64,000 nucleotides of DNA from Calothrix sp. PCC 7507 (lineage in GTDB: Bacteria; Cyanobacteriota; Cyanobacteriia; Cyanobacteriales; Nostocaceae): the NCBI RefSeq assembly GCF_000316575.1, contig NC_019682.1, positions 6,745,501-6,809,500 of the forward strand. The letters run 5' to 3'. Shown in pieces: positions 1 through 64,000 of this stretch. Every line of letters starts with the position of its first letter. The stretch's first letter is position 1. Both the position numbers and the translations under genes were made by a program. Under the pieces are notes generated by a model. That model made no database searches. It had not been told where the DNA came from and saw nothing but the letters and a program-made list of their open reading frames with translations.

Positions 1-1520
1 GTGGTAACTTCCGCAGCGCCGAAAATCACCTCTTCAGCGGCGCGACCACCCAAAGCACCAGTAATCCTGGCTTTGAGTTGAGAACGGGAAATTAACCCCT
101 GTTCTTCATTGGGGGTGAACCAAGTTAAACCTTGGGCTTGTCCCCGTGGAATCAAGGTAACTTTTTGTACTGGGTCATGGTCCTTTAATAATGTTCCTAC
201 TAAGGCATGACCAATTTCGTGGTAAGCAATCAAGCGCTTGCTCTTGCTGTCTACCAGGGGAGTACCTTCCATCCCGGCGACTACGCGATCCACAGCGTCA
301 TCAATTTCGCCGAGGGTAATCGCTTCTTTGCGTCTTCTGGCGGTGAGAATTGCTGCTTCGTTGAGTAAGTTAGCTAAGTCAGCACCGGTAAAACCAGGAG
401 TGCGTCGGGCGATCGCATCTAGGGAAACACTAGGATCAAGTTTTTTGTTCCGTGCGTGGACTTGTAAAATTTCCAAGCGCCCTTTAATGTCTGGTGCATC
501 AACAGTTACTTGTCTATCAAAACGACCAGGACGCAACAATGCTGAGTCTAGTACGTCGGGACGGTTAGTGGCAGCAATAATAATGATGCCTGTATTACCT
601 TCAAAACCATCCATTTCGGTGAGCAGTTGGTTGAGGGTTTGTTCTCTTTCATCGTTACCGCCACCGATACCAGCACCCCGTTGTCTACCTACAGCATCAA
701 TTTCATCAATAAAGATGATACAAGGGGCGTTATCTTTGGCCTTCTTAAACAAGTCACGGACACGGGATGCACCAACACCGACAAACATTTCCACGAATTC
801 CGAACCGGAAATACTGAAGAAAGGTACACCAGCTTCCCCAGCGATCGCTTTTGCGAGGAGGGTTTTACCTGTACCAGGAGGACCGACTAACAGCACGCCT
901 TTGGGAATTCGTGCGCCAACAGCAGTAAATCTTTCTGGCTGTTTCAGGAAGGTGACGACTTCTTGCAGTTCTTCCTTCGCTTCCTCAATCCCGGCTACAT
1001 CATTAAATTTCACCCCAGTCTTAGCCTCCATTTGGAAGCGCGCACGGGATTTGCCGAAGTTCATCGCTTGTCCAGGTCCACCAGGGAGATTGCTAGAACG
1101 ACGGAACAAAAAGAACAATCCAGTAATCAATAAAATTGGGAACACCAAATTCCCCAACAGTCCCCAGATAGCGCCATCATTCCGCATCGGGTGAGCGTCA
1201 AAACTGATGCCTTTTGTTTTCAGCTTGGTAATTAACTCAGGAGCATTCACAGGTAGATCTACCCGCCACCGCTGCACGCGATTTTCGATATCTTGATCTA
1301 CCGCTTCAATAATTGCCGTTCTACCACCTTCATATAGATCCACACTGGTAACGCGATCGGCATCCAAGTATTCCAGAAAGCGACCGTATGTCATGCGGGT
1401 ATTGGCTGCATTCTTACTGCTGTCAGCAGGCGCACCAGCAAATGCCCCTTGCCAAAAGAAAAAGCCAATTACCAAAGCAGGCAATGTCCAGAGTACTAGG
1501 ACTTTCCAGGAGAATTTCAT
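1..1520 (-). CDS. ftsH: ATP-dependent zinc metalloprotease FtsH (3' end outside window)
   Basis: Membrane-bound AAA+ protease that extracts and degrades membrane and soluble proteins; in cyanobacteria FtsH complexes act in photosystem II repair and stress responses (family knowledge). About 506 of the usual ~630 residues are present; the C-terminus lies beyond base 1. The start is ATG at 1520. Visible in order: an N-terminal membrane segment, a periplasmic/lumenal domain, a second membrane segment around residues 120-140 ending in FFLFRR, Walker A GPPGTGK near residue 211, Walker [12 protein letters not shown] near 268, the second region of homology with RPGRFDRQV, and the zinc site HEIGH near residue 432. 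All catalytic motifs in the visible part are intact. Which FtsH paralogue it is cannot be told from this fragment. Confidence 0.97.
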
Positions 1521-1992
1521 TTTAATTTGCCTCTAGATACCAATACAAATCATCAGCTTTCGCAACCGAATGTTACAGATCAAGGATGAAGTATAAAATC
1601 TCTCATTTTCATCAATGACTACGTTCCCCGAAAGCGGAGACGAAGTCTAAATCCTTGACACTTCATTCTTTTTGTGGAAACTTCTTATTTTCACCCTTCA
1701 TCCTTGATGCTTCATCCTTTTTTGGTCACCAGCATAGTTGTGCAACGGATCTGAATAAATCCATTTTTTTAATTTGATGTCTTACATGCATCGTTACAGC
1801 AACTGTAAGGGCGTTACAGGGGATCAATAACGACGACAAGAATCTTAATTAAAGTTAACTTAATTTTAATACATTATTGCGCCAGAAAAGCGATCGATGA
1901 CAAGGATTCAGGCATAGGGCGTGGAATTTTCCCATATTGAAGGGGATGGGGGAGATGGGGAGGATGGGGGAGTTCTCTAATAATTTACCAAT
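1521..1992. other. Intergenic region upstream of ftsH
   Basis: This AT-rich stretch should hold the ftsH promoter on the minus strand. It contains loose repeats of a CATCCTTGA/TTCATCC type around 1580-1720 and a short palindromic piece (TTCCCCGAAAGCGGAGACG) near 1624. I see no open frame with coding character and no clear promoter hexamers. Confidence 0.5.
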
Positions 1993-2032
1993 ACCCAGTC
2001 CCCAGTCCCCAGTCCCCAGTCCCCAATCCCCC
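1993..2032. repeat. Heptameric STRR, CCCCAGT/CCCCAAT
   Basis: About five tandem copies of the cyanobacterial heptamer CCCCA(G/A)T start directly after the stop codon of the minus-strand gene at 2034. The same repeat family recurs at 34999-35083 and 53301-53446. Confidence 0.9.
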
Positions 2033-2033
2033 A

Positions 2034-2528
2034 TTACTTAACTTCCGAAATTTGTAGAGTGTAAGGGAAATATTTGCCTTGCTCATAGGAACCGACCCAA
2101 ATCCGGTAAGTTCCTGGCAGCCATTCACCAACCATGCCAGGATTTTGACCGTTAAACTCGTCATTACACCATGTGCCGCCAGGACCGCTAATAATCAGGG
2201 TAGTATCTGCGGGACTCTGAACTTGTAGCTTTAGGTAGTCAAATTTACTTGTCAATACTAAGGTATGGTCTGGTGCTTCATCAACAAATCCGGTGCATGG
2301 ACCAGTAGCGGTTTCTACTCTTTTAGCAACTTGGTTCCCAGGTACTGAGCCGCCACTCATGCCGCGAACTGTGAAGGGATCTGGAGAAAACTTATGGCCA
2401 ATGCTAATATCTCCAAAGATTGGGGGCGCTTGTTGAGCATCCACCCCGGCATGAATTGCCGATGTAACGAAGAGTGTAAATATCGTCAACGATAATCTTA
2501 TTCCTCTATTGAGCAATGGTTGCGGCAT
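2034..2528 (-). CDS. Secreted hypothetical protein, possible PPC-like beta domain
   Basis: This 164-residue protein has an N-terminal hydrophobic signal segment (about residues 8-28, ending in a plausible ALA-type site near AIHAGVDAQ), so it is probably exported to the periplasm. The mature part has a Cys pair (TGPCTGF and TWCNDEF) and motifs such as LIISGPGGTWCND and GTYRIWVGSYEQG. These resemble the beta-sandwich pre-peptidase C-terminal (PPC) type domains found in many cyanobacterial secreted proteins. No catalytic residues are recognisable. The start is ATG at 2528. It stands alone between ftsH and gltX, all on the minus strand. The function is unknown and the PPC resemblance is my inference from pattern, not from a search. 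Confidence 0.75.
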   Translation of the reverse strand: MPQPLLNRGIRLSLTIFTLFVTSAIHAGVDAQQAPPIFGDISIGHKFSPDPFTVRGMSGGSVPGNQVAKRVETATGPCTGFVDEAPDHTLVLTSKFDYLKLQVQSPADTTLIISGPGGTWCNDEFNGQNPGMVGEWLPGTYRIWVGSYEQGKYFPYTLQISEVK

Positions 2529-2686
2529 TTTGATTATATGTTTATCTCAGTGTTGTTGAAGACATGAATTTTACACACCAAGTTCCCTATGTGAGCATAA
2601 TTGACTACAAATGTTAGATTTTAAATTTAGGGATTTAGCTCTGAAAGGGTGACAGTCTTCTGTGGCTACTTGACTTGATTATGAAT

Positions 2687-2710
2687 AGGGGCACACCTTT
2701 GTGCGCCCCT
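2687..2710. repeat. Short palindrome AGGGGCACAC/GTGCGCCCCT
   Basis: Ten-base arms with one mismatch are separated by CTTT. It lies downstream of the gltX stop. It may act as a transcription stop for gltX, although no T-run follows. Similar short GGGGC-N-GCCCC palindromes occur elsewhere in the window (for example near 28695 and 31800). Confidence 0.5.
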
Positions 2711-2816
2711 AAAATCTAAAATATTTGCAAAACCTGAAATTAATGCTGGTTGCTGAGTACGTTCAGTGTACTCCTACGGGGAAGCAAGCTACGCGATCGC
2801 ATCTCTGACAGTAGAA

Positions 2817-4262
2817 TTATTTTGTCGAAGACATCGCTTGACTCAAGCGAGGCTGATCTAAGCCAATCTGATGCAGTAGCAACCAAGATTGTATCAGGTC
2901 GGGGCCGTGAACATCACCGGTTAAAGCGGCTCTGAGCGATCGCATTACCAGCCCTTTCTTCACATTTTGCGCTTTCACCACCTGTTTAATAATCTCCTGC
3001 GCTATATCTGCTGATAGTTGCGGTTGCTGTTCTAACGCAGCGAGAATCGCCTTGAGAGCATCTGCAGAACCTGCTTGTTGCAACTGCTTACTAGCCTCTT
3101 CGCTAAATTCCACTGTGTCGGTGAAAAACAGTTGGCTTTGCTCTACAGCATCTTTCAAGCGTGTCAAGCTGGCGCTAATTAAAGTCACCAACTCCTCTAA
3201 CCAAGGACGTTCTCTTCCCCTATCAAATTTATACCCAGCTTCTTGCCAGTAAGGTATCAGCAAGTCTGTGAGTTTATCTACTGGCGTACTGTGGATATAC
3301 TGACTATTCAACCAATCCAGTTTTGCCCAGTCAAACTTAGCACCTGCTTTATTGACGCGCTCAAAGCTAAATTCTTTGGCTGCTGCTTCTAAGGTGAATA
3401 TTTCTTGAGTTGAGTCTGGGGGAGACCAACCCAACAAGGTCATATAGTTCACCAAGCCTTCAGCAGTGAAACCTAATTGCTGAAAGTCAGAGATAGAAGT
3501 AACTCCATCCCGTTTAGAGAGCTTGCGTCCATCTAAACTCAAAATTAGGGGTGTGTGAGCAAAGTCTGGTATCTTCGCCCCCAAGGCTTCGTATAGTAGA
3601 ATTTGCTTGGCGGTGTTAGCGATGTGGTCTTCGCCGCGAATCACATGGCTAATTTGCATATCGATGTCATCAACCACAACGACAAAGTTGTATAACGGCT
3701 GACCCACACCTGCTTCCGAAGCCCGGGCGATGACCATATCACCACCCAAATCGCTACCTCGCCAAGACATTGTTCCCCGCACTAAGTCATGCCAAACAAT
3801 TTCCCGCTCATTAGCAATTTTAAAGCGAATCACATAGCTGCGACCCTCGGCTTCAAAGGCAGCCTGTTGTTCTGGAGTGAGATTGCGGTGACGGTTGTCA
3901 TAACGCGGTGCTTCCCCCCTAGCTTTCTGGGCTTCTCTTAGGGCTTCTAATTCTTCAGAGGTGGTGTAGCAGCGGTAAGCTAATCCCCTTTCTAGCAGTT
4001 GTTCTACTGCTGCTTTGTACAGATGCAGGCGTTGGGATTGGAAAAATGGCCCTTCATCCCAGTTCAGCCCCAACCAGCGTAGCCCTGCAAGAATATTATC
4101 AGTATATTCGGGACGCGATCGCTCAAGGTCTGTGTCTTCAATTCGTAGTATAAATGTACCGCCATGATGGCGGGCAAATAACCAGTTAAATACAGCTGTT
4201 CTAGCTGTACCAATGTGCAAATTTCCTGTTGGACTCGGAGCAATACGGACTCTAACAGTCAC
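2817..4262 (-). CDS. gltX: Glutamyl-tRNA synthetase
   Basis: Class I aminoacyl-tRNA synthetase that charges tRNA-Glu with glutamate in the cytoplasm. Glu-tRNA also feeds tetrapyrrole synthesis and, in cyanobacteria, is made on tRNA-Gln for the amidotransferase route (family knowledge). The 481 residues match the bacterial length. The ATP-binding HIGH signature is seen as [10 protein letters not shown] (residues 9-18) and the KMSKS equivalent as KLSKRDG near residue 250. The [12 protein letters not shown] segment of the catalytic fold and the C-terminal anticodon-binding region are also present. The start is GTG at 4262. It reads divergently from nothing: tRNA-Asp follows upstream on the same strand after about 135 bases. 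Confidence 0.97.
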
Positions 4263-4396
4263 AGTTGATTCTCTCTTTCTATAAATAAGTACTGAGTGCT
4301 GCTGTAACTTGAATCAATAGTTAGTCAATAGTAACTATTTATTAATCTTAAAGTTTCACTCAACTCACTCAGCACTCACAACTTAATAATTTTCTA

Positions 4397-4470
4397 CGGG
4401 ACTGACGGGGCTCGAACCCGCAACTTCCGCCGTGACAGGGCGGTGCTCTAACCAATTGAACTACAGTCCC
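4397..4470 (-). tRNA. tRNA-Asp (GTC)
   Basis: The reverse complement folds into a full cloverleaf. The acceptor stem is GGGACTG/CAGTCCC, the anticodon stem CCGCC/GGCGG, the anticodon loop CTGTCAC with anticodon GTC, and the T-arm GCGGG-TTCGAGC-CCC(G). The discriminator base is G, as expected for tRNA-Asp. CCA is not encoded, which is common in cyanobacteria. Confidence 0.97.
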
Positions 4471-4550
4471 TTAATTTGCAGCTTCTCCATTATGCTCATA
4501 CCGTGGTAATTTGTCAACTCCAGATTATGAAGTTTTTGGAGCTAATATTT

Positions 4551-5102
4551 CTACTGTCGTAAATCTAACAATGAAGGTAAGCCGGAATCAGGCGGCGGCG
4601 ATGGACTTTTAAGTCCCCTCTCACTGCGAAGTTCACTGTACTGGCTAGGAATATTAACTGGTATTGAATTCTGGAAGTTCTTGCTCCCTTGATACCCAGA
4701 TAATACAGCCAGCTCATTTAAGGATTGAACTCCAGAATAGAACTTACCGTTAATTTCCCAAGTGGGATAGCCTTGAATTTTAGCTGCTTTACACAAGTCT
4801 GACTGAGAATTTTTCCCTTGAGGATCACATTCAATACGGTTAATAAAATTGAACGCCTGCTGACCAAACAGATATATTTGCTTGTAGCAGTAGCTACACC
4901 AATAAGCACCGTAAAGTTTAACTTTTTTTTGTTGCAGATGTTGTGCTAAGGCTATTTCTGCTGTTCCAGAAGAGCTTTCTACGTTAATAACTACTCCTTG
5001 ACTACTGCTGTTCAATTCTTGAGCAGAAGAGGAGGAAGCGCCGACTGTCAAGGATAGTAAAAATATAGTCAGCCAATGGCGTAACTGGGTGTGAGATAAC
5101 AT
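4551..5102 (-). CDS. Exported thioredoxin-fold protein, like the C-terminal domain of cyanobacterial VKOR
   Basis: This 183-residue protein has an N-terminal signal/anchor (about residues 10-28). It then has a thioredoxin-like core with YGAYWCSYCYKQIYLFG, giving a CxxC at Cys69/Cys72, and a cis-Pro region GYPTWEINGK. This pattern matches the thioredoxin domain fused to the C-terminus of cyanobacterial vitamin K epoxide reductase homologues. Here the domain stands alone without the four-helix VKOR part. A role in periplasmic or lumenal disulfide exchange is inferred. It lies 66 bases downstream of two kinase genes on the same strand and is probably cotranscribed. The last ~35 residues are Ser/Pro-rich and look disordered. 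Confidence 0.82.
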   Translation of the reverse strand: MLSHTQLRHWLTIFLLSLTVGASSSSAQELNSSSQGVVINVESSSGTAEIALAQHLQQKKVKLYGAYWCSYCYKQIYLFGQQAFNFINRIECDPQGKNSQSDLCKAAKIQGYPTWEINGKFYSGVQSLNELAVLSGYQGSKNFQNSIPVNIPSQYSELRSERGLKSPSPPPDSGLPSLLDLRQ

Positions 5103-5168
5103 GTGTTGTGGCTACTTGTCTTGGTCAGCAAGCAAATCAATATCATGAATTTTAGCTCAATTTCTCAG

Positions 5169-6761
5169 TTATTGGTTCAAAATAACCGGGGTCATAACCT
5201 GCGACTTAGACGAGAGTTGCTGCTGTATGCGAAATTGCATCTGCTTATATTCCTGCTTCAACAGGTTTTTGCTCAACTCAGATTTCGAGGAGGGTGGTAA
5301 ATTTTTGCTCTGTTCTACCCAAATTTTCAACATTTGCCGTTGACTTTGATCAACGTAACAGCTGAGAACGTTGGTACAAGAATGAGGATTTTCCAGAGTG
5401 AAGAAAATCAAAGGGTAGCGTTCATTTTCTGCTAATGAACAAACCATGCTCTGATTTTGGGGATTTTGCATGTCTAGATAACAGGGTAACCACTTTGGTC
5501 CGAGTTTTTGATTGTAGAGGACTGTCAACCACAACATCATGGGGTGAGGTGATGTGACGAAGATAAACTGGTTGTAACGGGTAGAAGCCGCACGGTTTTT
5601 GATTTCTTGTTTAGACAACATCAGCCATAGTGCTGCTACACTTCCTTGTTCGGTGTCTAATATTTGAGGGAAAACAATTTCTCGAATCGGCTTTTCTTGA
5701 GGCCAAAAAAGTTGCCAGCAGTTTCTTTCTACGGCTAAAGGCAAACCAGATCCCAAAGGAATATTCTGGTTGTTTTTGAAGGCGGGAGCAGCAGGAACGG
5801 AATATTTTTTTTGTTCATATGCTATTTCTCCTCCCCCAAAATTTGTGGGTAGACTCACATAGTTAGACCGAGTTAAATTTCCTAATACGTGCAAAATTTC
5901 CGTAATATTTTGGGGGCGATCGCTTGCTGATTTGGCAAGACAAGACATGATTAAATCATTTAGCTTTTGAGGTAGCTGGAGATGCGGTTTAATATCAGTG
6001 ATCGCTCTTGGTGTTTCAAAGTGATGTGCTTTATACCACGCACCAAAGTAATCTGTTTCTGGTTGCCAAGGTTTTGCGCCTGTGAGCATCTCAAACATCA
6101 TCACACCTAGGCTATAAATATCAGAGCGACTATCTAATTCTCCTCCATCTAGTTGTTCTGGAGAACAGTATGGTAAAGTACCATTAAACCCTTTATTTGT
6201 GCTAATTGAAGCTGCATAATTTAAAAATCTAGCAATACCAAAATCCAGAATTTTTGCTAACTGACCTAATATAGGATCTGGAACAACTAGTATATTAGCA
6301 GGTTTGATATCTCTATGAACTAATGGACAAATTTTACCGTCCATGTCTATGCCTTGATGAGCAGACTGCAAGCCCAAACAAATCTGACGTGTCAGCGTCA
6401 TAAACATTGGCAAAGATATCGGAATTAAATCCTTTAAACTCTTACCAGATAAATATTCCATGACATAGAATGGTTTACCTTCTTCACTGACACCATAATC
6501 ATAAGCCCGCACAATGTGTATACTTTGTTGACTCAAAGCAGCACTCATTAAAGCTTCACGAGCAAAATCTTTTTGCATCTTGGCATCGGAAACAGTATGA
6601 GTTAGGAATTTGATAGCAACTGGTATTCCTCCTAACAAAACATCATTTGCTAAAAAGACCTCACCCATACCTCCTTTGCCAATTAACTGCTTCAGATGGT
6701 AACGATTGGCAAGCAAACCTGTACTTTTACTTTGTGGAGACGCAAATGCACTTTGATTCAC
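5169..6761 (-). CDS. Ser/Thr protein kinase (Hanks type) with cyanobacterial C-terminal extension, copy 2
   Basis: The protein has 530 residues. The kinase domain covers about residues 20-290: Gly-rich loop GKGGMGEV (28-35), catalytic Lys in VAIKF (Lys51), HRDIKPAN (149-156), DFG (173-175) and a GTLPYCSPEQ activation/P+1 segment. All key residues are present, so it should be an active cytoplasmic kinase. No transmembrane segment is evident. The C-terminal ~200 residues form an uncharacterised domain shared with the neighbouring kinase at 6794-8422, with the shared pattern FPQILDTEQG...LWLMLSKQEI. The start is GTG at 6761 with AGAGG about eight bases upstream. Only 32 bases separate it from the upstream kinase, which indicates a tandem duplication in one operon. 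Substrates are unknown. Confidence 0.93.
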   Translation of the reverse strand: MNQSAFASPQSKSTGLLANRYHLKQLIGKGGMGEVFLANDVLLGGIPVAIKFLTHTVSDAKMQKDFAREALMSAALSQQSIHIVRAYDYGVSEEGKPFYVMEYLSGKSLKDLIPISLPMFMTLTRQICLGLQSAHQGIDMDGKICPLVHRDIKPANILVVPDPILGQLAKILDFGIARFLNYAASISTNKGFNGTLPYCSPEQLDGGELDSRSDIYSLGVMMFEMLTGAKPWQPETDYFGAWYKAHHFETPRAITDIKPHLQLPQKLNDLIMSCLAKSASDRPQNITEILHVLGNLTRSNYVSLPTNFGGGEIAYEQKKYSVPAAPAFKNNQNIPLGSGLPLAVERNCWQLFWPQEKPIREIVFPQILDTEQGSVAALWLMLSKQEIKNRAASTRYNQFIFVTSPHPMMLWLTVLYNQKLGPKWLPCYLDMQNPQNQSMVCSLAENERYPLIFFTLENPHSCTNVLSCYVDQSQRQMLKIWVEQSKNLPPSSKSELSKNLLKQEYKQMQFRIQQQLSSKSQVMTPVILNQ

Positions 6762-6793
6762 TCTGACAACCTCTAAGATTTTAATATGTTAAA

Positions 6794-8422
6794 TCAAATT
6801 TTATTTATGTAAAATAAGTGTAAAATTTGATAAAACCATTTATAGACATAATTTTTTAAGCCGACCTTTTGAATTTTTGTTTCTGATTCCAACTTCCGCA
6901 TTATTTCTACTTTTTTTCTTTCATACTCTGCTTTTAAAATAATTTTTGCTTGTTTAGGAGAAATAAATTCATTGGCATTTTCGTTAAGTGTCAACCAGTC
7001 TGTAATTTGCTGACGCTGTTGAGCAGTCAAGCTTAAAGTCATTACATGGATGCAATTATTCGGCTCTTCTAGAGGAAAAAATAGCAAATGATAGTAACCT
7101 GTTTCTGATAAAATACGCAGTATTTTCTGTCCTCTAGTATCTTGTATATCTAAAAAATAGGACAGCCATCGTGTTAGAGAAAATTGAGAATCATATAAAA
7201 CTGTCACCCACAATAGCACTGGAGATACGCTCATTTTACTAATAAATTCAGTGCTATGTGTTTTATCTAAGAATTTGTTAATTTCTTGTTTGGGTAACAT
7301 TGCCCAAACTGTTGGTATTGTCCCTTGGATTGTATGTAATAAATGGGGAAAACTAATTGGTGCTATTGGCTTACTTTTCGGCCAAGTTTTCTGTAAACAC
7401 TCTTGTTCTGATAATGACGTTAAAGGAATTAATTGTAAGGGCAATGCAGGTTGTAAGTTATCACTACTACTAATACTAGGAGGATGATCAAGTTGCCATC
7501 TTACCTGTTCTAAATTTTCTAAAATTTCTTTAATATTTTGTGGGCGATCGCTAACTTCTTTCGCCAAACAACGCATCACTAATTTTTGTAGTTCCTGAGG
7601 TATAGTTGCTTGGGGATTTACCTCTGCAAATGCCGGGGGAGTTTGAAAACGATGAGCTTGATACCAACTACCAAAGGAGTTACTAGTTGATAGAAATGGA
7701 TGTTTTCCTGTCAACATCTCAAACATCAATACTCCTAAACTATAAATATCAGAACGCACATCGAGTAATTTGCGTCCTTCCATATGTTCTGGAGAACAAT
7801 AAGGCAAACTACCGATAAAAGAATCAGTTAGAGTCATACCGCTGCGTTCTGTTAAGAACTTGGCGATGCCAAAATCGAGAATCTTCACAATATCCCCTAA
7901 TTTAGCATCCTTAGTAATAAATATATTTTCTGGTTTAATATCCCTATGAACAATAGGATAAATCTCTCCTTTGAGGGTGATACCTTGATGAGCGCACTGT
8001 AAACCCAAACAAATTTGCTGACAGAGATCCAAAAATTTAGGTATTACTAAATGCTCATTTTTAAGAATCAGTTTTAAGTTTTTTCCTTGGAGATACTCCA
8101 TAACATAAAATGGGGTACTATCCTCAGTGACGCCGTAGCTAAAGACGCGGATAATATTTTTACTTTTACGGCCTAGTTGAGCCCCAATAAAAATTTCTCT
8201 AGCAAAGCGTTGAGACATTTGCTGACTACCTAAACTTAGCAAGAGAATTTTGACAGCAACGGGCATACCACCTTTGGCCACATCTTCTGCTAGGTAAACC
8301 CTACCCATCCCCCCTTTACCAATCAAATCTCTGATTAAATAGCGGTTATTCAGCAATTTTCCTACATAAACATCTAATTCGGTTTTAGAATTGACTGGGT
8401 TGGGAATTTGATTTTGTACCAT
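6794..8422 (-). CDS. Ser/Thr protein kinase (Hanks type) with cyanobacterial C-terminal extension, copy 1
   Basis: The protein has 542 residues and is paralogous to the next gene. The kinase domain runs from about residue 28 to 300, with GKGGMGRV (35-42), VAVK (Lys58), HRDIKPEN (159-166), DFG (183-185) and GSLPYCSPEH. A C-terminal region of about 200 residues (FPHLLHTIQGTIPTVWAMLP...) repeats the fold seen in its neighbour; I do not recognise it as a known domain. It is first in the row kinase-kinase-thioredoxin on the minus strand, starting at ATG 8422 after a 360-base upstream region. The two kinase domains have diverged well beyond recent duplication, so distinct targets are plausible. Confidence 0.93.
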   Translation of the reverse strand: MVQNQIPNPVNSKTELDVYVGKLLNNRYLIRDLIGKGGMGRVYLAEDVAKGGMPVAVKILLLSLGSQQMSQRFAREIFIGAQLGRKSKNIIRVFSYGVTEDSTPFYVMEYLQGKNLKLILKNEHLVIPKFLDLCQQICLGLQCAHQGITLKGEIYPIVHRDIKPENIFITKDAKLGDIVKILDFGIAKFLTERSGMTLTDSFIGSLPYCSPEHMEGRKLLDVRSDIYSLGVLMFEMLTGKHPFLSTSNSFGSWYQAHRFQTPPAFAEVNPQATIPQELQKLVMRCLAKEVSDRPQNIKEILENLEQVRWQLDHPPSISSSDNLQPALPLQLIPLTSLSEQECLQKTWPKSKPIAPISFPHLLHTIQGTIPTVWAMLPKQEINKFLDKTHSTEFISKMSVSPVLLWVTVLYDSQFSLTRWLSYFLDIQDTRGQKILRILSETGYYHLLFFPLEEPNNCIHVMTLSLTAQQRQQITDWLTLNENANEFISPKQAKIILKAEYERKKVEIMRKLESETKIQKVGLKNYVYKWFYQILHLFYINKI

Positions 8423-8783
8423 AAGATGATTTATTAAAATAAATCTAGAAAATCACTGCAATAACTCTCGTTAGAAATTAATTTTATCTGGAAACAATAT
8501 CAAAAATTTTAGAGAGATAAACATGTAAGATAAAAAACACTACAATATTGAGTGAAATTTTGATCAAAATATAGGGAAGTTGTATGCAAAAGCTCTTAAA
8601 TATGGTGTAGCATATTTGCTAGGAGAAGCGAATGAGAAATTCCACGGAAACCCTAAATCTTCGGGATTGATTTGTCTAATTCAGTCAGTGAATATACGGA
8701 AGGCAATAGGCAATGCTCAAGGCTAGTGCTGATAACTATAACTGTTAACTCAAATTTATTAGATAATTCGGGGATATTGTTGT
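8423..8783. other. Intergenic region with the kinase operon promoter
   Basis: AT-rich sequence between the phytase-like gene and the kinase row. It contains a few AGGCAAT-type heptamer units near 8700-8730 and AACTGTT-like units near 8740. I see no convincing gene. Confidence 0.45.
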
Positions 8784-9968
8784 TCAGGAAATGCGGAACA
8801 AGCGGCGAAAGAACCTGATGAGTGGTGATTCGATTTTGAGTTTAAAGGCTAGTATCTGGGTGCGTTGTAAGGAGTTAAAATTGTTGTCGCTAATTAGAAG
8901 TAGTGATGACTGTCCATCTGGAAATTTGGCACCAATGGTTAAGCCTTCAATGTTGTCTAGTGATACTTGTAAAGTTCCCAAATCTAAGAGCTTTTTTTTC
9001 TGTACTGGTTTGATTTTATTCAAGTCAACAGCTAGGAGGCTGTCGATATTTTGAATGTCGTCTGCACCTTCCAAAGAAACTTCAAACAGGGAAATTGCAA
9101 ATCCAAAGCCTGTAAAAGCCCGTTCTAAGCTGAGGAAGTTGCCTTGATTATCGAGGGCTAATAAATCAGGTAATCCGCTAGCAAATTTGCCAGTAAGATT
9201 TAAAAGAGGGGTGACTGGTTCAGTTTGATAGAGATATTCCTTTTCTGGCTGGTTGGTGAGCAGGCTATATTGTAGTATCCGGCAAGGAGTACTGATTTTA
9301 GGTTGAGCTGCTACACCATCTTGAATTAACGCATTTTCGCTGGCTGTAAATAAATTCTTTTCATCGGGTGTGATGGTGAGGCTTTCAAAAGCTAAATTAT
9401 TGCGGATACCTTGCTTACCGTTTTTATCTGGTAAAAATTTGTTTGGGATGGGTAATGTTTTGACTACTTTGCTAGAAGATAGTGAGAACTCTTTAATAAA
9501 AGGATTAATTAATTTATCGACATCGCCTTCAGAAGAAATAAAGACTGTTTCTTTGCTAGTTAAAGCAATGCCTTCTGTGTCACTTGTACTAGGGAGAAAC
9601 TTTTCTCCATTATCATTTAACAGTGTAGTTACTGCAACTGGAGTAACATCACCATCTTTTAGTGAACCTTTGCTGAGGTCTATTTTTAGAGTGTAGAATC
9701 GAGCAGGAGCTTTTTCACTACGATCATCGGAAACAGCATAATAAAGGTCTTTTTTTGTATCGTAGGTAATTCCAGATAAACCTCCTAATTGGGTTTTTTG
9801 AAAGGATAATCCTGTAGGTAAAGTGGCTTGTCCAATAAATTCTATACCAGTGACTATAGTAGCTGCTGATGCTAAATTGCTGAAGAAGAAAACCAAGCTA
9901 ATAATGATAATTGTGATACTAAAGTAAATAATTCTTGGCAAAGTCAATAGTTTTTTAATTAGCTGCAT
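8784..9968 (-). CDS. Esterase-like/phytase-like exported protein
   Basis: This protein belongs to the family annotated as 'esterase-like activity of phytase' (a beta-propeller-like fold). Supporting motifs include LGGLSGITYDTKKDLYYAVSDDRS, SDTEGIALTSKETVFISSEGD, NLAFESLTITPDEKNLFTASE and the C-terminal NIEGLTIGAKF...LLLISDNNF. The frame stays open up to 10049. I prefer the ATG at 9968 because it places a clean signal peptide (MQLIKKLLTLPRI... to NLASAATIV) at the N-terminus; this gives about 394 residues. The substrate is unknown; the family name implies phosphate or organic ester release, and the protein would act in the periplasm or outside the cell. Confidence 0.85.
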   Translation of the reverse strand: MQLIKKLLTLPRIIYFSITIIIISLVFFFSNLASAATIVTGIEFIGQATLPTGLSFQKTQLGGLSGITYDTKKDLYYAVSDDRSEKAPARFYTLKIDLSKGSLKDGDVTPVAVTTLLNDNGEKFLPSTSDTEGIALTSKETVFISSEGDVDKLINPFIKEFSLSSSKVVKTLPIPNKFLPDKNGKQGIRNNLAFESLTITPDEKNLFTASENALIQDGVAAQPKISTPCRILQYSLLTNQPEKEYLYQTEPVTPLLNLTGKFASGLPDLLALDNQGNFLSLERAFTGFGFAISLFEVSLEGADDIQNIDSLLAVDLNKIKPVQKKKLLDLGTLQVSLDNIEGLTIGAKFPDGQSSLLLISDNNFNSLQRTQILAFKLKIESPLIRFFRRLFRIS

Positions 9969-10274
9969 AGATAGCGATCGCTTAATTATGAAAGTCAATA
10001 CACACAATATCACGCTCAAGTCAAGGAATGAGGAGTGGGGGAATGACAAAAATATTCTTCCACTTTTTCACTCATGTAAGTAGATCGGCGTAAATAATTA
10101 TCATTGAGATAAGACAGAATACAGGAGGGAATTGGGTTTGAGCTTCGGTTACTTTTCTTCACATAGTTTGGTTTTATTGTGCCGACTTACTTAAGCGTTG
10201 CGGGACGAAGTCCGGGAATGGAGTTTCTCGCTGCTTTCAATTAACCAAATGAAACAGTAGCGAATAAAGCTTGA

Positions 10275-10303
10275 TTTCATCCTAATTTCATTTCTAAATG
10301 AAA
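10275..10303. promoter_or_regulatory. Putative response-regulator box upstream of the RND adaptor gene
   Basis: TTTCAT occurs at 10275 and again at 10286, 11 bases apart, followed by the inverted ATGAAA at 10298. The same arrangement is found at 16268-16296 upstream of the CopM-like gene. Direct repeats of this kind with one-turn spacing are typical of OmpR-family regulators, and CopR-type sites in cyanobacteria have a similar TTTCAT pattern. Assignment to the regulator at 17894 is an inference. Confidence 0.6.
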
Positions 10304-10433
10304 AACTGTAAAAGAGTGCATTTCTAAAACTTAAAAGCACTGTGCGACAAATGCGATCTTCTCCGTTTGAGAGGACCTAGTACTGCATGGCGTAAATAAC
10401 CATACCATTTTATAAATTCATTTTGATAATCTC

Positions 10434-10479
10434 GTGCGAGCATCTTGCTCGCGTTTGTCTGCGAGCAAGATGCTCGCAC
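10434..10479. repeat. Perfect 19-bp inverted repeat with 8-base loop
   Basis: GTGCGAGCATCTTGCTCGC at 10434-10452 is exactly complementary to 10461-10479. Each arm is itself a near-palindrome. Flanking CATACCAT (10401) and ATGGTATG (10484) extend the symmetry outward, as in a small palindromic mobile repeat. It sits between the putative regulatory box and the RND adaptor start. Confidence 0.9.
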
Positions 10480-10504
10480 TACAATGGTATGCTCATTTCC
10501 GCCG

Positions 10505-10615
10505 ACCTGTACTAGTACCAAGGACTTTGCCCCTTCGGGTGACGCTCCTAACGTCGCTCTAAGCGTACCCCGTAGGGGATCTTGCTACGCGAACAGCGTC
10601 TCCCCTTGGGAGAAG
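10505..10615. repeat. Dispersed palindromic repeat of the Nostoc GTACCCCGTAGGGG type
   Basis: This stretch contains nested palindromic pieces (CCCCGTAGGGG, GCTACGCGAACAGCGTC, TCTCCCCTTGGGAGA). The same motifs recur near 2770, 32410-32465 and 46200, showing a dispersed non-coding repeat family. Small open frames crossing it on either strand have no coding support. Confidence 0.7.
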
Positions 10616-10705
10616 ACTTGAACTTCCTCACCAAGAGGAACAATTTTTCTAGAAATGACCGTTCGCAATTCCTGACGTTCCATACCCAAGGACTTTAAAA
10701 GCGCA

Positions 10706-12328
10706 ATGTCTAATTCTCTGCGTTCCCAAACACCTACTGTTTCTGGCATATTCCTGAGCCTGCTGTTATTAGCCAGTCCCACAGTTGTTATGGCTCATGG
10801 CGGACATGGAAATGAATTTGCAGCAGGGAATGAAGCCACTTCAACTAATAATTCTATTCAGGTTGATGCCGACACAGTCAAACGTTTAGGGATTAAAGTC
10901 GAGCCTGTTCAACGTCAAAGGTTAGCTATTGGCATAAAAACTACTGGACAAATAGAGACTCTTCCCAGCCAAAAAGTAGAAGTGACTACCCCAATTCAAG
11001 GGGCAAAAGTGGTTGAATTATTGGCAGAACCCGGTGCATCAGTAACAAAAGGTCAACCCCTTGCTGTTGTTACTAGTCCAGATTTAGTAACCTTGCGCGT
11101 GGAATCTCAGGACAAATTAGCACAAGGTCAAGCTGATTTACACTACAGCGAAGCAGACTTAAAACTAGCTCAACAAAATTATCAAAAATATCAACAAATA
11201 GCCGAATCTGAAATTGCCCAAGCACAGAGTCAAGTTGACTTTGCTCAAGAAAAGTACAACAAAGACAAACAGTTAGCTGATGCTGGGGCTTTACCCCGTC
11301 GCAATGCTTTAGAATCTAAAACCCAGTTAGCGCAGGCAAAAGCCGAACTTACTAAAGCTAAGAGCCGCCGGGATGTTATCGGGGCAGAAAATCAACTCAA
11401 ACGCGCTCAAGCATCAGTTCAGTTAGCAAAATCAAATATTAATCGCAGTAATACTAGTTATCAAACTCGACTTGCTCAACTAGGAAATCTTCCAAACTCC
11501 AAGGGACTAGTGACAGTAAGCGCTCCCATCTCTGGTAAGGTTGCTGATAGAGAAGTGAGTATTGGTCAAACTTTTAATGATGCAGGTGGCAAATTAATGA
11601 CGATTGTCAATGATAGTCGGCTTTTTGCTACAGCTAACATTTATGAAAAAGATTTAAGCAAAGTAAGAATTAGTCAGAGAATTAGTTTAAAAGTTGCGAG
11701 TGTGAGCGATCGCACTTTTTCTGGCAGAATTTCCCGAATTGGAACAGTGGTAGAAGGAGAAACAAGAGTTGTACCAGTACAAGCGGAAGTAAATAATTCC
11801 AGCGGACAACTCAAACCAGGAATGTTCGCGGAGCTAGAAGTCTTAACAGACCAAACATCAGCAGTTAATTTAGCTATTCCCGCCTCAGCAGTAGTTGACG
11901 CGAATGGTAAAAAAGTTGTGTATCTGCAAAATGGTAATGCTTATCAAACAGTTGAAGTTACATTAGGTCAGACTTCTGGAGATAGGGTTGAGGTCAACAG
12001 TGGCTTATTCGAGGGAGATATGATTGTCACTCAACGCGCACCACAACTCTACGCTCAATCTCTCCGAGGTAGTACTCAGATAAAAGTCTCGGAACACACA
12101 AAAGCTTTATCGCCAACAACGGAGGTTAAAACGTCTAGCTTACCGCTACCGTTGTGGTTGCTAGGAGCATGTGGAGGCGCTGGGATAGCTGCTGTAGGTT
12201 TCATGGTAGGTCGTCGCAGCAAGACTCAACTAGTTCCAGTAGGGGCAGAACTTCACTCAGATGACAACCACCGTGCGCCTCATGAAGAATCAAAAGTCAT
12301 CATCATTAGTAAAAATACCCAACAATAA
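10706..12328 (+). CDS. RND efflux periplasmic adaptor subunit (CzcB/CusB type)
   Basis: Membrane-fusion protein that links an inner-membrane RND pump to an outer-membrane channel for metal export. The 540 residues begin with a signal peptide ending at VVMAHGGHG; the mature start is His-rich, suggesting metal contact. A barrel/lipoyl half (VEVTTPIQGAKVVELLAEPGASVTKGQPL) is followed by a long Gln/Ala/Lys-rich coiled coil (residues ~125-255), the second lipoyl half (VTVSAPISGKVADREVSIGQTF), and beta-barrel and membrane-proximal domains. Unusually, a hydrophobic segment near residues 492-512 (LPLWLLGACGGAGIAAVGFMVG) suggests a C-terminal membrane anchor. The permease gene starts two bases after its stop, so they are cotranscribed. 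Confidence 0.93.
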   Translation: MSNSLRSQTPTVSGIFLSLLLLASPTVVMAHGGHGNEFAAGNEATSTNNSIQVDADTVKRLGIKVEPVQRQRLAIGIKTTGQIETLPSQKVEVTTPIQGAKVVELLAEPGASVTKGQPLAVVTSPDLVTLRVESQDKLAQGQADLHYSEADLKLAQQNYQKYQQIAESEIAQAQSQVDFAQEKYNKDKQLADAGALPRRNALESKTQLAQAKAELTKAKSRRDVIGAENQLKRAQASVQLAKSNINRSNTSYQTRLAQLGNLPNSKGLVTVSAPISGKVADREVSIGQTFNDAGGKLMTIVNDSRLFATANIYEKDLSKVRISQRISLKVASVSDRTFSGRISRIGTVVEGETRVVPVQAEVNNSSGQLKPGMFAELEVLTDQTSAVNLAIPASAVVDANGKKVVYLQNGNAYQTVEVTLGQTSGDRVEVNSGLFEGDMIVTQRAPQLYAQSLRGSTQIKVSEHTKALSPTTEVKTSSLPLPLWLLGACGGAGIAAVGFMVGRRSKTQLVPVGAELHSDDNHRAPHEESKVIIISKNTQQ

Positions 12329-12330
12329 AA

Positions 12331-15300
12331 ATGCTCAGTGCTATCATCAAATGGGCGATCGCTCGCCGTTGGTTAGTCATCCTGGGTACAATTATCCTGA
12401 CAATTTGGATATGTCGGACGATTATCCAAATGCCCTTGGATGTTTTTCCTAGCTTTGCACCACCCCAAGTTGAAATTCAAACTGAAGCACCAGGACTCGC
12501 CCCCGAAGAATTAGAATCCCTGGTAACTTTACCAATTGAAAGTGCTATTAACGGTACTCCTGGAGTAACGGCAGTACGCTCATCTTCAGCAGCAGGAATT
12601 TCTGTCGTCAAAGTCATTTTTAACTGGGATACTGATATTTATCAAGCTCGCCAGCTAGTAACAGAGCGATTACAACAGAGCTTTAGTAAGCTGCCGTCAG
12701 GGGTAGAAACTCCGCAAATTTCCCCTACGAGTTCTCCCATTGGCACTGTATTACAATATGCTTTTACATCAGAAAATACTTCTTTAATGGAAGTGCGGCG
12801 AATTGTTGATTGGCAAGTGACAAACTGCCTTTTAGCTGTGCCTGGTGTTAGTCAAGTAGTTGCGTATGGTGGCGATGTCCGCCAATATCAAGTATTAGTT
12901 GATCCAGCGAAACTAAGAGCCTTTAATGTCACTTTAGAAGATGTAGAACAAGCAACATCTGCTGCCAATGTGAATGCTCCTGGTGGGTATTTAATCACTC
13001 CTGATACAGAAAAGTTGATTCGGGGGATTGGACGGATTGAATCTATCGAAGAATTACAGCAATCAGTAATTATTGCCCGTAATGGTACGCCTGTCAAAAT
13101 CTCTGACGTTGCTGACGTGCAAATTGGTGCAGCTATTAAACGGGGTGATGGTAGTTTTAACGGTCAAAAGGCAATTGTTGTGATGATTAATAAACAGCCC
13201 CAAGCCGATACTCCTACTGTTACCCGTGCTATTGAAGCAGCGATGTCAGAGATTCAAGCAGGCTTACCCAAAGATATTAAAGTCACACCTACTTTTCGTC
13301 AAGAAAACTATATCGATTCTTCTATTGAAAATATTCGAGAGGCTTTAATTGAAGGCAGCATTATTGTTGCTTTAATTCTAATTCCCTTTTTAATGAATTG
13401 GCGAAATCTGGCTATTTGTTTAACTGCCCTACCTTTATCTTTATTATTAGGAGTACTACTACTAAATTGGTTGGGACAAGGTTTAAATACTATGACCTTG
13501 GGAGGGTTAGCAGTCGCAATTGGTTCAGCAGTTGATGATGCAATTGTCGATGCCGAAAATGTCTACCGTAACCTGCGAGAAAATAAATATTCACCCAACC
13601 CGCGTCCAGTTTTAGATGTTGTGTTTGATGGTTGTCAAGAGGTACGGGATTCAGTATTTGGAGCTACCATTATTACCATAATTGTGTTCTCGCCAATTTT
13701 TGCTTTAGCTGGTGTCGAAGGCAGCATTTTTGTCCCAATGGGATTAGGCTATATGGCAGCAGTTATCGCCTCTAGTATCACGGCATTGACGGTGACTCCG
13801 GCTTTATGTGCAATTTTACTGCCTTATGGTCGTTTGCCAGAAACAGAACCTTGGATTGCGAGATTTTTTAAGCGACTTTACTATCCTCTATTAACATTTT
13901 CTTTGAAGCATTCTGAAATTGTTATAGGTACTGCTGCTGCTAGTTTGATAGCTGCAACTATAATTGTCCCCTCCTTTGGCAGAATATTTTTACCAGAGTT
14001 TCAAGAGCAAACTCTGGTGAATACCCTAACTCTTTATCCGGGGGTTTCTCTAGAAGCTACTAATGCAGCTGGTGAAACACTACAGCACGCACTCAAGGGA
14101 GACTCTAGATTTCCATACGTGCAATTGCGTTCTGGACGTGCGCCGGGAGATGGGGATGCAGCAGGTGTGAATTTGGGACACTTGGATATCGAGTTAAGCG
14201 ACGCAGGGATGAAAGACAGGAAAGGGACGATTGAGAAGTTACGGGAGGAATTTGCTAAGTTACCGGGGGTAGCGCCAAATATTGGCGGTTTTATCTCACA
14301 TCGCATGGATGAGGTGTTATCTGGAGTGAGGAGTGCGATCGCAGTCAAAATTTTCGGACCCGACTTAGAACAACTCCGCACCATTGGACAGCAAGTTGAT
14401 GATGTTATGAAAACCGTTAATGGGATTGTAGATTTACAACTAGAACCCCAAATACCCATTGAACAAATACAAATTAAGTTCAACCGACCTGCTGCTTCAC
14501 GGTATGGTTTAACAATAGGCAAACTTTCTGAAATTATTGAAACTGCTCTGAATGGACGAATAGTGTCTCAAGTTTTAGAGAAACAACAAACTTTCGATTT
14601 AGCTGTGTGGTTAAAGCCAGACGCACGGCAGAATTTGGATATGATTCGCAATTTGTTAGTTGATACTCCTAATGGACAAAAAATTCCTCTAGCACAGGTG
14701 GCCACAATTGAAAATGGTACTGGGCCTAATACTATCAATAGAGAAAATGTATCCCGCTTGATTGTTGTATCCGCTAACGCTAATGGTAGAGATTTGCGTT
14801 CCATTGTTAATGAAATTAGAGACAAAGTTAATCAACAGGTACATCCACCCTCTGGTTACTATATCCAGTATGCAGGACAATTTGAGGCAGAAGAAAGAGC
14901 AACTCAGAATATCTTAATTTCGAGTGCGATCGCCTTTGTTGCAATTACAGTCATCATGTATCTTTCCGTCAAATCTATCCCTTCTACCGCCATGATTATG
15001 ATTAACTTGCCTTTGGCGTTGGTGGGGGGAGTATTTTCAGTAGCTTTGTCTGGAGGAATAATTTCCATTGCCTCTTTGGTTGGCTTTATCACTCTATTTG
15101 GAGTTGCTACCCGCAATGGTTTGTTACTTGTGGATAATTACAACACCAAATTTGCGATCGGTATACCACTTAAAGAAGTTCTGATTAAAGGGTCAATGGA
15201 ACGTCTGAATGCCATTTTAATGACAGCTTTTACCTCTGCTTTAGGATTAGCACCTCTAGTAGTTGAGAGTGGTCCCGGAAAAGAAATTTTACACCCACTT

Positions 15301-15456
15301 TCAATAGTAGTTTTAGGTGGATTATTTACTTCTACGGCATTAACTTTAATGGTATTACCAGCTTTATATGCTAAGTTTGCTAAGTTCTTGCTGCCTAATA
15401 TTACTATGTCAGTTGTAGAGGATGGAAAAGTACCAAAAGCAGTTTTTGAGCAATGA
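12331..15456 (+). CDS. RND heavy-metal efflux permease (CzcA/CusA type)
   Basis: Proton-driven inner-membrane pump of the heavy-metal efflux (HME) group of RND transporters. The 1041 residues match the family: an N-terminal helix, a large periplasmic loop (PLDVFPSFAPPQVEIQTEAPG onward), the TM2-6 bundle, a second loop, and TM8-12. TM4 carries the charged pattern AVDDAIVDAENVYRNLREN, which supplies the proton-relay acids. The C-terminal half repeats the topology (ATRNGLLLVDNYN). No outer-membrane factor gene is adjacent, so the partner channel must be encoded elsewhere. Copper, nickel or zinc cannot be told apart from sequence alone; the neighbouring CopM-like protein and two-component system suggest copper or nickel. 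Confidence 0.94.
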   Translation: MLSAIIKWAIARRWLVILGTIILTIWICRTIIQMPLDVFPSFAPPQVEIQTEAPGLAPEELESLVTLPIESAINGTPGVTAVRSSSAAGISVVKVIFNWDTDIYQARQLVTERLQQSFSKLPSGVETPQISPTSSPIGTVLQYAFTSENTSLMEVRRIVDWQVTNCLLAVPGVSQVVAYGGDVRQYQVLVDPAKLRAFNVTLEDVEQATSAANVNAPGGYLITPDTEKLIRGIGRIESIEELQQSVIIARNGTPVKISDVADVQIGAAIKRGDGSFNGQKAIVVMINKQPQADTPTVTRAIEAAMSEIQAGLPKDIKVTPTFRQENYIDSSIENIREALIEGSIIVALILIPFLMNWRNLAICLTALPLSLLLGVLLLNWLGQGLNTMTLGGLAVAIGSAVDDAIVDAENVYRNLRENKYSPNPRPVLDVVFDGCQEVRDSVFGATIITIIVFSPIFALAGVEGSIFVPMGLGYMAAVIASSITALTVTPALCAILLPYGRLPETEPWIARFFKRLYYPLLTFSLKHSEIVIGTAAASLIAATIIVPSFGRIFLPEFQEQTLVNTLTLYPGVSLEATNAAGETLQHALKGDSRFPYVQLRSGRAPGDGDAAGVNLGHLDIELSDAGMKDRKGTIEKLREEFAKLPGVAPNIGGFISHRMDEVLSGVRSAIAVKIFGPDLEQLRTIGQQVDDVMKTVNGIVDLQLEPQIPIEQIQIKFNRPAASRYGLTIGKLSEIIETALNGRIVSQVLEKQQTFDLAVWLKPDARQNLDMIRNLLVDTPNGQKIPLAQVATIENGTGPNTINRENVSRLIVVSANANGRDLRSIVNEIRDKVNQQVHPPSGYYIQYAGQFEAEERATQNILISSAIAFVAITVIMYLSVKSIPSTAMIMINLPLALVGGVFSVALSGGIISIASLVGFITLFGVATRNGLLLVDNYNTKFAIGIPLKEVLIKGSMERLNAILMTAFTSALGLAPLVVESGPGKEILHPLSIVVLGGLFTSTALTLMVLPALYAKFAKFLLPNITMSVVEDGKVPKAVFEQ

Positions 15457-15467
15457 GGAATAAACCC

Positions 15468-15947
15468 ATGAATTCACTTAAATCCGGTTTGATTGTTATT
15501 GGCAGTGTAGGACTACTATTTTTAGGAGCTTGTAGTAATAGTAATAAAGCAGCTAATACAGAAAATAGTCCAGCCGCTTCTACCTCAATCGCTCAAACTT
15601 CACCTGCTACTAAAAAAGATAGCCATCATGGTGAATCTCATGGAGGTCAAGTTGCAGAGACAGTAAGTTATCACCTGGAATTTGTTCCTGAGAAAGAAGC
15701 AAGCGCAACTCACATGGATTTATACGTGCTAAAAGGTGACAATCACCAAACAGTATCTGATGCAAAAGTAACGGCTCAAATTCAGCTACCTGATGGCAAA
15801 CAAAAGACGGTTGCGTTTACTTATGATGCCAATGATAAACATTACACAGCAAAGTTAACTGAAAAAGCAATTGGTCAATATCAGGTAAAAGTTACTGTTG
15901 ATATTAAAGGTGAAAAAGTCAACGGTAGATTTAATTTTAATCGATAG
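15468..15947 (+). CDS. His-rich lipoprotein linked to the RND pump
   Basis: A frame opens at 15453, overlapping the permease stop as ATGA. The better start is ATG 15468, because GAGGAA at 15455-15460 sits seven bases before it. The protein (about 159 residues) has a lipoprotein signal with lipobox LGAC, a Ser/Thr/Ala-rich linker, a metal-binding-looking HHGESHGG stretch, and a beta domain (DAKVTAQIQLPDGKQ...VKVTVDIKGEKVNG) resembling the YtkA/FixH-like fold. It is probably a periplasmic metal-binding accessory of the efflux system; this role is inferred from the His motif and operon position. Confidence 0.85.
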   Translation: MNSLKSGLIVIGSVGLLFLGACSNSNKAANTENSPAASTSIAQTSPATKKDSHHGESHGGQVAETVSYHLEFVPEKEASATHMDLYVLKGDNHQTVSDAKVTAQIQLPDGKQKTVAFTYDANDKHYTAKLTEKAIGQYQVKVTVDIKGEKVNGRFNFNR

Positions 15948-15963
15948 ATACCTCATATAACTA

Positions 15964-16072
15964 TGATAGCGCTTCCCATTCAGATGAAGTACAAAATTAG
16001 ATCACGCTGTGTAGGGGCACGGCACTGCCGTGTCCTTACGGATATACCTCACGCTTGTTAAGAAACTCTATA
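15964..16072 (+). mobile_element. MITE-like element, copy A
   Basis: About 109 bases starting ATAGCGCTTCCCATTCAG and ending AACTCTAT, with a central palindrome GGCACGGCACTGCCGTG followed by CCTTACGGATATACCTCACG. The same body occurs at 25643-25752 (same orientation) and at 34137-34247 and 25505-25620 (opposite orientation). There is no open frame and no transposase, so any movement would be in trans. Confidence 0.75.
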
Positions 16073-16267
16073 GCTTCAAAAGCATAGATAAATATAGTTT
16101 GTCTGTATATATCTGTGGTTTTACAATCAATGTATTGCCATTGGTAACTCAGAGCAGAAGTTATCAGGCAATGGAATATCAGATTAACCTTCAAGGATGC
16201 TGCAAGATGGCGCCAAGCACACGATGGGAGCAATCGTATTGTAAATAAATATTGAGACAAAACAATA

Positions 16268-16296
16268 TTTCATCTTGATTTCATTCTGAAATGAAA
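16268..16296. promoter_or_regulatory. Putative response-regulator box upstream of the CopM-like gene
   Basis: TTTCAT lies at 16268 and 16279 (11 bases apart), with ATGAAA inverted at 16291. It matches the site at 10275-10303 in order and spacing. It ends about 80 bases before the DUF305 start codon, a suitable place for activation by an OmpR-type regulator. Confidence 0.65.
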
Positions 16297-16375
16297 AGCT
16301 AGAATTATAGTCAAACAAATAAATGAAGTTTTGCGGCTGTGACTTAACTCTTCAGTCCCTCAAAGAGGTGAATTT

Positions 16376-17077
16376 ATGAAGAACAAAAATTTGATTTATG
16401 GTCTTATCGGGTTGTTGAGTAGTAGTGCTATTGGAGGATTATTAATCATAAATAGCACACAAGCCCAAACTCCCAATCCAGGACATAATACTCATCATCC
16501 ATCCCCGGAAATTACTCCTTCTCCCCAAAGAGGGATGATGAATCAGGTAGATCAGCATTTCATGGAAATGATGGTTCCTCACCATCGGCAAGCATTAGAA
16601 ATGGCTGAACTCGCATTAAGTCGCGCTCAACATCCAGAAATTAAGAACCTAGCGGTTGTGATAAAAAAAGACCAAAACCGCGAAATTCAGCAAATGCAAA
16701 CTTGGTATAAGGCATGGTATGGCAAAGAAGTACCTGTAACAGCCATGACTCATCAAGAAATGATGGCAAGACATCAGGGCATGAGTCAGCAGATGAACCC
16801 AGAGATGATGAAAATGCCGATGAACCAGAACATGAGAGGTATGAATGTAAATTTAGAAACATTGAAAAATGCACCAGATTTTGACAAAGAATTTATCCGT
16901 CAAATGATTCCTCACCATCGCATGGCTGTGGAGATGTCAAAGATGGCTGCTAAAAAAACACACAAACCAAAAATTCGTAATTTAGCTCAGTCCATCATTA
17001 AAACTCAAACGGCTGAAATTAACCAGATGCAGCAATGGTATCAGGCTTGGTATCAGTCAAAGCCAGAAGAAAATTGA
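16376..17077 (+). CDS. DUF305 protein, CopM-like periplasmic copper-binding protein
   Basis: The 233-residue protein has a signal peptide (IGLLSSSAIGGLLIINSTQAQ) and two DUF305 repeats, each with a conserved MMVPHHRQALEMAELAL or QMIPHHRMAVEMSKMA helix and a downstream QQMQxWYxAWY motif. The region between the repeats is very rich in Met and His (MNPEMMKMPMNQNMRGMN), as expected for a copper(I) binder. Synechocystis CopM, a periplasmic copper chaperone controlled by CopRS, is a DUF305 protein, so a similar role is likely. GAGGTG precedes the ATG at seven-base spacing. It lies between the efflux genes and the two-component system on the same strand. Confidence 0.9.
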   Translation: MKNKNLIYGLIGLLSSSAIGGLLIINSTQAQTPNPGHNTHHPSPEITPSPQRGMMNQVDQHFMEMMVPHHRQALEMAELALSRAQHPEIKNLAVVIKKDQNREIQQMQTWYKAWYGKEVPVTAMTHQEMMARHQGMSQQMNPEMMKMPMNQNMRGMNVNLETLKNAPDFDKEFIRQMIPHHRMAVEMSKMAAKKTHKPKIRNLAQSIIKTQTAEINQMQQWYQAWYQSKPEEN

Positions 17078-17272
17078 ATTGATCACGATTTTTGACCTGA
17101 AATAATTGGCATCTGTTCTCAATGGGGTCAATTATGTGGAATTTTTTTAGACGCAAGCGCCAATAAGAAATAACAACATCGCTGTAGATCAAATCTGTGC
17201 GATGACTGTAGAAAAGGCTATAGCGTTGAAGTTAGAGCGAGACGGACAGATTTAATTATTTTAGAGGTAAAT

Positions 17273-17758
17273 ATGAAGAGGTCATTTATTTACGCTGTTA
17301 TATTGACTCTGAGTAGTACAGCTATTATTGCTCCTAGCTATGCAAGTGATAGAACAGATGATGGTAAGGTTCCCCATATTGATGGAAATGTACAATTCCC
17401 TCCCACACGCTGGGGAATTTTTAGACATACGTTCCGGTTGCACGTTCCCCAAAATAGCAAAGCTGTTACCCAACTACTGATCAAAGTTCCAGATAATGTA
17501 ACTGTGAGTAATGACGTTAGGGATATTGATGTTGTGGATGAAAATGAACATCAGATTAACACTAATGTATCTGTCAACGGTAAAACAATACTACTAGCTT
17601 TCCCCGAACCAGTTGTTGCTAAAACTAAGTTTGAGATTAACCTTAACAAAATAAAAAGAAGAAATATTGGTAAAGGTTCCGTCTACAGTTTCTCGGCTCA
17701 AGAAGTTGACATTGATGCAGTCATTCCCATAGGTATGGCTTCGTTTCGTCTCTACTAA
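17273..17758 (+). CDS. DUF2808 secreted protein
   Basis: The 161-residue protein has a clear signal peptide (cleavage near PSYASDRTDD) and the cyanobacterial DUF2808 pattern. This includes an opening FPPTRWGIFRHTFRLHVPQ, predicted beta strands, and a closing VDIDAVIPIGMASFRLY. Family members are small periplasmic proteins of unknown function. Its place between the CopM-like gene and the two-component regulator suggests a link to metal or envelope stress. AGAGGTAA lies a few bases before the ATG. Confidence 0.87.
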   Translation: MKRSFIYAVILTLSSTAIIAPSYASDRTDDGKVPHIDGNVQFPPTRWGIFRHTFRLHVPQNSKAVTQLLIKVPDNVTVSNDVRDIDVVDENEHQINTNVSVNGKTILLAFPEPVVAKTKFEINLNKIKRRNIGKGSVYSFSAQEVDIDAVIPIGMASFRLY

Positions 17759-17829
17759 GTCACAAGTTTAGATAGCAAATGATGATATTTTATAAACTTC
17801 TATCAAATTATTTATTAGGGGAAAATTCT

Positions 17830-17886
17830 ATGACAATTGCAAACTATGTTTACGTCACAAATTTACAACGAACCTTAAACTACTGA
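17830..17886 (+). CDS. Possible 18-residue leader peptide ahead of the regulator
   Basis: ATG at 17830, preceded by GGGG, opens an 18-codon frame (MTIANYVYVTNLQRTLNY) whose stop lies eight bases before the regulator start at 17894. The frame could be a leader peptide coupled to translation of the regulator, or chance. There is no direct evidence of expression. Confidence 0.2.
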   Translation: MTIANYVYVTNLQRTLNY

Positions 17887-17893
17887 ATTTGAT

Positions 17894-18598
17894 ATGAGGG
17901 TGCTGCTCGTCGAAGATGAACCAGATTTAGGGACTGCTATTAAGCGTACTTTAAATCAACAAAAGTACTTAGTTGATTGGGTAATGGATGGTACTGAAGC
18001 ATGGACTTACTTAGAAAATGGCTCGGCACAATATACAGTAGCGATTTTTGACTGGATGCTTCCAGGGATTAATGGCTTAGAACTGTGTAAAAGGCTGCGT
18101 TCTCAAGTCAATCCTCTCCCTATCTTGATGCTAACAGCTAGAGATAGCATGGAAGATAAAGTTACTGGCTTAGATGCGGGTGCAGATGACTATTTAGTTA
18201 AGCCCTTTGGAATGGTGGAATTGTTAGCACGGTTGCGGGCTTTGCAGCGTCGCTCTCCACATTTCCAACCTCAACAATTGACTCTTGGTAATTTGACTCT
18301 AGATTATGGCAACAGTACAGTTGTCAGGCAAAATACTATAGGCGAACAGCAAAGCATTCCTTTAACTAATAAAGAGTTTCAACTATTGGAATATTTTATG
18401 AAGCACCCCAAGCAAATTGTCACGACTGAACAAATTCGCAATCAAATTTGGGAAGTAAATGCGGAATCTAGTAGTAATGTAGTGGCGGCGCAAATACGTT
18501 TATTACGTCGTAAACTCACCAATAGCGACTGTCCTAACTTGATTGAAACTTTGCACGGTATGGGATATCGTCTTAATTTCACTAATGAATCAAAATAA
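17894..18598 (+). CDS. rppA: OmpR/PhoB-family response regulator, RppA/CopR-like
   Basis: The protein has 234 residues. The receiver domain (1-115) has the acidic pocket VEDEPD, phosphoacceptor Asp53 in FDWMLPG, Thr81 in LTARD and Lys103 in LVKPFG. A winged-helix DNA-binding domain follows (NKEFQLLEYFMKHPKQIVTTEQI...VAAQIRLLRRKL). Overall it reads like the cyanobacterial RppA/NrsR/CopR group, which controls nickel or copper resistance and redox-responsive genes. The kinase gene overlaps its 3' end, giving a standard two-component pair. The two TTTCAT direct-repeat sites in the same island are good candidate targets. The symbol follows the closest family name; the metal specificity is open. 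Confidence 0.88.
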   Translation: MRVLLVEDEPDLGTAIKRTLNQQKYLVDWVMDGTEAWTYLENGSAQYTVAIFDWMLPGINGLELCKRLRSQVNPLPILMLTARDSMEDKVTGLDAGADDYLVKPFGMVELLARLRALQRRSPHFQPQQLTLGNLTLDYGNSTVVRQNTIGEQQSIPLTNKEFQLLEYFMKHPKQIVTTEQIRNQIWEVNAESSSNVVAAQIRLLRRKLTNSDCPNLIETLHGMGYRLNFTNESK

Positions 18599-19985
18599 GC
18601 TGTTTCGTCTCACCCGTATTCGGTTGGCTCTGTATTATGCCATCGTTATGGGTTTAATTTTAAGTATATCTGCTTTCGGTTTTTATCGAGCAGTGTTCCA
18701 TGCCCATGTGGTGGCTTTAGATAGTGAAATTGAGTCTGTAGCGGGGACACTTCATGACAGTATCGAACTAAAACTACAGTCACCCGGACGTTTGGAACCC
18801 TTAGCACATCAGTTATTCCCAAATATAGATAACTGCGGAACTGGAGCTACTAATTGTAGTCAACAACAGCCGCATTCTAAACGCCATCTTCTTGGTATTG
18901 TGACTAAAACTAGCTACTATATACGTTTCTTTGATACTTCCGGAAAATTAGTTGCTAATGCTGGTTATTATCCCAAGGGATTACCTGATGTTTTTAATCA
19001 AAAAACTTGGCAATTTTTCAAAGATAGTAAAGGTAAAAATTATCATCAAATTACTCTAGCACTGCATACCCAAAATCATCAAGACTGGGGATATATGCAA
19101 GTAGGGCGTAGTTTAGAAGAGTTTAATCATTACTTAGATAGTGTAAAACTAATTTTGGTGTTAGGACTGCTAGTGGCAATGGGTATGATTGCTGGTGCTA
19201 GTTGGTGGCTATCAGGATTAGCTATGCAGCCAATTTATCAATCCTATCGACAAATTCAACAGTTTACGGCAGATGCAGCACATGAATTAAGAACGCCTTT
19301 AGCCGCAACAGGTGCAACTGTAGAATCAGCACTTTTGATGGCACAAATAGACGAAGAAGAAGCACGGGATATTTTGCAAACTATACAACGTCAAAATCAG
19401 CGGCTAACAGGTTTAGTTGTTGATTTATTAATGTTAGCGCGTATAGATAGACAAGCGAAAAAGTTACAATGTGAAATTTGCTGCCTAACTGATATTGTTA
19501 GCGATTTAATTGAGGAGTTTACAGCAATGGCAACTACTGCAGAGGTAAAGCTGAAATCTTCAATACAAGTGCATGAACCTTTGAATATTATAGGTAATTC
19601 TGACCAGCTTTATCGCTTATTTTCTAATTTAATTGTCAATGCGATTCAATACACACAGAAAGGAGGTGAGGTGACAGTTTTTTTAGATCGCAATGACTAT
19701 AATGCTGTAATTAAAGTTCAAGATACAGGGATTGGTATCGCGAAACATGAACTGACACGAATTTTTGATCGCTTTTATCGGGTGAGTAACGATCGCTCTC
19801 GTAATACTGGCGGTTCTGGATTAGGATTAGCGATCGCTCAAGCTATTGTTCAAGCACATCAAGGTAGATTAAATGTACAAAGCGAATTGGGTAAAGGCAG
19901 CACTTTTACAGTGCAATTACCTCTGGATGTTACCCATTTAAAGAGCGATCGCTCTTTAAAGTGGAGTTCGCCTAGAAAAAGTTGA
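18585..19985 (+). CDS. rppB: Sensor histidine kinase, RppB/CopS-like
   Basis: Partner of the upstream regulator. The frame extends to 18543, but ATG 18585, overlapping the regulator end by 14 bases, gives a conventional N-terminus (MNQNKLFRLTRIRLALYY). The 466-residue protein has a membrane helix near 14-36, a periplasmic sensor region of about 150 residues, a second helix near 188-208, an HisKA box DAAHELRTPLAA with His233, an N box (NAIQYTQKGGE), DTGIGI, and GGSGLGLAIAQAIV. The periplasmic part contains two Cys in DNCGTGATNCSQQ and nearby His residues that could take part in metal or redox sensing. It converges with and overlaps the next minus-strand gene by 14 bases. Confidence 0.9.
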   Translation: MNQNKLFRLTRIRLALYYAIVMGLILSISAFGFYRAVFHAHVVALDSEIESVAGTLHDSIELKLQSPGRLEPLAHQLFPNIDNCGTGATNCSQQQPHSKRHLLGIVTKTSYYIRFFDTSGKLVANAGYYPKGLPDVFNQKTWQFFKDSKGKNYHQITLALHTQNHQDWGYMQVGRSLEEFNHYLDSVKLILVLGLLVAMGMIAGASWWLSGLAMQPIYQSYRQIQQFTADAAHELRTPLAATGATVESALLMAQIDEEEARDILQTIQRQNQRLTGLVVDLLMLARIDRQAKKLQCEICCLTDIVSDLIEEFTAMATTAEVKLKSSIQVHEPLNIIGNSDQLYRLFSNLIVNAIQYTQKGGEVTVFLDRNDYNAVIKVQDTGIGIAKHELTRIFDRFYRVSNDRSRNTGGSGLGLAIAQAIVQAHQGRLNVQSELGKGSTFTVQLPLDVTHLKSDRSLKWSSPRKS

Positions 19986-21441
19986 CTAGCCAGTCTTTCA
20001 CGCTGTGGGTAGCGCGGCAGTCATCTTCGTTGTAGAGTTGGATTGTTTCTAATAAGGTGCGATCGCCTGTTTCTAACCATTGGTCATACCAGTAAATACA
20101 CTTGGCACCAGTGGCTTCGGGATTACGCCACTCAAATCCTAACCAACGGGCGATCGCTTTGAGGGCATAACTTTCGATGGGTAAGGCGACGCTTTGGGTT
20201 AATTGTTCATACACATCCACGAACCGATTCAGGATGGGATTTACTGAAGAGTAAGGAGTGCGATATAACTTTGCTAACCTTTTGACGGTATCAAATTCGT
20301 AGACGCAAAAATGATAAATTGGCGCTTCGGGATATTGTCCCACTAAATCCAGAAATTGCTGCCAAATTGATTCTTCTTCTTCCGGACGTTCTGCAAGAAA
20401 TGAATAAAACTTTTCTGTTTTGGCTTGTGTATCCACAACCAAAACGCCTAAAAGATAATTTAAATTTAAGTCTGGTTGGGCTTCAATATCAAAATAAATT
20501 TCTATGGGAGCGGTGAATGTAATGCTCTCGGTTGGTAAGGGATAAGGTAAAATAAACGGACGATTTTCTAATACAGACTGGGCTTGTACTACTAGTTTGG
20601 GTGCGACTATGCTGTCGAAACCCAGGAGATTTTCTAGGGCGCTAGGGCTAGTGTTGGCGAGAGATTCTAGAGTAGTAATGGAAAGTGTTTGCAGTTGAGT
20701 GTAGCGTAGCGGTGACACTCCTGGTAACAGTGAGAGATGTTTTTGAGATTGCGCGATCGCATAACATTGACTATACCAAGGGCAAAGGGTGCATTTTTGG
20801 CGCGAAATAAAGACTTCTGGTGCATTTGGTGCTTCCAAGGCTTGAATCAACTCTGCCAAAATAAGCTGCATCTGTGGCGTCCATTTGAGTAAATCCACCT
20901 CATAACCTGTGTCTTTGGTACGCAATTTCAGCCAAGCTATATCTGGTGCAGTTCCCTGAACTGTTCCTAAAACTTGGGCGTGAAATGCGGCGACTACTTG
21001 ATATTCTTGCTTGGGACGTTTACCAAGTTCCAAACTCGCTGGAACATACATCCAATCGCCAAAGCGAGATTCTCCCGGTTGTTTGATGAGTAAATCTGGA
21101 CGACTGAGGAGGGTATATTCTCCATCCCTGGGAAATTCGGGGATATCTTCACTCCATTCGTTGTAATTTACTAACAGCACTCCTTGGCGAATGTACTCAA
21201 CCCCACGCTGCATCAATTCTAAAGTTGCTGCTTGCCCCGCTGCCCAGTTTCTTTTGGGATAATCTGGTTGGCTGTATGTAAATTCTGCCAAAACACCTAG
21301 TTGATATGCGATTTTGTCTTGTTGCAGTTTTAGCAACAATTCATTAGGGACATCTCGCTGGCTTCTGTCACCGTGAATATCTAAAAAAGGTCGGCGTTTG
21401 CAGCGTTGGTATTGTAGTAAGAGTTCGGCATTGATTAACAT
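19972..21441 (-). CDS. TM0106-family RecB-like nuclease with C-terminal RNase H-like domain
   Basis: The 489-residue protein has two parts. The N-terminal half is a RecB/Cas4-like PD-(D/E)XK module (SRPDLLIKQPG, YQVVAAFHAQVLG) with a Cys cluster CTLCPWYSQC and an upstream Cys that may bind an Fe-S cluster. The C-terminal half (from about residue 310) is a predicted 3'-5' exonuclease/RNase H-like fold with EIYFDIEAQPDLN, YHFCVYEFDTVKRLAK, ALKAIARWLGF and YNEDDCRAT. This architecture matches the TM0106 family of putative nucleases. A role in nucleic-acid processing or repair is inferred. It overlaps the 3' end of the convergent kinase gene. Confidence 0.88.
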   Translation of the reverse strand: MLINAELLLQYQRCKRRPFLDIHGDRSQRDVPNELLLKLQQDKIAYQLGVLAEFTYSQPDYPKRNWAAGQAATLELMQRGVEYIRQGVLLVNYNEWSEDIPEFPRDGEYTLLSRPDLLIKQPGESRFGDWMYVPASLELGKRPKQEYQVVAAFHAQVLGTVQGTAPDIAWLKLRTKDTGYEVDLLKWTPQMQLILAELIQALEAPNAPEVFISRQKCTLCPWYSQCYAIAQSQKHLSLLPGVSPLRYTQLQTLSITTLESLANTSPSALENLLGFDSIVAPKLVVQAQSVLENRPFILPYPLPTESITFTAPIEIYFDIEAQPDLNLNYLLGVLVVDTQAKTEKFYSFLAERPEEEESIWQQFLDLVGQYPEAPIYHFCVYEFDTVKRLAKLYRTPYSSVNPILNRFVDVYEQLTQSVALPIESYALKAIARWLGFEWRNPEATGAKCIYWYDQWLETGDRTLLETIQLYNEDDCRATHSVKDWLVNFF

Positions 21442-21499
21442 CTATCTAAATTAACAATAAATTAGTACTTTATGGGGATTGTTATTCGTCATGAGATTC

Positions 21500-21565
21500 G
21501 TAGGTTGGGTTGAAGCATGAAACCCAACGCATTTGTTGGGTTTTGCTCCGCTCAACCCAACCTAC
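21500..21565. repeat. Palindromic repeat GTAGGTTGGGTTGA ... TCAACCCAACCTAC
   Basis: Perfect 14-base arms (21500-21513 and 21552-21565) enclose a second short inverted pair (AACCCAAC/GTTGGGTT). It lies in the gap between the divergent nuclease and PLP-enzyme genes. It resembles small non-coding palindromic repeats common in cyanobacterial genomes. Confidence 0.88.
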
Positions 21566-21660
21566 AGAAAAATCGCGAAGGTATTGTTATTTGTCATTAG
21601 TAAGGGTTTCAGGTATATTTACGTTTCGTAACTGTAGAATGATTGTATTTTGAATTCCTG

Positions 21661-22845
21661 ATGACTAGTATTTACACGGCAAAAACTCCCTTGGATGATC
21701 ATCGAGAGCAATTTCCCGCTTTAGGGAATAAGATTTATTTCAATTATGGGGGACAAGGGCCTATGCCTCAAAGGGTGTTAGATGTTATTGCCCAAAGTCA
21801 AACTCACATTCAGCATATAGGCCCTTTCAGCACAGAGGTTGGTCATTGGATTGACGAGGAGATAAAAACGACAAGAGAAGCGATCGCATCTGAGTTGCAT
21901 GTATCACCACAAACAATTACCTTCACTGAAAACGTCACTGTGGGCTGTAATATCGGACTGTGGGGTATTGATTGGCAAGCAGGCGATCACTTACTACTTT
22001 CCGATTGCGAACACCCGGGTGTGATTGCTACTACACAAGAAATTGCCCGTAGATTCGCCGTGGAAGTTACCACCTGTCCCCTCATGGTAACTTTAAATGA
22101 GGGCGACTCTGTGAAAGCGATCGCTCAACACTTGCGCCCCAACACGCGCCTCGTGGTTTTAAGCCATGTCCTCTGGAACACAGGACAAGTTTTACCCCTT
22201 GACAAAATAGTAGAAATATGCAAAAACAATAACTCCCTACTTTTAGTAGACGCTGCCCAATCTGTTGGTGCATTGCCTTTAAATTTAGCGGAATTGGGTG
22301 TAGATTTCTATGCTTTCACCGGCCACAAGTGGTTGTGTGGTCCTGCGGGTGTCGGTGGGTTGTATGTAAAACCAGAAACCAGAGAAAGTTTAAACCCTAC
22401 ATTTATTGGGTTGCGTGGCGTGGTTGTCAATAGTGAAGCGCAGCCTGTGAATTGGCGTCCAGATGGGCGACGATATGAGGTAGCGACATCAAGTTTTACG
22501 CTTTATCCAGGGTTAAAAACAGCGATCGCAGTACATAATGAGTGGGGAACATCTCAGGAACGTTATCAGCAAATTCTCCGTAACAGTGAGTCCCTATGGC
22601 GACAGTTGGCGGCGTTACCAGATGTCAAATGCTTGCGGACTTCTCCACCTGAAAGTGGGATAGTCTCTTTCCAACTCACCAACCAAACCCAAACTAATCT
22701 CCAGTTGGTGCAATATTTAGAATCACAAAAAATATTAACTCGCACAATTGCTAATCCTAATTGCGTCCGTGCTTCTGTCCATTACTTGACGTTAGAATCA
22801 GAAATTGAGCAATTAGTTGAGAGAGTTAAAGAATTTTGTAAATAG
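21661..22845 (+). CDS. Class V aminotransferase-fold PLP enzyme, cysteine/cystine C-S lyase-like
   Basis: Fold-type I PLP enzyme. The frame opens at 21643, but ATG 21661 (MTSIYTAKTPLDDHRE) fits the family better, giving 394 residues. The internal aldimine Lys is in FYAFTGHKWLCGPAG (about Lys223), with the PLP-nitrogen Asp in LLVDAAQSVGA. The N-terminal NKIYFNYGGQGPMP motif resembles the cyanobacterial cystine lyase C-DES, which releases persulfide sulfur for Fe-S assembly, more than NifS/IscS. It lacks an obvious mobile Cys loop as in group I desulfurases. Isopenicillin-N-epimerase-like enzymes are the other alternative. It stands alone on the plus strand. Confidence 0.85.
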   Translation: MTSIYTAKTPLDDHREQFPALGNKIYFNYGGQGPMPQRVLDVIAQSQTHIQHIGPFSTEVGHWIDEEIKTTREAIASELHVSPQTITFTENVTVGCNIGLWGIDWQAGDHLLLSDCEHPGVIATTQEIARRFAVEVTTCPLMVTLNEGDSVKAIAQHLRPNTRLVVLSHVLWNTGQVLPLDKIVEICKNNNSLLLVDAAQSVGALPLNLAELGVDFYAFTGHKWLCGPAGVGGLYVKPETRESLNPTFIGLRGVVVNSEAQPVNWRPDGRRYEVATSSFTLYPGLKTAIAVHNEWGTSQERYQQILRNSESLWRQLAALPDVKCLRTSPPESGIVSFQLTNQTQTNLQLVQYLESQKILTRTIANPNCVRASVHYLTLESEIEQLVERVKEFCK

Positions 22846-22853
22846 AAAATCTC

Positions 22854-22900
22854 TTAACTGTTCACTGATAACTGTTAACTGTTCACTGATAACTGTTCAT
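22854..22900. repeat. Heptameric STRR AACTGTT/CACTGAT
   Basis: Seven or so tandem heptamers join the ends of two convergent genes. The stop and last seven codons of the Uma2 gene on the minus strand lie inside this repeat. Confidence 0.88.
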
Positions 22901-23558
22901 CGCCAGCCTGAAAAATTTGTTGTGCAGTCAGATTTAATTCGGGAAAAGTTGGCGAGATAATCCTGTCACCACCACGAAACTTGTTAACCACATATTCACC
23001 TTCTTCTAAAGCACAAATCAAGATAGTCGGTTGTTTTGGCTTACCAATAAATTCCCTACCACCTAATGCAGCGTAGTCTACAATCCAATATTCAGGAATT
23101 CCCATTTCCTCGTAATCAGCATATTTTTTGAGGTAATCATCACGCCAGTTAGTGAGGCAGCGCGTTGGACGGGTTTCCCGGCTTGAAGCGACTGCCGTAC
23201 TGACAACCTCAATTACCAAAGGAATCGATGCAGATTGACTAACAGTAGATTCCTTTTTCCAACGTGGTTCATTAATTAAGTTAGGACGATTTAAAAACAA
23301 TAAATCTGGCGAGTAAGCTGAATCTTTTTCTATGGGTTTGACAAAAGCAGTTTTAGGGGTGAGATATGGAAGATTAAGCCGACTAAATTCTAAAGTTATT
23401 TTTGCCACTAAAAATCCAACTACTTCTTCATGATCGCCTACTGGATTTGCCATTTCAACAATTACACCATCATAAAGCTCATAACGTCTTGGCGAGTTTT
23501 CGGGATACCAAGCACTAAATTCATCGAATGTAATTAATTTACGTAAAGTTTGAGCCAT
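22875..23558 (-). CDS. Uma2-family (DUF820) putative endonuclease
   Basis: The 227-residue protein belongs to the PD-(D/E)XK-like family hugely expanded in filamentous cyanobacteria. Typical motifs are TFDEFSAWYPENSPRRYELYDGVIVEM, SPDLLFLNRP, PLVIEVVSTA, and the YADYEEMGIPEYWIVDYAALG segment. The catalytic-type acids and PLVIEV are intact. Compared with family members it has a short insert (about SRETRPTRCLTNW) before the DYLKKYADYE helix. The last residues EQLSVNS are encoded by the heptamer repeat at 22854-22900. The function is unknown; members often appear singly, as here. Confidence 0.88.
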   Translation of the reverse strand: MAQTLRKLITFDEFSAWYPENSPRRYELYDGVIVEMANPVGDHEEVVGFLVAKITLEFSRLNLPYLTPKTAFVKPIEKDSAYSPDLLFLNRPNLINEPRWKKESTVSQSASIPLVIEVVSTAVASSRETRPTRCLTNWRDDYLKKYADYEEMGIPEYWIVDYAALGGREFIGKPKQPTILICALEEGEYVVNKFRGGDRIISPTFPELNLTAQQIFQAGDEQLSVNS

Positions 23559-23714
23559 GATTTAATTCCTCTAGCCAAGATAAATAATTCGTGAATATCA
23601 AAAATCTCTCAAGAGTATTAAAACCTAATATTTATATGTTACGACAGGACAAGTTCTTAGGTAAGTATAAGATATGAAATTGAAGATATTCCCAATTCTC
23701 TATTCCTTAACTAA

Positions 23715-24809
23715 ATGAACCGCCCAATCTTATACATAGCTATCACTAACCACGGCTTCGGACATGCAACTCGCACAGCATCTGTCGCCGCGACAATTCA
23801 AAAGCTGTATCCAGAAGTCTTGTTAATTATGACAACTACTGCTCCTCGGTGGTTGCTAGAATGCTATATAGAAGGTGATTTTATCCATCGTCCCCGTGCA
23901 TTTGATTTGGGTGTGGTGCAACCAGATAGTTTGACTATGGATAAAACCGCGACTTTAGAAAAGTTGCGGGAAATCAAGAAAAATCAAAATTCACTGATTG
24001 CTGGGGAAGTGAATTTTATTCGCCAAAATCGTGTCAATCTCATCTTGGCAGATATTCCTTTTCTCGCGTCTCTCATGGCTAAAGCCGCAAATATCCCTTG
24101 CTGGATGATGAGTAACTTTGGTTGGGACTTGATATATCGGGATTGGGGAGGGGAATTTCTGGAAATTGCTGATTGGATTAGTGATTGTTATGCAAAATGC
24201 GATCGCTTATTTCGTCTTCCATTCCACGAACCGATGCAGGCTTTCCAGAATATCACAGATGTCGGCTTAACTGGTGGTACTCCCCGTCACGCTGCTGATG
24301 ATTTACGCGCTACTTGGGGGATAACTGCACCGCCAGACAAGACGATTTTACTGACTTTTGGCGGTTTGGGTTTGCAGCAGATTCCTTACAACAACTTACA
24401 GCGATTTCCCGATTATCAATTCATCGTCTTTGATCAATCTGCACCTGATTTACCTAATGTGGTGAAGATTACCGACAAAAAATACCGCCCAGTAGATTTT
24501 ATGCTTCTTTGTGAGCGCGTAGTATCTAAACCAGGTTACGGCACTTTTGCGGAAGCGACAAAACTAGATTTACCCATCGTCACAATCACCCGTGATGATT
24601 TTGCGGAGTCGGCTTTTATGTTAGCAGGATTGAAGAATTATAATCAGCATCAAATCCTTACACCATCTGAGTTTTTTCAAGGTAATTGGGATTTTATCTC
24701 TCAACCTCTGCAGCCGCCAAAGCAATCTCAACCACTTGCTAAAGATGGCAATGAAGCGATCGCCCAAGCTGTGATTAACTATATTAGAAGTATGAAGTCT
24801 GAAGTCTGA
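23715..24809 (+). CDS. GT-B-fold glycosyltransferase-like protein (MurG/GT28-like)
   Basis: The 364-residue protein starts MNRPILYIAITNHGFGHATRT, a Gly-rich N-terminal loop typical of MurG/UGT-like enzymes. A middle LLTFGGLGLQQIPYNN starts the second Rossmann domain, and VVSKPGYGTFAEATKLDLPIVTI resembles the nucleotide-sugar-binding C-terminal motif (GxGTxxE). Donor and acceptor are unknown; there are no pathway genes next to it. The final residues (SMKSEV) and the stop codon come from four AGTCTGA heptamers at about 24790-24820, so the C-terminus is repeat-derived. Confidence 0.82.
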   Translation: MNRPILYIAITNHGFGHATRTASVAATIQKLYPEVLLIMTTTAPRWLLECYIEGDFIHRPRAFDLGVVQPDSLTMDKTATLEKLREIKKNQNSLIAGEVNFIRQNRVNLILADIPFLASLMAKAANIPCWMMSNFGWDLIYRDWGGEFLEIADWISDCYAKCDRLFRLPFHEPMQAFQNITDVGLTGGTPRHAADDLRATWGITAPPDKTILLTFGGLGLQQIPYNNLQRFPDYQFIVFDQSAPDLPNVVKITDKKYRPVDFMLLCERVVSKPGYGTFAEATKLDLPIVTITRDDFAESAFMLAGLKNYNQHQILTPSEFFQGNWDFISQPLQPPKQSQPLAKDGNEAIAQAVINYIRSMKSEV

Positions 24810-24817
24810 AGTCTGAA
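24790..24817. repeat. Short STRR, GAAGTCT heptamers
   Basis: Three to four tandem GAAGTCT units run across the stop codon of the glycosyltransferase-like gene and provide its last codons. Confidence 0.85.
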
Positions 24818-24950
24818 ATAAAGAAACTTGTACAGTCAGCATTGGGGCGTTTTGTAATGGGTGATTCCTTCGCACCGTGACGTACTATTTATATGCTTGG
24901 GATATAGAGAATAATCCTTGTACAGACGCTATTAATCGCGTCTCTGACAC

Positions 24951-25364
24951 ATGACACATTACCAAAAACTACTGAGAGTTTCCACCACTGGCAAGTCATT
25001 CTACAATATCACCTCAAAAATTGCTGCCATAGTTGCTGAGTCGGGGGTGCAAACTGGACTTTGTACTTTATTTTTACGCCACACTTCAGCTAGTTTAGTG
25101 ATTCAAGAAAACGCCGATCCTGATGTATTGGTGGATTTAGCTGATTATATGGCTAAACTTGTGCCAGAGTCGGGTAAATACATCCATGATGCGGAAGGTG
25201 CTGATGATATGCCAGCACATATCCGTACAGCCTTAACTCATACCTCGGAAAATATTCCTATTAATAGCGGTCACTTGGTGCTGGGAACGTGGCAAGGTAT
25301 CTATATATGGGAACACCGTCAGCGTAGTCATACGCGGGAGTTGGTTGTCCATATTTCAGGATAA
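24951..25364 (+). CDS. YjbQ family protein (UPF0047)
   Basis: The 137 residues match the compact YjbQ/UPF0047 family, some members of which show weak thiamine-phosphate synthase activity. Signature stretches are LFLRHTSASLVIQENADPDV, DDMPAHIRTALTHTSENIPI and LVLGTWQGIYIWEHRQRSHTREL, including the conserved His residues that form the trimer's metal site. It is cytoplasmic. The start is ATG 24951. A short AGACGC/GCGTCT hairpin lies just upstream (24924-24943). It is a single gene without an evident operon. Confidence 0.92.
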   Translation: MTHYQKLLRVSTTGKSFYNITSKIAAIVAESGVQTGLCTLFLRHTSASLVIQENADPDVLVDLADYMAKLVPESGKYIHDAEGADDMPAHIRTALTHTSENIPINSGHLVLGTWQGIYIWEHRQRSHTRELVVHISG

Positions 25365-25412
25365 GTTAAGTGATTTACAGGAATAAATATACCGCTGCCG
25401 TTGGTTTTGACA

Positions 25413-25460
25413 CTTCGACTCCGCTCAGTGCGGCGCTTCGGTTACCGAGCGGAGTCGAGG
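25413..25460. repeat. Palindromic repeat CTTCGACTCCGCTC ... GAGCGGAGTCGAGG
   Basis: Inverted arms with one mismatch lie downstream of yjbQ. Related CTTCGACT(C/A)CGCTCAGT fragments occur near 29770 and 47485. It may help to end transcription, but there is no T-run. Confidence 0.75.
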
Positions 25461-25504
25461 TACTCTATTGCATAATTCCGATACCTGGCATTGTGGTAAA
25501 ATTG

Positions 25505-25620
25505 ATACCGCTATAGAGGTCATCGTCTAAGTCCAATACACTCATAAGGTCATGGCAGTGCCATGCCCCTACACGCGACGATATAATTGTGTATTGAATC
25601 CAACTGAAAACCGCTATATC
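25505..25620 (-). mobile_element. MITE-like element, divergent copy D
   Basis: The right half (CATGGCAGTGCCATGCCCCTACACGCG, then ATATAATTGTGTATTGAATCC...ACCGCTATA) aligns with the right half of copy C at 34137-34247. The left half has diverged. It sits only about 20 bases from copy B, in the opposite orientation. Confidence 0.55.
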
Positions 25621-25642
25621 TTATTGCTAATACACAAACTAG

Positions 25643-25752
25643 AATATAGCGCTTCCCATTCAGGTGCGGTACAAAATTATATCGGAAACCGTAGGGGCAC
25701 GGCAGTGCCGTGCCCTTACCGATATACCTCACTAGGTTGAGAAGTGCTATAA
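25643..25752 (+). mobile_element. MITE-like element, copy B
   Basis: The termini TATAGCGCTTCCCA and (reverse) TATAGCACTTCTCA are imperfect inverted repeats. The central palindrome is GGGCACGGCAGTGCCGTGCCC. The body matches copies A and C. It lies about 50 bases upstream of the TIR-FGE gene. Confidence 0.8.
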
Positions 25753-25799
25753 GCCTCAAAATATTAAGATTCAAAACTTGTAATAGTTAGACTCAAGTT

Positions 25800-27155
25800 A
25801 TGCAAAATGAGTATGAGCATGACATATTTATTAGCCATGCAAGTGAGGATAAAGATGATTTTGTGCGACCATTGGCTCAAAAACTAAAAGAAAAAGGTTA
25901 TCGTGTTTGGTACGATGAATTTTCTTTAGTAATTGGGGACAGTTTAAGCATTTCAATTGATAAAGGACTTTCAGAATCAAGGTTTGGAATAATCGTACTT
26001 AGTCAGCATTTTATTAACAAAAGCTGGACGCAGCGTGAGTTGCAAGGGATGGTGCAGAAGGAGATAAATTCTGGAAAAGTAATACTGCCAATATGGCATA
26101 GAATTACACATACAGAAGTTCGCAAGTTTTCTCCAACACTGGCTGACAAATTAGCATCAGATAGTACTCAAGGATTTCCTAAAGTCGTTAATGATATTGA
26201 GGCAGCGCTAAAAAAAGCGGGTATTACAGGACAGCAATTACCAACAGATACTATAAAACCTAATCCTAGAGACTTGTCAGTATTTCAATTTGAAACAGTG
26301 AAATTATATGCAGAGAATAATGACATTAGAAGTGTAACTAGCACTTATCAAGCTAAATATTTTGCAGAAGATTTGGGGTTTGGTGTAAAGCTAGAGATGA
26401 TTGAGATTCCTGGTGGAACCTTTCTCATGGGTAGTTTTGAAAATGAAGAAAAAAATCGTGGTACCGAACACCCCAGACATCAAGTAACAGTTCCATCTTT
26501 TTTTATCGGAAAGTATGCTATCACTCAAGAACAGTGGGAGAAAGTTGCTAATTCTTTTCCTAAAATTAATAGAGATTTAGACCCAAGACCATCTCATTTT
26601 AAAAGAGATGATCATCGTCCTGTAGAGAAAGTTTCTTGGTATGATGCAGTAGAATTTTGTGTGAGACTTTCCCAAAAAACAGGTCGGGATTATAGATTAC
26701 CAAGTGAAGCTGAATGGGAATATGCTTGTCGTGCAGGTACGACGACTCCATTTTATTTTGGTGAGACGACAACAGATAAAGTGGCAAATTACAATGCTAA
26801 CTATATTTATGGTAAAGGTATCAAGGGAAATTATAGACAGCAAACGATGCCAGTAGGTAGTTTTCCGCCCAATGGCTTTGGCTTATACGATATGCACGGG
26901 AATGTATGGGAATGGTGTCTTGACGATTGGCACAGTGACTATGCAGGTGCGCCAATAGACGGTAGTCATTGGTTTGATGATAATAATAATTATTCTCAAA
27001 AGCAAGGAAAAGCCGTGCTGCGGGGTGGTTCCTGGGACTTCCATCCTGTACTCTGCCGTTCCGCGTCTCGCAACGACTTCGGCGGCCGCCGCGGCTACCG
27101 CAACTACAATATTGGTTTTCGTGTTGTGTGTGCTGCTGGGTGGATTTGCCAGTAG
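25800..27155 (+). CDS. TIR domain fused to an FGE-sulfatase (formylglycine-enzyme-like, C-lectin-fold) domain
   Basis: The 451-residue protein has an N-terminal TIR domain (about 5-140: HDIFISHASEDKDDFVRPLA, YRVWYDEF). It has a WxxxE-type motif at Trp76-Glu80 (SWTQREL), where the catalytic Glu of bacterial TIR NADases sits. After a linker, residues ~200-446 form an FGE-sulfatase/SUMF1-like domain: MIEIPGGTFLMGS, KYAITQEQW, PVEKVSWYDAVEFC, YRLPSEAEWEYACRAGT, GLYDMHGNVWEWCLDDW, LRGGSW and NIGFRVVCA. This fold is the usual target of cyanobacterial diversity-generating retroelements. Codons 413-437 carry a marked NNC bias and GC jump (see separate entry). No partner gene is adjacent. I infer a sensor-effector protein whose lectin-like face binds a ligand and triggers the TIR; true formylglycine-generating activity is unlikely in this context. 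Confidence 0.92.
   Translation: MQNEYEHDIFISHASEDKDDFVRPLAQKLKEKGYRVWYDEFSLVIGDSLSISIDKGLSESRFGIIVLSQHFINKSWTQRELQGMVQKEINSGKVILPIWHRITHTEVRKFSPTLADKLASDSTQGFPKVVNDIEAALKKAGITGQQLPTDTIKPNPRDLSVFQFETVKLYAENNDIRSVTSTYQAKYFAEDLGFGVKLEMIEIPGGTFLMGSFENEEKNRGTEHPRHQVTVPSFFIGKYAITQEQWEKVANSFPKINRDLDPRPSHFKRDDHRPVEKVSWYDAVEFCVRLSQKTGRDYRLPSEAEWEYACRAGTTTPFYFGETTTDKVANYNANYIYGKGIKGNYRQQTMPVGSFPPNGFGLYDMHGNVWEWCLDDWHSDYAGAPIDGSHWFDDNNNYSQKQGKAVLRGGSWDFHPVLCRSASRNDFGGRRGYRNYNIGFRVVCAAGWICQ
27021..27125 (+). other. Candidate DGR variable region (VR) in the TIR-FGE gene
   Basis: From the conserved RGGSW (codons 408-412) to IGFRVV (438-) the DNA becomes GC-rich inside an AT-rich gene. Codons 424-436 encode RNDFGGRRGYRNY, and all 13 end in C. 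AAC codons of a template read through adenine-specific mutagenesis would give exactly such NNC codons. The following GTTTTCGTGTTGTGTGTGCTGCTGGG could serve as the invariant 3' anchor. No template repeat or reverse transcriptase is present in this window. Confidence 0.65.
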
Positions 27156-27185
27156 CCTTTTATACTTTAGTCCTTTTATACTTTA
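27156..27185 (+). repeat. Direct repeat of 14 bases just after the TIR-FGE stop
   Basis: CCTTTTATACTTTA occurs at 27156-27169 and 27172-27185, beginning at the base after the stop codon. Its role is unknown. Confidence 0.85.
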
Positions 27186-27259
27186 CGCTTGTTCTTTTTA
27201 CCTTTCCAAGTGTAGGGGAGCGGAACGATCTAAAATTTTTGAAAAACAAGATAAATTTG

Positions 27260-28051
27260 ATGAAAATTGCTGATTTAATTACTTGGTTTGAAACATGGGC
27301 AAATCCGGCTTGGTGTGAAAGCTGGGATAATTGTGGTTGGCAGGTTGAACCCGGTGTTTTGCAAGAGGAAGCACGGGTGTTGGTGTGTTTGACGCCAACT
27401 TTAGCGGTAATGCAAGAAGCGATCGCACTCCATGCTAATCTGATTTTTGCCCATCATCCCCTAATTTTCAATCCTCCCAAGTCTCTCCGCAGTGGTGAGG
27501 CGATCGGCGAAATGGTGAGGTTAGCTTTTATTCACAATATCGGTGTCTACAGTGCCCATACCAATTTTGATCAGGTAGAAGATGGGACGGCTGATGTTTT
27601 GGCGCAAATTTTAGAACTACAAGCGGTTGCTCCCATAGTCCCCACGCAAGCAGGATTAGGCTACGGGCGGGTAGGAACACTAGCGCCTGCGCTAACTTTA
27701 CAGGATTTGTTGGCAATCATCCAAACTCGTCTTTCTTCCCCGCATCTGCTGGTTTCGCCCACTGCTGATTTACAACAGGAGATTTCACGAGTTGCAGTTT
27801 TGGGCGGTTCGGGGGCTAGCTATATTTCGGCGGTGGTGAAAACAGGTGCCCAGGCTTATCTGACTTCTGATTGTAAGTTCCATCAGTTTCAAGAAAGTCG
27901 CGACTGCCAGCTAATTTTAATTGATGCTGGACACTATGCCACAGAACGCCCGGCGTGCGATCGCTTGGTGCAAAAATTTTCGTCTTTAAACTTAGACTGG
28001 GTGCAATTGAGTCAAAAAGATGAAGATTTCCGCAAGTTTATTTGTCTTTGA
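27260..28051 (+). CDS. Nif3-like dinuclear metal centre protein (GTP cyclohydrolase I type 2/NIF3 family)
   Basis: The frame is open from 27128, but the first ~44 codons there are non-conserved and hydrophobic. The family start MKIADLITWFETWANP at ATG 27260 is preferred, giving 263 residues. Metal-ligand motifs of the family are visible: NLIFAHHPLIF, YSAHTNFD and the C-terminal LIDAGHYATERP. NIF3 proteins form toroidal hexamers with two metal ions per subunit; the cellular role is not settled. It follows the TIR-FGE gene by 104 bases on the same strand, so read-through is possible. Confidence 0.9.
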   Translation: MKIADLITWFETWANPAWCESWDNCGWQVEPGVLQEEARVLVCLTPTLAVMQEAIALHANLIFAHHPLIFNPPKSLRSGEAIGEMVRLAFIHNIGVYSAHTNFDQVEDGTADVLAQILELQAVAPIVPTQAGLGYGRVGTLAPALTLQDLLAIIQTRLSSPHLLVSPTADLQQEISRVAVLGGSGASYISAVVKTGAQAYLTSDCKFHQFQESRDCQLILIDAGHYATERPACDRLVQKFSSLNLDWVQLSQKDEDFRKFICL

Positions 28052-28330
28052 TATTTCTCGAATATTATTCGGATTTTACTGTATAAGGAGTATATTTTTA
28101 TTCTAGTGTTTTTTATAAAAAAACATCCATGCAGATGATTTTTCTATAGCTTAACCTGAATTATATTAGTATATCGTCATTTCAGTAATCTCTAATATGC
28201 AACATTTATGTGATCCCTATCACAAAATAATGTAATTATAATCACCATGCTATCTGTCCTATATCAATCAACCAGGTTAAAAAATGTTTCACAATAGAGG
28301 TGGTAAACTGCTCACCATGCCCTAATCAAC

Positions 28331-28546
28331 ATGATTCGCACACTCGTTGAATCTGCTTTCCAAACTGGATGTCTTAGTGTTGAATCTGAGGGTCTACTCC
28401 ATCAAGTGCTGGCGACTAAGTGCTATCAACCGGAAGATTTGGCCGCTATTGCAGCCCTATACGACGCAGTTCGTGCAGGACAAATTAAACGAGAAGCGCC
28501 CACAGAACTGCGAATGGAATTTCCCCTAGGGTACAAATCTTTCTGA
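28331..28546 (+). CDS. Small conserved-looking cyanobacterial protein (71 aa)
   Basis: The 71 residues (MIRTLVESAFQTGCLSVESEGLL...EFPLGYKSF) have a balanced composition with no signal or membrane segment. Predicted helices surround YQPEDLAAIAALYDAVRAGQIKRE. The fairly long upstream region, codon use like its neighbours, and the clean ATG/stop suggest a real gene. I do not recognise a characterised function. The upstream gap (28052-28330) is AT-rich with a TGTTTTTTATAAAAAAACA palindrome near 28105 and may hold its promoter. Confidence 0.7.
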   Translation: MIRTLVESAFQTGCLSVESEGLLHQVLATKCYQPEDLAAIAALYDAVRAGQIKREAPTELRMEFPLGYKSF

Positions 28547-28867
28547 TACTTCCACAACACTTGAGTAGTGCTGAGTCAGACAATTTTAGATTTTAGATTT
28601 TGGATTTTGGATTTTGGATTGACACCACACAGGTTTAAAACCCTTAATAAGGCGATTTCCAGAATAAAAATTACCAGGGAATTGTGAGTGAACCGTAGGG
28701 GCAAACGGTTGTTTGCCCTCCAATGGGTAAAATTATTTCTAGAAAACACCCTAAACTCAAAAACTCTTGAGATGTTCTTGTTGAAAACCGTTCAGGTCAG
28801 CAAGAGAATGAGTTAAGATCAAATACATAGGGGCAAAAGTACAGCCGAGTTACCGGACTTCCCAGGA
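28547..28867. other. Intergenic region with heptamer repeats
   Basis: It contains GATTTTG/ATTTTGG heptamers (about 28585-28620) and a GTAGGGGCAAAC...GTTTGCCC palindrome near 28695-28720. No gene is seen. Confidence 0.55.
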
Positions 28868-29143
28868 ATGCCAATGACTATAAGTAGGCAACTCAAACAA
28901 CCGCAATCAACACTTGTTTTGGAGTATCTATTATTACATAATGGTGCGAAGGACTCACCAGCAAGTATTAACCTGGTTAGGACAAATCCCGAATTGTATG
29001 ACTTCTACGAAGTTAACGTTCGCTCTCATGAGCCTTAAGGAGATTTAGTTCCGTTGGCGCAGTATTTACTGATTGATGATTCCAAAACTTACCGAGATGC
29101 TGAAAACTACAAGCAATTCTTGGGGCGGAGTCAACATATATAG
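28868..29143 (+). pseudogene. Possible gene remnant interrupted by one in-frame stop
   Basis: ATG 28868 opens 56 codons (MPMTISRQLKQPQST...YDFYEVNVRSHEP) ending at TAA 29036. The same frame then continues with protein-like sequence GDLVPLAQYLLIDDSKTYRD...QFLGRSQHI to TAG 29141. Composition on both sides of the TAA is like real protein and reads as one domain, so the stop is probably a nonsense mutation in a decayed gene of about 90 codons. I do not recognise the family. Confidence 0.45.
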
Positions 29144-29247
29144 TTATACTAAACCTTAAAGCTAAACCCTGACGGGCATTATGTATTGGGATCAAACCCA
29201 GATTTTGACAGGTTTAACTACGTTGTTTAAAAAGGCAGAAGCAGTAC

Positions 29248-29559
29248 ATGCTACACCGCAAGATTTATCAATTGTGTTGCGACGCGCGGGAGGTATGTGT
29301 TTTCTTGCGGGACCAGCAACGCTGGATCGAACGCGCCCGCATTATTGACATAGAGGGAGATTTAGTAACCCTACGCTATGAAACGGATGAAGAAGACGAA
29401 GTTTGTTCTTGGGAAGAGATGGTTCGCCTAGAAAGCATTGGCGCTGTAACACAAAAATTAGCCTCAGTGCCACGCGGTAATGTAGAACCTTTGACTACTG
29501 AGGACTGTCCGGACGCTGAACGCATCCGCAACCGTTACACAGACTTAAATCCTGAATAA
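29248..29559 (+). CDS. Conserved cyanobacterial protein (probably DUF6679)
   Basis: The 103-residue acidic protein opens MLHRKIYQLCCDAREVCVFLRDQQRWIERARIIDI and has a central beta-rich part (GDLVTLRYETDEEDEVCSWEEMVRLESIG). This highly conserved pattern is seen in many cyanobacteria without an assigned function. There is no signal peptide or membrane segment, so it is cytoplasmic. It is followed 15 bases later by a strong terminator, so it ends its transcription unit. The DUF number is from memory and should be treated as probable. Confidence 0.85.
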   Translation: MLHRKIYQLCCDAREVCVFLRDQQRWIERARIIDIEGDLVTLRYETDEEDEVCSWEEMVRLESIGAVTQKLASVPRGNVEPLTTEDCPDAERIRNRYTDLNPE

Positions 29560-29574
29560 ATGAAATAGTCGAAA

Positions 29575-29622
29575 GTCAAGAGTTCAGAGTCATTATTCCC
29601 ACTCTGGACTCTTGGCTTTTTT
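29575..29622 (+). terminator. Rho-independent-type terminator
   Basis: A 16-base stem (GTCAAGAGTTCAGAGT with ACTCTGGACTCTTGGC, allowing G-T pairs) with a ten-base loop is followed directly by TTTTTT. It ends the gene at 29248-29559. Confidence 0.88.
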
Positions 29623-29836
29623 ACATAGCAGGGATTGGGCTTAAAAGTTTTTCTTTGCCAGCCTCTAGACTGTAAACCACTCATGGGAAGGGATATTAAA
29701 TCAGTGAACAGTGAACAGTTATCACCGTTTCAGTCGGGGATTTGACCACCACTGAAACCTACCACTTTACTTCGACTGCGCTCAGTAACCATTAAAAGTG
29801 GAGGACTCTGATCCCAGAATCAATACATCACTCTCT

Positions 29837-29878
29837 ACTGATAACTGATAACTGATAACTGATAACTGATAACTGTTA
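29837..29878. repeat. Heptameric STRR AACTGAT
   Basis: Six tandem ATAACTG/AACTGAT units run into the stop codon of the minus-strand MBL gene; the TAA belongs to the repeat. A second block of the same heptamer lies at the other end of that gene (31563-31598). Confidence 0.9.
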
Positions 29879-31549
29879 AGAATTATTTTGAATATCGTTT
29901 AAGCGTTCAAAGGCGGGACAGTAGCCTTCCAGAGTGACTCTGAAGTTATATAACGGGGATGCGGAGTTCCAACACCGTTGGCCTCTTTGATGGCGACAGG
30001 TACCACAACAGTCTACATCAGACCAAGTGAAGCGATCGCCATTTTGGTTGAGCAATTCTCGTTGTGACAATCCCCGCAATACAAGTTCTTCCCCTTGCCA
30101 ACGGGCTTCTATTAAGCCTGTATCAGCAAACTGTTGCCAACGCGGGTCGGCGGTGATAGCCTCAGGGATTGTAATTGTAATCACTGTCCCCAACTCCGTC
30201 AATTCACCTTCATAATTAGTTTCTGGGGCTGCTGGTTGCAAAAATGTCTCACCAATCGGTAATTCCACCAAAATACCAGCGGCGGGAGAATGGACGTGAT
30301 AACGATTTTGCAGTTCTTCTAAGCTTGTTAGGTCTGCTAAATAGGCGGGGGAACCATGAACAAAGATTACATGTTGGGGTCGTAAGTTATGAATTAACTG
30401 GGTAGTACCTGGCCCATCACTATGCTGGGCGAGGAGATAACTTTCGATGGTAGTGGGTGCGGGATATTTTTTGTTAACTTTGATATCAATTTTTTCCGGG
30501 AGCAGAATCAGCCAAGGGCCGCTGTCAGGTTGGCAGTATTTGCTGAAATCAGCTGTAGAGTCCGTGAGAACAATACAGGGCGCATGTCCTATCGTCTCTC
30601 GATGTTCTGCTCGCAAGCGACGCACACGGGGACGCACCCGTTCATCCCAAAACAAGGGTTGATGACGGGCGAAGTTCTGTACAGATGGGGGGAGATGGGG
30701 TAGCAGTTCCAGATATGCATCGCAGCCAGTGGCGACAGCACCATCAACCCAAATATCTAAATCTCGTCCTGTGAAGTGGTGATGAGAACGTAGCAGCATT
30801 AACAATTCTTGCCCCAAACCTAACGCAGGTGTGGGGAGTAATATAGAAGCATGGTCAGCGATCGCTCGATGAATTCGCTCTGCTAGTTGATTTTCTTGGT
30901 TACGACGGTGGGTATGACGAGATGTGCCATAAGTGCCTTCAATAATCAGCACATCTAACTGCAATCCCCGTAATTCTTCTAAACGTAAACCTTCTACTAA
31001 TCGGGAGTTGGATAAGAAAAAGTCCCCTGTATACAGTAGCTTGTAAACACGCTGCCCGGTTGTATATGTGAGTAAAATTGCTACAGCCCCTGGTAAGTGT
31101 CCAGCGGGAAATAATTCTGCTACTAAACCTTCTTGGAATTCTACAGGCGATCGCAACGGCAAGGCCTGACAAAATTGGGGAATTTCTGGAATATCTTGGT
31201 CTAACCAATTGAGCGACAGCAACTTGCTAGTTACTTCACTAGCGTATATCGGTAAAAGCGGGAAAGCTTGATTTAATGCCAGCAATCCTCTAGCGTGATC
31301 TGGATGAGCATGGCTAACTAAGACTAAATCTGCCGGTTGTGTCGAATTTCTTTGTTCTGCTGACTTAGTTAACCCTTTAACTAGCGATGAAATATCACCC
31401 AAGCCACAGTCAAGGATGATCCGGTATGGCCCCATCCTGACTAATAAACATATACCCTCATCGTGATGCTGCACACTATAGGGCAAACAGTCTAATTCGC
31501 TAGTTTCCCCAGCATCAGCGCGAGAGGATGCCGACAGCTTATCCCTCAT
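29876..31549 (-). CDS. Metallo-beta-lactamase/beta-CASP-fold hydrolase (RNase-like)
   Basis: The metallo-beta-lactamase domain shows the signature SHAHPDHARG, and further metal ligands are suggested by GHLPG, TGDFFLSNSR and FVHGSP. The inserted middle region (LDVLIIEGTYGTSRHTHRRNQE...LLPTPALGLGQELLMLL) fits the beta-CASP cap of CPSF73/RNase J-like nucleases. The C-terminus carries a Cys/His group (VDCCGTCRHQRGQRCW) that may bind metal. A GTG at 31555 opens the frame, but GGAGG at 31554-31559 sits five bases before ATG 31549, so that is the start (557 residues). It is probably an RNA-processing or RNA-degrading enzyme; the target is unknown. Confidence 0.88.
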   Translation of the reverse strand: MRDKLSASSRADAGETSELDCLPYSVQHHDEGICLLVRMGPYRIILDCGLGDISSLVKGLTKSAEQRNSTQPADLVLVSHAHPDHARGLLALNQAFPLLPIYASEVTSKLLSLNWLDQDIPEIPQFCQALPLRSPVEFQEGLVAELFPAGHLPGAVAILLTYTTGQRVYKLLYTGDFFLSNSRLVEGLRLEELRGLQLDVLIIEGTYGTSRHTHRRNQENQLAERIHRAIADHASILLPTPALGLGQELLMLLRSHHHFTGRDLDIWVDGAVATGCDAYLELLPHLPPSVQNFARHQPLFWDERVRPRVRRLRAEHRETIGHAPCIVLTDSTADFSKYCQPDSGPWLILLPEKIDIKVNKKYPAPTTIESYLLAQHSDGPGTTQLIHNLRPQHVIFVHGSPAYLADLTSLEELQNRYHVHSPAAGILVELPIGETFLQPAAPETNYEGELTELGTVITITIPEAITADPRWQQFADTGLIEARWQGEELVLRGLSQRELLNQNGDRFTWSDVDCCGTCRHQRGQRCWNSASPLYNFRVTLEGYCPAFERLNDIQNNS

Positions 31550-31562
31550 GCTCACCTCCCCT

Positions 31563-31598
31563 CAACAGTTATCAGTTATCAGTTATCAGTTATCAGCA
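31563..31598. repeat. Heptameric STRR TTATCAG
   Basis: Four to five tandem TTATCAG units lie directly upstream of the MBL gene's ribosome binding site, placing the repeat in its 5' leader. Confidence 0.9.
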
Positions 31599-32596
31599 CA
31601 AAAAAATGTTGCAAGACTTTGGGAGTCAGAGTCCTCTATTTCTATAAGTAGCGAGTTTCAGTTGGGGTAAAATCCCTGTCTGAAACTTTCATAACTGTTC
31701 ACTGTTCACTGATTTAAACCTCATTTTCATGGATATATCCCAAAAGCCAAGAATTAAGCAAGTTTTGGTTTTGTGATCATAGGGGTAAGTTTCATAGTGC
31801 GCCCCTACACCCTGAAAATAGAGATTTTTGATTGGGGAGGACGCTTTCGCCGAACCGCCGCTGATTCGGTAAAGTTGGGTAACGAGAAGCCCTCAATCTA
31901 GATGATAAGGGAGTTTTGTCCTCGCCTGTGTTTCTTGTTGAATTTCTGGGAGTCGGATGCCAAACTTCAGACCTTGATCAATGTGCAGAGCCATTGCCGT
32001 GATAGTTTTCTGAATCATAAAATCCATTTTTCGTGCCAAAAAACAAGCACGAAATCGTAAATATAACTGTTAATCCAGCTAAAATCAGCTTTACATCCAT
32101 TTGTCTGCTGCCCTTTACGAAAGACTTTCCTATACTAGTGTAGTGATTATGCTATTAGACGAAATCACTAGAAAATCTTTACTATGGTTATGTAGATTGG
32201 GCAATAGGTAAATTTACCACAATCAGTCAGATTGTAAAACTTTTCGATGAACCTGTCTATCCATCTGGGCACAAAACATTAACCCACGGCAGCACGCAAA
32301 TTGTGGAAATCCTTGTATAACCCCATAGTTAAAACTAGAGGATTGAAAACTTGGACATATTTTTTAAACGCACTAGGTGTCTCGAAAAAAATATTTTTAT
32401 TTTTTTCCTAAATAAACGCGCAGCGTCCTGTAGCTTGCTTCCCGTAGGGTACGCAGTGAAGGATCTAGGGGCGTGACTACCCTATATGCTGAGTGCAATC
32501 AATTTTACTTTTTACTCAGCACTGTTTTGGTGAAACGGTATAACTCTTTACCCCGTGCATCCCTAGTCTGTGATGTCTGCGATGGGTTAGAAAAGA
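31599..32596. other. One-kilobase gene-poor region with repeats and short gene-like fragments
   Basis: It holds partial palindromic repeats (near 31780-31810 and the GTAGCTTGCTTCCCGTAGGGTACGC type at 32430-32460) and ACTGTTC heptamers near 31690. Two short frames look protein-like: about 44 codons on the minus strand (31899-32033, MDFMIQKTITAMALHIDQGL...) and about 53 codons without a start on the plus strand ending at 32320 (...YGYVDWAIGKFTTISQIV...). Neither is recognised. They may be remnants of deleted genes. Confidence 0.45.
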
Positions 32597-33913
32597 TCAG
32601 CGATCGCGTTTAGCCCAACGGCGTGACGAGGAGGTACGCGGATCAGACTTTTTGCCACCTATCACAGTCTGCGGTGCTGATTGTTTAGCAGTAGAGCGAG
32701 TCTGAGGCTTGCTACCTTGGGGTTTGTGCTTGCGTTCATCAGAAATTGGTTCAGCGGGCACGGTGTGGGAATTGGCACTAAAGCCAGCAACTACTTCAAA
32801 AGGCAAGCGCTGTTCAATCAGTTTTTCGATTTCTGTCAACAGCTGGTATTCATCGACGCACACCAGCGACACAGCTTCACCTGAAGCACCAGCGCGACCA
32901 GTGCGACCGATACGATGAACATAATCGGATGCGACATTGGGCAGATCGAAATTGACCACATGAGGTAGTTCGCTGATGTCAAGACCTCGCGCGGCAATGT
33001 CGGTGGCCACTAATACCTGTAGACTGCCGTTTTTGAACTTTGCCAAAGCGTGGGTACGCGCCGACTGGCTCTTATTACCATGAATAGCTAGTGCTTGAAT
33101 CCGCTCCTGGGTCAACTGTTTAACCAAACGGTCAGCACCATACTTAGTGCGAGTGAACACTAGCACTTGATACCAATTATCTTTCCGAATCAGGTGAGCA
33201 AGTAATTGGCACTTCCTGTCACGTTCTACTTTATAGACTTTCTGCGCCACAGTATCGGCAGTAACGTTGCGGCGTGCCACCTCGATCATCTTCGGGTGAT
33301 TCAGCAGTCCAGTGGCGAGCGCCTTGATTTTGTCCGAGAAGGTAGCGAAAAATAATAAGTTTTGTCGCTGTTTGGGCAGGAGCGAGAGAATACGACGGAT
33401 ATCACGAATAAAACCCATATCCAACATCCGATCTGCTTCATCCAACACCAAAACCTCGACATGTGACAGGTTCACCGTGCCCTGCTGTACATGGTCTAGC
33501 AGCCGCCCTGGGGTAGCCACCAAAATATCCACCCGACCCTTCAAAAGCCGTTTTTGCGGATTAATACTGACCCCGCCGAACATCGCCATTGTGTTCAAAT
33601 TCAGGTACTTGCCGTATTCACGCACGCTTGATTCCACTTGTGCAGCGAGTTCACGAGTCGGAGTGAGAATCAGCGCCCGGATTGGTGGGTATGGATTAGA
33701 CGTGCTTTTAACACTGTCATTCGACAACCGATGCAAGAGTGGCAAGGTGAAACTGGCGGTCTTCCCAGTCCCAGTTTGGGCACCAGCTAGCAGATCCCCA
33801 CCTGACAAGATGACAGGGATTGCCTGTTTCTGGATTGGCGTGGGTTTAGTGTACCCTAGCTCGGTGACTGCACGGATAATTTCATTGGACAAGCCGAGAT
33901 TAGAAAAAGACAT
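32597..33913 (-). CDS. DEAD-box RNA helicase, RhlE type
   Basis: ATP-dependent RNA helicase of 438 residues. The frame continues to 33955, but ATG 33913 has GGAG six bases upstream and gives the family start [16 protein letters not shown]. Motifs: Q ([10 protein letters not shown]), I (AQTGTGKT), Ia (PTRELAAQ), GG, II (DEAD at about 158-161), IV-VI ([32 protein letters not shown]), and a basic C-terminal tail. Motif III, normally SAT, reads FAT ([10 protein letters not shown], codon at 33347-33349). The protein resembles proteobacterial RhlE more than cyanobacterial CrhR, and transfer is possible. RNA remodelling, for example in cold or ribosome biogenesis, is the expected role. Confidence 0.94.
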
Positions 33914-34136
33914 AGAACTCCGAAGATAACATCGGCCTGTCGCCAGTGGCGGCATCAGTCTTAGGCGGACGAATTAAAGGCTGGATGGGCAATAGCGCCA
34001 AGACTGAGAGCGACTGCCATAGTTCTGCATTCTAACAGAGTGTAGTTTATGATGTAGCAATGTTCAGGTAAATTAGGACATAGACTATTAGACTGACACA
34101 ATTAAAGACAGTCGCTACAAACTAACACCAAAATTG

Positions 34137-34247
34137 TATATGGCGTTTCTCAACAAGCGTGAGGTCCATCGGTAAGGGCACGGCAGTGCCGTGCCCTTAC
34201 ACAGCGTGATATAATTCTGTATCTCATCTGAATGGGAAGCGCTATAA
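34137..34247 (-). mobile_element. MITE-like element, copy C
   Basis: In inverted orientation to copies A and B. It starts TATATGGCGTTTCTCAAC, has the palindrome AAGGGCACGGCAGTGCCGTGCCCTT, and ends CTGAATGGGAAGCGCTATA. It lies about 15 bases downstream of the J-domain gene's stop. Confidence 0.8.
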
Positions 34248-34261
34248 AATCTCCATCAGAA

Positions 34262-34888
34262 TTAAAAAACCTGTTCTAATCTTTGGAAGTCGCGTTGGAC
34301 TTCATTCCAGAGAGTCTTGTTGTGGGGGTCAGTTTTTAGGGCTTTTTTGAGATAAATTCTGGCTTTTAAAAGTTGGTTTTGCGTAATTAGCGCCCGTCCC
34401 CAAATCTGATAGGCTATCGCTTGCCATTGGCGCACTTCTGGATCGGCTGGTAAACGATCTGCTAAAGCCTCCGCTAGGGCGATCGCCTGGGGAAATCGTC
34501 TCTCTTTCAAAAACCGCTGCAACTGTTCATAAGTCTTCCACTTCAGCCGTTGTTCAATTTCTGCCAGATGTGGCGGCTTTGGAGTCGTTGGTGGTTGGGT
34601 TTTGACAGTAGTCGCTGCTGGTGCTTTCTCCTGAGGTGATGTCTTTAAGTCATCATACCAAGACGTGCGTGACCGGCTGGAGTTGAGAAATGTCTCCTCT
34701 GGCGGTACAACCGTCAAAAGGAGTTTGTAAGCCTCTGTTAGGGCAATAAACTTATCTTTAGCTTTTTTGTCATCAGGGTTGATATCGGGGTGGTATTGCT
34801 GCGCCAATCGTCGATAAGACGTTTTGATGTCGGCAAAAGAGGCTCCCGACCTTAAACCCAATAAACGGTAACAATCGCCAAGATCCAT
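34262..34888 (-). CDS. J-domain protein with C-terminal TPR-like region
   Basis: The 208-residue co-chaperone-like protein has an N-terminal J domain (1-65: YRLLGLRSGASFADIKTSYRRLAQQYHPDINPDDKKAKDKF). The HPD tripeptide needed to stimulate DnaK is intact. After a Pro/Thr-rich linker, residues ~110-205 form helices with TPR character (FLKERRFPQAIALAEALADRLPADPEVRQW...ARIYLKKALKTDPHN). It is a type III (DnaJ-C-like) J protein, probably directing DnaK to a particular client. It has no zinc fingers or Gly/Phe region. It is monocistronic on the minus strand. Confidence 0.9.
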   Translation of the reverse strand: MDLGDCYRLLGLRSGASFADIKTSYRRLAQQYHPDINPDDKKAKDKFIALTEAYKLLLTVVPPEETFLNSSRSRTSWYDDLKTSPQEKAPAATTVKTQPPTTPKPPHLAEIEQRLKWKTYEQLQRFLKERRFPQAIALAEALADRLPADPEVRQWQAIAYQIWGRALITQNQLLKARIYLKKALKTDPHNKTLWNEVQRDFQRLEQVF

Positions 34889-34998
34889 CTTGAGTTCATC
34901 AGAAGAGCGAATATCTAGCTCTCAGCTATCAGCTTAAAGCCTGAGGTATTAATGATAAAGACTAATTTTCTAATTTAAGGTTCACACTTAACGTTTTG

Positions 34999-35083
34999 GG
35001 ACTGGGGATTGGGGATTGGGGACTGGGGACTGGGGACTAGGGACTGGGGACTGGGGACTGGGTATTGGGTATTGGGGACTAGG
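34999..35083. repeat. Heptameric STRR GGGGACT/GGGGATT
   Basis: About twelve tandem units of GGGACTG/GGGATTG lie between clpP and the J-domain gene. Reading frames through the repeat on the plus strand give a repetitive low-complexity peptide and are not genes. Confidence 0.92.
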
Positions 35084-35158
35084 AATTTTACTCCTTATCT
35101 GCCCCTGCTCCCATTCGGCTACGCTCACGGCAAGCCTGCCCCCTGCCCCCTGCCTCTT

Positions 35159-35752
35159 CTACGGTCTTTCCTCAATCACACGGTCAATTAAACCGTATTC
35201 TTTAGCTTCCGCAGCAGACATGAAAAAGTCACGATCCATGTCTTTTTCAATCTTGGCTATAGTCTGACCAGTTTTTTCAGCATAAATCCCATTGAGCTGG
35301 TGACGAATCCGCAGGATCTCTCTAGCTTCAATTTCGATATCGCTTGCTTGCCCACGGGTACCACCAGAGGGTTGGTGAATCATAATCCGTGAGTGAGGCA
35401 AGGCCATGCGTTTGCCTTTGGTACCCGCTGCCAACAGGAATGACCCCATAGAGGCGGCTAAACCCACGCAAATGGTCACCACATCTGATTTGATGTGTTG
35501 CATGGTGTCAAAAATGGCCAAACCGGAGGTGACCATACCACCAGGGGAATTGATATATAAATAGATATCTTTACCTGGATCTTCCGAATCCAGATACAGC
35601 ATAACAGCAATAATCTGGTTGGCAATCTCGTCATCAATGTCTCGCCCCAAGAAAATAATCCGTTCCCGATACAGGCGATCGTAGATGCTGATCCAGTCTG
35701 TAAACTGACCCCCGGGCATCCGGTAAGGGACTTTAGGAATACCTATAGGCAT
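35159..35752 (-). CDS. clpP: ATP-dependent Clp protease proteolytic subunit (clpP3-like)
   Basis: Serine protease subunit of the Clp core, 197 residues. The catalytic triad is complete: Ser101 in [11 protein letters not shown], His126 in MIHQPSG and Asp175 in DRDFFM. It lies 61 bases downstream of the ClpR gene on the same strand. In cyanobacteria ClpR and ClpP3 form one essential mixed core that works with ClpC, so this copy is probably ClpP3 rather than the ClpX partner ClpP2 (established for Synechococcus; applied here by gene order). The start is ATG 35752. Confidence 0.96.
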
Positions 35753-35813
35753 TTTCGTTACTCCGTTTGTAATTAATTGGTGTGTGAGTTCTTAACTCAG
35801 CACTCAGCACTTA

Positions 35814-36476
35814 CTAAAGGACACTAGCGGGTAGTGGGGGATTTGCAAGTTCTTCTTTTTCAAAGACTCGATCAATCAAGCCGTATTCTTTAGCTTCATA
35901 GGGAGTCATGTAAAGGAGGCGATCCATATCTTTGGCAACTTTTTCTGGTAGCTGTCCAGTGGTACGAGACAGAATATTCACCATCGATGCTTTGTTAGCC
36001 AAAACTTCCCTAGCTCGAATTTGAATATCCGTTGCTTGACCTTGGGCGTAGCTCTTGGGCTGATGCAGGATAATCGAGGCATGGGGGAGACTGGCGCGGC
36101 AGCCTGGAGTACCAGCACTGAGTAACATGGCAGCCATACCCATCGCGGAACCGATGCAGATGGTGTGGATGGGAGGCTTGATGTATTTCATGGTGTCGAA
36201 GATAGCGAAGGCTTCGGTTTCAAAGCCAATGGGTTCGCCACTATAACCGGAAGTGCCAGTAGAGTTGATATAAATTTTAATGGGCTTGTCGGGGTCGTCG
36301 GACTGCAAAAACAACAGTTCAGCGACGATCAATTCTGTGACAGCAGCTACCAGCGGCATCCCCAGATAGACAATTCGTTCCTTCAACAATAGAGAGGGTA
36401 AATCTGGTGGCGGTGTCCGGTAGGAGTTGTCGCCGTAGTAAGGGGCTTGAACAGCCTTGATGGGGGAAATGTCCAT
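35814..36476 (-). CDS. clpR: ClpR, catalytically inactive ClpP paralogue
   Basis: The 220-residue Clp core subunit lacks the active site. In the alignment position of the nucleophile (GQAASMG in ClpP) it has GSAMGMA, so Ser is replaced by Gly113; the Asp of DRD is Leu187 in MDRLLYM; His138 is kept (ILHQP). It has the ClpR-type insertion near NSTGTSGYSGEPIGFETEA and a longer N-terminus. With the downstream ClpP it should form the mixed ClpP3/R heptameric core. The start is ATG 36476. Confidence 0.95.
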   Translation of the reverse strand: MDISPIKAVQAPYYGDNSYRTPPPDLPSLLLKERIVYLGMPLVAAVTELIVAELLFLQSDDPDKPIKIYINSTGTSGYSGEPIGFETEAFAIFDTMKYIKPPIHTICIGSAMGMAAMLLSAGTPGCRASLPHASIILHQPKSYAQGQATDIQIRAREVLANKASMVNILSRTTGQLPEKVAKDMDRLLYMTPYEAKEYGLIDRVFEKEELANPPLPASVL

Positions 36477-36859
36477 AGCAACTGATCGCCTGAAATTGTG
36501 CCGTTAACTGTAATACATCCTAGCGCGATGCTATGTCTCCTTAAGGTGCGGATTTCTCCCTAATCCTTCAGGGGACTGGACATCTACCAATACTTGGCTT
36601 GTAGGATATTCTGAATATATTAATCTAAGTTGTCATTTGTCACTTGTACTGAGCGACTTGCCTTGAGCGAAGTCGAAAGGAGTCGAAGTATTGGGCATTT
36701 GTCAGGTGTCAGGGGTCGGGAGTCAGGGGTCAGGAGTGATTAATTATTCTCTTCCTATTGCCTATTGCCTATTCCCCAACTTTGTTTTCCGTAGCGCTGA
36801 TGTTGTGCTTTGTAGTTATTTATAAATAATGTGTATATCCTAAATAGGAAGTTTGAGTT
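36477..36859. other. Intergenic region between clpR and the VWA pair
   Basis: It should carry the divergent promoters of clpR and the VWA genes. It contains repeat pieces: GAGCGAAGTCGAAAGGAGTCGAAG (36665-36690), GTCAGGG/GTCGGGA heptamers (36700-36740) and CCTATTG heptamers (36754-36775). No gene is seen. Confidence 0.5.
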
Positions 36860-38116
36860 ATGAAGGTTAGTTTGCAGCCATCGTTAAATGATGCTAATTT
36901 AGATGCCACTCAACTGAACTCTCAACGTCAGTTGTCTATTTCGATTTCGGCGATCGCGGAAATTTTAGACCGCCAAGTGCCACTAAATCTATGTTTAATT
37001 CTTGACCATAGTGGTTCTATGGGTGGGCGATCGCTCGAAACGGTGAAGGAGGCGGCGTGTCGTTTGGTTGATCGACTTAATCCTGGCGATCGCCTGAGTG
37101 TGGTAGTGTTCGATCACCGTGCTAAAGTCCTAGTTCCTAATCAAGTTATTGAAGACCCAGAACATGTCAAAAGGCAAATCAACCGCCTAGCTGCTGACGG
37201 TGGGACGGCTATTGATGAAGGTTTGCGTTTGGGGATTGAGGAGTTGGCTAAGGGCAAAAAGGAAACTGTTTCTCAAGCTTTTTTATTGACTGATGGCGAA
37301 AATGAACACGGGAATAACGATCGCTGTTTGAAATTCGCCCAATTGGCTGCAAGCTATAACTTGACTCTCAATACCTTGGGTTTTGGCGACAATTGGAATC
37401 AAGATATTTTAGAAAAAATTGCTGATGCGGCTTCGGGGACATTATCCTACATTCAACGTCCCGATCAGGCGATAGCAGAGTTTGGCCGCCTATTTAGCCG
37501 TGTGCAAGCTGTGAGTTTGACTAATGCTTATCTGCTATTCTCCCTCATGCCTAATGTCCGGCTAGCGGAACTCAAACCAGTAGCCCAAGTTTCTCCAGAT
37601 ACCATTGAGTTACCAGTGCAACCAGAAGGGGATGGTCGCTTTGCGGTGCGGTTGGGAGACTTGATGAAGGATACAGAACGGGTAATCTTGGCTAATATTT
37701 ATCTAGGACAGTTGCCAGCAGGTAAACAGGCGATCGCTAATATCCAAGTCCGCTATGATGATCCTGCCGAAAATCAAACAGGATTATTGTCAGCTAATCA
37801 GCCGGTGTATGCAGATGTCACCAGCGTTTACCAACCCGCTACCAATCCCGAAGTGCAACAATCTATCTTGGCATTAGCCAAGTATCGCCAAACCCAGTTA
37901 GCAGAAGCAAAATTACAACAAGGCGATCGCGCTGGTGCTGCAACTATGTTGCAAACTGCTGCTAAAACTGCTTTGCAAATGGGAGATACTGGTGCGGCGA
38001 CAGTGTTGCAAACCTCTGCTACCCAACTACAATCTGGACAAGATTTATCTGAAAGCGATCGCAAGAAAACCAGGATTGTCTCCAAAACCGTTTTGCAAGA
38101 TACTCCTCACCAATGA
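36860..38116 (+). CDS. VWA domain protein, first of a tandem pair
   Basis: The 418-residue protein has a von Willebrand factor A domain at about residues 45-215. The MIDAS metal site is seen as DHSGSMGG (DxSxS), with the Thr of GGTAIDEG and the Asp of LLTDGEN. A beta-rich domain follows (about 225-330), then a C-terminal helical segment (QQSILALAKYRQTQLAEAKLQQGDRAGAATML) with TPR-like character. There is no signal peptide, so it is cytoplasmic. The start codon of the next VWA gene overlaps its stop (ATGA). The function is unknown; such cyanobacterial VWA proteins are often scaffold or regulatory components. Confidence 0.9.
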   Translation: MKVSLQPSLNDANLDATQLNSQRQLSISISAIAEILDRQVPLNLCLILDHSGSMGGRSLETVKEAACRLVDRLNPGDRLSVVVFDHRAKVLVPNQVIEDPEHVKRQINRLAADGGTAIDEGLRLGIEELAKGKKETVSQAFLLTDGENEHGNNDRCLKFAQLAASYNLTLNTLGFGDNWNQDILEKIADAASGTLSYIQRPDQAIAEFGRLFSRVQAVSLTNAYLLFSLMPNVRLAELKPVAQVSPDTIELPVQPEGDGRFAVRLGDLMKDTERVILANIYLGQLPAGKQAIANIQVRYDDPAENQTGLLSANQPVYADVTSVYQPATNPEVQQSILALAKYRQTQLAEAKLQQGDRAGAATMLQTAAKTALQMGDTGAATVLQTSATQLQSGQDLSESDRKKTRIVSKTVLQDTPHQ

Positions 38117-39393
38117 AAGTTAAATTGCTGTCGGCGTTAAATGATACAAATATTGATGCGGCTCAAGCAAGTAGCCAGCGTCAATTGGGGATTTCGATTT
38201 CGGCAATTGCTGGTGAGTTGGAGCAGACTTTGCCGCTCAATTTATGCTTGATTCTCGATAAAAGTGGTTCCATGCATGGATCGCCAATTAACACGGTGAT
38301 CCAGGCGGCAGAACGATTATTGGATCAACTTAAAGTAGGCGATCGTCTCTCAGTTGTGGCTTTTGCTGGTTCCGCAGAAGTCATCATCCCTAATCAAATT
38401 GTCCAAGACCCCCAAAGCATCAAATCTCAGATTAAAAACAAACTGAGTGCTAGCGGTGGTACGGTGATTGCCGAAGGTTTAGCACTGGGAATTACAGAGC
38501 TAATGAAGGGCACAAAAGGCACTGTTTCCCAGGCGTTTTTACTGACAGATGGTCATGGTGAAAGCGGCTTGCGGATTTGGAAGTGGGATATCACCCCAGA
38601 TGACAACAAGCGCTGTTTAGAACTTGCTCACAGGGCTACTAAGTTCAACCTGACAATCAACACCTTCGGATTTGGCAATAGCTGGAACCAGGATTTATTA
38701 GAAAAAATCGCCGATGCAGGTGGTGGAACTCTAGGCTATATTGAGCATCCAGAACAAGCTGTAGAGCAGTTTAGCCGCTTGTTTAGACGGATTCAATCAG
38801 TAGGCTTAACTAATGCCTATTTACTATTGTCCCTCGCGCCAAAGGTGCGGCTAGCAGAACTCAAACCCATCGCCCAAGTCTCCCCAGACACTATTGAGTT
38901 ACCTGTGCAATCAGAAACAGATGGACGCTTTGTCGTGCGTTTAGGAGACTTAATGCAAGATGCAAAACGGATCGTGCTAGCGAATATTTATTTAGGACAG
39001 TTACCAGCAGGTGAACAAGAAATTGGGCATCTGCAAATCCGCTATGATGACCCAGCAGTAGAAAAACAGGCTTTACTCTCTCCCATAGTGCCAGTATATG
39101 CAAATGTGGTGCAAGTTTACCAACCAACTACCAATCCCGATGTGCAACAGTCTATCTTGGCATTAGCCAAGTATCGACAAACCCAATTAGCCGAAGCAAA
39201 ATTACAACAGGGCGATCGCGCTGGTGCTGCAACTATGCTGCAAACTGCGGCTAAAACTGCCCTGCAAATAGGAGATACAAATGCAGCAACGGTGTTGCAA
39301 ACTTCCGCTACCCGCCTCCAAGCCGGTGAAGAACTTTCAGAAGCAGACCGCAAAAAAACTAGAATTGTCTCCAAGACAGTTTTACAAGAATAA
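38113..39393 (+). CDS. VWA domain protein, second of a tandem pair
   Basis: The 426-residue paralogue of the preceding gene overlaps it by four bases. MIDAS motifs are conserved: DKSGSMHG, GGTVIAEG and LLTDGHG. It has a ten-residue longer loop after the last motif (ESGLRIWKWDITPDDN). The beta domain and helical C-terminus follow the same plan. The DNA coding for the C-terminal ~90 residues is much more alike between the two genes than the VWA part, which suggests gene conversion. It is translationally coupled to its partner, so the two proteins probably act together. Confidence 0.9.
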   Translation: MKVKLLSALNDTNIDAAQASSQRQLGISISAIAGELEQTLPLNLCLILDKSGSMHGSPINTVIQAAERLLDQLKVGDRLSVVAFAGSAEVIIPNQIVQDPQSIKSQIKNKLSASGGTVIAEGLALGITELMKGTKGTVSQAFLLTDGHGESGLRIWKWDITPDDNKRCLELAHRATKFNLTINTFGFGNSWNQDLLEKIADAGGGTLGYIEHPEQAVEQFSRLFRRIQSVGLTNAYLLLSLAPKVRLAELKPIAQVSPDTIELPVQSETDGRFVVRLGDLMQDAKRIVLANIYLGQLPAGEQEIGHLQIRYDDPAVEKQALLSPIVPVYANVVQVYQPTTNPDVQQSILALAKYRQTQLAEAKLQQGDRAGAATMLQTAAKTALQIGDTNAATVLQTSATRLQAGEELSEADRKKTRIVSKTVLQE

Positions 39394-39447
39394 TTGTTAG
39401 GGTGGGGTAATACCTGCCCTCATAATTCGTTATGTCATTTTTAATTC

Positions 39448-39849
39448 ATGAAAACTAGTGGCATTCATCATGTAGCGATAATTTGTTCTGATTATGAACG
39501 CTCAAAAAAGTTTTATGTGGAAGTTTTAGGTTTTTCGATTATTCAAGAGACTTTCCGTGCTAAAAGAAATTCTTATAAATTAGATTTGCAAGTAGGAGAA
39601 AATAGCCAAATAGAGTTATTCTCATTTCCCAATCCTCCACAACGAGTTAGTAGTCCAGAAGCTTGTGGTTTAAGACATCTGTCTTTTAAAGTTGATGATA
39701 TTGAAGAAACTGTTATTTACTTAAAATCTCAAAATATAGAAGTAGAAAATATTAGAATCGATGAAATTACTGGGAAGAAATTTACATTTTTTAAAGACCC
39801 TGATGATTTACCATTAGAGATTTATGAGAGCGAGGTAAATGCAATATGA
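39448..39849 (+). CDS. VOC-family (glyoxalase I-like) protein
   Basis: This is a 133-residue single vicinal-oxygen-chelate domain pair. The N-terminal GIHHVAIICSDYERSKKFYVEVLGF carries the first His ligand. A middle segment has QIELFSFPNPP, then CGLRHLSFKVDDIEET with the second His, and FFKDPDDLPLEIYE supplies the final Glu. It resembles the GloA2/YaeR-type subgroup. The substrate is unknown. The next gene starts inside its stop (ATGA), so both are cotranslated. Confidence 0.9.
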   Translation: MKTSGIHHVAIICSDYERSKKFYVEVLGFSIIQETFRAKRNSYKLDLQVGENSQIELFSFPNPPQRVSSPEACGLRHLSFKVDDIEETVIYLKSQNIEVENIRIDEITGKKFTFFKDPDDLPLEIYESEVNAI

Positions 39850-40328
39850 TACTCAGAGAGTATCAACCGTCTGATACCCAGATAATAATGCAACTGTTTT
39901 ATGATACAGTTCATGAAATCAATATTCGTGATTATACTCAAGAACAAGTAAATGCTTGGGCATCGAAAAGTTTAGATTATGAAGTTTGGCACGCAAGGTT
40001 ACAAGTCAAGCAACCCTATATCGCTGAAAATAATGGTGAGATAGTTGGGTTTGCAGAATTAGATCCTGATGGTCATATTGATTGTTTTTATTGTCATAGC
40101 AAATACCAAAGACAGGGGATTGGCTCAACACTGCTAAAACATATAGAAAATACTGCAAAATTACGAGAAATTAAACGGTTATATACAGAAGCTAGCATTA
40201 CTGCAAAACCCTTTTTTCAAAACCAGGGATTTAGCATAGTTAGAGAACAACAAGTAGAAATTAGGGGAGTTATGTTGAAAAATTATGTAATGCAGAAATA
40301 CCTATTTTCTCACATTGCTATCACATAG
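39846..40328 (+). CDS. GNAT-family N-acetyltransferase
   Basis: The 160-residue protein has the acetyl-CoA-binding motif A as YQRQGIGSTLLKHIENTA (Q/RxxGxG/A) and the N-terminal ILREYQPSDTQIIMQLF typical of GNAT enzymes. The FFQNQGFSIVREQQVEIRGVML tail matches the YafP/ElaA-like small subfamily. The acceptor is unknown. It is coupled to the VOC gene by a four-base overlap, which hints at a shared role in detoxification or modification of small molecules. A terminator-like stem follows. Confidence 0.88.
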   Translation: MILREYQPSDTQIIMQLFYDTVHEINIRDYTQEQVNAWASKSLDYEVWHARLQVKQPYIAENNGEIVGFAELDPDGHIDCFYCHSKYQRQGIGSTLLKHIENTAKLREIKRLYTEASITAKPFFQNQGFSIVREQQVEIRGVMLKNYVMQKYLFSHIAIT

Positions 40329-40346
40329 CGATCGCTACCACAATTT

Positions 40347-40370
40347 TAGGGGCAAATCAGCCCCTATTTT
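40347..40370 (+). terminator. Terminator-like stem
   Basis: TAGGGGC and GCCCCTA form a seven-pair stem with a six-base loop followed by TTTT, 18 bases after the GNAT stop. Confidence 0.65.
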
Positions 40371-40382
40371 CTCACTATCAAT

Positions 40383-41177
40383 ATGTTTGACAATATCTGC
40401 AAATTCCTGGCTGAAAACTTCTCCACTGACTTTGCTACTTGGTTGTTAGGAGAATCTATCACATTAACCGAACTTAGTCCTCAAGAATTATCTCTCGAAC
40501 CCATTCGGGCTGATGCTCTAATTCTGCTACAATCTGCTCAAGATATATTACACATAGAATTCCAAACCCAGGTTGATTCAGAAATCCCTTTTCGGATGCT
40601 AGATTATCGCGTTCGCGGTTATCGCCGCTTTCCGCAAAAAGCAATGCATCAAGTCGTGATTTATCTCAAGCGCACAGATTCAGACTTAGCGCGACAAAAT
40701 ACCTTTATCATCCCTGGAACACGCCATGAATTTAAAGTCCTCAGACTTTGGGAACAACCAACAGAGGACTTTCTCACAACACCTGGACTCTTGCCATTGG
40801 CAGTATTAAGTAGTACAGTTTCTCCAGAATCAGTACTTAACGATGTGGCGCAGCAAATTAATCGTATTGGCGAATTAAAAACTCAAAGTAATCTTGCGGC
40901 TGCTACAGCAATTTTAGCTGGGTTAGTATTAAAGAAAGATGTCATTAAAAGAATTTTGAGGTCAGATATTATGCGTGACTCAGTGATTTATCAAGAAATC
41001 TTAGAAGAAGGTAAAGCCGAAGGTAAAGCTGAAGGTAAAGCTGAAGCTTTAATTGCAGTGGCTAGAAATCTAGTTAATACAGGTATGTCACTAGAGCAGA
41101 TAGCGCGAATTACGGGTTTGTCAATAGAGCAATTACAATATTTACAGGCTGAGTTAGGAAATGACGCAGGTCAATAA
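40383..41177 (+). CDS. Rpn-family recombination-promoting nuclease/putative transposase
   Basis: The 264-residue protein belongs to the PD-(D/E)XK Rpn family common in cyanobacteria. The nuclease core is seen as IRADALILLQSAQDILHIEFQTQ, with Asp, Glu and Gln in the usual places. It continues with LDYRVRGYRRFP and QVVIYLKRT. The C-terminal part has an EGKAEGKAEGKAE repeat followed by a short helical end (ARNLVNTGMSLEQIARITGLSIEQL) with an HTH-like look. Some family members nick DNA and promote recA-independent recombination. There are no inverted termini around it, so it is not an insertion sequence here. Confidence 0.88.
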   Translation: MFDNICKFLAENFSTDFATWLLGESITLTELSPQELSLEPIRADALILLQSAQDILHIEFQTQVDSEIPFRMLDYRVRGYRRFPQKAMHQVVIYLKRTDSDLARQNTFIIPGTRHEFKVLRLWEQPTEDFLTTPGLLPLAVLSSTVSPESVLNDVAQQINRIGELKTQSNLAAATAILAGLVLKKDVIKRILRSDIMRDSVIYQEILEEGKAEGKAEGKAEALIAVARNLVNTGMSLEQIARITGLSIEQLQYLQAELGNDAGQ

Positions 41178-41201
41178 GATTTCAGTAAATCTCAATAAAC
41201 A

Positions 41202-41234
41202 ATCGGTACAGTTAACCTGCACCGATCGCTTAAT
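41202..41234. terminator. Probable bidirectional terminator
   Basis: ATCGGT...ACCGAT (41202-41226) is a near-perfect palindrome around GTTAAC, followed by a T-rich stretch. It lies between two convergent genes. Confidence 0.5.
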
Positions 41235-41258
41235 TTTACTTGAATTGAACCCATAGTC

Positions 41259-42335
41259 TCATGCTAAAGCGGAAGCTTGGGGTTTAGCAAAAATCATCCG
41301 TCCTGCTGTGGTTTGCAAGGCACTCGTGACTACTACACGCAATTCACCACCGATATAACTGCTGCCTTCTTCAACGACAACCATTGTACCGTCGTCTAAG
41401 TAGCCAATCCCTTGACTAGGTTCTTTGCCTTCCTTAAGAATCTTCAGGTCTAGATTGTCGCCTGGTAAATAGGTGGGACGAACGGCGTTAACCAAATCGT
41501 TGACATTTAACACCGGGACTTTCTGCACACTAGCGACTTTAGACAAGTTGTAGTCATTGGTGAGGAGAGTACCGCTGATTTCTTGGGCGAAGCGGACTAA
41601 TTTGGCGTCTACTGTGGGAATATCTTCGTAGTCAGATGGGTTGATCAAAATGCGATCGGGGTAAGCTTCTTTAATCCGATTCAAAATTTCTAGACCCCTT
41701 CTACCTCTTACCCGTTTTTGGTCTTTGCTGGCGTCGGCGACTTGTTGCAGTTCTTGCAAAACAAACTGTGGGACAATAATTTGTCCTTCCAGAAACCCTG
41801 TGTCGAGGAGTGCTTCAATTCGACCATCGATAATGCAGCTAGTGTCTAAAACTTTGGTGTTAGCAGGCTTGAGAGTTCCCTCTACTACCATCGTTTCTAC
41901 GGTGTTGGGATTAATGAACCGCAGTAAGCCTCTACCGTGAGTATCTGCTAAATTCATGCCCGTTACAGACAGCATAATGCTGCCAACAACTGCAACTAGG
42001 GGTTTAATAAAACTAAAATCCGTGGGTATGGGTAGCAAAAATAACGGGGCTAGCATTAAGTTAGCTACTAATAGCCCAATCACTAAACCGATCGCCCGCG
42101 TTAAGATCACTTCGAGTGGCATTTCGCGGACTTGTGTTTCTAGACGACGAAATGTAGTCTGAAACCTTAAGCCAACTGCACCGCCAATAATGGCAGCAAA
42201 GACGGCAATAACTAAGCGTAAGGCGTTGAGATCCGTAACACCATCTAATGTTCCATCAGGTAACAGTTCAATGCTGTAGAACCCTATTCCCGACGCTGCC
42301 AGGATGAATGAGAGAATGATAATGGCGTCAAGCAT
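41259..42335 (-). CDS. PIN/TRAM domain membrane protein (YacL family)
   Basis: The 358-residue protein has about four N-terminal membrane helices (1-130). Next comes a PIN nuclease domain (about 160-280: VLDTSCIIDGRIEAL, VLQELQQVAD, TVDAKLVRFAQ, LLTNDYNLSKVA) with the four acidic metal ligands, and a C-terminal TRAM domain (GYLDDGTMVVVEEGSSYIGGELRVVVTS). This arrangement is the YacL family, a membrane-anchored PIN-TRAM protein conserved in Bacillus and cyanobacteria. RNA binding and cleavage at the membrane are inferred. It is monocistronic, starting at ATG 42335. Confidence 0.94.
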   Translation of the reverse strand: MLDAIIILSFILAASGIGFYSIELLPDGTLDGVTDLNALRLVIAVFAAIIGGAVGLRFQTTFRRLETQVREMPLEVILTRAIGLVIGLLVANLMLAPLFLLPIPTDFSFIKPLVAVVGSIMLSVTGMNLADTHGRGLLRFINPNTVETMVVEGTLKPANTKVLDTSCIIDGRIEALLDTGFLEGQIIVPQFVLQELQQVADASKDQKRVRGRRGLEILNRIKEAYPDRILINPSDYEDIPTVDAKLVRFAQEISGTLLTNDYNLSKVASVQKVPVLNVNDLVNAVRPTYLPGDNLDLKILKEGKEPSQGIGYLDDGTMVVVEEGSSYIGGELRVVVTSALQTTAGRMIFAKPQASALA

Positions 42336-42584
42336 GGTTGTGTTGTTTTCCTGCAGATGTGTTAACCAATATAGTTAAGTATTTTTTATTTCTTCGCTAA
42401 AATAGATTCAGAAATATTTACTTACACTCTTAGGTTTAGGCAGGCAATATCTGCAAATATTATAACCAAATACTTTTCTCTTCATATTTGTCATTGTTTT
42501 GTTGTAAAACGATAAAAATGTCAATAAATTAATAATTTTCATTCTTGGTAATTTTCAATAGGGCTAGTTTTATTCTTTCTCACA

Positions 42585-43763
42585 ATGGCTCAAAAAGTGA
42601 ATGTTTTTGGTATTCCGAGTTCTGCTTATGTGCATATTCCGTTTTGTCGGCGGAGGTGCTTTTATTGTGATTTTCCTGTATCTGTCGTGGGCGATCGCCT
42701 GCGGGGTGAAACTTCTGGTACTATCTCCCAATATGTGGAGGTGCTATGTCACGAAATCGCTAACTCACCAGCTTTTGGTCAACCACTAAAAACAGTTTTT
42801 TTTGGCGGGGGTACGCCTTCACTGCTATCAACAGCACAGTTAGAGCAGATATTAGCAGCATTAGCAGAGCGTTTTGGTATTTTAGCTGGGGCGGAAATTT
42901 CTATGGAAATTGACCCAGGCACATTTGATTTAGCACATATTGCAGGCTACCGCAGCCTGGGGGTGAATCGGGTAAGTTTTGGTGTACAAGCTTTTCAAGA
43001 AGAGTTATTAAAAATTGCTGGGCGATCGCACTCACTTGCAGATATTTTTACAGCTTTGGACTTAATCCGCCAAGTCGAGATTCCCGAATTTAGCTTAGAC
43101 TTAATTTCTGGTTTGCCGCATCAGTCTTTAGATCAGTGGCAAGATTCTCTAGAAAAGGCTGTAGCTACTGCACCAACTCATATTTCTATATATGACTTGA
43201 CAATTGAGCCAGGAACCGCGTTTGGGCGTTACTATCAACCTGGTTCTAATCCCTTGCCAACGGACGAAACCACAGTCAAAATGTACCAAATGGCACAGCA
43301 AATTTTGACTACTGCTGGTTATCAGCATTATGAAATTTCTAATTATGCCCAGTCAGGACATCAATGTCAACATAATCGAGTCTATTGGGAAAACCGTCCT
43401 TACTATGGCTTCGGTATGGGTGCGGCGAGTTATGTAGAGGGAAAGCGGTTTACTCGTCCCCGGAAAACTCAGGAGTATTACCAGTGGGTGAAAGCTGGGT
43501 GTGCAATTAATTGTGAAGTGACACCACCTGATGAAGTATTATTAGACACCTTAATGTTAGGCTTGCGTTTGGCTGAAGGCTTGAGTTTATCGAGTTTGGT
43601 TGCAGAGTTTGGAGAAGAGAAAGTTGCAGATATTCATCAATGTTTGCGATCGCACTTTGCACAAGGTTGGGTAGAAGTTGTGGAAGGAAGGTTGCGTTTA
43701 AGCGATCCCCAAGGATTTTTGTTTTCTAACGTGGTGTTGGCAGATCTATTCGCAAAGTTGTGA
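42585..43763 (+). CDS. hemW: Radical SAM protein HemW (coproporphyrinogen III oxidase-like)
   Basis: The 392-residue cytoplasmic protein has the radical SAM cluster CRRRCFYC (Cys21, Cys25, Cys28) within YVHIPFCRRRCFYCDF. It also has the GGGTPSLL motif, EIDPGTF and NRVSFGVQAFQ, and the C-terminal HemW domain (ISNYAQSGHQCQHNRVYW). The single-Cys change and the short N-terminus distinguish HemW, a heme chaperone, from the true oxidase HemN. It is preceded by an AT-rich promoter region (42336-42584) and lies alone. Confidence 0.93.
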   Translation: MAQKVNVFGIPSSAYVHIPFCRRRCFYCDFPVSVVGDRLRGETSGTISQYVEVLCHEIANSPAFGQPLKTVFFGGGTPSLLSTAQLEQILAALAERFGILAGAEISMEIDPGTFDLAHIAGYRSLGVNRVSFGVQAFQEELLKIAGRSHSLADIFTALDLIRQVEIPEFSLDLISGLPHQSLDQWQDSLEKAVATAPTHISIYDLTIEPGTAFGRYYQPGSNPLPTDETTVKMYQMAQQILTTAGYQHYEISNYAQSGHQCQHNRVYWENRPYYGFGMGAASYVEGKRFTRPRKTQEYYQWVKAGCAINCEVTPPDEVLLDTLMLGLRLAEGLSLSSLVAEFGEEKVADIHQCLRSHFAQGWVEVVEGRLRLSDPQGFLFSNVVLADLFAKL

Positions 43764-43819
43764 ACAGGATAAAATTCTCAAGAATGAGAAAAGTTATGCG
43801 GCGGCAAAGAGAGTTGAAC

Positions 43820-44059
43820 TCATTTCCCCTCAAAAGCACTCAAAATATCCTCTGGCAAAGTTGCATCAAAATCGTCGGGGACAGTAAATTCACCAGCACA
43901 CAAGCCAAATGGTCGTAGTTGCTTACCGCTGGATGAAATAGGTCTAATTTCAGCGATCGGTTTATCTGCTTGAATGATAATAAACGTGACACCAGCTTCC
44001 ACTTGGCGGAGATATTTTAAGGGATCGCGTTGAATCTCATCAATTGTTACATTCAACAT
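43820..44059 (-). CDS. Phd/YefM-type antitoxin, orphan
   Basis: The 79-residue protein opens MLNVTIDEIQRDPLKYLRQVEAGVTFIIIQADKPIAEIRPI, the Phd/YefM DNA-binding fold. It closes with the DFDATLPEDILSAFEGK tail that usually contacts a VapC-type PIN toxin. No toxin gene follows: the downstream 56 bases to hemW hold nothing. It is therefore an orphan, or its toxin has been lost. The start is ATG 44059. Confidence 0.85.
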   Translation of the reverse strand: MLNVTIDEIQRDPLKYLRQVEAGVTFIIIQADKPIAEIRPISSSGKQLRPFGLCAGEFTVPDDFDATLPEDILSAFEGK

Positions 44060-44183
44060 GGCAACGTTTTTAGACTAGCGGTAGTTTATCAGCTAACCCA
44101 ACATTACAGCAATAATGAGGTGTACGCCCATTGAGATGACGAAGCGAATAGTCTAAAATCCAAAATGGCATTAGCTGGCGCTG

Positions 44184-44522
44184 CTAAAGGTACAAGATTG
44201 TTCGTAGTCCCTCATCTATCTCCTCTTGCAAATAGTCTGGCAATGAACCAATACGTTCAACTAGAAACGTTTTATCAACTGTGAAAATTTGAGATATATT
44301 AGCTACGGAATCTCTGGACAACCCTGATGATCCTTTAGATAACAATACATTACCTGGTGCTTCTGCTAACTGAATATTTGAAGTGATAATAACGACAATG
44401 ACTGTATTGATACGGCTTTGAGTAAAAATATCATCTTGAATTATCAAAACAGGACGACGGTATCCAGGTTCTGAACCTAATGGATCAGGTAAGTTCGCCC
44501 ACCAAATTTCTCCCCGATACAT
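44184..44522 (-). CDS. mazF: MazF/PemK-type mRNA interferase toxin
   Basis: The 112-residue protein starts MYRGEIWWANLPDPLGSEPGYRRPVLIIQ, the MazF core with the conserved Arg of the RRPVLI stretch and later VVVIITSNIQLA. ATG 44522 is chosen because it overlaps the antitoxin stop as TGATG; the frame is open six bases further with TTG/GTG codons. MazF enzymes cut RNA at short sequences and are silenced by the antitoxin. It is cotranscribed with the antitoxin upstream. Confidence 0.92.
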   Translation of the reverse strand: MYRGEIWWANLPDPLGSEPGYRRPVLIIQDDIFTQSRINTVIVVIITSNIQLAEAPGNVLLSKGSSGLSRDSVANISQIFTVDKTFLVERIGSLPDYLQEEIDEGLRTILYL

Positions 44523-44758
44523 CACCAATCCTCATGTGGCATAGACATAAATTGCATCCTTGCCATCACCGGATCTAATTCCGAAGACTCTTTTGAGTAA
44601 ACTTGGTTTAACTTGTGCAGGATTTGATTCCGGTTGTACTTCTTTAAATATGCTTGTAATGCTTTTGTGTAAAGTTCACTACGTGACAATCCTAACTCTT
44701 GGGCTAGTGCTTCTGCTTCTGCAAAAACTGAATCTGGAAGAGAAATTGCAGTTTTCAT
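44522..44758 (-). CDS. Ribbon-helix-helix (MazE-type) antitoxin
   Basis: The 78-residue protein opens MKTAISLPDSVFAEAEALAQELGLSRSELYTKALQAYLKKY, a ribbon-helix-helix DNA-binding domain. It ends in an acidic tail (KESSELDPVMARMQFMSMPHEDW) that should wrap and inhibit the toxin. It is first in the operon, as usual for RHH-MazF pairs, and would also repress the operon promoter around 44760-44800. Confidence 0.9.
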   Translation of the reverse strand: MKTAISLPDSVFAEAEALAQELGLSRSELYTKALQAYLKKYNRNQILHKLNQVYSKESSELDPVMARMQFMSMPHEDW

Positions 44759-44934
44759 AGTGTCCTGAAGGGTAATCCCTACATTTCAGTTATACTTCAG
44801 TTATACCATGATTACAAGAGCATTCAATCTGAATGCCATAAGTTTCTCAAGCTGGGTTGCAGGATCAGGAACATGAGCGCCCCATCAGCTCGCATCCGGA
44901 AGCTCATCGAGTGCCCGATGATGCGGGGAGTAAC

Positions 44935-45414
44935 TCAGTCGTCGATTGCCTCAACACCAAGTCGCCTAAGTCGCTCAATGTTGTCCTTCATGGCCTTAAG
45001 CGCTTCGGGGGAGTGCCCCTGCCAATCCGTGACCTCGCCCACAACCCGTAGCGGCTCCCGAGAGCGGTATGACTTCGTCGGATTACCCGGGTATTTCTTG
45101 TCCGTCAGATTGGGGTCATCCATAATCGGGCCGGTCGGTTCCACTATGTAGATTCTGCCGGAACCTTCGCCGAGTGCCAGTTCCGCCCCCCAGGTGGCTG
45201 CATCCAGGGTGGCAGTCAGGTAGACGTAGGTCGCCTTCTTCCTCTTACCGTAGTTAGAGGTGTATCCGGGCTTGATTAAGTCTCCCGGCTTCAGGTCAGC
45301 CCGTGTGCCATGATAGAACCGCTGCGAACTCAGATCGTCGGTGGTTGCCACCGGCTGCTTTACAGTTGACTCGATATCGACAGGGCCAGAAACTGAAACA
45401 GATTCGCTTGCCAT
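44935..45414 (-). CDS. arr: Rifampin ADP-ribosyltransferase (Arr)
   Basis: ADP-ribosyltransferase that inactivates rifamycins by transferring ADP-ribose from NAD. Residues ~33-159 show the Arr signature: FYHGTRADLKPGDLI, SNYGKRKKATYVYLTATLDA, WGAELALGEGSGRIYIVEPTG, DPNLTDKKYPGNPT and SYRSREPLRVVGEV. The first ~30 residues are not part of the family core. ATG 45414 has GGAG six bases upstream. GC content is clearly higher than in neighbours, and the GC-rich stretch continues to about 44870. This suggests transfer from an actinobacterial or proteobacterial source. Its start lies inside the 3' end of the clan AA protease frame. Confidence 0.92.
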   Translation of the reverse strand: MASESVSVSGPVDIESTVKQPVATTDDLSSQRFYHGTRADLKPGDLIKPGYTSNYGKRKKATYVYLTATLDAATWGAELALGEGSGRIYIVEPTGPIMDDPNLTDKKYPGNPTKSYRSREPLRVVGEVTDWQGHSPEALKAMKDNIERLRRLGVEAIDD

Positions 45415-45790
45415 AATTATCTCCGGTGGTTGTGGCGAGTGGATAAAGAGGGCTAACTATAAACTGAATGATAAGTTCTTGCTCATCCAACAAAGCAGTT
45501 CCAAGCAAGGGTCGTCTTCCTGTCGCAATGACAAGGACTTCCCGCTCTTCACCACCCCAAAGAACAATCGCCTCGTAAAGCGGGAGCAACACTTCGCTGT
45601 TATCTGCTAAATTTGCAGATGTATCGTGTCTGAAGGTTAAACCCATCAGTGAAACTGCTTCGAGAGGAAGGCAAAGTTCCCCAGTGAAGCCTGTATCTAT
45701 GACAAACTCAATCGGTATGGTTGAGCCGTTCGGCAGCAAAAACGTCAGCGCGACAGTTGCGTGTCTATCCGTCACAATTCCAGAAATCAC
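45296..45790 (-). CDS. Clan AA aspartic protease, 3' end apparently replaced by arr insertion
   Basis: This is a retropepsin-like single-domain aspartic protease. The active-site DTG is in FVIDTGFTGELCLP (Asp32) and the second motif is PLLGTALLDEQELIIQF (about residues 94-110). Family proteins end about ten residues later. Here homology stops near residue 110 (about 45460), and the remaining 54 codons run out of frame through the start of arr. This suggests that acquisition of arr removed the original end. The start is GTG 45790, two bases after the stop of the upstream small gene, so the two form the usual cyanobacterial pair. Confidence 0.8.
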   Translation of the reverse strand: MISGIVTDRHATVALTFLLPNGSTIPIEFVIDTGFTGELCLPLEAVSLMGLTFRHDTSANLADNSEVLLPLYEAIVLWGGEEREVLVIATGRRPLLGTALLDEQELIIQFIVSPLYPLATTTGDNYGKRICFSFWPCRYRVNCKAAGGNHRRSEFAAVLSWHTG

Positions 45791-45792
45791 TT

Positions 45793-46059
45793 CTAGACCC
45801 GCTCCATGACACCACCAAATGAGACAGCGACGTTATAGCCGATGCGAATACCAAATAGGCGAGCGTTTGGGTGTTTCTTACTGAGGTTACGTGATGCTTG
45901 TAGTCCAGTTTTATCAACTTCATAACCGCCTGTTTCAATGTCGATGATCACCATCTTGCCAATGTTTTCCGCGATCTCAACTTTTTGACGGATTCCACCC
46001 TCGTACAGTTGCTTTGCTCGACGTGCAACCTCTTCGCGACTTAAAAGGATTGCTTGCAT
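45793..46059 (-). CDS. Small partner protein of the clan AA protease
   Basis: The frame is open to 46149 (GTG), but the recognisable part begins at ATG 46059: MQAILLSREEVARRAKQLYEGGIRQKVEIAENIGKMVIIDIETGGYEVD, about 88 residues. Proteins of this type stand immediately before clan AA aspartic protease genes in many cyanobacteria, in a toxin-antitoxin-like arrangement; this is my recollection of gene neighbourhoods, not a demonstrated function. The protein is basic and helical with a beta-rich C-terminus (ARLFGIRIGYNVAVSFGG). Confidence 0.7.
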   Translation of the reverse strand: MQAILLSREEVARRAKQLYEGGIRQKVEIAENIGKMVIIDIETGGYEVDKTGLQASRNLSKKHPNARLFGIRIGYNVAVSFGGVMERV

Positions 46060-46178
46060 AAGCTGGTTCCCAATCACTGCGCTTTCTCTTTGAGTGCTTC
46101 CATAATATCTTAGACTTGGATTGAATAGCAGGGTGACGTTCCGCTTCACCCACCACTAATGTCGCTGCAGATGTAGAT

Positions 46179-46247
46179 TAGGTTGAGGGAGATAAACGCC
46201 GTTCACGTAGCTTCTCGTACCCCTAAGGAGAAGCAAGCTACAACCTA
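46179..46247. repeat. Nested palindromic repeat
   Basis: The outer arms TAGGTT/AACCTA (46179 and 46242) enclose GTAGCTT/AAGCTAC (46207 and 46235). The inner part matches the dispersed GTAGCTT...GTACCCC repeat family seen at 10560 and 32430. Confidence 0.75.
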
Positions 46248-46289
46248 ACTTACACATCCGCAGCATTCTTTTTTTGAATTGTTATCAGT

Positions 46290-47129
46290 TTATAAACTAC
46301 CAGTGAAAACCTTTTGTGCTGGGCCCGTCATATACAGCCGTTGGTCAATTTGGGACCATTCAATTTGTAATGGGCCACCCGGTAATTCTACAGTCGCGGT
46401 GCGATCGCTTCTCCCGGTCAATACAGCCGCAACTAAAGCCGCACAAGCACCAGTTCCACAAGCTAAGGTAATCCCCGCGCCTCGTTCCCAAACCCGCATT
46501 TTCAGGTAATCAGGACGCACTACTTGAATAAATTCGGTATTTGTGCGTTGGGGAAAAACTGGATGATGTTCAAATTGCGGGCCGATCGCTTCTAGGGGTA
46601 TGGCGGCGACATCTTCCACAAAGGTAATACAGTGAGGATTTCCCATGCTGACACAGGTGACATCCCAAGATTTCCCTGCTACCTCCAGCGGTTGATTAAT
46701 CACCTTCTCTTCAGCTAGTGCAAGGCTGGTGGGAATTTCGCCAGCGAGTAATTTAGGTAGGCCCATATCCACCTTTACTTGACCATTGGGCAATATTTGG
46801 GGTGCCATCACGCCAGCTAGGGTATGAATGTGATACAGGTCTTTATTTCGGGATTCGCCTTCTAAATCGGCTATGAAACCAGCTAAACAGCGAATACCAT
46901 TACCGCACATTTCTGGTTCTGAACCATCGGAATTAAAAATCCGCATGGTGTAGTCAGTACCATTTTCTCCAGGTAGTGCAAAAATTACACCATCAGCACC
47001 GATACCAAAATGGCGATCGCACAACTCGACTGCTTGCTCTGGAGTCAGCACTGGTAAGGATGTTGAGCGATTATCAATCAGAATAAAGTCGTTACCTAGA
47101 CCGTGATACTTAGTAAATTCGATTGCCAT
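46290..47129 (-). CDS. dapF: Diaminopimelate epimerase
   Basis: Cofactor-independent racemase that converts LL- to meso-diaminopimelate for lysine and peptidoglycan synthesis. The 279 residues match the family. The two catalytic cysteines are Cys75 in EMCGNGIRC and Cys224 in LACGTGAC. The opening [14 protein letters not shown] and the middle [10 protein letters not shown] are typical. The start is ATG 47129. It is monocistronic on the minus strand, divergent from hfq. Confidence 0.97.
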
Positions 47130-47230
47130 TTACCTAAAGATGAATTATCAATGAATTGGGAATGAGGCATTGGGAAAGTATTTTCCATTCCCCATTCCCT
47201 TAATTAAACATATTCTCATCTACATAAAAA

Positions 47231-47452
47231 ATGCTTACCACTGAATTTGATACTTCACTCCCCAGTATTCGGCAAGTGCAAACTCTGATTAAACAAACAG
47301 CAGTCGTAGAGTTCAAACTGCTGACAGGCGATTTACTAACAGGTAGGGTAATTTGGCAAGATCCAAACTGTGTGTGTATTGTGGATGAAAACAGTCAGCA
47401 AACTACAGTTTGGAAACAGGCGATCGCTTATATTAAATCAGTGAACAGTTAA
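47231..47452 (+). CDS. hfq: Cyanobacterial Hfq homologue
   Basis: The 73-residue Sm-like protein has the cyanobacterial form of Hfq, which lacks the classical RNA-binding residues and acts in motility via the pilus ATPase in Synechocystis (literature on ssr3341). It opens MLTTEFDTSLPSIRQVQTLIKQ, then Sm1 (VVEFKLLTGDLLTGRVIWQDPNCVCIVD) and Sm2 (TTVWKQAIAYI). The last residues SVNS and the stop codon are provided by AACAGTT/TCAGTGA repeat units. It is divergent from dapF. Confidence 0.92.
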   Translation: MLTTEFDTSLPSIRQVQTLIKQTAVVEFKLLTGDLLTGRVIWQDPNCVCIVDENSQQTTVWKQAIAYIKSVNS

Positions 47453-47537
47453 CAGTGAACAATCTGATAACTGATAACTGATACTTCGACTACGCTCAGT
47501 ACAAGTAACTGATAACTGATAACTGATAACTGTTTTA
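47436..47537. repeat. STRR block between convergent hfq and antiporter genes
   Basis: AACAGTT/AACTGAT heptamers fill almost the whole gap, interrupted by a CTTCGACTACGCTCAGTACAAGT element (47483-47507). Both stop codons lie within or against the repeat. Confidence 0.88.
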
Positions 47538-49799
47538 TCCCAGCGGTAAAATATTATTCAGCGAAAACAGGGGTTGCAGCTGATTAAGACTGGACAAGCT
47601 GCCACATAATAATATTTGGTCGCCATCTCGCAATTCCATGTTGCCTTCAGGTGAGGGGATAAATTTGCCATCTCGTCGTATTGCTTGCACTTCTACTTCA
47701 TATTGGCGAACATCTAAATCTACTAGAGTTTTGCTTAAAACGGGCGAATCGGCGTTCACAGTTATCCATTGACAAGCACTGTTTTCTCCGGGGACAACTG
47801 CCCTACCTAGGGCAAATTCAGCCAAAGCAGCTAGTTCTTCATCTGCTCCCACGACCAAAAGGCGATCGCCTGCTTCTAATTTAGTTTGATTATTGGGGTA
47901 GTCTATTTCTTCACCGTTAGCGCGGCGAATTGCCATTAAACTTGCCCCTGTTAAGTAGCGCATATCGGCTTCTTCGAGGCTCATACCAATTAACGGCGAA
48001 CCGGAGGGGAGGGGATACCAGCGGCGATTTAAATCGAGAGTTGCTTGTCGTAAATCACGGGAAACTTCAGTTGCAGAACGCTCTGGTCGTAAGGCTAAAT
48101 AGTGATCGTTGCGGATTTGCTGCATTTCTCGTTGGATCACAGCAGGTGACAAACCCACATCGGTTAATAAATAAGTTGCCATTTCTAAACTGGCTTCAAA
48201 CTCTGGTTGCACAACTTCCCTAGCTCCCAGTTGATAAAGCATTTCAATATCTTTATCTTGGGTAGCGCGAACCACTAAATCTAATTCTGGGCACAACTCC
48301 AAAGCGCGTTTGAGGCAAAGACGAGTACTCATCGGATCGGGAAGTGCGATCGCCATTCCTTTGGCGTGGTTCACTCCAGCGGTTTCGAGAACGTGCAGAC
48401 TCACACAATTACCATAGACATAAGCAACCCCAGCATCGCGTAATTGTTGAATTCTGCGTTCTGATTGGTCGATTACGACTACAGGTAGCTGGTGTTGCTG
48501 TAACAGTTTCACCAAGTTCTTACCCACTCGCCCATAACCACAAACTACAACGTGGTCTTTCGATGGCAATTCTTCGGAAACATCCCGTGGCTGTTCTTCT
48601 TCTAAATAGGGTTTCAGCCAAGGCATAGTTTCGGCGAAGTTAAACAGAAATGGTACTAACCGCAATACAAACGGGGTAATTACCAGTGTGACTGCTGTGG
48701 TTCCTAAAATTAGTAAATATATCTGTCGAGAAACCAACCCCAAAGCCTGTCCTTCACTAGCTAGCACAAAGGAAAATTCCCCAATTTGAGCCAGTCCTAA
48801 TCCAGCAATCAACGCTGTCTTTAACGGATAGCGGAACAGCTTTACTAGGGGTGTGATAATCAAAAACTTCCCCACAAAAACCAGTGCTACTAATGCCAGA
48901 ATTAATTCTAGGTTGTTCCATAGAAACACTGGGTCGATTAACATGCCAATGGCGGCAAAAAATAAACTGGCGAAGATATCCCGCAGCGGCTCGACATAAG
49001 TCAGGGTTTGATCGGCGTATTCCACCTCGGAAATCATCAAACCGGCGACAAATGCCCCCATTTCAATCGATAGCCCTAAATATTCAGTGAGCAGGGCAAT
49101 ACCTAAACACAGCGCCACTACACCTAATAAAAATAGTTCTTTGCTTTCAGTACGGGCGAGGAGTCTTAACAAAGGTGGTATCAGCCAAATCCCCGCTGCA
49201 ACGGCACCAGCCGCAAATAAACCAATCCGCAACAGCGCTGTTAATACTGCTATACCAATAACTTCAGGTGGTTCATGCAGAGCGGGTAACACTGCTAGCA
49301 TCAGTCCTAGGGCCAAGTCCTGGACTACCAGGATTCCCAGCATCACTTGTCCGTGGGGCGTTTCTGTTTCGTTGCGCTCCATTAAGCACTTCAGAACAAC
49401 TGCTGTGGAAGATAAAGACAGAATTGATCCTAAAAATACTCCCTTAGCGGGTAATACGTCCCAGGCTCCGGTGACACCACACAGCAAAACCGTGATGAGA
49501 ATCGTCAGAGTAATTTGTAGTCCTCCTCCTCCTAGGGCGATCGCCTGAACTTTTTTGAGTTCCGAGAAAGAAAACTCTACTCCCAAGGCAAATAACAAAA
49601 ATGCCACCCCGAACTGGGCTAAAGTTTCTACTTGAATAACTTCTTTAATCAGTCCCAGCCCAGCAGGACCAACAATCATCCCACCGATCAGATACCCCAG
49701 CAAAACGGGTTGCTTTACCAGCGCCGCCAACAGTCCCCCACAGGCGGCGACGGCGAGAACTGAAACTAAATCAACAATTAGCCTAAAATCTTCTTGCAC
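47535..49799 (-). CDS. CPA2-family cation:proton antiporter with RCK (TrkA-N/TrkA-C) domains
   Basis: The 754-residue membrane protein is of the KefB/KefC/YbaL type. About 12 helices cover residues 1-395 (LLGYLIGGMIVGPAGLGL, FLLFALGVEFSFSEL, LSSTAVVLKCL, VQDLALGLML). A TrkA-N NAD-binding domain follows from about 415 (HVVVCGYGRVGKNLVKLLQ with GxGxxG). Near the C-terminus there is a TrkA-C ligand domain and a further repeat of it. It would exchange K+ or Na+ for H+ under control of nucleotide binding. The start is GTG 49799. Confidence 0.93.
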   Translation of the reverse strand: MQEDFRLIVDLVSVLAVAACGGLLAALVKQPVLLGYLIGGMIVGPAGLGLIKEVIQVETLAQFGVAFLLFALGVEFSFSELKKVQAIALGGGGLQITLTILITVLLCGVTGAWDVLPAKGVFLGSILSLSSTAVVLKCLMERNETETPHGQVMLGILVVQDLALGLMLAVLPALHEPPEVIGIAVLTALLRIGLFAAGAVAAGIWLIPPLLRLLARTESKELFLLGVVALCLGIALLTEYLGLSIEMGAFVAGLMISEVEYADQTLTYVEPLRDIFASLFFAAIGMLIDPVFLWNNLELILALVALVFVGKFLIITPLVKLFRYPLKTALIAGLGLAQIGEFSFVLASEGQALGLVSRQIYLLILGTTAVTLVITPFVLRLVPFLFNFAETMPWLKPYLEEEQPRDVSEELPSKDHVVVCGYGRVGKNLVKLLQQHQLPVVVIDQSERRIQQLRDAGVAYVYGNCVSLHVLETAGVNHAKGMAIALPDPMSTRLCLKRALELCPELDLVVRATQDKDIEMLYQLGAREVVQPEFEASLEMATYLLTDVGLSPAVIQREMQQIRNDHYLALRPERSATEVSRDLRQATLDLNRRWYPLPSGSPLIGMSLEEADMRYLTGASLMAIRRANGEEIDYPNNQTKLEAGDRLLVVGADEELAALAEFALGRAVVPGENSACQWITVNADSPVLSKTLVDLDVRQYEVEVQAIRRDGKFIPSPEGNMELRDGDQILLCGSLSSLNQLQPLFSLNNILPLG

Positions 49800-49909
49800 C
49801 AGTTTTAAACAAAAATATTAAGACCCATTAACTCAGCATACAAATATTTATTTAGTTTTTGGTATTTTGCTGTTAGGGATTTCCGGGAAAATAAAATACC
49901 AATTTGTAG

Positions 49910-49972
49910 GGTGTGTGACGCTGCGACAATGCATTGAGTAGAGCGATATATGATTTTGTAGCGTCACGCACC
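49910..49972. repeat. Palindromic repeat GGTGTGTGACGCT ... AGCGTCACGCACC
   Basis: Arms of 13 bases with one mismatch surround a 37-base centre, in the 380-base gap between the antiporter and the caspase remnant. The rest of this gap shows no gene. Confidence 0.75.
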
Positions 49973-50180
49973 GTTGAGGATTGTAGCTACTCAATTGGTA
50001 CATTATTAATCAGCCAGTCCCTTACTGGATGGAAATTCAAAAAAACTAAAAAAATACTGTTGATGACTAGTGTTGATTATGACATACACTATAATTTTGG
50101 TGTTCATCGACCGTATAAGTACTTAAAAATTAAAAATTGTTACAGAAGCAAATTATACTTAAACTCCAGGAGAAATAGTA

Positions 50181-50753
50181 ATGAGCAATAAATTTACTCA
50201 TGGATATGCGCTTTTAATTGGTGTCGGAGAGTCAGCTTATAATAAACTATCGCTACCTGTAACAGTTACCCCAGCAGGATTTGTTGAAGCATCTCCATCA
50301 AAAGGCTTGATTGAGGAATTGAAAAAAGGTAAAGGTCGAATTGTGTTTACTTCTTCGGAAGGTACGTAATCTTCTTTCTACGTTCGGGATGAATCACTCA
50401 GCATCTACACCTATCATTTTCTTGAAGCTTTGCATGGTGCTGGCAATCAACCTGGAGATACGGAAGTCAGGGTTTCTAATATTATGAATTATGTTGGTAA
50501 AACCTTACCCGATAGCGTACGGAGTCAATATAAGCAAGAACAAATTCCACAATTCTATATGACGGGAGTAGATTTTGCGATCGCACAATTACGAGGTGGT
50601 AAGGGTTTACCAAATAAGGGGTGGGATGAGGTGAAACCGGAAGCAACACAGAATATTAATAAAATAGCTGATGTCATAAATCAGCATGGGAAGTTTATTA
50701 CTAATATTAATGAAGCTCAGGGAATTCATATTGGGGACGTTTATAATAAGTAA
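50181..50753 (+). pseudogene. Decayed caspase-family (peptidase C14) gene
   Basis: The N-terminus MSNKFTHGYALLIGVGESAYNKLSLPVTV is the usual start of cyanobacterial orthocaspases/metacaspases. The frame then jumps directly to TPAGFVEASPSKGLIEELKKGKGRIVFTSSEGT, which lies after the catalytic region in intact proteins. The His (SGHG) and Cys (DSCH) segments, roughly 150 residues, are therefore missing. TAA at 50367-50369 interrupts the frame; the same frame continues as SSFYVRDESLSIYTYHFLEALHGAG to the stop at 50753. The C-terminal INEAQGIHIGDVYNK resembles tails linked to bacterial effector-associated proteins. It cannot be an active protease. Confidence 0.85.
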
Positions 50754-50921
50754 TTTTTGTAAGGCGATATTATGTTGTTTTAATTTGATAGTGCTTTTAA
50801 CAGTTAGTGACAAAAGAAGAAACTCCTTCAGGTAAGCTGAGTCGTGGAAAGAGGGAACCCAAAGAGCGCTCTTTGGAATCTCCTGCTTTATCAGGTACTT
50901 CTGATTAATGGTGAGAGGATT

Positions 50922-51119
50922 TCAAGCTACATCTTCCGCAACCCAAGTAGTATAGATATCCTCAATAAATTTGCTGCTGCGACGAGTTCCCCTATTCTTC
51001 GTCACTCTGGCTTTCAGGGTGGTGAGATACATGCCGTGCATTACTTGATGTCCATAACCGAAAACTGTGCCAACCTGCTTTGTGGCTTGATGTCTAACAT
51101 CATCTCCAATCTTCAACAT
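50922..51119 (-). CDS. Small conserved-looking protein (65 aa)
   Basis: The 65-residue protein MLKIGDDVRHQATKQVGTVFGYGHQVMHGMYLTTLKARV... has an SH3-like barrel look, as in many small cyanobacterial proteins that start with KIGDxVRH. A ribosome binding site AGGAGTT lies about eight bases before ATG 51119, which supports it over the overlapping plus-strand frame. The function is unknown. Confidence 0.65.
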   Translation of the reverse strand: MLKIGDDVRHQATKQVGTVFGYGHQVMHGMYLTTLKARVTKNRGTRRSSKFIEDIYTTWVAEDVA

Positions 51120-51233
51120 GGGTTCTAACTCCTTGGTTAAATTCAGTGAACAGTTAACAGTTAACAGTTATCAGTTACTTGTACTGATAACTGTTGAGTG
51201 GTTGATATTTTACTGTTTGTATGATGTGGGCAG

Positions 51234-52511
51234 TTAAGCTACTAGCTGTGGTTTGTTCTCGATTACGAGTGTACTTTGAGCTAGCAGACGAGTGTATAGT
51301 TGGGCTAGTCGGGAGGCTACACTATCCCAACTAAAGGCAATTTCTACTCTTTGCCGACCAGTTTCGCCTAGTTGTTTTCCCCAATCTGGGTTGGTGAGGA
51401 TACGGTCAATAGCAGCAGCAAAAGCTACTTCGTCCTTGGGTGGGACGAGTAACCCTGTGACTTCTGGTACAACAGTAAACTGCAATCCGCCCACATTACT
51501 AGCGACGACGGGAGTTCGACTAGCCATCGCCTCAATCGCAACTAAACCAAAAGGTTCATAGTGGCTGGGTACTACGCATACATCAGCGGCGGCATAATAG
51601 TAAGGGAGGACAGTATCATCTAAGCGTCCAGGAAAGATGGTGCAATCTTTTAGCCCTAATTCAGCAACGATGTTTGCAATGCGATCGCGTTCAATACCAT
51701 CACTCTGTCCTGGACGGCTACCACCGCCAATCACTAACTGGATATTAGCTTTACCTCTTAACTCAGATTTAGCGATCGCTCTCACCAAGGTTTCAATCCC
51801 TTTGCGCTGATCAAAGCGACCGACATAAAGCACCATCTTTGTATCAGATGTTATGCCTAAATGCTCTCTAGCTGCAAACTTGGCAATTTTGCCGAATCTA
51901 TCAATATCCGTACCACAAGGAATCATTTCCATCCGTCCGTTCGGGGAAACCAGTATCCGCATGTGTTTCTGCTCTTGAGGGCTGGTCGCCACCACGCGAT
52001 CTGCAGTTTCTAAACAGGCTTTTTCTACAGCTAATCTTTGAATGGCAATGACGGGAACATTACTAATGCTTCTGTATTTAATTGCACCTAGAGAGTGGTA
52101 AGTATGCACCTGAATCAGCGGTTGCTGCTTTCTCAATTCCATCCCCACCCAAGAAGACAACCAATAATTGGTATGAATTATGGGATACTGAAATCCTTGA
52201 TTTTGTTGAAATTGCTGGAATTCTCTCAAGAATTCGCTCAGATAGTCGAATAAGTGATCTCGTCCGATAAACTCAGATGGGCCTGCTTTTAAACGAATAG
52301 TGCGACAGTTCTGACTGTGTTGCACAATGGCATCTTGCTCAGGACTACTGTAACGAGTAAACATGTCCACTTGCCAGCCTAGTTGAGCCAGTGCATAACC
52401 TACCTGACGTACATAGACGTTTTGACCCCCAGCTTCTTCTTTACCAATCTCGATAGCGGGGTCGCCATCAACAGAAATCAGCGCAATGCGATGTTTTTTA
52501 TTCTGGAACAT
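51234..52511 (-). CDS. Glycosyltransferase family 4 enzyme, possibly sucrose-phosphate synthase-type
   Basis: The 425-residue GT-B enzyme has an N-terminal EAGGQNVYVRQVGYALAQLGWQVDMFTRY, with the GGQNVYV loop of GT4 retaining transferases. It also has VVATSPQEQKHMR, VGRFDQRKGIETLVRAI, and the EX7E motif region HYEPFGLVAIEAMASRTPVVASNVGG. Heterocyst-forming cyanobacteria have short SPS proteins of this size, and synteny from clpR to this gene would agree with that. A generic GT4 role (exopolysaccharide) is equally possible from sequence alone. The start is ATG 52511 after a long 570-base upstream region. Confidence 0.88.
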   Translation of the reverse strand: MFQNKKHRIALISVDGDPAIEIGKEEAGGQNVYVRQVGYALAQLGWQVDMFTRYSSPEQDAIVQHSQNCRTIRLKAGPSEFIGRDHLFDYLSEFLREFQQFQQNQGFQYPIIHTNYWLSSWVGMELRKQQPLIQVHTYHSLGAIKYRSISNVPVIAIQRLAVEKACLETADRVVATSPQEQKHMRILVSPNGRMEMIPCGTDIDRFGKIAKFAAREHLGITSDTKMVLYVGRFDQRKGIETLVRAIAKSELRGKANIQLVIGGGSRPGQSDGIERDRIANIVAELGLKDCTIFPGRLDDTVLPYYYAAADVCVVPSHYEPFGLVAIEAMASRTPVVASNVGGLQFTVVPEVTGLLVPPKDEVAFAAAIDRILTNPDWGKQLGETGRQRVEIAFSWDSVASRLAQLYTRLLAQSTLVIENKPQLVA

Positions 52512-53080
52512 AGTAAACTTTACCTCAAGGCGAACAATCCTGCCTCAAATGCCAGAAAATAAGATATGTTTATCCTCTCCTTATGGCCGAGGGCAGGTAC
52601 AACGAAGTGCAAAGTTACCAGCCAAGGACACTGACGAGAACCAAGCATTATTACTAGTAAAAATGCTGCTCGGTCAGTCTCCTCTCAAAGCCTACGAAGT
52701 TAGCTGACGGGCTAGAACTGAGAGATGTCCTTCTTCTGAGGGATTAGGTATGAAGTATGTGTTTCATACTTAAGCCTGTAGTGAAGATACGCCCCAAATA
52801 TGGTTCCTCCGCTCCCGTTTACCTTGATTTGCAAATGCTCTCAAGGCAAATATTGGATTAGGCAGACTGATTTAATTTTTATTTAATTATTTTTACCTTA
52901 CCTTGTAAGCAGGAATTGAGTCAAGGGTCAACAAGGAAAGGCAATAGGCAAGAGTCAACCGTCAACCGTCAACCGTCCCCAATCCTAGTTTGTAACAAAA
53001 TCTGTAACGACAAGATGTTTGCGCTTATACCCGTCTAAATTGATGAAACCTCTCAAAGCGATCGCTGAATCGACGGGTGA
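52512..53080. other. Long upstream region between divergent GT4 and RnfD-like genes
   Basis: It contains several imperfect stems in 52600-52790 (for example GTATGAAGTATGTGTTTCATAC near 52750) and a run of GTCAACC heptamers at 52955-52980. No conserved riboswitch core that I know was found. It may hold an mRNA leader or small RNA. Confidence 0.4.
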
Positions 53081-54169
53081 ATGTTATTCAAGGATATTCG
53101 TGATTATCAAATTCTCTTTCTCTCTTTATTCTTAGTTTTGGGAATTGGGACAAGGGACTGGACGCTGAAGCCTGAGTTAATTGGCGTGGCGATCGCTACT
53201 TGTTTATTGACTCAAGGGATATTTTCTGTAGTCAAGAGTCAATGGTCAAGAGTCAAGGGTCAAGAGTCAAGAGTTATTTCTCCCTCATCCTCCCTATCTT
53301 CCCAATCCCCAGTCCCCAATCCCCAATCCCCAATCCCCAGTCCCCAATCCCCAGTCCCCAGTCCCCAATCCCCAGTCCCCAGTCCCCAATCCCCAGTCCC
53401 CAGTCCCCAATCCCCAGTCCCCAGTCCCCAATCCCCAGTCCCCAGCCACCAATCCCTTAGTCTGCGTAGTGCGTTGATTACCTCATTGGGACTGAGTTTA
53501 CTATTGCGGGCTGACCACTGGACGACGATGGCTTTAGGGGCAGTTTGTGCGATCGCTAGTAAATTTCTTTTGCGGGTGGGGGATAAACATGTCTTCAATC
53601 CTGGCAATTTTGGGATAATTACCGCTTTGGTATTCACTCCTGACGCTTGGGTTTCACCAGGACAGTGGGGAGAAGACTGGTGGTATGGACTATTATTTGT
53701 CGGGACTGGCGGGATGATTTTGCAACGAGTCGGTCGTTGGGACACTACAGCCGCTTTTTTAGGTGCTTACTCTCTCCTAGAAGCGATTCGCAATCTTTGG
53801 CTGGGTTGGACTTGGGATGTTTACTTGCACCGTTTGATGAGCGGTTCTCTGCTCTTATTTGCCCTGTTTATGGTGACTGATCCTCGGTCAATTCCCAATG
53901 CTCGAATTGGTCGTGTAGTTTGGGCAATGTGCATCGCCATCTTAACTTTTATCTTGCGTAATTATTTCTTTGTCTCCACTGCAGTTTTCTGGGCACTATT
54001 TATACTTGCACCATTAACCATACTGCTAGATGCTCTTTGGTTAGCCCCGAAATTTTCTTGGCGAGGAAAGGGGGAACAGAGAGATGAAGAAGTAGGGGGA
54101 GATAAGGGAGGTGAGGAAGCTATATCCTCCTCATCTTCACTCTTGTTATCCGATCCTTATTCAGGGTGA
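53081..54169 (+). CDS. RnfD/NqrB-family membrane protein with STRR-coded loop
   Basis: The 362-residue membrane protein resembles the RnfD/NqrB subunit fold: helices at [12 protein letters not shown] and [16 protein letters not shown], then after the insert [45 protein letters not shown], and [22 protein letters not shown]. Most of residues ~52-126 is repeat-encoded: first GTCAAGA heptamers ([10 protein letters not shown]), then CCCCAGT/CCCCAAT heptamers giving the seven-residue unit SPVPSPQ about seven times. Three heptamers equal seven codons, so the frame survives. Its substrate is unknown; no other Rnf genes are near. It is followed by a DUF2330 gene. Confidence 0.88.
53233..53276 (+). 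repeat. GTCAAGA heptamers inside the RnfD-like coding frame
   Basis: Six tandem degenerate GTCAAGA/GTCAATG/GTCAAGG units form the first part of the low-complexity loop. Confidence 0.88.
53301..53446 (+). repeat. CCCCAGT/CCCCAAT STRR inside the RnfD-like coding frame
   Basis: About 21 tandem heptamers are read in frame as Ser-Pro-Val/Ile-Pro-Ser/Asn-Pro-Gln units. The array is the longest in the window and is open in several frames on both strands. Confidence 0.95.
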
Positions 54170-54200
54170 CGGGGTGATAGGGAGAATGCTTGTAACTTTG

Positions 54201-54352
54201 AAGTCCAAACTTCAACTTCCGAACACCAAACTTCAACTTCCGAACACCAAACTTCGACTTCCGAACACCAAACTTCGACTTCCAAACACCAAACTTCGAC
54301 TTCCAAACACCAAACTTCGACTTCCAAACACCAAACTTCGACTTCCGAAGTC
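54201..54352. repeat. 21-bp minisatellite (CTTCGACTTCCGAACACCAAA)
   Basis: About seven tandem 21-base units differ only at two positions (CGACTT/CAACTT and CCGAAC/CCAAAC). The gap between the RnfD-like gene and the DUF2330 gene consists mostly of it. Because the unit is a multiple of three, both strands stay open. Confidence 0.95.
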
Positions 54353-54396
54353 CACAGTTTGAGATCAATACTTAATATGTTGGAGGAATAATTTAG

Positions 54397-55779
54397 ATGA
54401 AGCCTTTAAGATACTTAGTTTCTTTACTGTTGATATTTGTAGTTGTACTGTCTTTTACACCTGCAGCTTGGGCATTCTGTGGATTTTATGTAGCCAAAGC
54501 TGATACAAAGCTGTACAACAAAGCTTCTCAGGTGGTAATTGTCCGGGATGGCGATCGCACTGTTTTGACAATGGCAAACGACTTTCAAGGTGAAGTCAAA
54601 GATTTTGCAATGGTAGTACCCGTACCAACAGTACTGCAAAAAGAGCAAGTCCGCGTTGCTGAACCCAAAATTATCGAGCGTTTAGATGCTTTCAGTGCGC
54701 CGCGATTGGTAGAGTACTTCGACTCAGATCCCTGTGCGCCAATGTATGACTCTGAGAATCTTCCAAGACCCTCAGCTGCACCATCTGCACTAAACGAGAG
54801 TTCAGCTAGGAAAAGGAGCGCTGATAGTTTAGGTGTCACCGTCGAGGCACGTTTCAATGTTGGGGAATACGACATTGTGATTCTCAGTGCTAAAGAATCA
54901 GGTGGATTGGAAACTTGGCTCAACCGCAGTGGTTATAAAATTCCTAAAGGAGCAAAAGAGCTACTCAAACCCTACATCCGCTCCTCAATGAAATTCTTTG
55001 TTGCCAAAGTCAATCTCGATAAATTTGAGCAATCTGGTTATCAATTACTCCGACCTCTGCAAATTTCCTATAAGTCACCCAAGTTCTTATTACCTATTCG
55101 GTTAGGGATGATTAATGCCACCACTGAACAAGACTTGATTGTCTACATTCTCTCACCCAAAGGACAAGCAGAAATCACAAACTACCGCACAGTCAAAGTT
55201 CCTTCCAATGCCAACATTCCCATATTTGTCAAAAAAGAATTTGGCGAATTTTACAAATCTATGTTTCAAACTGCCTACACCAAAGAAGACCGGAAAGTAG
55301 GTTTTTTAGAATATGCATGGGATATGGGCAGTTGCGACCCTTGTTCTGCTGAACCTTTGACCCCTGAAGAACTCAAACAAGCAGGTGTATTCTGGCTAGA
55401 TGGTTCTACCGCTGATGCGCCAGTATCTCCCCGCTTCCGTCGTCCTTTTCCTACTAGTGATGTCTTTATCACCCGGTTACATGTCCGCTACACCCGCGAC
55501 AAATTTCCCGAAGACCCCACATTTCAAGCAACTTCCAACCGCGAATCTTTTCAGGGGCGTTATATCTTACAACATCCTTTCAGTGGTGAACTCAATTGTC
55601 CAGCGGGGCGAGAATACAAACGGACTTTGTCGAGGCGTTTTGAACAGGAAGCACAAACTCTGGCTAGATTAACAAATTGGAATATCCAAGACATTCGTCA
55701 AAAAATGAGGCTGACTGTAGGTAATTTGACAAACTCCTGGTGGGAGAATTTCGTCGCTTGGCTGGGGTTTAGGGATTAG
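54397..55779 (+). CDS. DUF2330 exported protein
   Basis: The 460-residue protein has a signal peptide (LVSLLLIFVVVLSFTPAAWAF). The mature start CGFYVAKADTKLYNKASQVVIVRDGDRTVLTMANDFQG is the DUF2330 signature. Cys residues (DSDPCAPMYD, GSCDPCSAEPL) may form disulfides or bind metal. A hydrophobic aromatic C-terminus (NSWWENFVAWLGF) may associate with the membrane. GGAGG lies ten bases before the ATG. The function is unknown; genes of this type often accompany RnfD-like genes in cyanobacteria (recollection). Confidence 0.9.
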   Translation: MKPLRYLVSLLLIFVVVLSFTPAAWAFCGFYVAKADTKLYNKASQVVIVRDGDRTVLTMANDFQGEVKDFAMVVPVPTVLQKEQVRVAEPKIIERLDAFSAPRLVEYFDSDPCAPMYDSENLPRPSAAPSALNESSARKRSADSLGVTVEARFNVGEYDIVILSAKESGGLETWLNRSGYKIPKGAKELLKPYIRSSMKFFVAKVNLDKFEQSGYQLLRPLQISYKSPKFLLPIRLGMINATTEQDLIVYILSPKGQAEITNYRTVKVPSNANIPIFVKKEFGEFYKSMFQTAYTKEDRKVGFLEYAWDMGSCDPCSAEPLTPEELKQAGVFWLDGSTADAPVSPRFRRPFPTSDVFITRLHVRYTRDKFPEDPTFQATSNRESFQGRYILQHPFSGELNCPAGREYKRTLSRRFEQEAQTLARLTNWNIQDIRQKMRLTVGNLTNSWWENFVAWLGFRD

Positions 55780-56092
55780 GAGAATATCCCTCAATACATT
55801 TGATAAGAGGCAGGGGGTAGGAGAAAAGGTACAAACCGAGTGTTTGTGGGCGAAAGCACCACTGCTCCCCGCTCCCCTGCTTTTTCATAATTTCGTAGTA
55901 AGCACTTTAGGGACTTCCAGAAAATAAATTATCCAATTTACTTAGATAATATTTCTTTCTCCCCCTGCTCCCTGCTCCCTGCCCCCCTGCCTACTCAGTG
56001 ATAGGATATTTTTTAGTTGGAAGTCCCTTAGTCCTGACTACGAACATCGTATATCCACAAATTTCAACTTGACACAATGCTTTTGGAGTTAG
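55780..56092. other. Intergenic region with repeats between convergent genes
   Basis: It contains CCCTGCTCC-type heptamers (55960-55990) and the inverted pair AGGGACTTCCAG (55910) / TTGGAAGTCCCT (56018). No gene is seen. Confidence 0.5.
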
Positions 56093-58405
56093 CTAATAGT
56101 TCATGCTGATCTTATTCACAATGGACATACCCTGAATCCGCCATGTACCCTCTAGGCGAATCAAGTCATAGCGAACTCGCAAAGTTTCGTCTGAAGACTT
56201 CTTAATTTGACCATTTTCATAAAACTGTGTTAACTCTTTCACCGTAGCTTGTACTACTGCGTGGTCTGGATCTGATTCAGTTTTGTCTATAGATTCTACC
56301 TTCACGCTGTGATCATACTGCCGATAACGGTTATCCGTTCTATCCTGCTGGGCAATTAAACGCCATTGGGATAGGGCTGAACCAGTTAAAATCTTTTGTA
56401 AGCTATCAATTTCATGTTTTGGTCCTAGAGCGATCGCTTTAGTAGATAGCCAATTGCGAATGGTTTCCTCTGCAGTGGCATTAGCTAAAGGTTCCTCTGG
56501 TGATGGCTGCGGACTATTTTTGTCAGGAATGGCTATTGGTGGTTGATCAATTTGGATGAATAACTGTTCACCGTGTAAAGATGCTTGAGGGAAAAAGAGA
56601 TTTTTTACCCAGCCAAAAGTTGTGGAGATAATTAACCATAAAACTAATACAGCTACCAAAGAGGCCAACACCGTCCACACCAAACGGGTTTTGCCTTCTA
56701 GCGTATTGGCAAAGATGCGCCGTCGTTGAGGATAGCGATGACGATTTTCTGATACTTGGTCTCGACTGTTAGATGATGCTGGCTTTCTTCGTCGGTGCTT
56801 TTGAGTGTTACTAGGTGGAGAAGCCTTAGCTGAACCATTCAAGCTGTGGTTAGCAACTCTGGCTGTGCGTTCCGCAGTAGGCATCTGTGCCATAGAAGTT
56901 TCTGATGTTGTACTCCCAGCAGCCGCAGGAGTAGCTGATATATTCCAACTGGATGATGAGGATCTTGAGGGTGTTCCTGGTAATTCTGGATCTGGTGTGC
57001 GGTTTTGATAAAATTGTCGAGAATTTCCAGCAGGGTGACGACGGCGATTACTATTTGCTTGGAGAGGAGAAAATGACTGGCGGTTAATTACAGCCCACTC
57101 ATTGGTTGCTTCAGCATCTGTTGGCAGGGTTTCTAAATAAGCTTGGACTTTTTGTTCGGCAAAATAATCTTTAAGGGAAGCTTGCTGCTTTGCCAAATCT
57201 CGAAAGTGGGGAAAAACTTCGTGTTGTAACCACTGTTCTCCATATAGACATAGCCCCGGTAGTATGTCTGGAGAGTCCTGAGATTTCTCCCGAATAAAAG
57301 CTAGGGCTTCATACTCTTGGCTGAGTTCTAAAACACGGGTGGCCTCTTCGGTTTGCCCTAGCAGTAGGGCGCAGAGTGATTGTTCTAAATGTACATCTTG
57401 GCGTTTGCCTAGACGCACCAACATTTGTTTTGCTTGGCGAATTAAAGCTGGTTGACGCTGGGCAAATCCCCGTGCTATCAAGGCATAGACGGCCAAGTAG
57501 GTGGCGACAGCAGAGGGGCGTTTGCTTTCCGCCTCAAACAACTTGTGTTGTTCTGCGACTGTCAAGTAATTCCGCAACTGCTGGATAAATCGCAGAAAGT
57601 CATCGATGTTGAGGCCAGATTCATCATCGCCATTGCCATCAATCCCGCCGCGATCGTCTAGGATGTTCTGCAATAATTCCAAACCTTGGCGTCGTTCAGC
57701 AGTTTTGACTTCTGGTAGTGCCAGTAATTCTAAAATTCGATATGGTCGCAATTTGTACAGATCCGCCTGAATTTCATCCTGTACACTCACAAATAAACCT
57801 TCGTGGAATAAAACTTCCTGGCCAGTTTCTAGAGAATTGGCGGCGTTTTCGTAGTGGCCTTGCTGCCATTGCTCACGACCCAGTTCTAGGCACGCCAAGG
57901 CAATAGTGAGGACAACATCAGGGCGATCGGGATTGTTGGGGTCTTCCTCGCTCGTCGGATAATTGCCTGTTCTAGTAGATGTGCTGTTTTTATTTACCAG
58001 GTATGGACGACCCAGTTTCAATACGATTTCGTATTCCCCTAGGTCTTGCAGGATCAATAAAGCACCCACTAATTCGTCTTGGGTAATTTCGATGCTGAGA
58101 CTTTGGGCGTCAATGCCACCGTTGTTGTTCTCTGGGCGATTGTCTACTGCTACGGTCCGAGAGGCAGTACCATCAGGATCATAGGCATGGGCAAGATACA
58201 GCTGATCGTAACTGCTGCGTTCTTTGGGATCTGATAAAACCACGTAAGCTTCTTCTATGAGTTGTTTGCGAGAAGAAATTGCTGCTTGTGAATACTCACG
58301 TCGCGGCATTTGCACAATGCGATCGCTGTATGCCTGCCGCAATTGTTCATAACTTGCCGCTAACGGTAGTCCTAAAATTCGGTAGTAATCTAGCGGAATT
58401 CGCAC
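56093..58405 (-). CDS. ftn2: Cell division protein Ftn2/ZipN (ARC6 homologue)
   Basis: The 770-residue divisome organiser anchors FtsZ to the membrane and is ancestral to chloroplast ARC6. The N-terminal J-like domain (LDYYRILGLPLAASYEQLRQAYSDRIVQMPRREYS) lacks HPD, having MPR instead. A long helical region (TPR-like, ~130-420) and a Ser/Pro-rich linker follow. One membrane helix lies near residues 575-597 (LVWTVLASLVAVLVLWLIIS). The C-terminal domain is DUF4101/IMS (EETIRNWLSTKAIALG...RVRYDLIRLEGTWRIQGM), which in ARC6 faces outside. The start is GTG 58405. It is monocistronic. Confidence 0.95.
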   Translation of the reverse strand: MRIPLDYYRILGLPLAASYEQLRQAYSDRIVQMPRREYSQAAISSRKQLIEEAYVVLSDPKERSSYDQLYLAHAYDPDGTASRTVAVDNRPENNNGGIDAQSLSIEITQDELVGALLILQDLGEYEIVLKLGRPYLVNKNSTSTRTGNYPTSEEDPNNPDRPDVVLTIALACLELGREQWQQGHYENAANSLETGQEVLFHEGLFVSVQDEIQADLYKLRPYRILELLALPEVKTAERRQGLELLQNILDDRGGIDGNGDDESGLNIDDFLRFIQQLRNYLTVAEQHKLFEAESKRPSAVATYLAVYALIARGFAQRQPALIRQAKQMLVRLGKRQDVHLEQSLCALLLGQTEEATRVLELSQEYEALAFIREKSQDSPDILPGLCLYGEQWLQHEVFPHFRDLAKQQASLKDYFAEQKVQAYLETLPTDAEATNEWAVINRQSFSPLQANSNRRRHPAGNSRQFYQNRTPDPELPGTPSRSSSSSWNISATPAAAGSTTSETSMAQMPTAERTARVANHSLNGSAKASPPSNTQKHRRRKPASSNSRDQVSENRHRYPQRRRIFANTLEGKTRLVWTVLASLVAVLVLWLIISTTFGWVKNLFFPQASLHGEQLFIQIDQPPIAIPDKNSPQPSPEEPLANATAEETIRNWLSTKAIALGPKHEIDSLQKILTGSALSQWRLIAQQDRTDNRYRQYDHSVKVESIDKTESDPDHAVVQATVKELTQFYENGQIKKSSDETLRVRYDLIRLEGTWRIQGMSIVNKISMNY

Positions 58406-59191
58406 AGCCTACTTCCTCTGCACCGTAATCGACATAATTCACCTAGAGCATTCCAGGCATGTAAAACCGTGCCATAATAATATCGTGTTGACTTGACATT
58501 ACAAGTGTATATTGCAACAGCTCGTTTTGTGCCTTCCCGAAATTTGAGTCATATTTTAGTACCAATATTTTGCCTTCGCCTAGGAAGCGTCAGCTGTTTG
58601 TCTTAATTCTTAGTAATTTATCTGTCAGTATTGACATCAACCTTTGATACTATAAAGCACAAACACCGCTAATAACAGCGGTATAAATCTTTCCAGAATC
58701 TAGATTGCTTTATTTGGAGGACTACGCTGCTATGTAGTGTCAGAAACACTACTTTGGATAGGTGATCCTGATAAATAGAGAAAAAGATTGTATCATTATC
58801 TGACTCTAATTACAATTCTTGAAGAAGGCAATAGGCAATTTTCTGTTAAGCTCTCTTCGCTGTTGCCTGTTCCCTCCTTAACTAACAACGGGTAAAACTA
58901 TCTGCGCTCATTTTTGCCAAATTGTTCATGAATATGCAGAAAGGGAGCTATTCTGACTGGTAGCCTAATAAAAGGGAGTGCAAAGTCGGGAGCAATATAT
59001 TCTGAGGGTGCAAGTTTAGCAGAGTCCACGCTAAAAAGCTAAAAATTTCCCTACTCCCGCAAAACATTGACTGGTGCATTGAGCTTGGTTGTTGACTTCA
59101 GAAACTTTAGCTGATTAACAGCTTGGCCGTATGAGAGTAATTTATTAGAGATGGTAGCTTTCCGATTTAAGACAGGGATACTAAAAAAATA
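58406..59191. other. Long intergenic region between divergent ftn2 and pdhA
   Basis: It should contain the promoters of both genes; TTGACA at about 58634 and TATAAA about 14 bases later are weak candidates. AT-rich and without coding frames of note. A stretch with AGGCAAT (58826) belongs to the heptamer repeat family. Confidence 0.45.
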
Positions 59192-60226
59192 ATGGTTCAA
59201 GAACGTACATTACCCAAATTTGATACTGCTACTGCCCGAATTTCCAAAGAAGAAGGGCTGCGGTTATATGAGGACATGATCTTAGGGCGCTTTTTTGAAG
59301 ATAAATGCGCTGAAATGTACTACAGAGGCAAAATGTTTGGTTTTGTCCATCTGTACAACGGTCAAGAAGCTGTTTCTACTGGTGTGATCCAAGCGATGCG
59401 ACCAGGGGAAGATTTTGTTTCTAGTACCTACCGTGACCATGTCCATGCGCTGAGTGCAGGAGTACCAGCCAGAGAGGTAATGGCAGAGCTATTTGGCAAA
59501 GCCACAGGTTGCAGCAAGGGGCGCGGTGGTTCCATGCACATGTTCTCTGCAGAACATGGCTTGCTGGGTGGTTATGCTTTCGTCGCCGAAGGTATTCCTG
59601 TCGCAGCTGGTGCGGCTTTTCAAAGCAAATACCGTCGCGAGGTGATGGGAGATGCCAACGCCGACCAAGTGACCGCTTGCTTTTTTGGTGATGGTGCTGC
59701 TAACAACGGTCAGTTTTTTGAGACACTAAATATGGCAGCGCTCTGGAAACTGCCAATTATTTTTGTGGTGGAAAACAATAAATGGGCAATTGGCATGGCT
59801 CACGATCGCGCTACTTCTGACCCAGAGATTTACAAAAAAGCCAGTGTGTTTAACATGGTGGGTGTGGAAGTAGATGGGATGGACGTTTTAGCAGTCCGCG
59901 CCGTCGCTCAAGAAGCCGTCGCCCGCGCCCGTGCAGGTGAGGGACCAACATTGATTGAAGCCCTAACCTATCGTTTCCGGGGTCACTCCCTGGCTGATCC
60001 AGATGAAATGCGTAGCAAAGCTGAGAAAGAATTTTGGTTTGCTCGTGACCCCATTAAAAAGTTAGCAGCTTATTTAATTGAGCAAAATCTGGCGGATCAG
60101 GAGGAACTCAAAGCCATTGAGAAGAAAATTCAGGAAGTTATCGACGACGCTGTGAAGTTCGCCGAAAGCAGTCCGGAACCAGATCCTAGCGAGTTATATC
60201 GCTTTGTATTTGCGGAAGACGAGTAG
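59192..60226 (+). CDS. pdhA: Pyruvate dehydrogenase E1 component, alpha subunit
   Basis: Thiamine-diphosphate-dependent subunit that decarboxylates pyruvate in the PDH complex, supplying acetyl-CoA. The 344 residues match the family. The ThDP motif is seen as [31 protein letters not shown], with GGSMHMF and [13 protein letters not shown] (phosphorylation-loop region in other organisms) also present. The E1 beta gene is not adjacent, as is common in cyanobacteria where pdh genes are scattered. The start is ATG 59192. Confidence 0.96.
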
Positions 60227-60228
60227 AT

Positions 60229-60286
60229 TGTTAATGGTTGACGGTTGACGGTTGACGGCTGACGGTTAACTGTTGACTGTTGACTA
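60229..60286. repeat. STRR GTTGACG/GTTGACT heptamers
   Basis: About seven tandem units immediately after the pdhA stop codon, between pdhA and the aldose epimerase gene. Confidence 0.88.
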
Positions 60287-60331
60287 GGGAGAGGGGAGAT
60301 GAGGGTGACAAATGACAAATGACAAATTAGG

Positions 60332-61210
60332 ATGAAATTTATGTTTGCGATCGCCCAAAAACAACAACAATACAAAACCTACATCCTCTCGGACGAAACC
60401 GCAAAATCTGAAGTGGAAGTCGTACCAGAACGCGGTGGTATCATCACCCGTTGGCGGATTGGGGGACAGGAAATTTTCTATCTAGACACTGAACGGTTTA
60501 CACATCCTGAATTAAGTGTCAGGGGTGGGAATCCGATTTTATTTCCCATCTGCGGCAACCTACCGGATAATACATATATCCACAACGGTAAGCAGTATAC
60601 CCTTAAGCAACATGGCTTCGCCCGTGACTTACCTTGGGAAGCTACTGAGCAAAGAACAGAAGATAAAGCTAGCCTCACGGTTGTTCTCAACAGCAACGAG
60701 GAAACCAAGGCTGTTTATCCTTTTGACTTTCAACTGGCTTTTACCTACGAATTGCAAGGTAACACCCTAGAAGTTCGTCAGGAGTATAAAAATTTGTCCT
60801 CGGAACCATTGCCGTTTTCTGCTGGTTTCCATCCTTACTTTCTCTGTGGTGATAAAACTCAACTAAAGTTTGAGATTCCCTCAAACCAGTATCAAGACAA
60901 TAAAACCAAAGAATTTCACTCCTTTGACGGCAATTTTGATTTTAACCAGGACGAGATTGATTTTGCCTTTGGACAACTCAAGAGCAAATCTGCCACGGTG
61001 ATCGATAGTAGCCGGAAGTTAAAGCTCACCTTAGATTATGATGATTTTTCTACCTGGTTGGTATTTTGGACAGTTAAAGGCAAGGAATTTTATTGTTTAG
61101 AGCCGTGGAGTGCTACCCGCAACGCCCTCAACACTGGCGCAAATTTGACTGTGTTAGATCCAGGAGGTAGTCTCACCACATCTATCAGGTTAGCAGCGAA
61201 CTTTTTCTAA
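60332..61210 (+). CDS. Aldose 1-epimerase family protein
   Basis: The 292-residue galactose-mutarotase-like protein has the family patterns VVPERGGIITRWRIGGQEIFYLD, GGNPILFPICGNLPD, KQHGFARDLPW (conserved His) and AGFHPYFLCGD, then the C-terminal WSATRNALNTG. It interconverts sugar anomers (or hexose-6-phosphate anomers in the YeaD subgroup). The start is either ATG 60332 or ATG 60341; I keep the first. It follows pdhA at about 100 bases with a heptamer repeat between. Confidence 0.92.
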   Translation: MKFMFAIAQKQQQYKTYILSDETAKSEVEVVPERGGIITRWRIGGQEIFYLDTERFTHPELSVRGGNPILFPICGNLPDNTYIHNGKQYTLKQHGFARDLPWEATEQRTEDKASLTVVLNSNEETKAVYPFDFQLAFTYELQGNTLEVRQEYKNLSSEPLPFSAGFHPYFLCGDKTQLKFEIPSNQYQDNKTKEFHSFDGNFDFNQDEIDFAFGQLKSKSATVIDSSRKLKLTLDYDDFSTWLVFWTVKGKEFYCLEPWSATRNALNTGANLTVLDPGGSLTTSIRLAANFF

Positions 61211-61272
61211 AGCACTTTACAAATCCAAGGATGTTTGTGCTAGACTTACAAAGTTGCGAAAATTAAATAAAC

Positions 61273-61344
61273 GGGTCGCTAACTCAACGGTAGAGTACTC
61301 GGCTTTTAACCGATTAGTTCCGGGTTCGAATCCCGGGCGACCCA
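61273..61344 (+). tRNA. tRNA-Lys (TTT)
   Basis: The cloverleaf is complete: acceptor GGGTCGC/GCGACCC, D-arm ACTC/GAGT, anticodon stem-loop CTCGG-CTTTTAA-CCGAT with anticodon TTT (one C-T mismatch at the first pair), T-arm CCGGG-TTCGAAT-CCCGG, and discriminator A. CCA is not encoded. Confidence 0.96.
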
Positions 61345-61756
61345 TATAAAAGAACATCAAATTCTATATCGTACAAAAAAGCGATCGCTTATGTTAACCA
61401 AGAAAGTGCGATCACTCTGGTGCTTTCAGAGCATCACTAAACATTTGTCCTAGTCCAGTCAACGCCAGCGCACCAGGACGAATTAGTCAGTATGAATGAT
61501 TCCTATCCTGTACTTGCTATCATGTCTACCCAATTAGCCATAATTCTTCAGACCCCCACTCCTCACCTTTCTCAACAAACATGGCTGATACCATCGATTT
61601 GTCTCTAGCTCTTTCCTGTACCCCTTCTGCTCATGAGCAACATAGCAGAGATAATAAGTACCTGTGCAAAAACAATGGAAACGCTGTTTGAGGGATTAAT
61701 TCAGTGTCATTCAACTCTTACACAGATGCCGTTTGTCGTATATTTACCCTTGACTA
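61345..61756. other. Intergenic region after tRNA-Lys
   Basis: No convincing gene. On the minus strand near 61410-61490 a short protein-like stretch (RPGALALTGLGQMFSDALKA) is open and may be a remnant of a deleted gene's end. A frame opening at 61633 is a shadow overlapping the next gene's start. Confidence 0.4.
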
Positions 61757-62677
61757 ATGATGCATCAAAGTTCTGGTCGCTGGCGCTTAGGGCTAGCGTT
61801 ATCGATGTTGACGGTCTTTTTGTGGGGAATTCTACCTATTGCCCTGACAGTAACGCTACAAGTGCTTGATGTCTACACAGTCATTTGGTTTCGGTTTTCG
61901 GTGTCGTTTGGGTTGCTGGCTATTTATTTAGGAGTGCAGGGGAAATTACCGACGTTAGAGCGACTACGTGCTGCGTCTTGGAAGTTGTTAGCGATCGCCA
62001 CAATTTTTTTGGCACTGAATTACTTGCTGTTTTTGCAAGGTTTATCACTGACATCCCCTGCTAACGCTGAAGTAATTATTCAGTTATCTAGTCTCCTATT
62101 AGGTTTAGGGGGATTGGTGATTTTTAAAGAACACTATCAGCTGCGTCAATGGCTTGGCGTGAGTGTGCTAATTCTGGGATACATTTTGTTTTTCCATGAA
62201 CAACTAACAAATTTAATTACAGGACATGGTCAATACCTTTTAGGTAGTGGGTTAGTTGTGCTGGGATCAGCAGCTTGGGCTATTTATGCTTTAGCACAAA
62301 AGCAGTTATTACAGTCTTTATCTTCCGCTCAGATTATGCTGATTATTTATGGAGGATGTGCTTTTTTATTCACGCCATTCGCCAAAAATCAAATAGTTTT
62401 GACACTCAGTAACTTGCATTTAGGAATGTTACTTTTTTGTGCTTTAAATACTCTCATTGCCTATGGAGCCTTTGCTGAATCATTAGCACATTGGGAAGCA
62501 TCACGGGTAAGTGCAGTAATAGCTTTAGCTCCTATTGTTACCTTAATAGCAGTAGAAACTGTATCAGTAATTGTACCTGCTTTAATTCCACATGAAAAAA
62601 TGACATTACTCGGAATATTTGGAGCTGTTTTAGTTGTAGTTGGTGCGGTAGTAATTGCCTTAAGAAAAGCTGACTGA
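61757..62677 (+). CDS. DMT-superfamily (EamA) permease
   Basis: The 306-residue inner-membrane transporter has ten predicted helices in two EamA repeats (first: MLTVFLWGILPIALTVTLQVLDVYTVIWFRF; second: GSGLVVLGSAAWAIYALAQK). The typical C-terminal ALAPIVTLIAVETVSVI and GILGAVLVVVGAVVI are present, the former with helix-breaking Pro. It is a drug/metabolite-type exporter; the substrate is unknown. Start choice is between ATG 61757 and 61760. Confidence 0.9.
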   Translation: MMHQSSGRWRLGLALSMLTVFLWGILPIALTVTLQVLDVYTVIWFRFSVSFGLLAIYLGVQGKLPTLERLRAASWKLLAIATIFLALNYLLFLQGLSLTSPANAEVIIQLSSLLLGLGGLVIFKEHYQLRQWLGVSVLILGYILFFHEQLTNLITGHGQYLLGSGLVVLGSAAWAIYALAQKQLLQSLSSAQIMLIIYGGCAFLFTPFAKNQIVLTLSNLHLGMLLFCALNTLIAYGAFAESLAHWEASRVSAVIALAPIVTLIAVETVSVIVPALIPHEKMTLLGIFGAVLVVVGAVVIALRKAD

Positions 62678-63007
62678 ACAGCACTTTTAGGAGTTTTTAC
62701 TAGCTTTTAAATCCAGAGTATTAATTGCATATTTAAAGCTACATTAGAAATACTGAGGCAGCGTATTTTTTTATTTGTTATGATTTCACAGTAAGCGTCA
62801 TTTAATTGATTAAACCTCTTACAAAGTAGATATTTTACCTACTTGTTTGGCGCATTTACAGTCAATCTTTGCTCTTGTAATCAAGAGAAAAAACTAAAAA
62901 AAATCCATAAAACTGAGGCGATTTAAGATTAATTAACCTTACCAGGGTGTCCGAATAACTACCAAAGCCAACGCCTCGTGACACAACATCAGCGAAATAG
63001 TTGAGCG
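62678..63007. other. Intergenic region before the hydrolase gene
   Basis: AT-rich sequence of 330 bases. It contains no open frame of note or clear repeat, and should hold the promoter for the downstream gene. Confidence 0.45.
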
Positions 63008-64000
63008 ATGATTAGTTCGTTTGGTAATTGGGCCAGCACCCTGAGAAAAAATTCGCTATCGCTGGTTCTTTCAATGCTGCTGCCAACATGTGGAATTAGT
63101 AATTCAGTACTGGCAGCAGAGCGAGTTCATGCATCTTATTCTGCTTTAGACCTTTCGATATCAGTCAATACTTTAGACAGCTATGCAACAACAGGTGTAA
63201 TTAAGGACGAATTAGCTGTTTATCAACAGTATTTACCACCACAGCAGCTTGAGGAATTACGGCGAATTTTAAGCACTCCTGTAAAAATTAGTCCGATTGT
63301 GGTTTCCCAATTTCTCCGCACACCACAAGGGGAGTTCCTACTGCGACGGTTAGCAGCAGTAATCCAAAACAAATCGCAGCAACCACAGCCAGGATTTGAT
63401 GCGTTACGATCGGCGCTAATTTTAGCCTCTGCGGAACCAGGAGGGCTAACGTTATTAAATTTGTTACGAAAGTATCCTACCAAGATTATTGACGTTGATT
63501 TAGCGCATTGCTTGGAAATAGCTGCAGAACTGGAAAAATTGGTGAATGAAACAAGCCTTGCGATCGCTGCAGTCACCAAAAAATCTCAGATAGAAGCGGC
63601 GATCGCTCCAGAGTCAATAAACTTTGCCAAATTGCCAGATTTACGGCTTCCAGGAACGTTTAAGCTGCAAAAACAGACACTGAAGCTGCTCGACTCGACA
63701 CGCAACAGATTATTGTTGACTGATATTTACATTCCTAATGTCGCAACTCCAGCACCTGTAATTGTGATTTCTCACGGTTTGGGTACAGACAGCAGTAACT
63801 TTCAATATTTAGCGACTCATCTAGCTTCCTATGGTTTTGTCGTCGTTGTTCCCACTCATCCAGGTAGCAACACTCAACAATTAAATGCCAAAGCTAGCCA
63901 AGTAGCAGAATCAAACGAATTTACAGACCGACCTTTAGATGTGAAATATATCCTAGATCAACTGGAAAAAAGTAACCAGTTTGATCCCCGGTGGAAAGGG
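63008..64000 (+). CDS. Alpha/beta hydrolase with N-terminal DUF1400 (3' end outside window)
   Basis: The first 331 residues are visible. A signal-like N-terminus (SLSLVLSMLLPTCGISNSVLAAERV) is followed by the DUF1400 helical region, about residues 40-190. Recognisable parts are SYSALDLSISVNTLDSYATTGVIKDELAVYQQYLP and FLRTPQGEFLLRRLAAVIQ. The alpha/beta-hydrolase core begins near residue 235: TDIYIPNVATPAPVIVISHGLGTDSSNFQYLATHLASYGFVVVVPTHPGSNT. SHGLGTD marks the oxyanion-hole loop. The nucleophile elbow lies beyond the window. Cyanobacterial proteins of this layout are secreted or periplasmic lipase/dienelactone-hydrolase-like enzymes of unknown substrate. The start is ATG 63008. Confidence 0.9.
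   Translation, partial: MISSFGNWASTLRKNSLSLVLSMLLPTCGISNSVLAAERVHASYSALDLSISVNTLDSYATTGVIKDELAVYQQYLPPQQLEELRRILSTPVKISPIVVSQFLRTPQGEFLLRRLAAVIQNKSQQPQPGFDALRSALILASAEPGGLTLLNLLRKYPTKIIDVDLAHCLEIAAELEKLVNETSLAIAAVTKKSQIEAAIAPESINFAKLPDLRLPGTFKLQKQTLKLLDSTRNRLLLTDIYIPNVATPAPVIVISHGLGTDSSNFQYLATHLASYGFVVVVPTHPGSNTQQLNAKASQVAESNEFTDRPLDVKYILDQLEKSNQFDPRWKG

Follow-up and report, generated by a model that had tools for sequence, protein, structure and literature searches.

The window that we analysed is a 64,000-nucleotide stretch of the Calothrix sp. PCC 7507 genome (contig NC_019682.1, positions 6,745,501 to 6,809,500). It contains a gene for an RnfD-like membrane protein that runs from an ATG start through 362 codons with zero internal stops, and within which two arrays of tandem heptamers lie side by side between the sequences for two helices. 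The features of the locus are as follows.

53081-54169, + strand: RnfD-like membrane protein gene (362 amino acids; PF03116, E = 2.4e-14; RnfD fold, Z 24)
53081-53218, + strand: N-terminal part with helices 1 and 2 (residues 1-46), conserved in all intact orthologues
53219-53461, + strand: variable inter-helix loop between helices 2 and 3 (243 nt, 81 residues)
53230-53274, + strand: GTCAAGA-type heptamer array (6.4 copies by TRF), coding for 14 residues
53301-53456, + strand: CCCCA(G/A)T heptamer array of about 20-22 units, coding for (SPVPSPQ)n
53462-54061, + strand: conserved core with the remaining helices (no gaps among relatives; dN/dS about 0.06)
54062-54166, + strand: variable C-terminal tail with low pLDDT
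54397-55779, + strand: DUF2330 gene (PF10092, E = 2e-73), downstream of the RnfD-like gene

The protein matches the Pfam family NQR2_RnfD_RnfE (PF03116), mainly with its C-terminal half, at 53.8 bits against a cut-off of 27.7, and scores 40.6 bits with the NCBIfam RnfD model, far under the cut-off of 207.05. In an AlphaFold (AF2) model built from 44 window and locus sequences, the membrane core is confident and the loop and C-terminal tail are poorly scored. RnfD and NqrB are by far the best structural matches to this model, with RnfD 8rbq_D at Z 24.0 (rmsd 3.1, 253 residues aligned) and the next unrelated fold at Z 10.9. As PF03116 occurs only once in the whole genome, and a profile search of the genome for rnfC gave a best score of 24.5 bits and nothing that reached the cut-off of 245.95, the protein is an orphan with an RnfD fold and not a subunit of an Rnf complex. 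The covalent-FMN threonine motif of RnfD is of the GAT type, and the GAT tripeptide is absent from the protein sequence. A DUF2330 gene lies downstream of the RnfD-like gene in 61 of 61 named loci of at least 6 kb; the two form a strictly conserved pair.

The longer array contains 19 contiguous exact CCCCA(A/G)T units from position 53307, with one clipped unit on the 5′ side and degenerate units on the 3′ side, and TRF describes it with a period of 21 (7.4 copies, 96% matches), a period of 14 scoring too. The original prediction had counted about 21 CCCCAGT/CCCCAAT heptamers, a fair estimate, and had placed beside them a GTCAAGA array that TRF confirms. Its claim that three heptamers are read as SPVPSPQ, and that the frame is kept through a loop between helices, also holds: the peptide repeats as described, and the open reading frame, the Pfam match and the AF2 model together place it in a low-confidence loop of a real conserved gene. 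The A and G units follow one another as AGG AGG AGG AGG AG, that is, in blocks of three. This order is suggestive of growth by three-unit blocks, as read from a single coding array in a genome in which some intergenic arrays have a period of three as well (L175, L156) and others a period of two. The three-unit pattern CCCCARTCCCCARTCCCCART has 502 matches in the genome, compared with 0 for its reversed control; the array is thus not a product of chance and belongs to a genome-wide repeat class.

In the AF2 model, helix 2 extends to residue 65 and pLDDT stays at about 50-57 across residues 71-120, and the 81-residue loop is predicted to be disordered over most of its length. It is probably cytoplasmic, going by the positive-inside rule. 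The CCCCA(G/A)T array can be read without a stop in each of the three forward frames, every one giving a rotation of a similar heptapeptide, and most reverse frames are open too. We therefore regard two overlapping open reading frames (53200-53460 on the + strand and 53260-53745 on the − strand) as probable by-products of the array.

The flanks of the loop show that it sits inside a maintained protein. Compared with the closest relative, Goleter apudmare (L003), the core is 93% identical with a dN/dS of 0.060, and the N-terminal part has a dN/dS of about 0.09; judged by these ratios, purifying selection on the two flanks is strong. Since both halves are maintained as protein, read-through of the loop is the simplest account. 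On the branch leading only to the genome studied here, the core has 6 synonymous and 3 non-synonymous changes, too few to prove constraint on this copy.

Arrays of this kind belong to the cyanobacterial STRRs, or G-rich heptamer repeats of the form GGGGA(C/T)T, which Rehm et al. 2015 (PMC4692102) describe as scattered over genomes, reaching up to 26 units and being in some cases intragenic. The array has the heptamer type, the tandem arrangement and the genome-wide dispersal of this class; it departs from the mostly intergenic position of the class, which does not disqualify it. We sampled arrays elsewhere in the genome, in 26 regions with about 36 arrays among the matches listed (up to 2.15 Mb), and 0 of these lay between two stretches of conserved coding sequence. 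Three long open reading frames over sampled arrays were considered as further coding arrays and rejected: the tadA-like deaminase, CTP-transferase-like and Sua5/YciO-like genes concerned start after the array. According to the same study, 68% of the 89 G-rich heptamer repeats in Nostoc PCC 7120 are intergenic (PMC4692102), which leaves about one third within genes; perhaps some of these are likewise upstream extensions. The original prediction that a coding array is unusual is thus supported with one qualification: a coding position is uncommon in this genome, yet intragenic members of the class were already known.

We measured the loop, taken as the DNA from helix 2 to the conserved LRSALIT at the start of the core, in 149 orthologues from the Nostocales (mostly Nostocaceae, one genome per species). 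Its length varies from 36 to 396 nt and is a multiple of three in 147 of the 149, and so are 33 of the 35 distinct lengths, for which the binomial P under random frame is about 5e-14 with the remaining relatedness ignored. Frame is also kept in 26 of 26 disjoint nearest pairs with differing loops, a comparison drawn from intact copies only. Array lengths in relatives are therefore strongly non-random with respect to frame. The core is gap-free across relatives, confining length variation to the loop and the C-terminal tail.

Three of the 149 copies are broken at the loop region. Only L111 (Nostoc sp. CMAA1605) and L153 (from genome G211) have out-of-frame lengths; in L014 (Fischerella thermalis PCC 7521) the length divides by three but a stop lies inside. 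In L014 the gene is broken both in and before the loop, its core still being open, and two near relatives are intact.

The array in this genome is recent. The loop has 81 residues here against 24 in Goleter apudmare and 14 in the other closest relative (L004), which indicates that the array expanded after the split from these lineages. On a FastTree tree of 144 cores, pruned of the three broken tips to 141 intact copies, parsimony requires about 69 loop length changes with topology uncertainty ignored, all of them in frame by construction because only intact copies were retained. An alternative reconstruction that included the broken tips put frame-breaking lengths at internal nodes and was replaced by the pruned one. 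Eighteen of the roughly 69 changes are multiples of 21 nt, compared with 9.9 expected (P 0.007), a modest excess, and some other steps, of 3, 6 or 9 nt, do not fit heptamers. In several Nostoc, loops of 39, 60 and 81 nt differ by 21-nt steps, at times between copies with 97-98% identical cores.

The sequences that fill the loop are diverse, with heptamers prominent among them. Periodicity at lag 7 is significant (p < 0.01) in 68 of the 86 loops that are 57 nt or longer, compared with 3-6 of the 86 at lags 5, 6, 8, 9 and 10, and one loop (L012) encodes a heptamer peptide, VICHWSL, repeated threefold. Other loops hold dispersed elements. The element GCGGCTTCCCGCAGGGTA occurs in the loops of three genomes (G007, G143 and G186) and recurs 9 times in the genome of the first and 33 times in that of the second; one palindrome lies in the L021 loop and another in the L063 loop. 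The longest loop (L017 in G032; 396 nt, 132 residues) consists of a distinct repeat, NPFGHKHCAPTPGWG, for which the genome that carries it has 86 matches. In the Calothrix genome itself, GCGGCTTCCCGCAGGGTA is found at 32 places with at most one mismatch, none of them in the loop.

We propose, with a probability of about 0.8, that the loop between helices 2 and 3 is a permissive site that collects genomic repeats, with the reading frame as the main filter. Heptamer arrays would expand and shrink by slippage, and dispersed elements would likewise land in the loop. The heptamers that persist are free of stops in the reading direction, so that any number of units is open within the array and what counts is solely the frame at its exit. 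A loop length that three does not divide would cost the protein its conserved C-terminal helices, and the cross-species pattern suggests that such alleles are purged by selection. The change that remains would be frame-preserving, frequently by three heptamers (21 nt, 7 codons) at a time, and its outcome would be a tolerated, disordered and probably cytoplasmic loop without a function of its own.

Several other readings have to be weighed against this one. The long loop might itself have been selected in this strain, for example as a proline-rich tether or docking segment. Repeats rich in Pro, Ser and Gln typify flexible linkers, this array is both long and close to perfect, and coding repeats in membrane and extracellular proteins of Borgs have been proposed to be functional (PMC9879509). 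However, conservation is lacking in both the sequence and the length of the loop, even where two cores are 97-98% identical; repeats of unrelated kinds are found in this position, and 12-14 residues suffice in close relatives. We consider such selection unlikely.

Less likely still is the original prediction that the gene is a phase-variable (contingency) locus, reversibly toggled by slippage of one or two heptamers. Switches with a 7-bp unit do exist, as in the HMW adhesins of Haemophilus influenzae, and the coding consequences at this locus would be suitable: in simulation, the protein stops after 114-143 residues when one or two units are lost or gained, and a change of three units leaves a product of 355 or 369 residues. 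Accidental gene loss is thus possible, because a change of one or two units truncates the protein. Nevertheless, 147 of 149 loops are in frame, non-random lengths from which we conclude that selection keeps the gene ON at the species level, and none of the three broken copies is clearly a heptamer-count switch. The one out-of-frame copy with CCCCAGT units, that of Nostoc sp. CMAA1605, might be taken for a natural OFF allele, but compared with its nearest relative a single G is missing from a G-run upstream of its array; as the frameshift need not be heptameric and could be a sequencing error, we did not accept it as an example. Neither the neighbouring genes nor the fold has a link to surface antigens, and Rehm et al. 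deem phase variation unlikely for this repeat class (PMC4692102).

A decaying gene, in which the array has disrupted this copy and the protein is no longer made, is very improbable. Of 218 family genomes, 34 lack the RnfD-like gene or a match to it, so that it is dispensable, and a few relatives are broken; against this, the open reading frame is intact, core identity and dN/dS are those of a constrained protein, and the DUF2330 partner is retained. Mis-assembly of the array length is similarly hard to credit: long perfect repeats assemble poorly, but the genome is a single 7.02-Mb contig, the frame is intact where a random length error would break two in three, and similar loops occur in many independent assemblies.

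The proposed permissive site has parallels in several known systems. Vioque reportedly described, in 1997, STRRs within the RNase P RNA gene of heterocystous cyanobacteria; as in the loop studied here, heptamers are tolerated in a loop of a functional product, which there is an RNA and carries no frame constraint. The small dispersed repeats of Nostoc, which Elhai and co-workers are said to have presented in 2008 as very short mobile elements, can be likened by description to the short elements inserted in the RnfD-like loop of several Nostoc. With the repeats of Rehm et al. 2015 the array shares the heptamer family and, here too, an orientation in which the G-rich strand is non-coding, the one that is less avoided; the excerpted text of that study follows no coding array across orthologues and reports no frame-filtered change in loop length (PMC4692102). 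Palindromic elements of Rickettsia occur as in-frame insertions in proteins (Ogata et al., as cited in PMC3733652), which likewise places repeat DNA in functional genes; those are dispersed palindromes in many genes, whereas here tandem heptamers enter one recurrent loop. Borg tandem repeats can be coding and yield segments that are disordered, often within proteins of the membrane or the cell exterior, but all their coding units are divisible by three, whereas here three 7-nt units jointly keep the frame (PMC9879509).

Heptamers within genes have thus been reported before; what appears to be new in detail is that one inter-helix loop has been colonised again and again under a frame filter. 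More tentatively, this one loop could be a recurrent landing and growth site throughout the heterocystous cyanobacteria, its length a continuing log of repeat activity with frame as the only filter, and some lineages may use the resulting disordered segment. The locus amounts to a natural experiment: one protein loop has changed length some 69 times, half of them through 7-nt repeats that are not multiples of a codon. It would allow one to measure the strength of frame selection on repeat expansion and the way in which non-coding repeats turn into protein sequence. It also carries a warning, as arrays open in every forward frame mislead ORF callers and phase-variation screens.

Elsewhere in the genome, CCCCA(G/A)T arrays lie directly upstream of the start codons of a cytidine-deaminase-like gene (L176:2536-2647), a CTP-transferase-like gene (L177:2637-2790) and a Sua5/YciO-like gene (L166:2518-2608) and share an open frame with these genes, so that ORF callers could falsely extend the proteins. 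At the locus itself, the gap between the RnfD-like and DUF2330 genes is occupied by a 21-nt tandem repeat, CCAAACTTCGACTTCCGAACA (54205-54349; about 7 copies, 97% matches). Furthermore, the C-terminal tail is variable too, and repeat-like peptides such as GEMGSRGAGEMGSRGDGEQ and CRDAINRVSTG are found in the tails of relatives (L007, L038 and L039).
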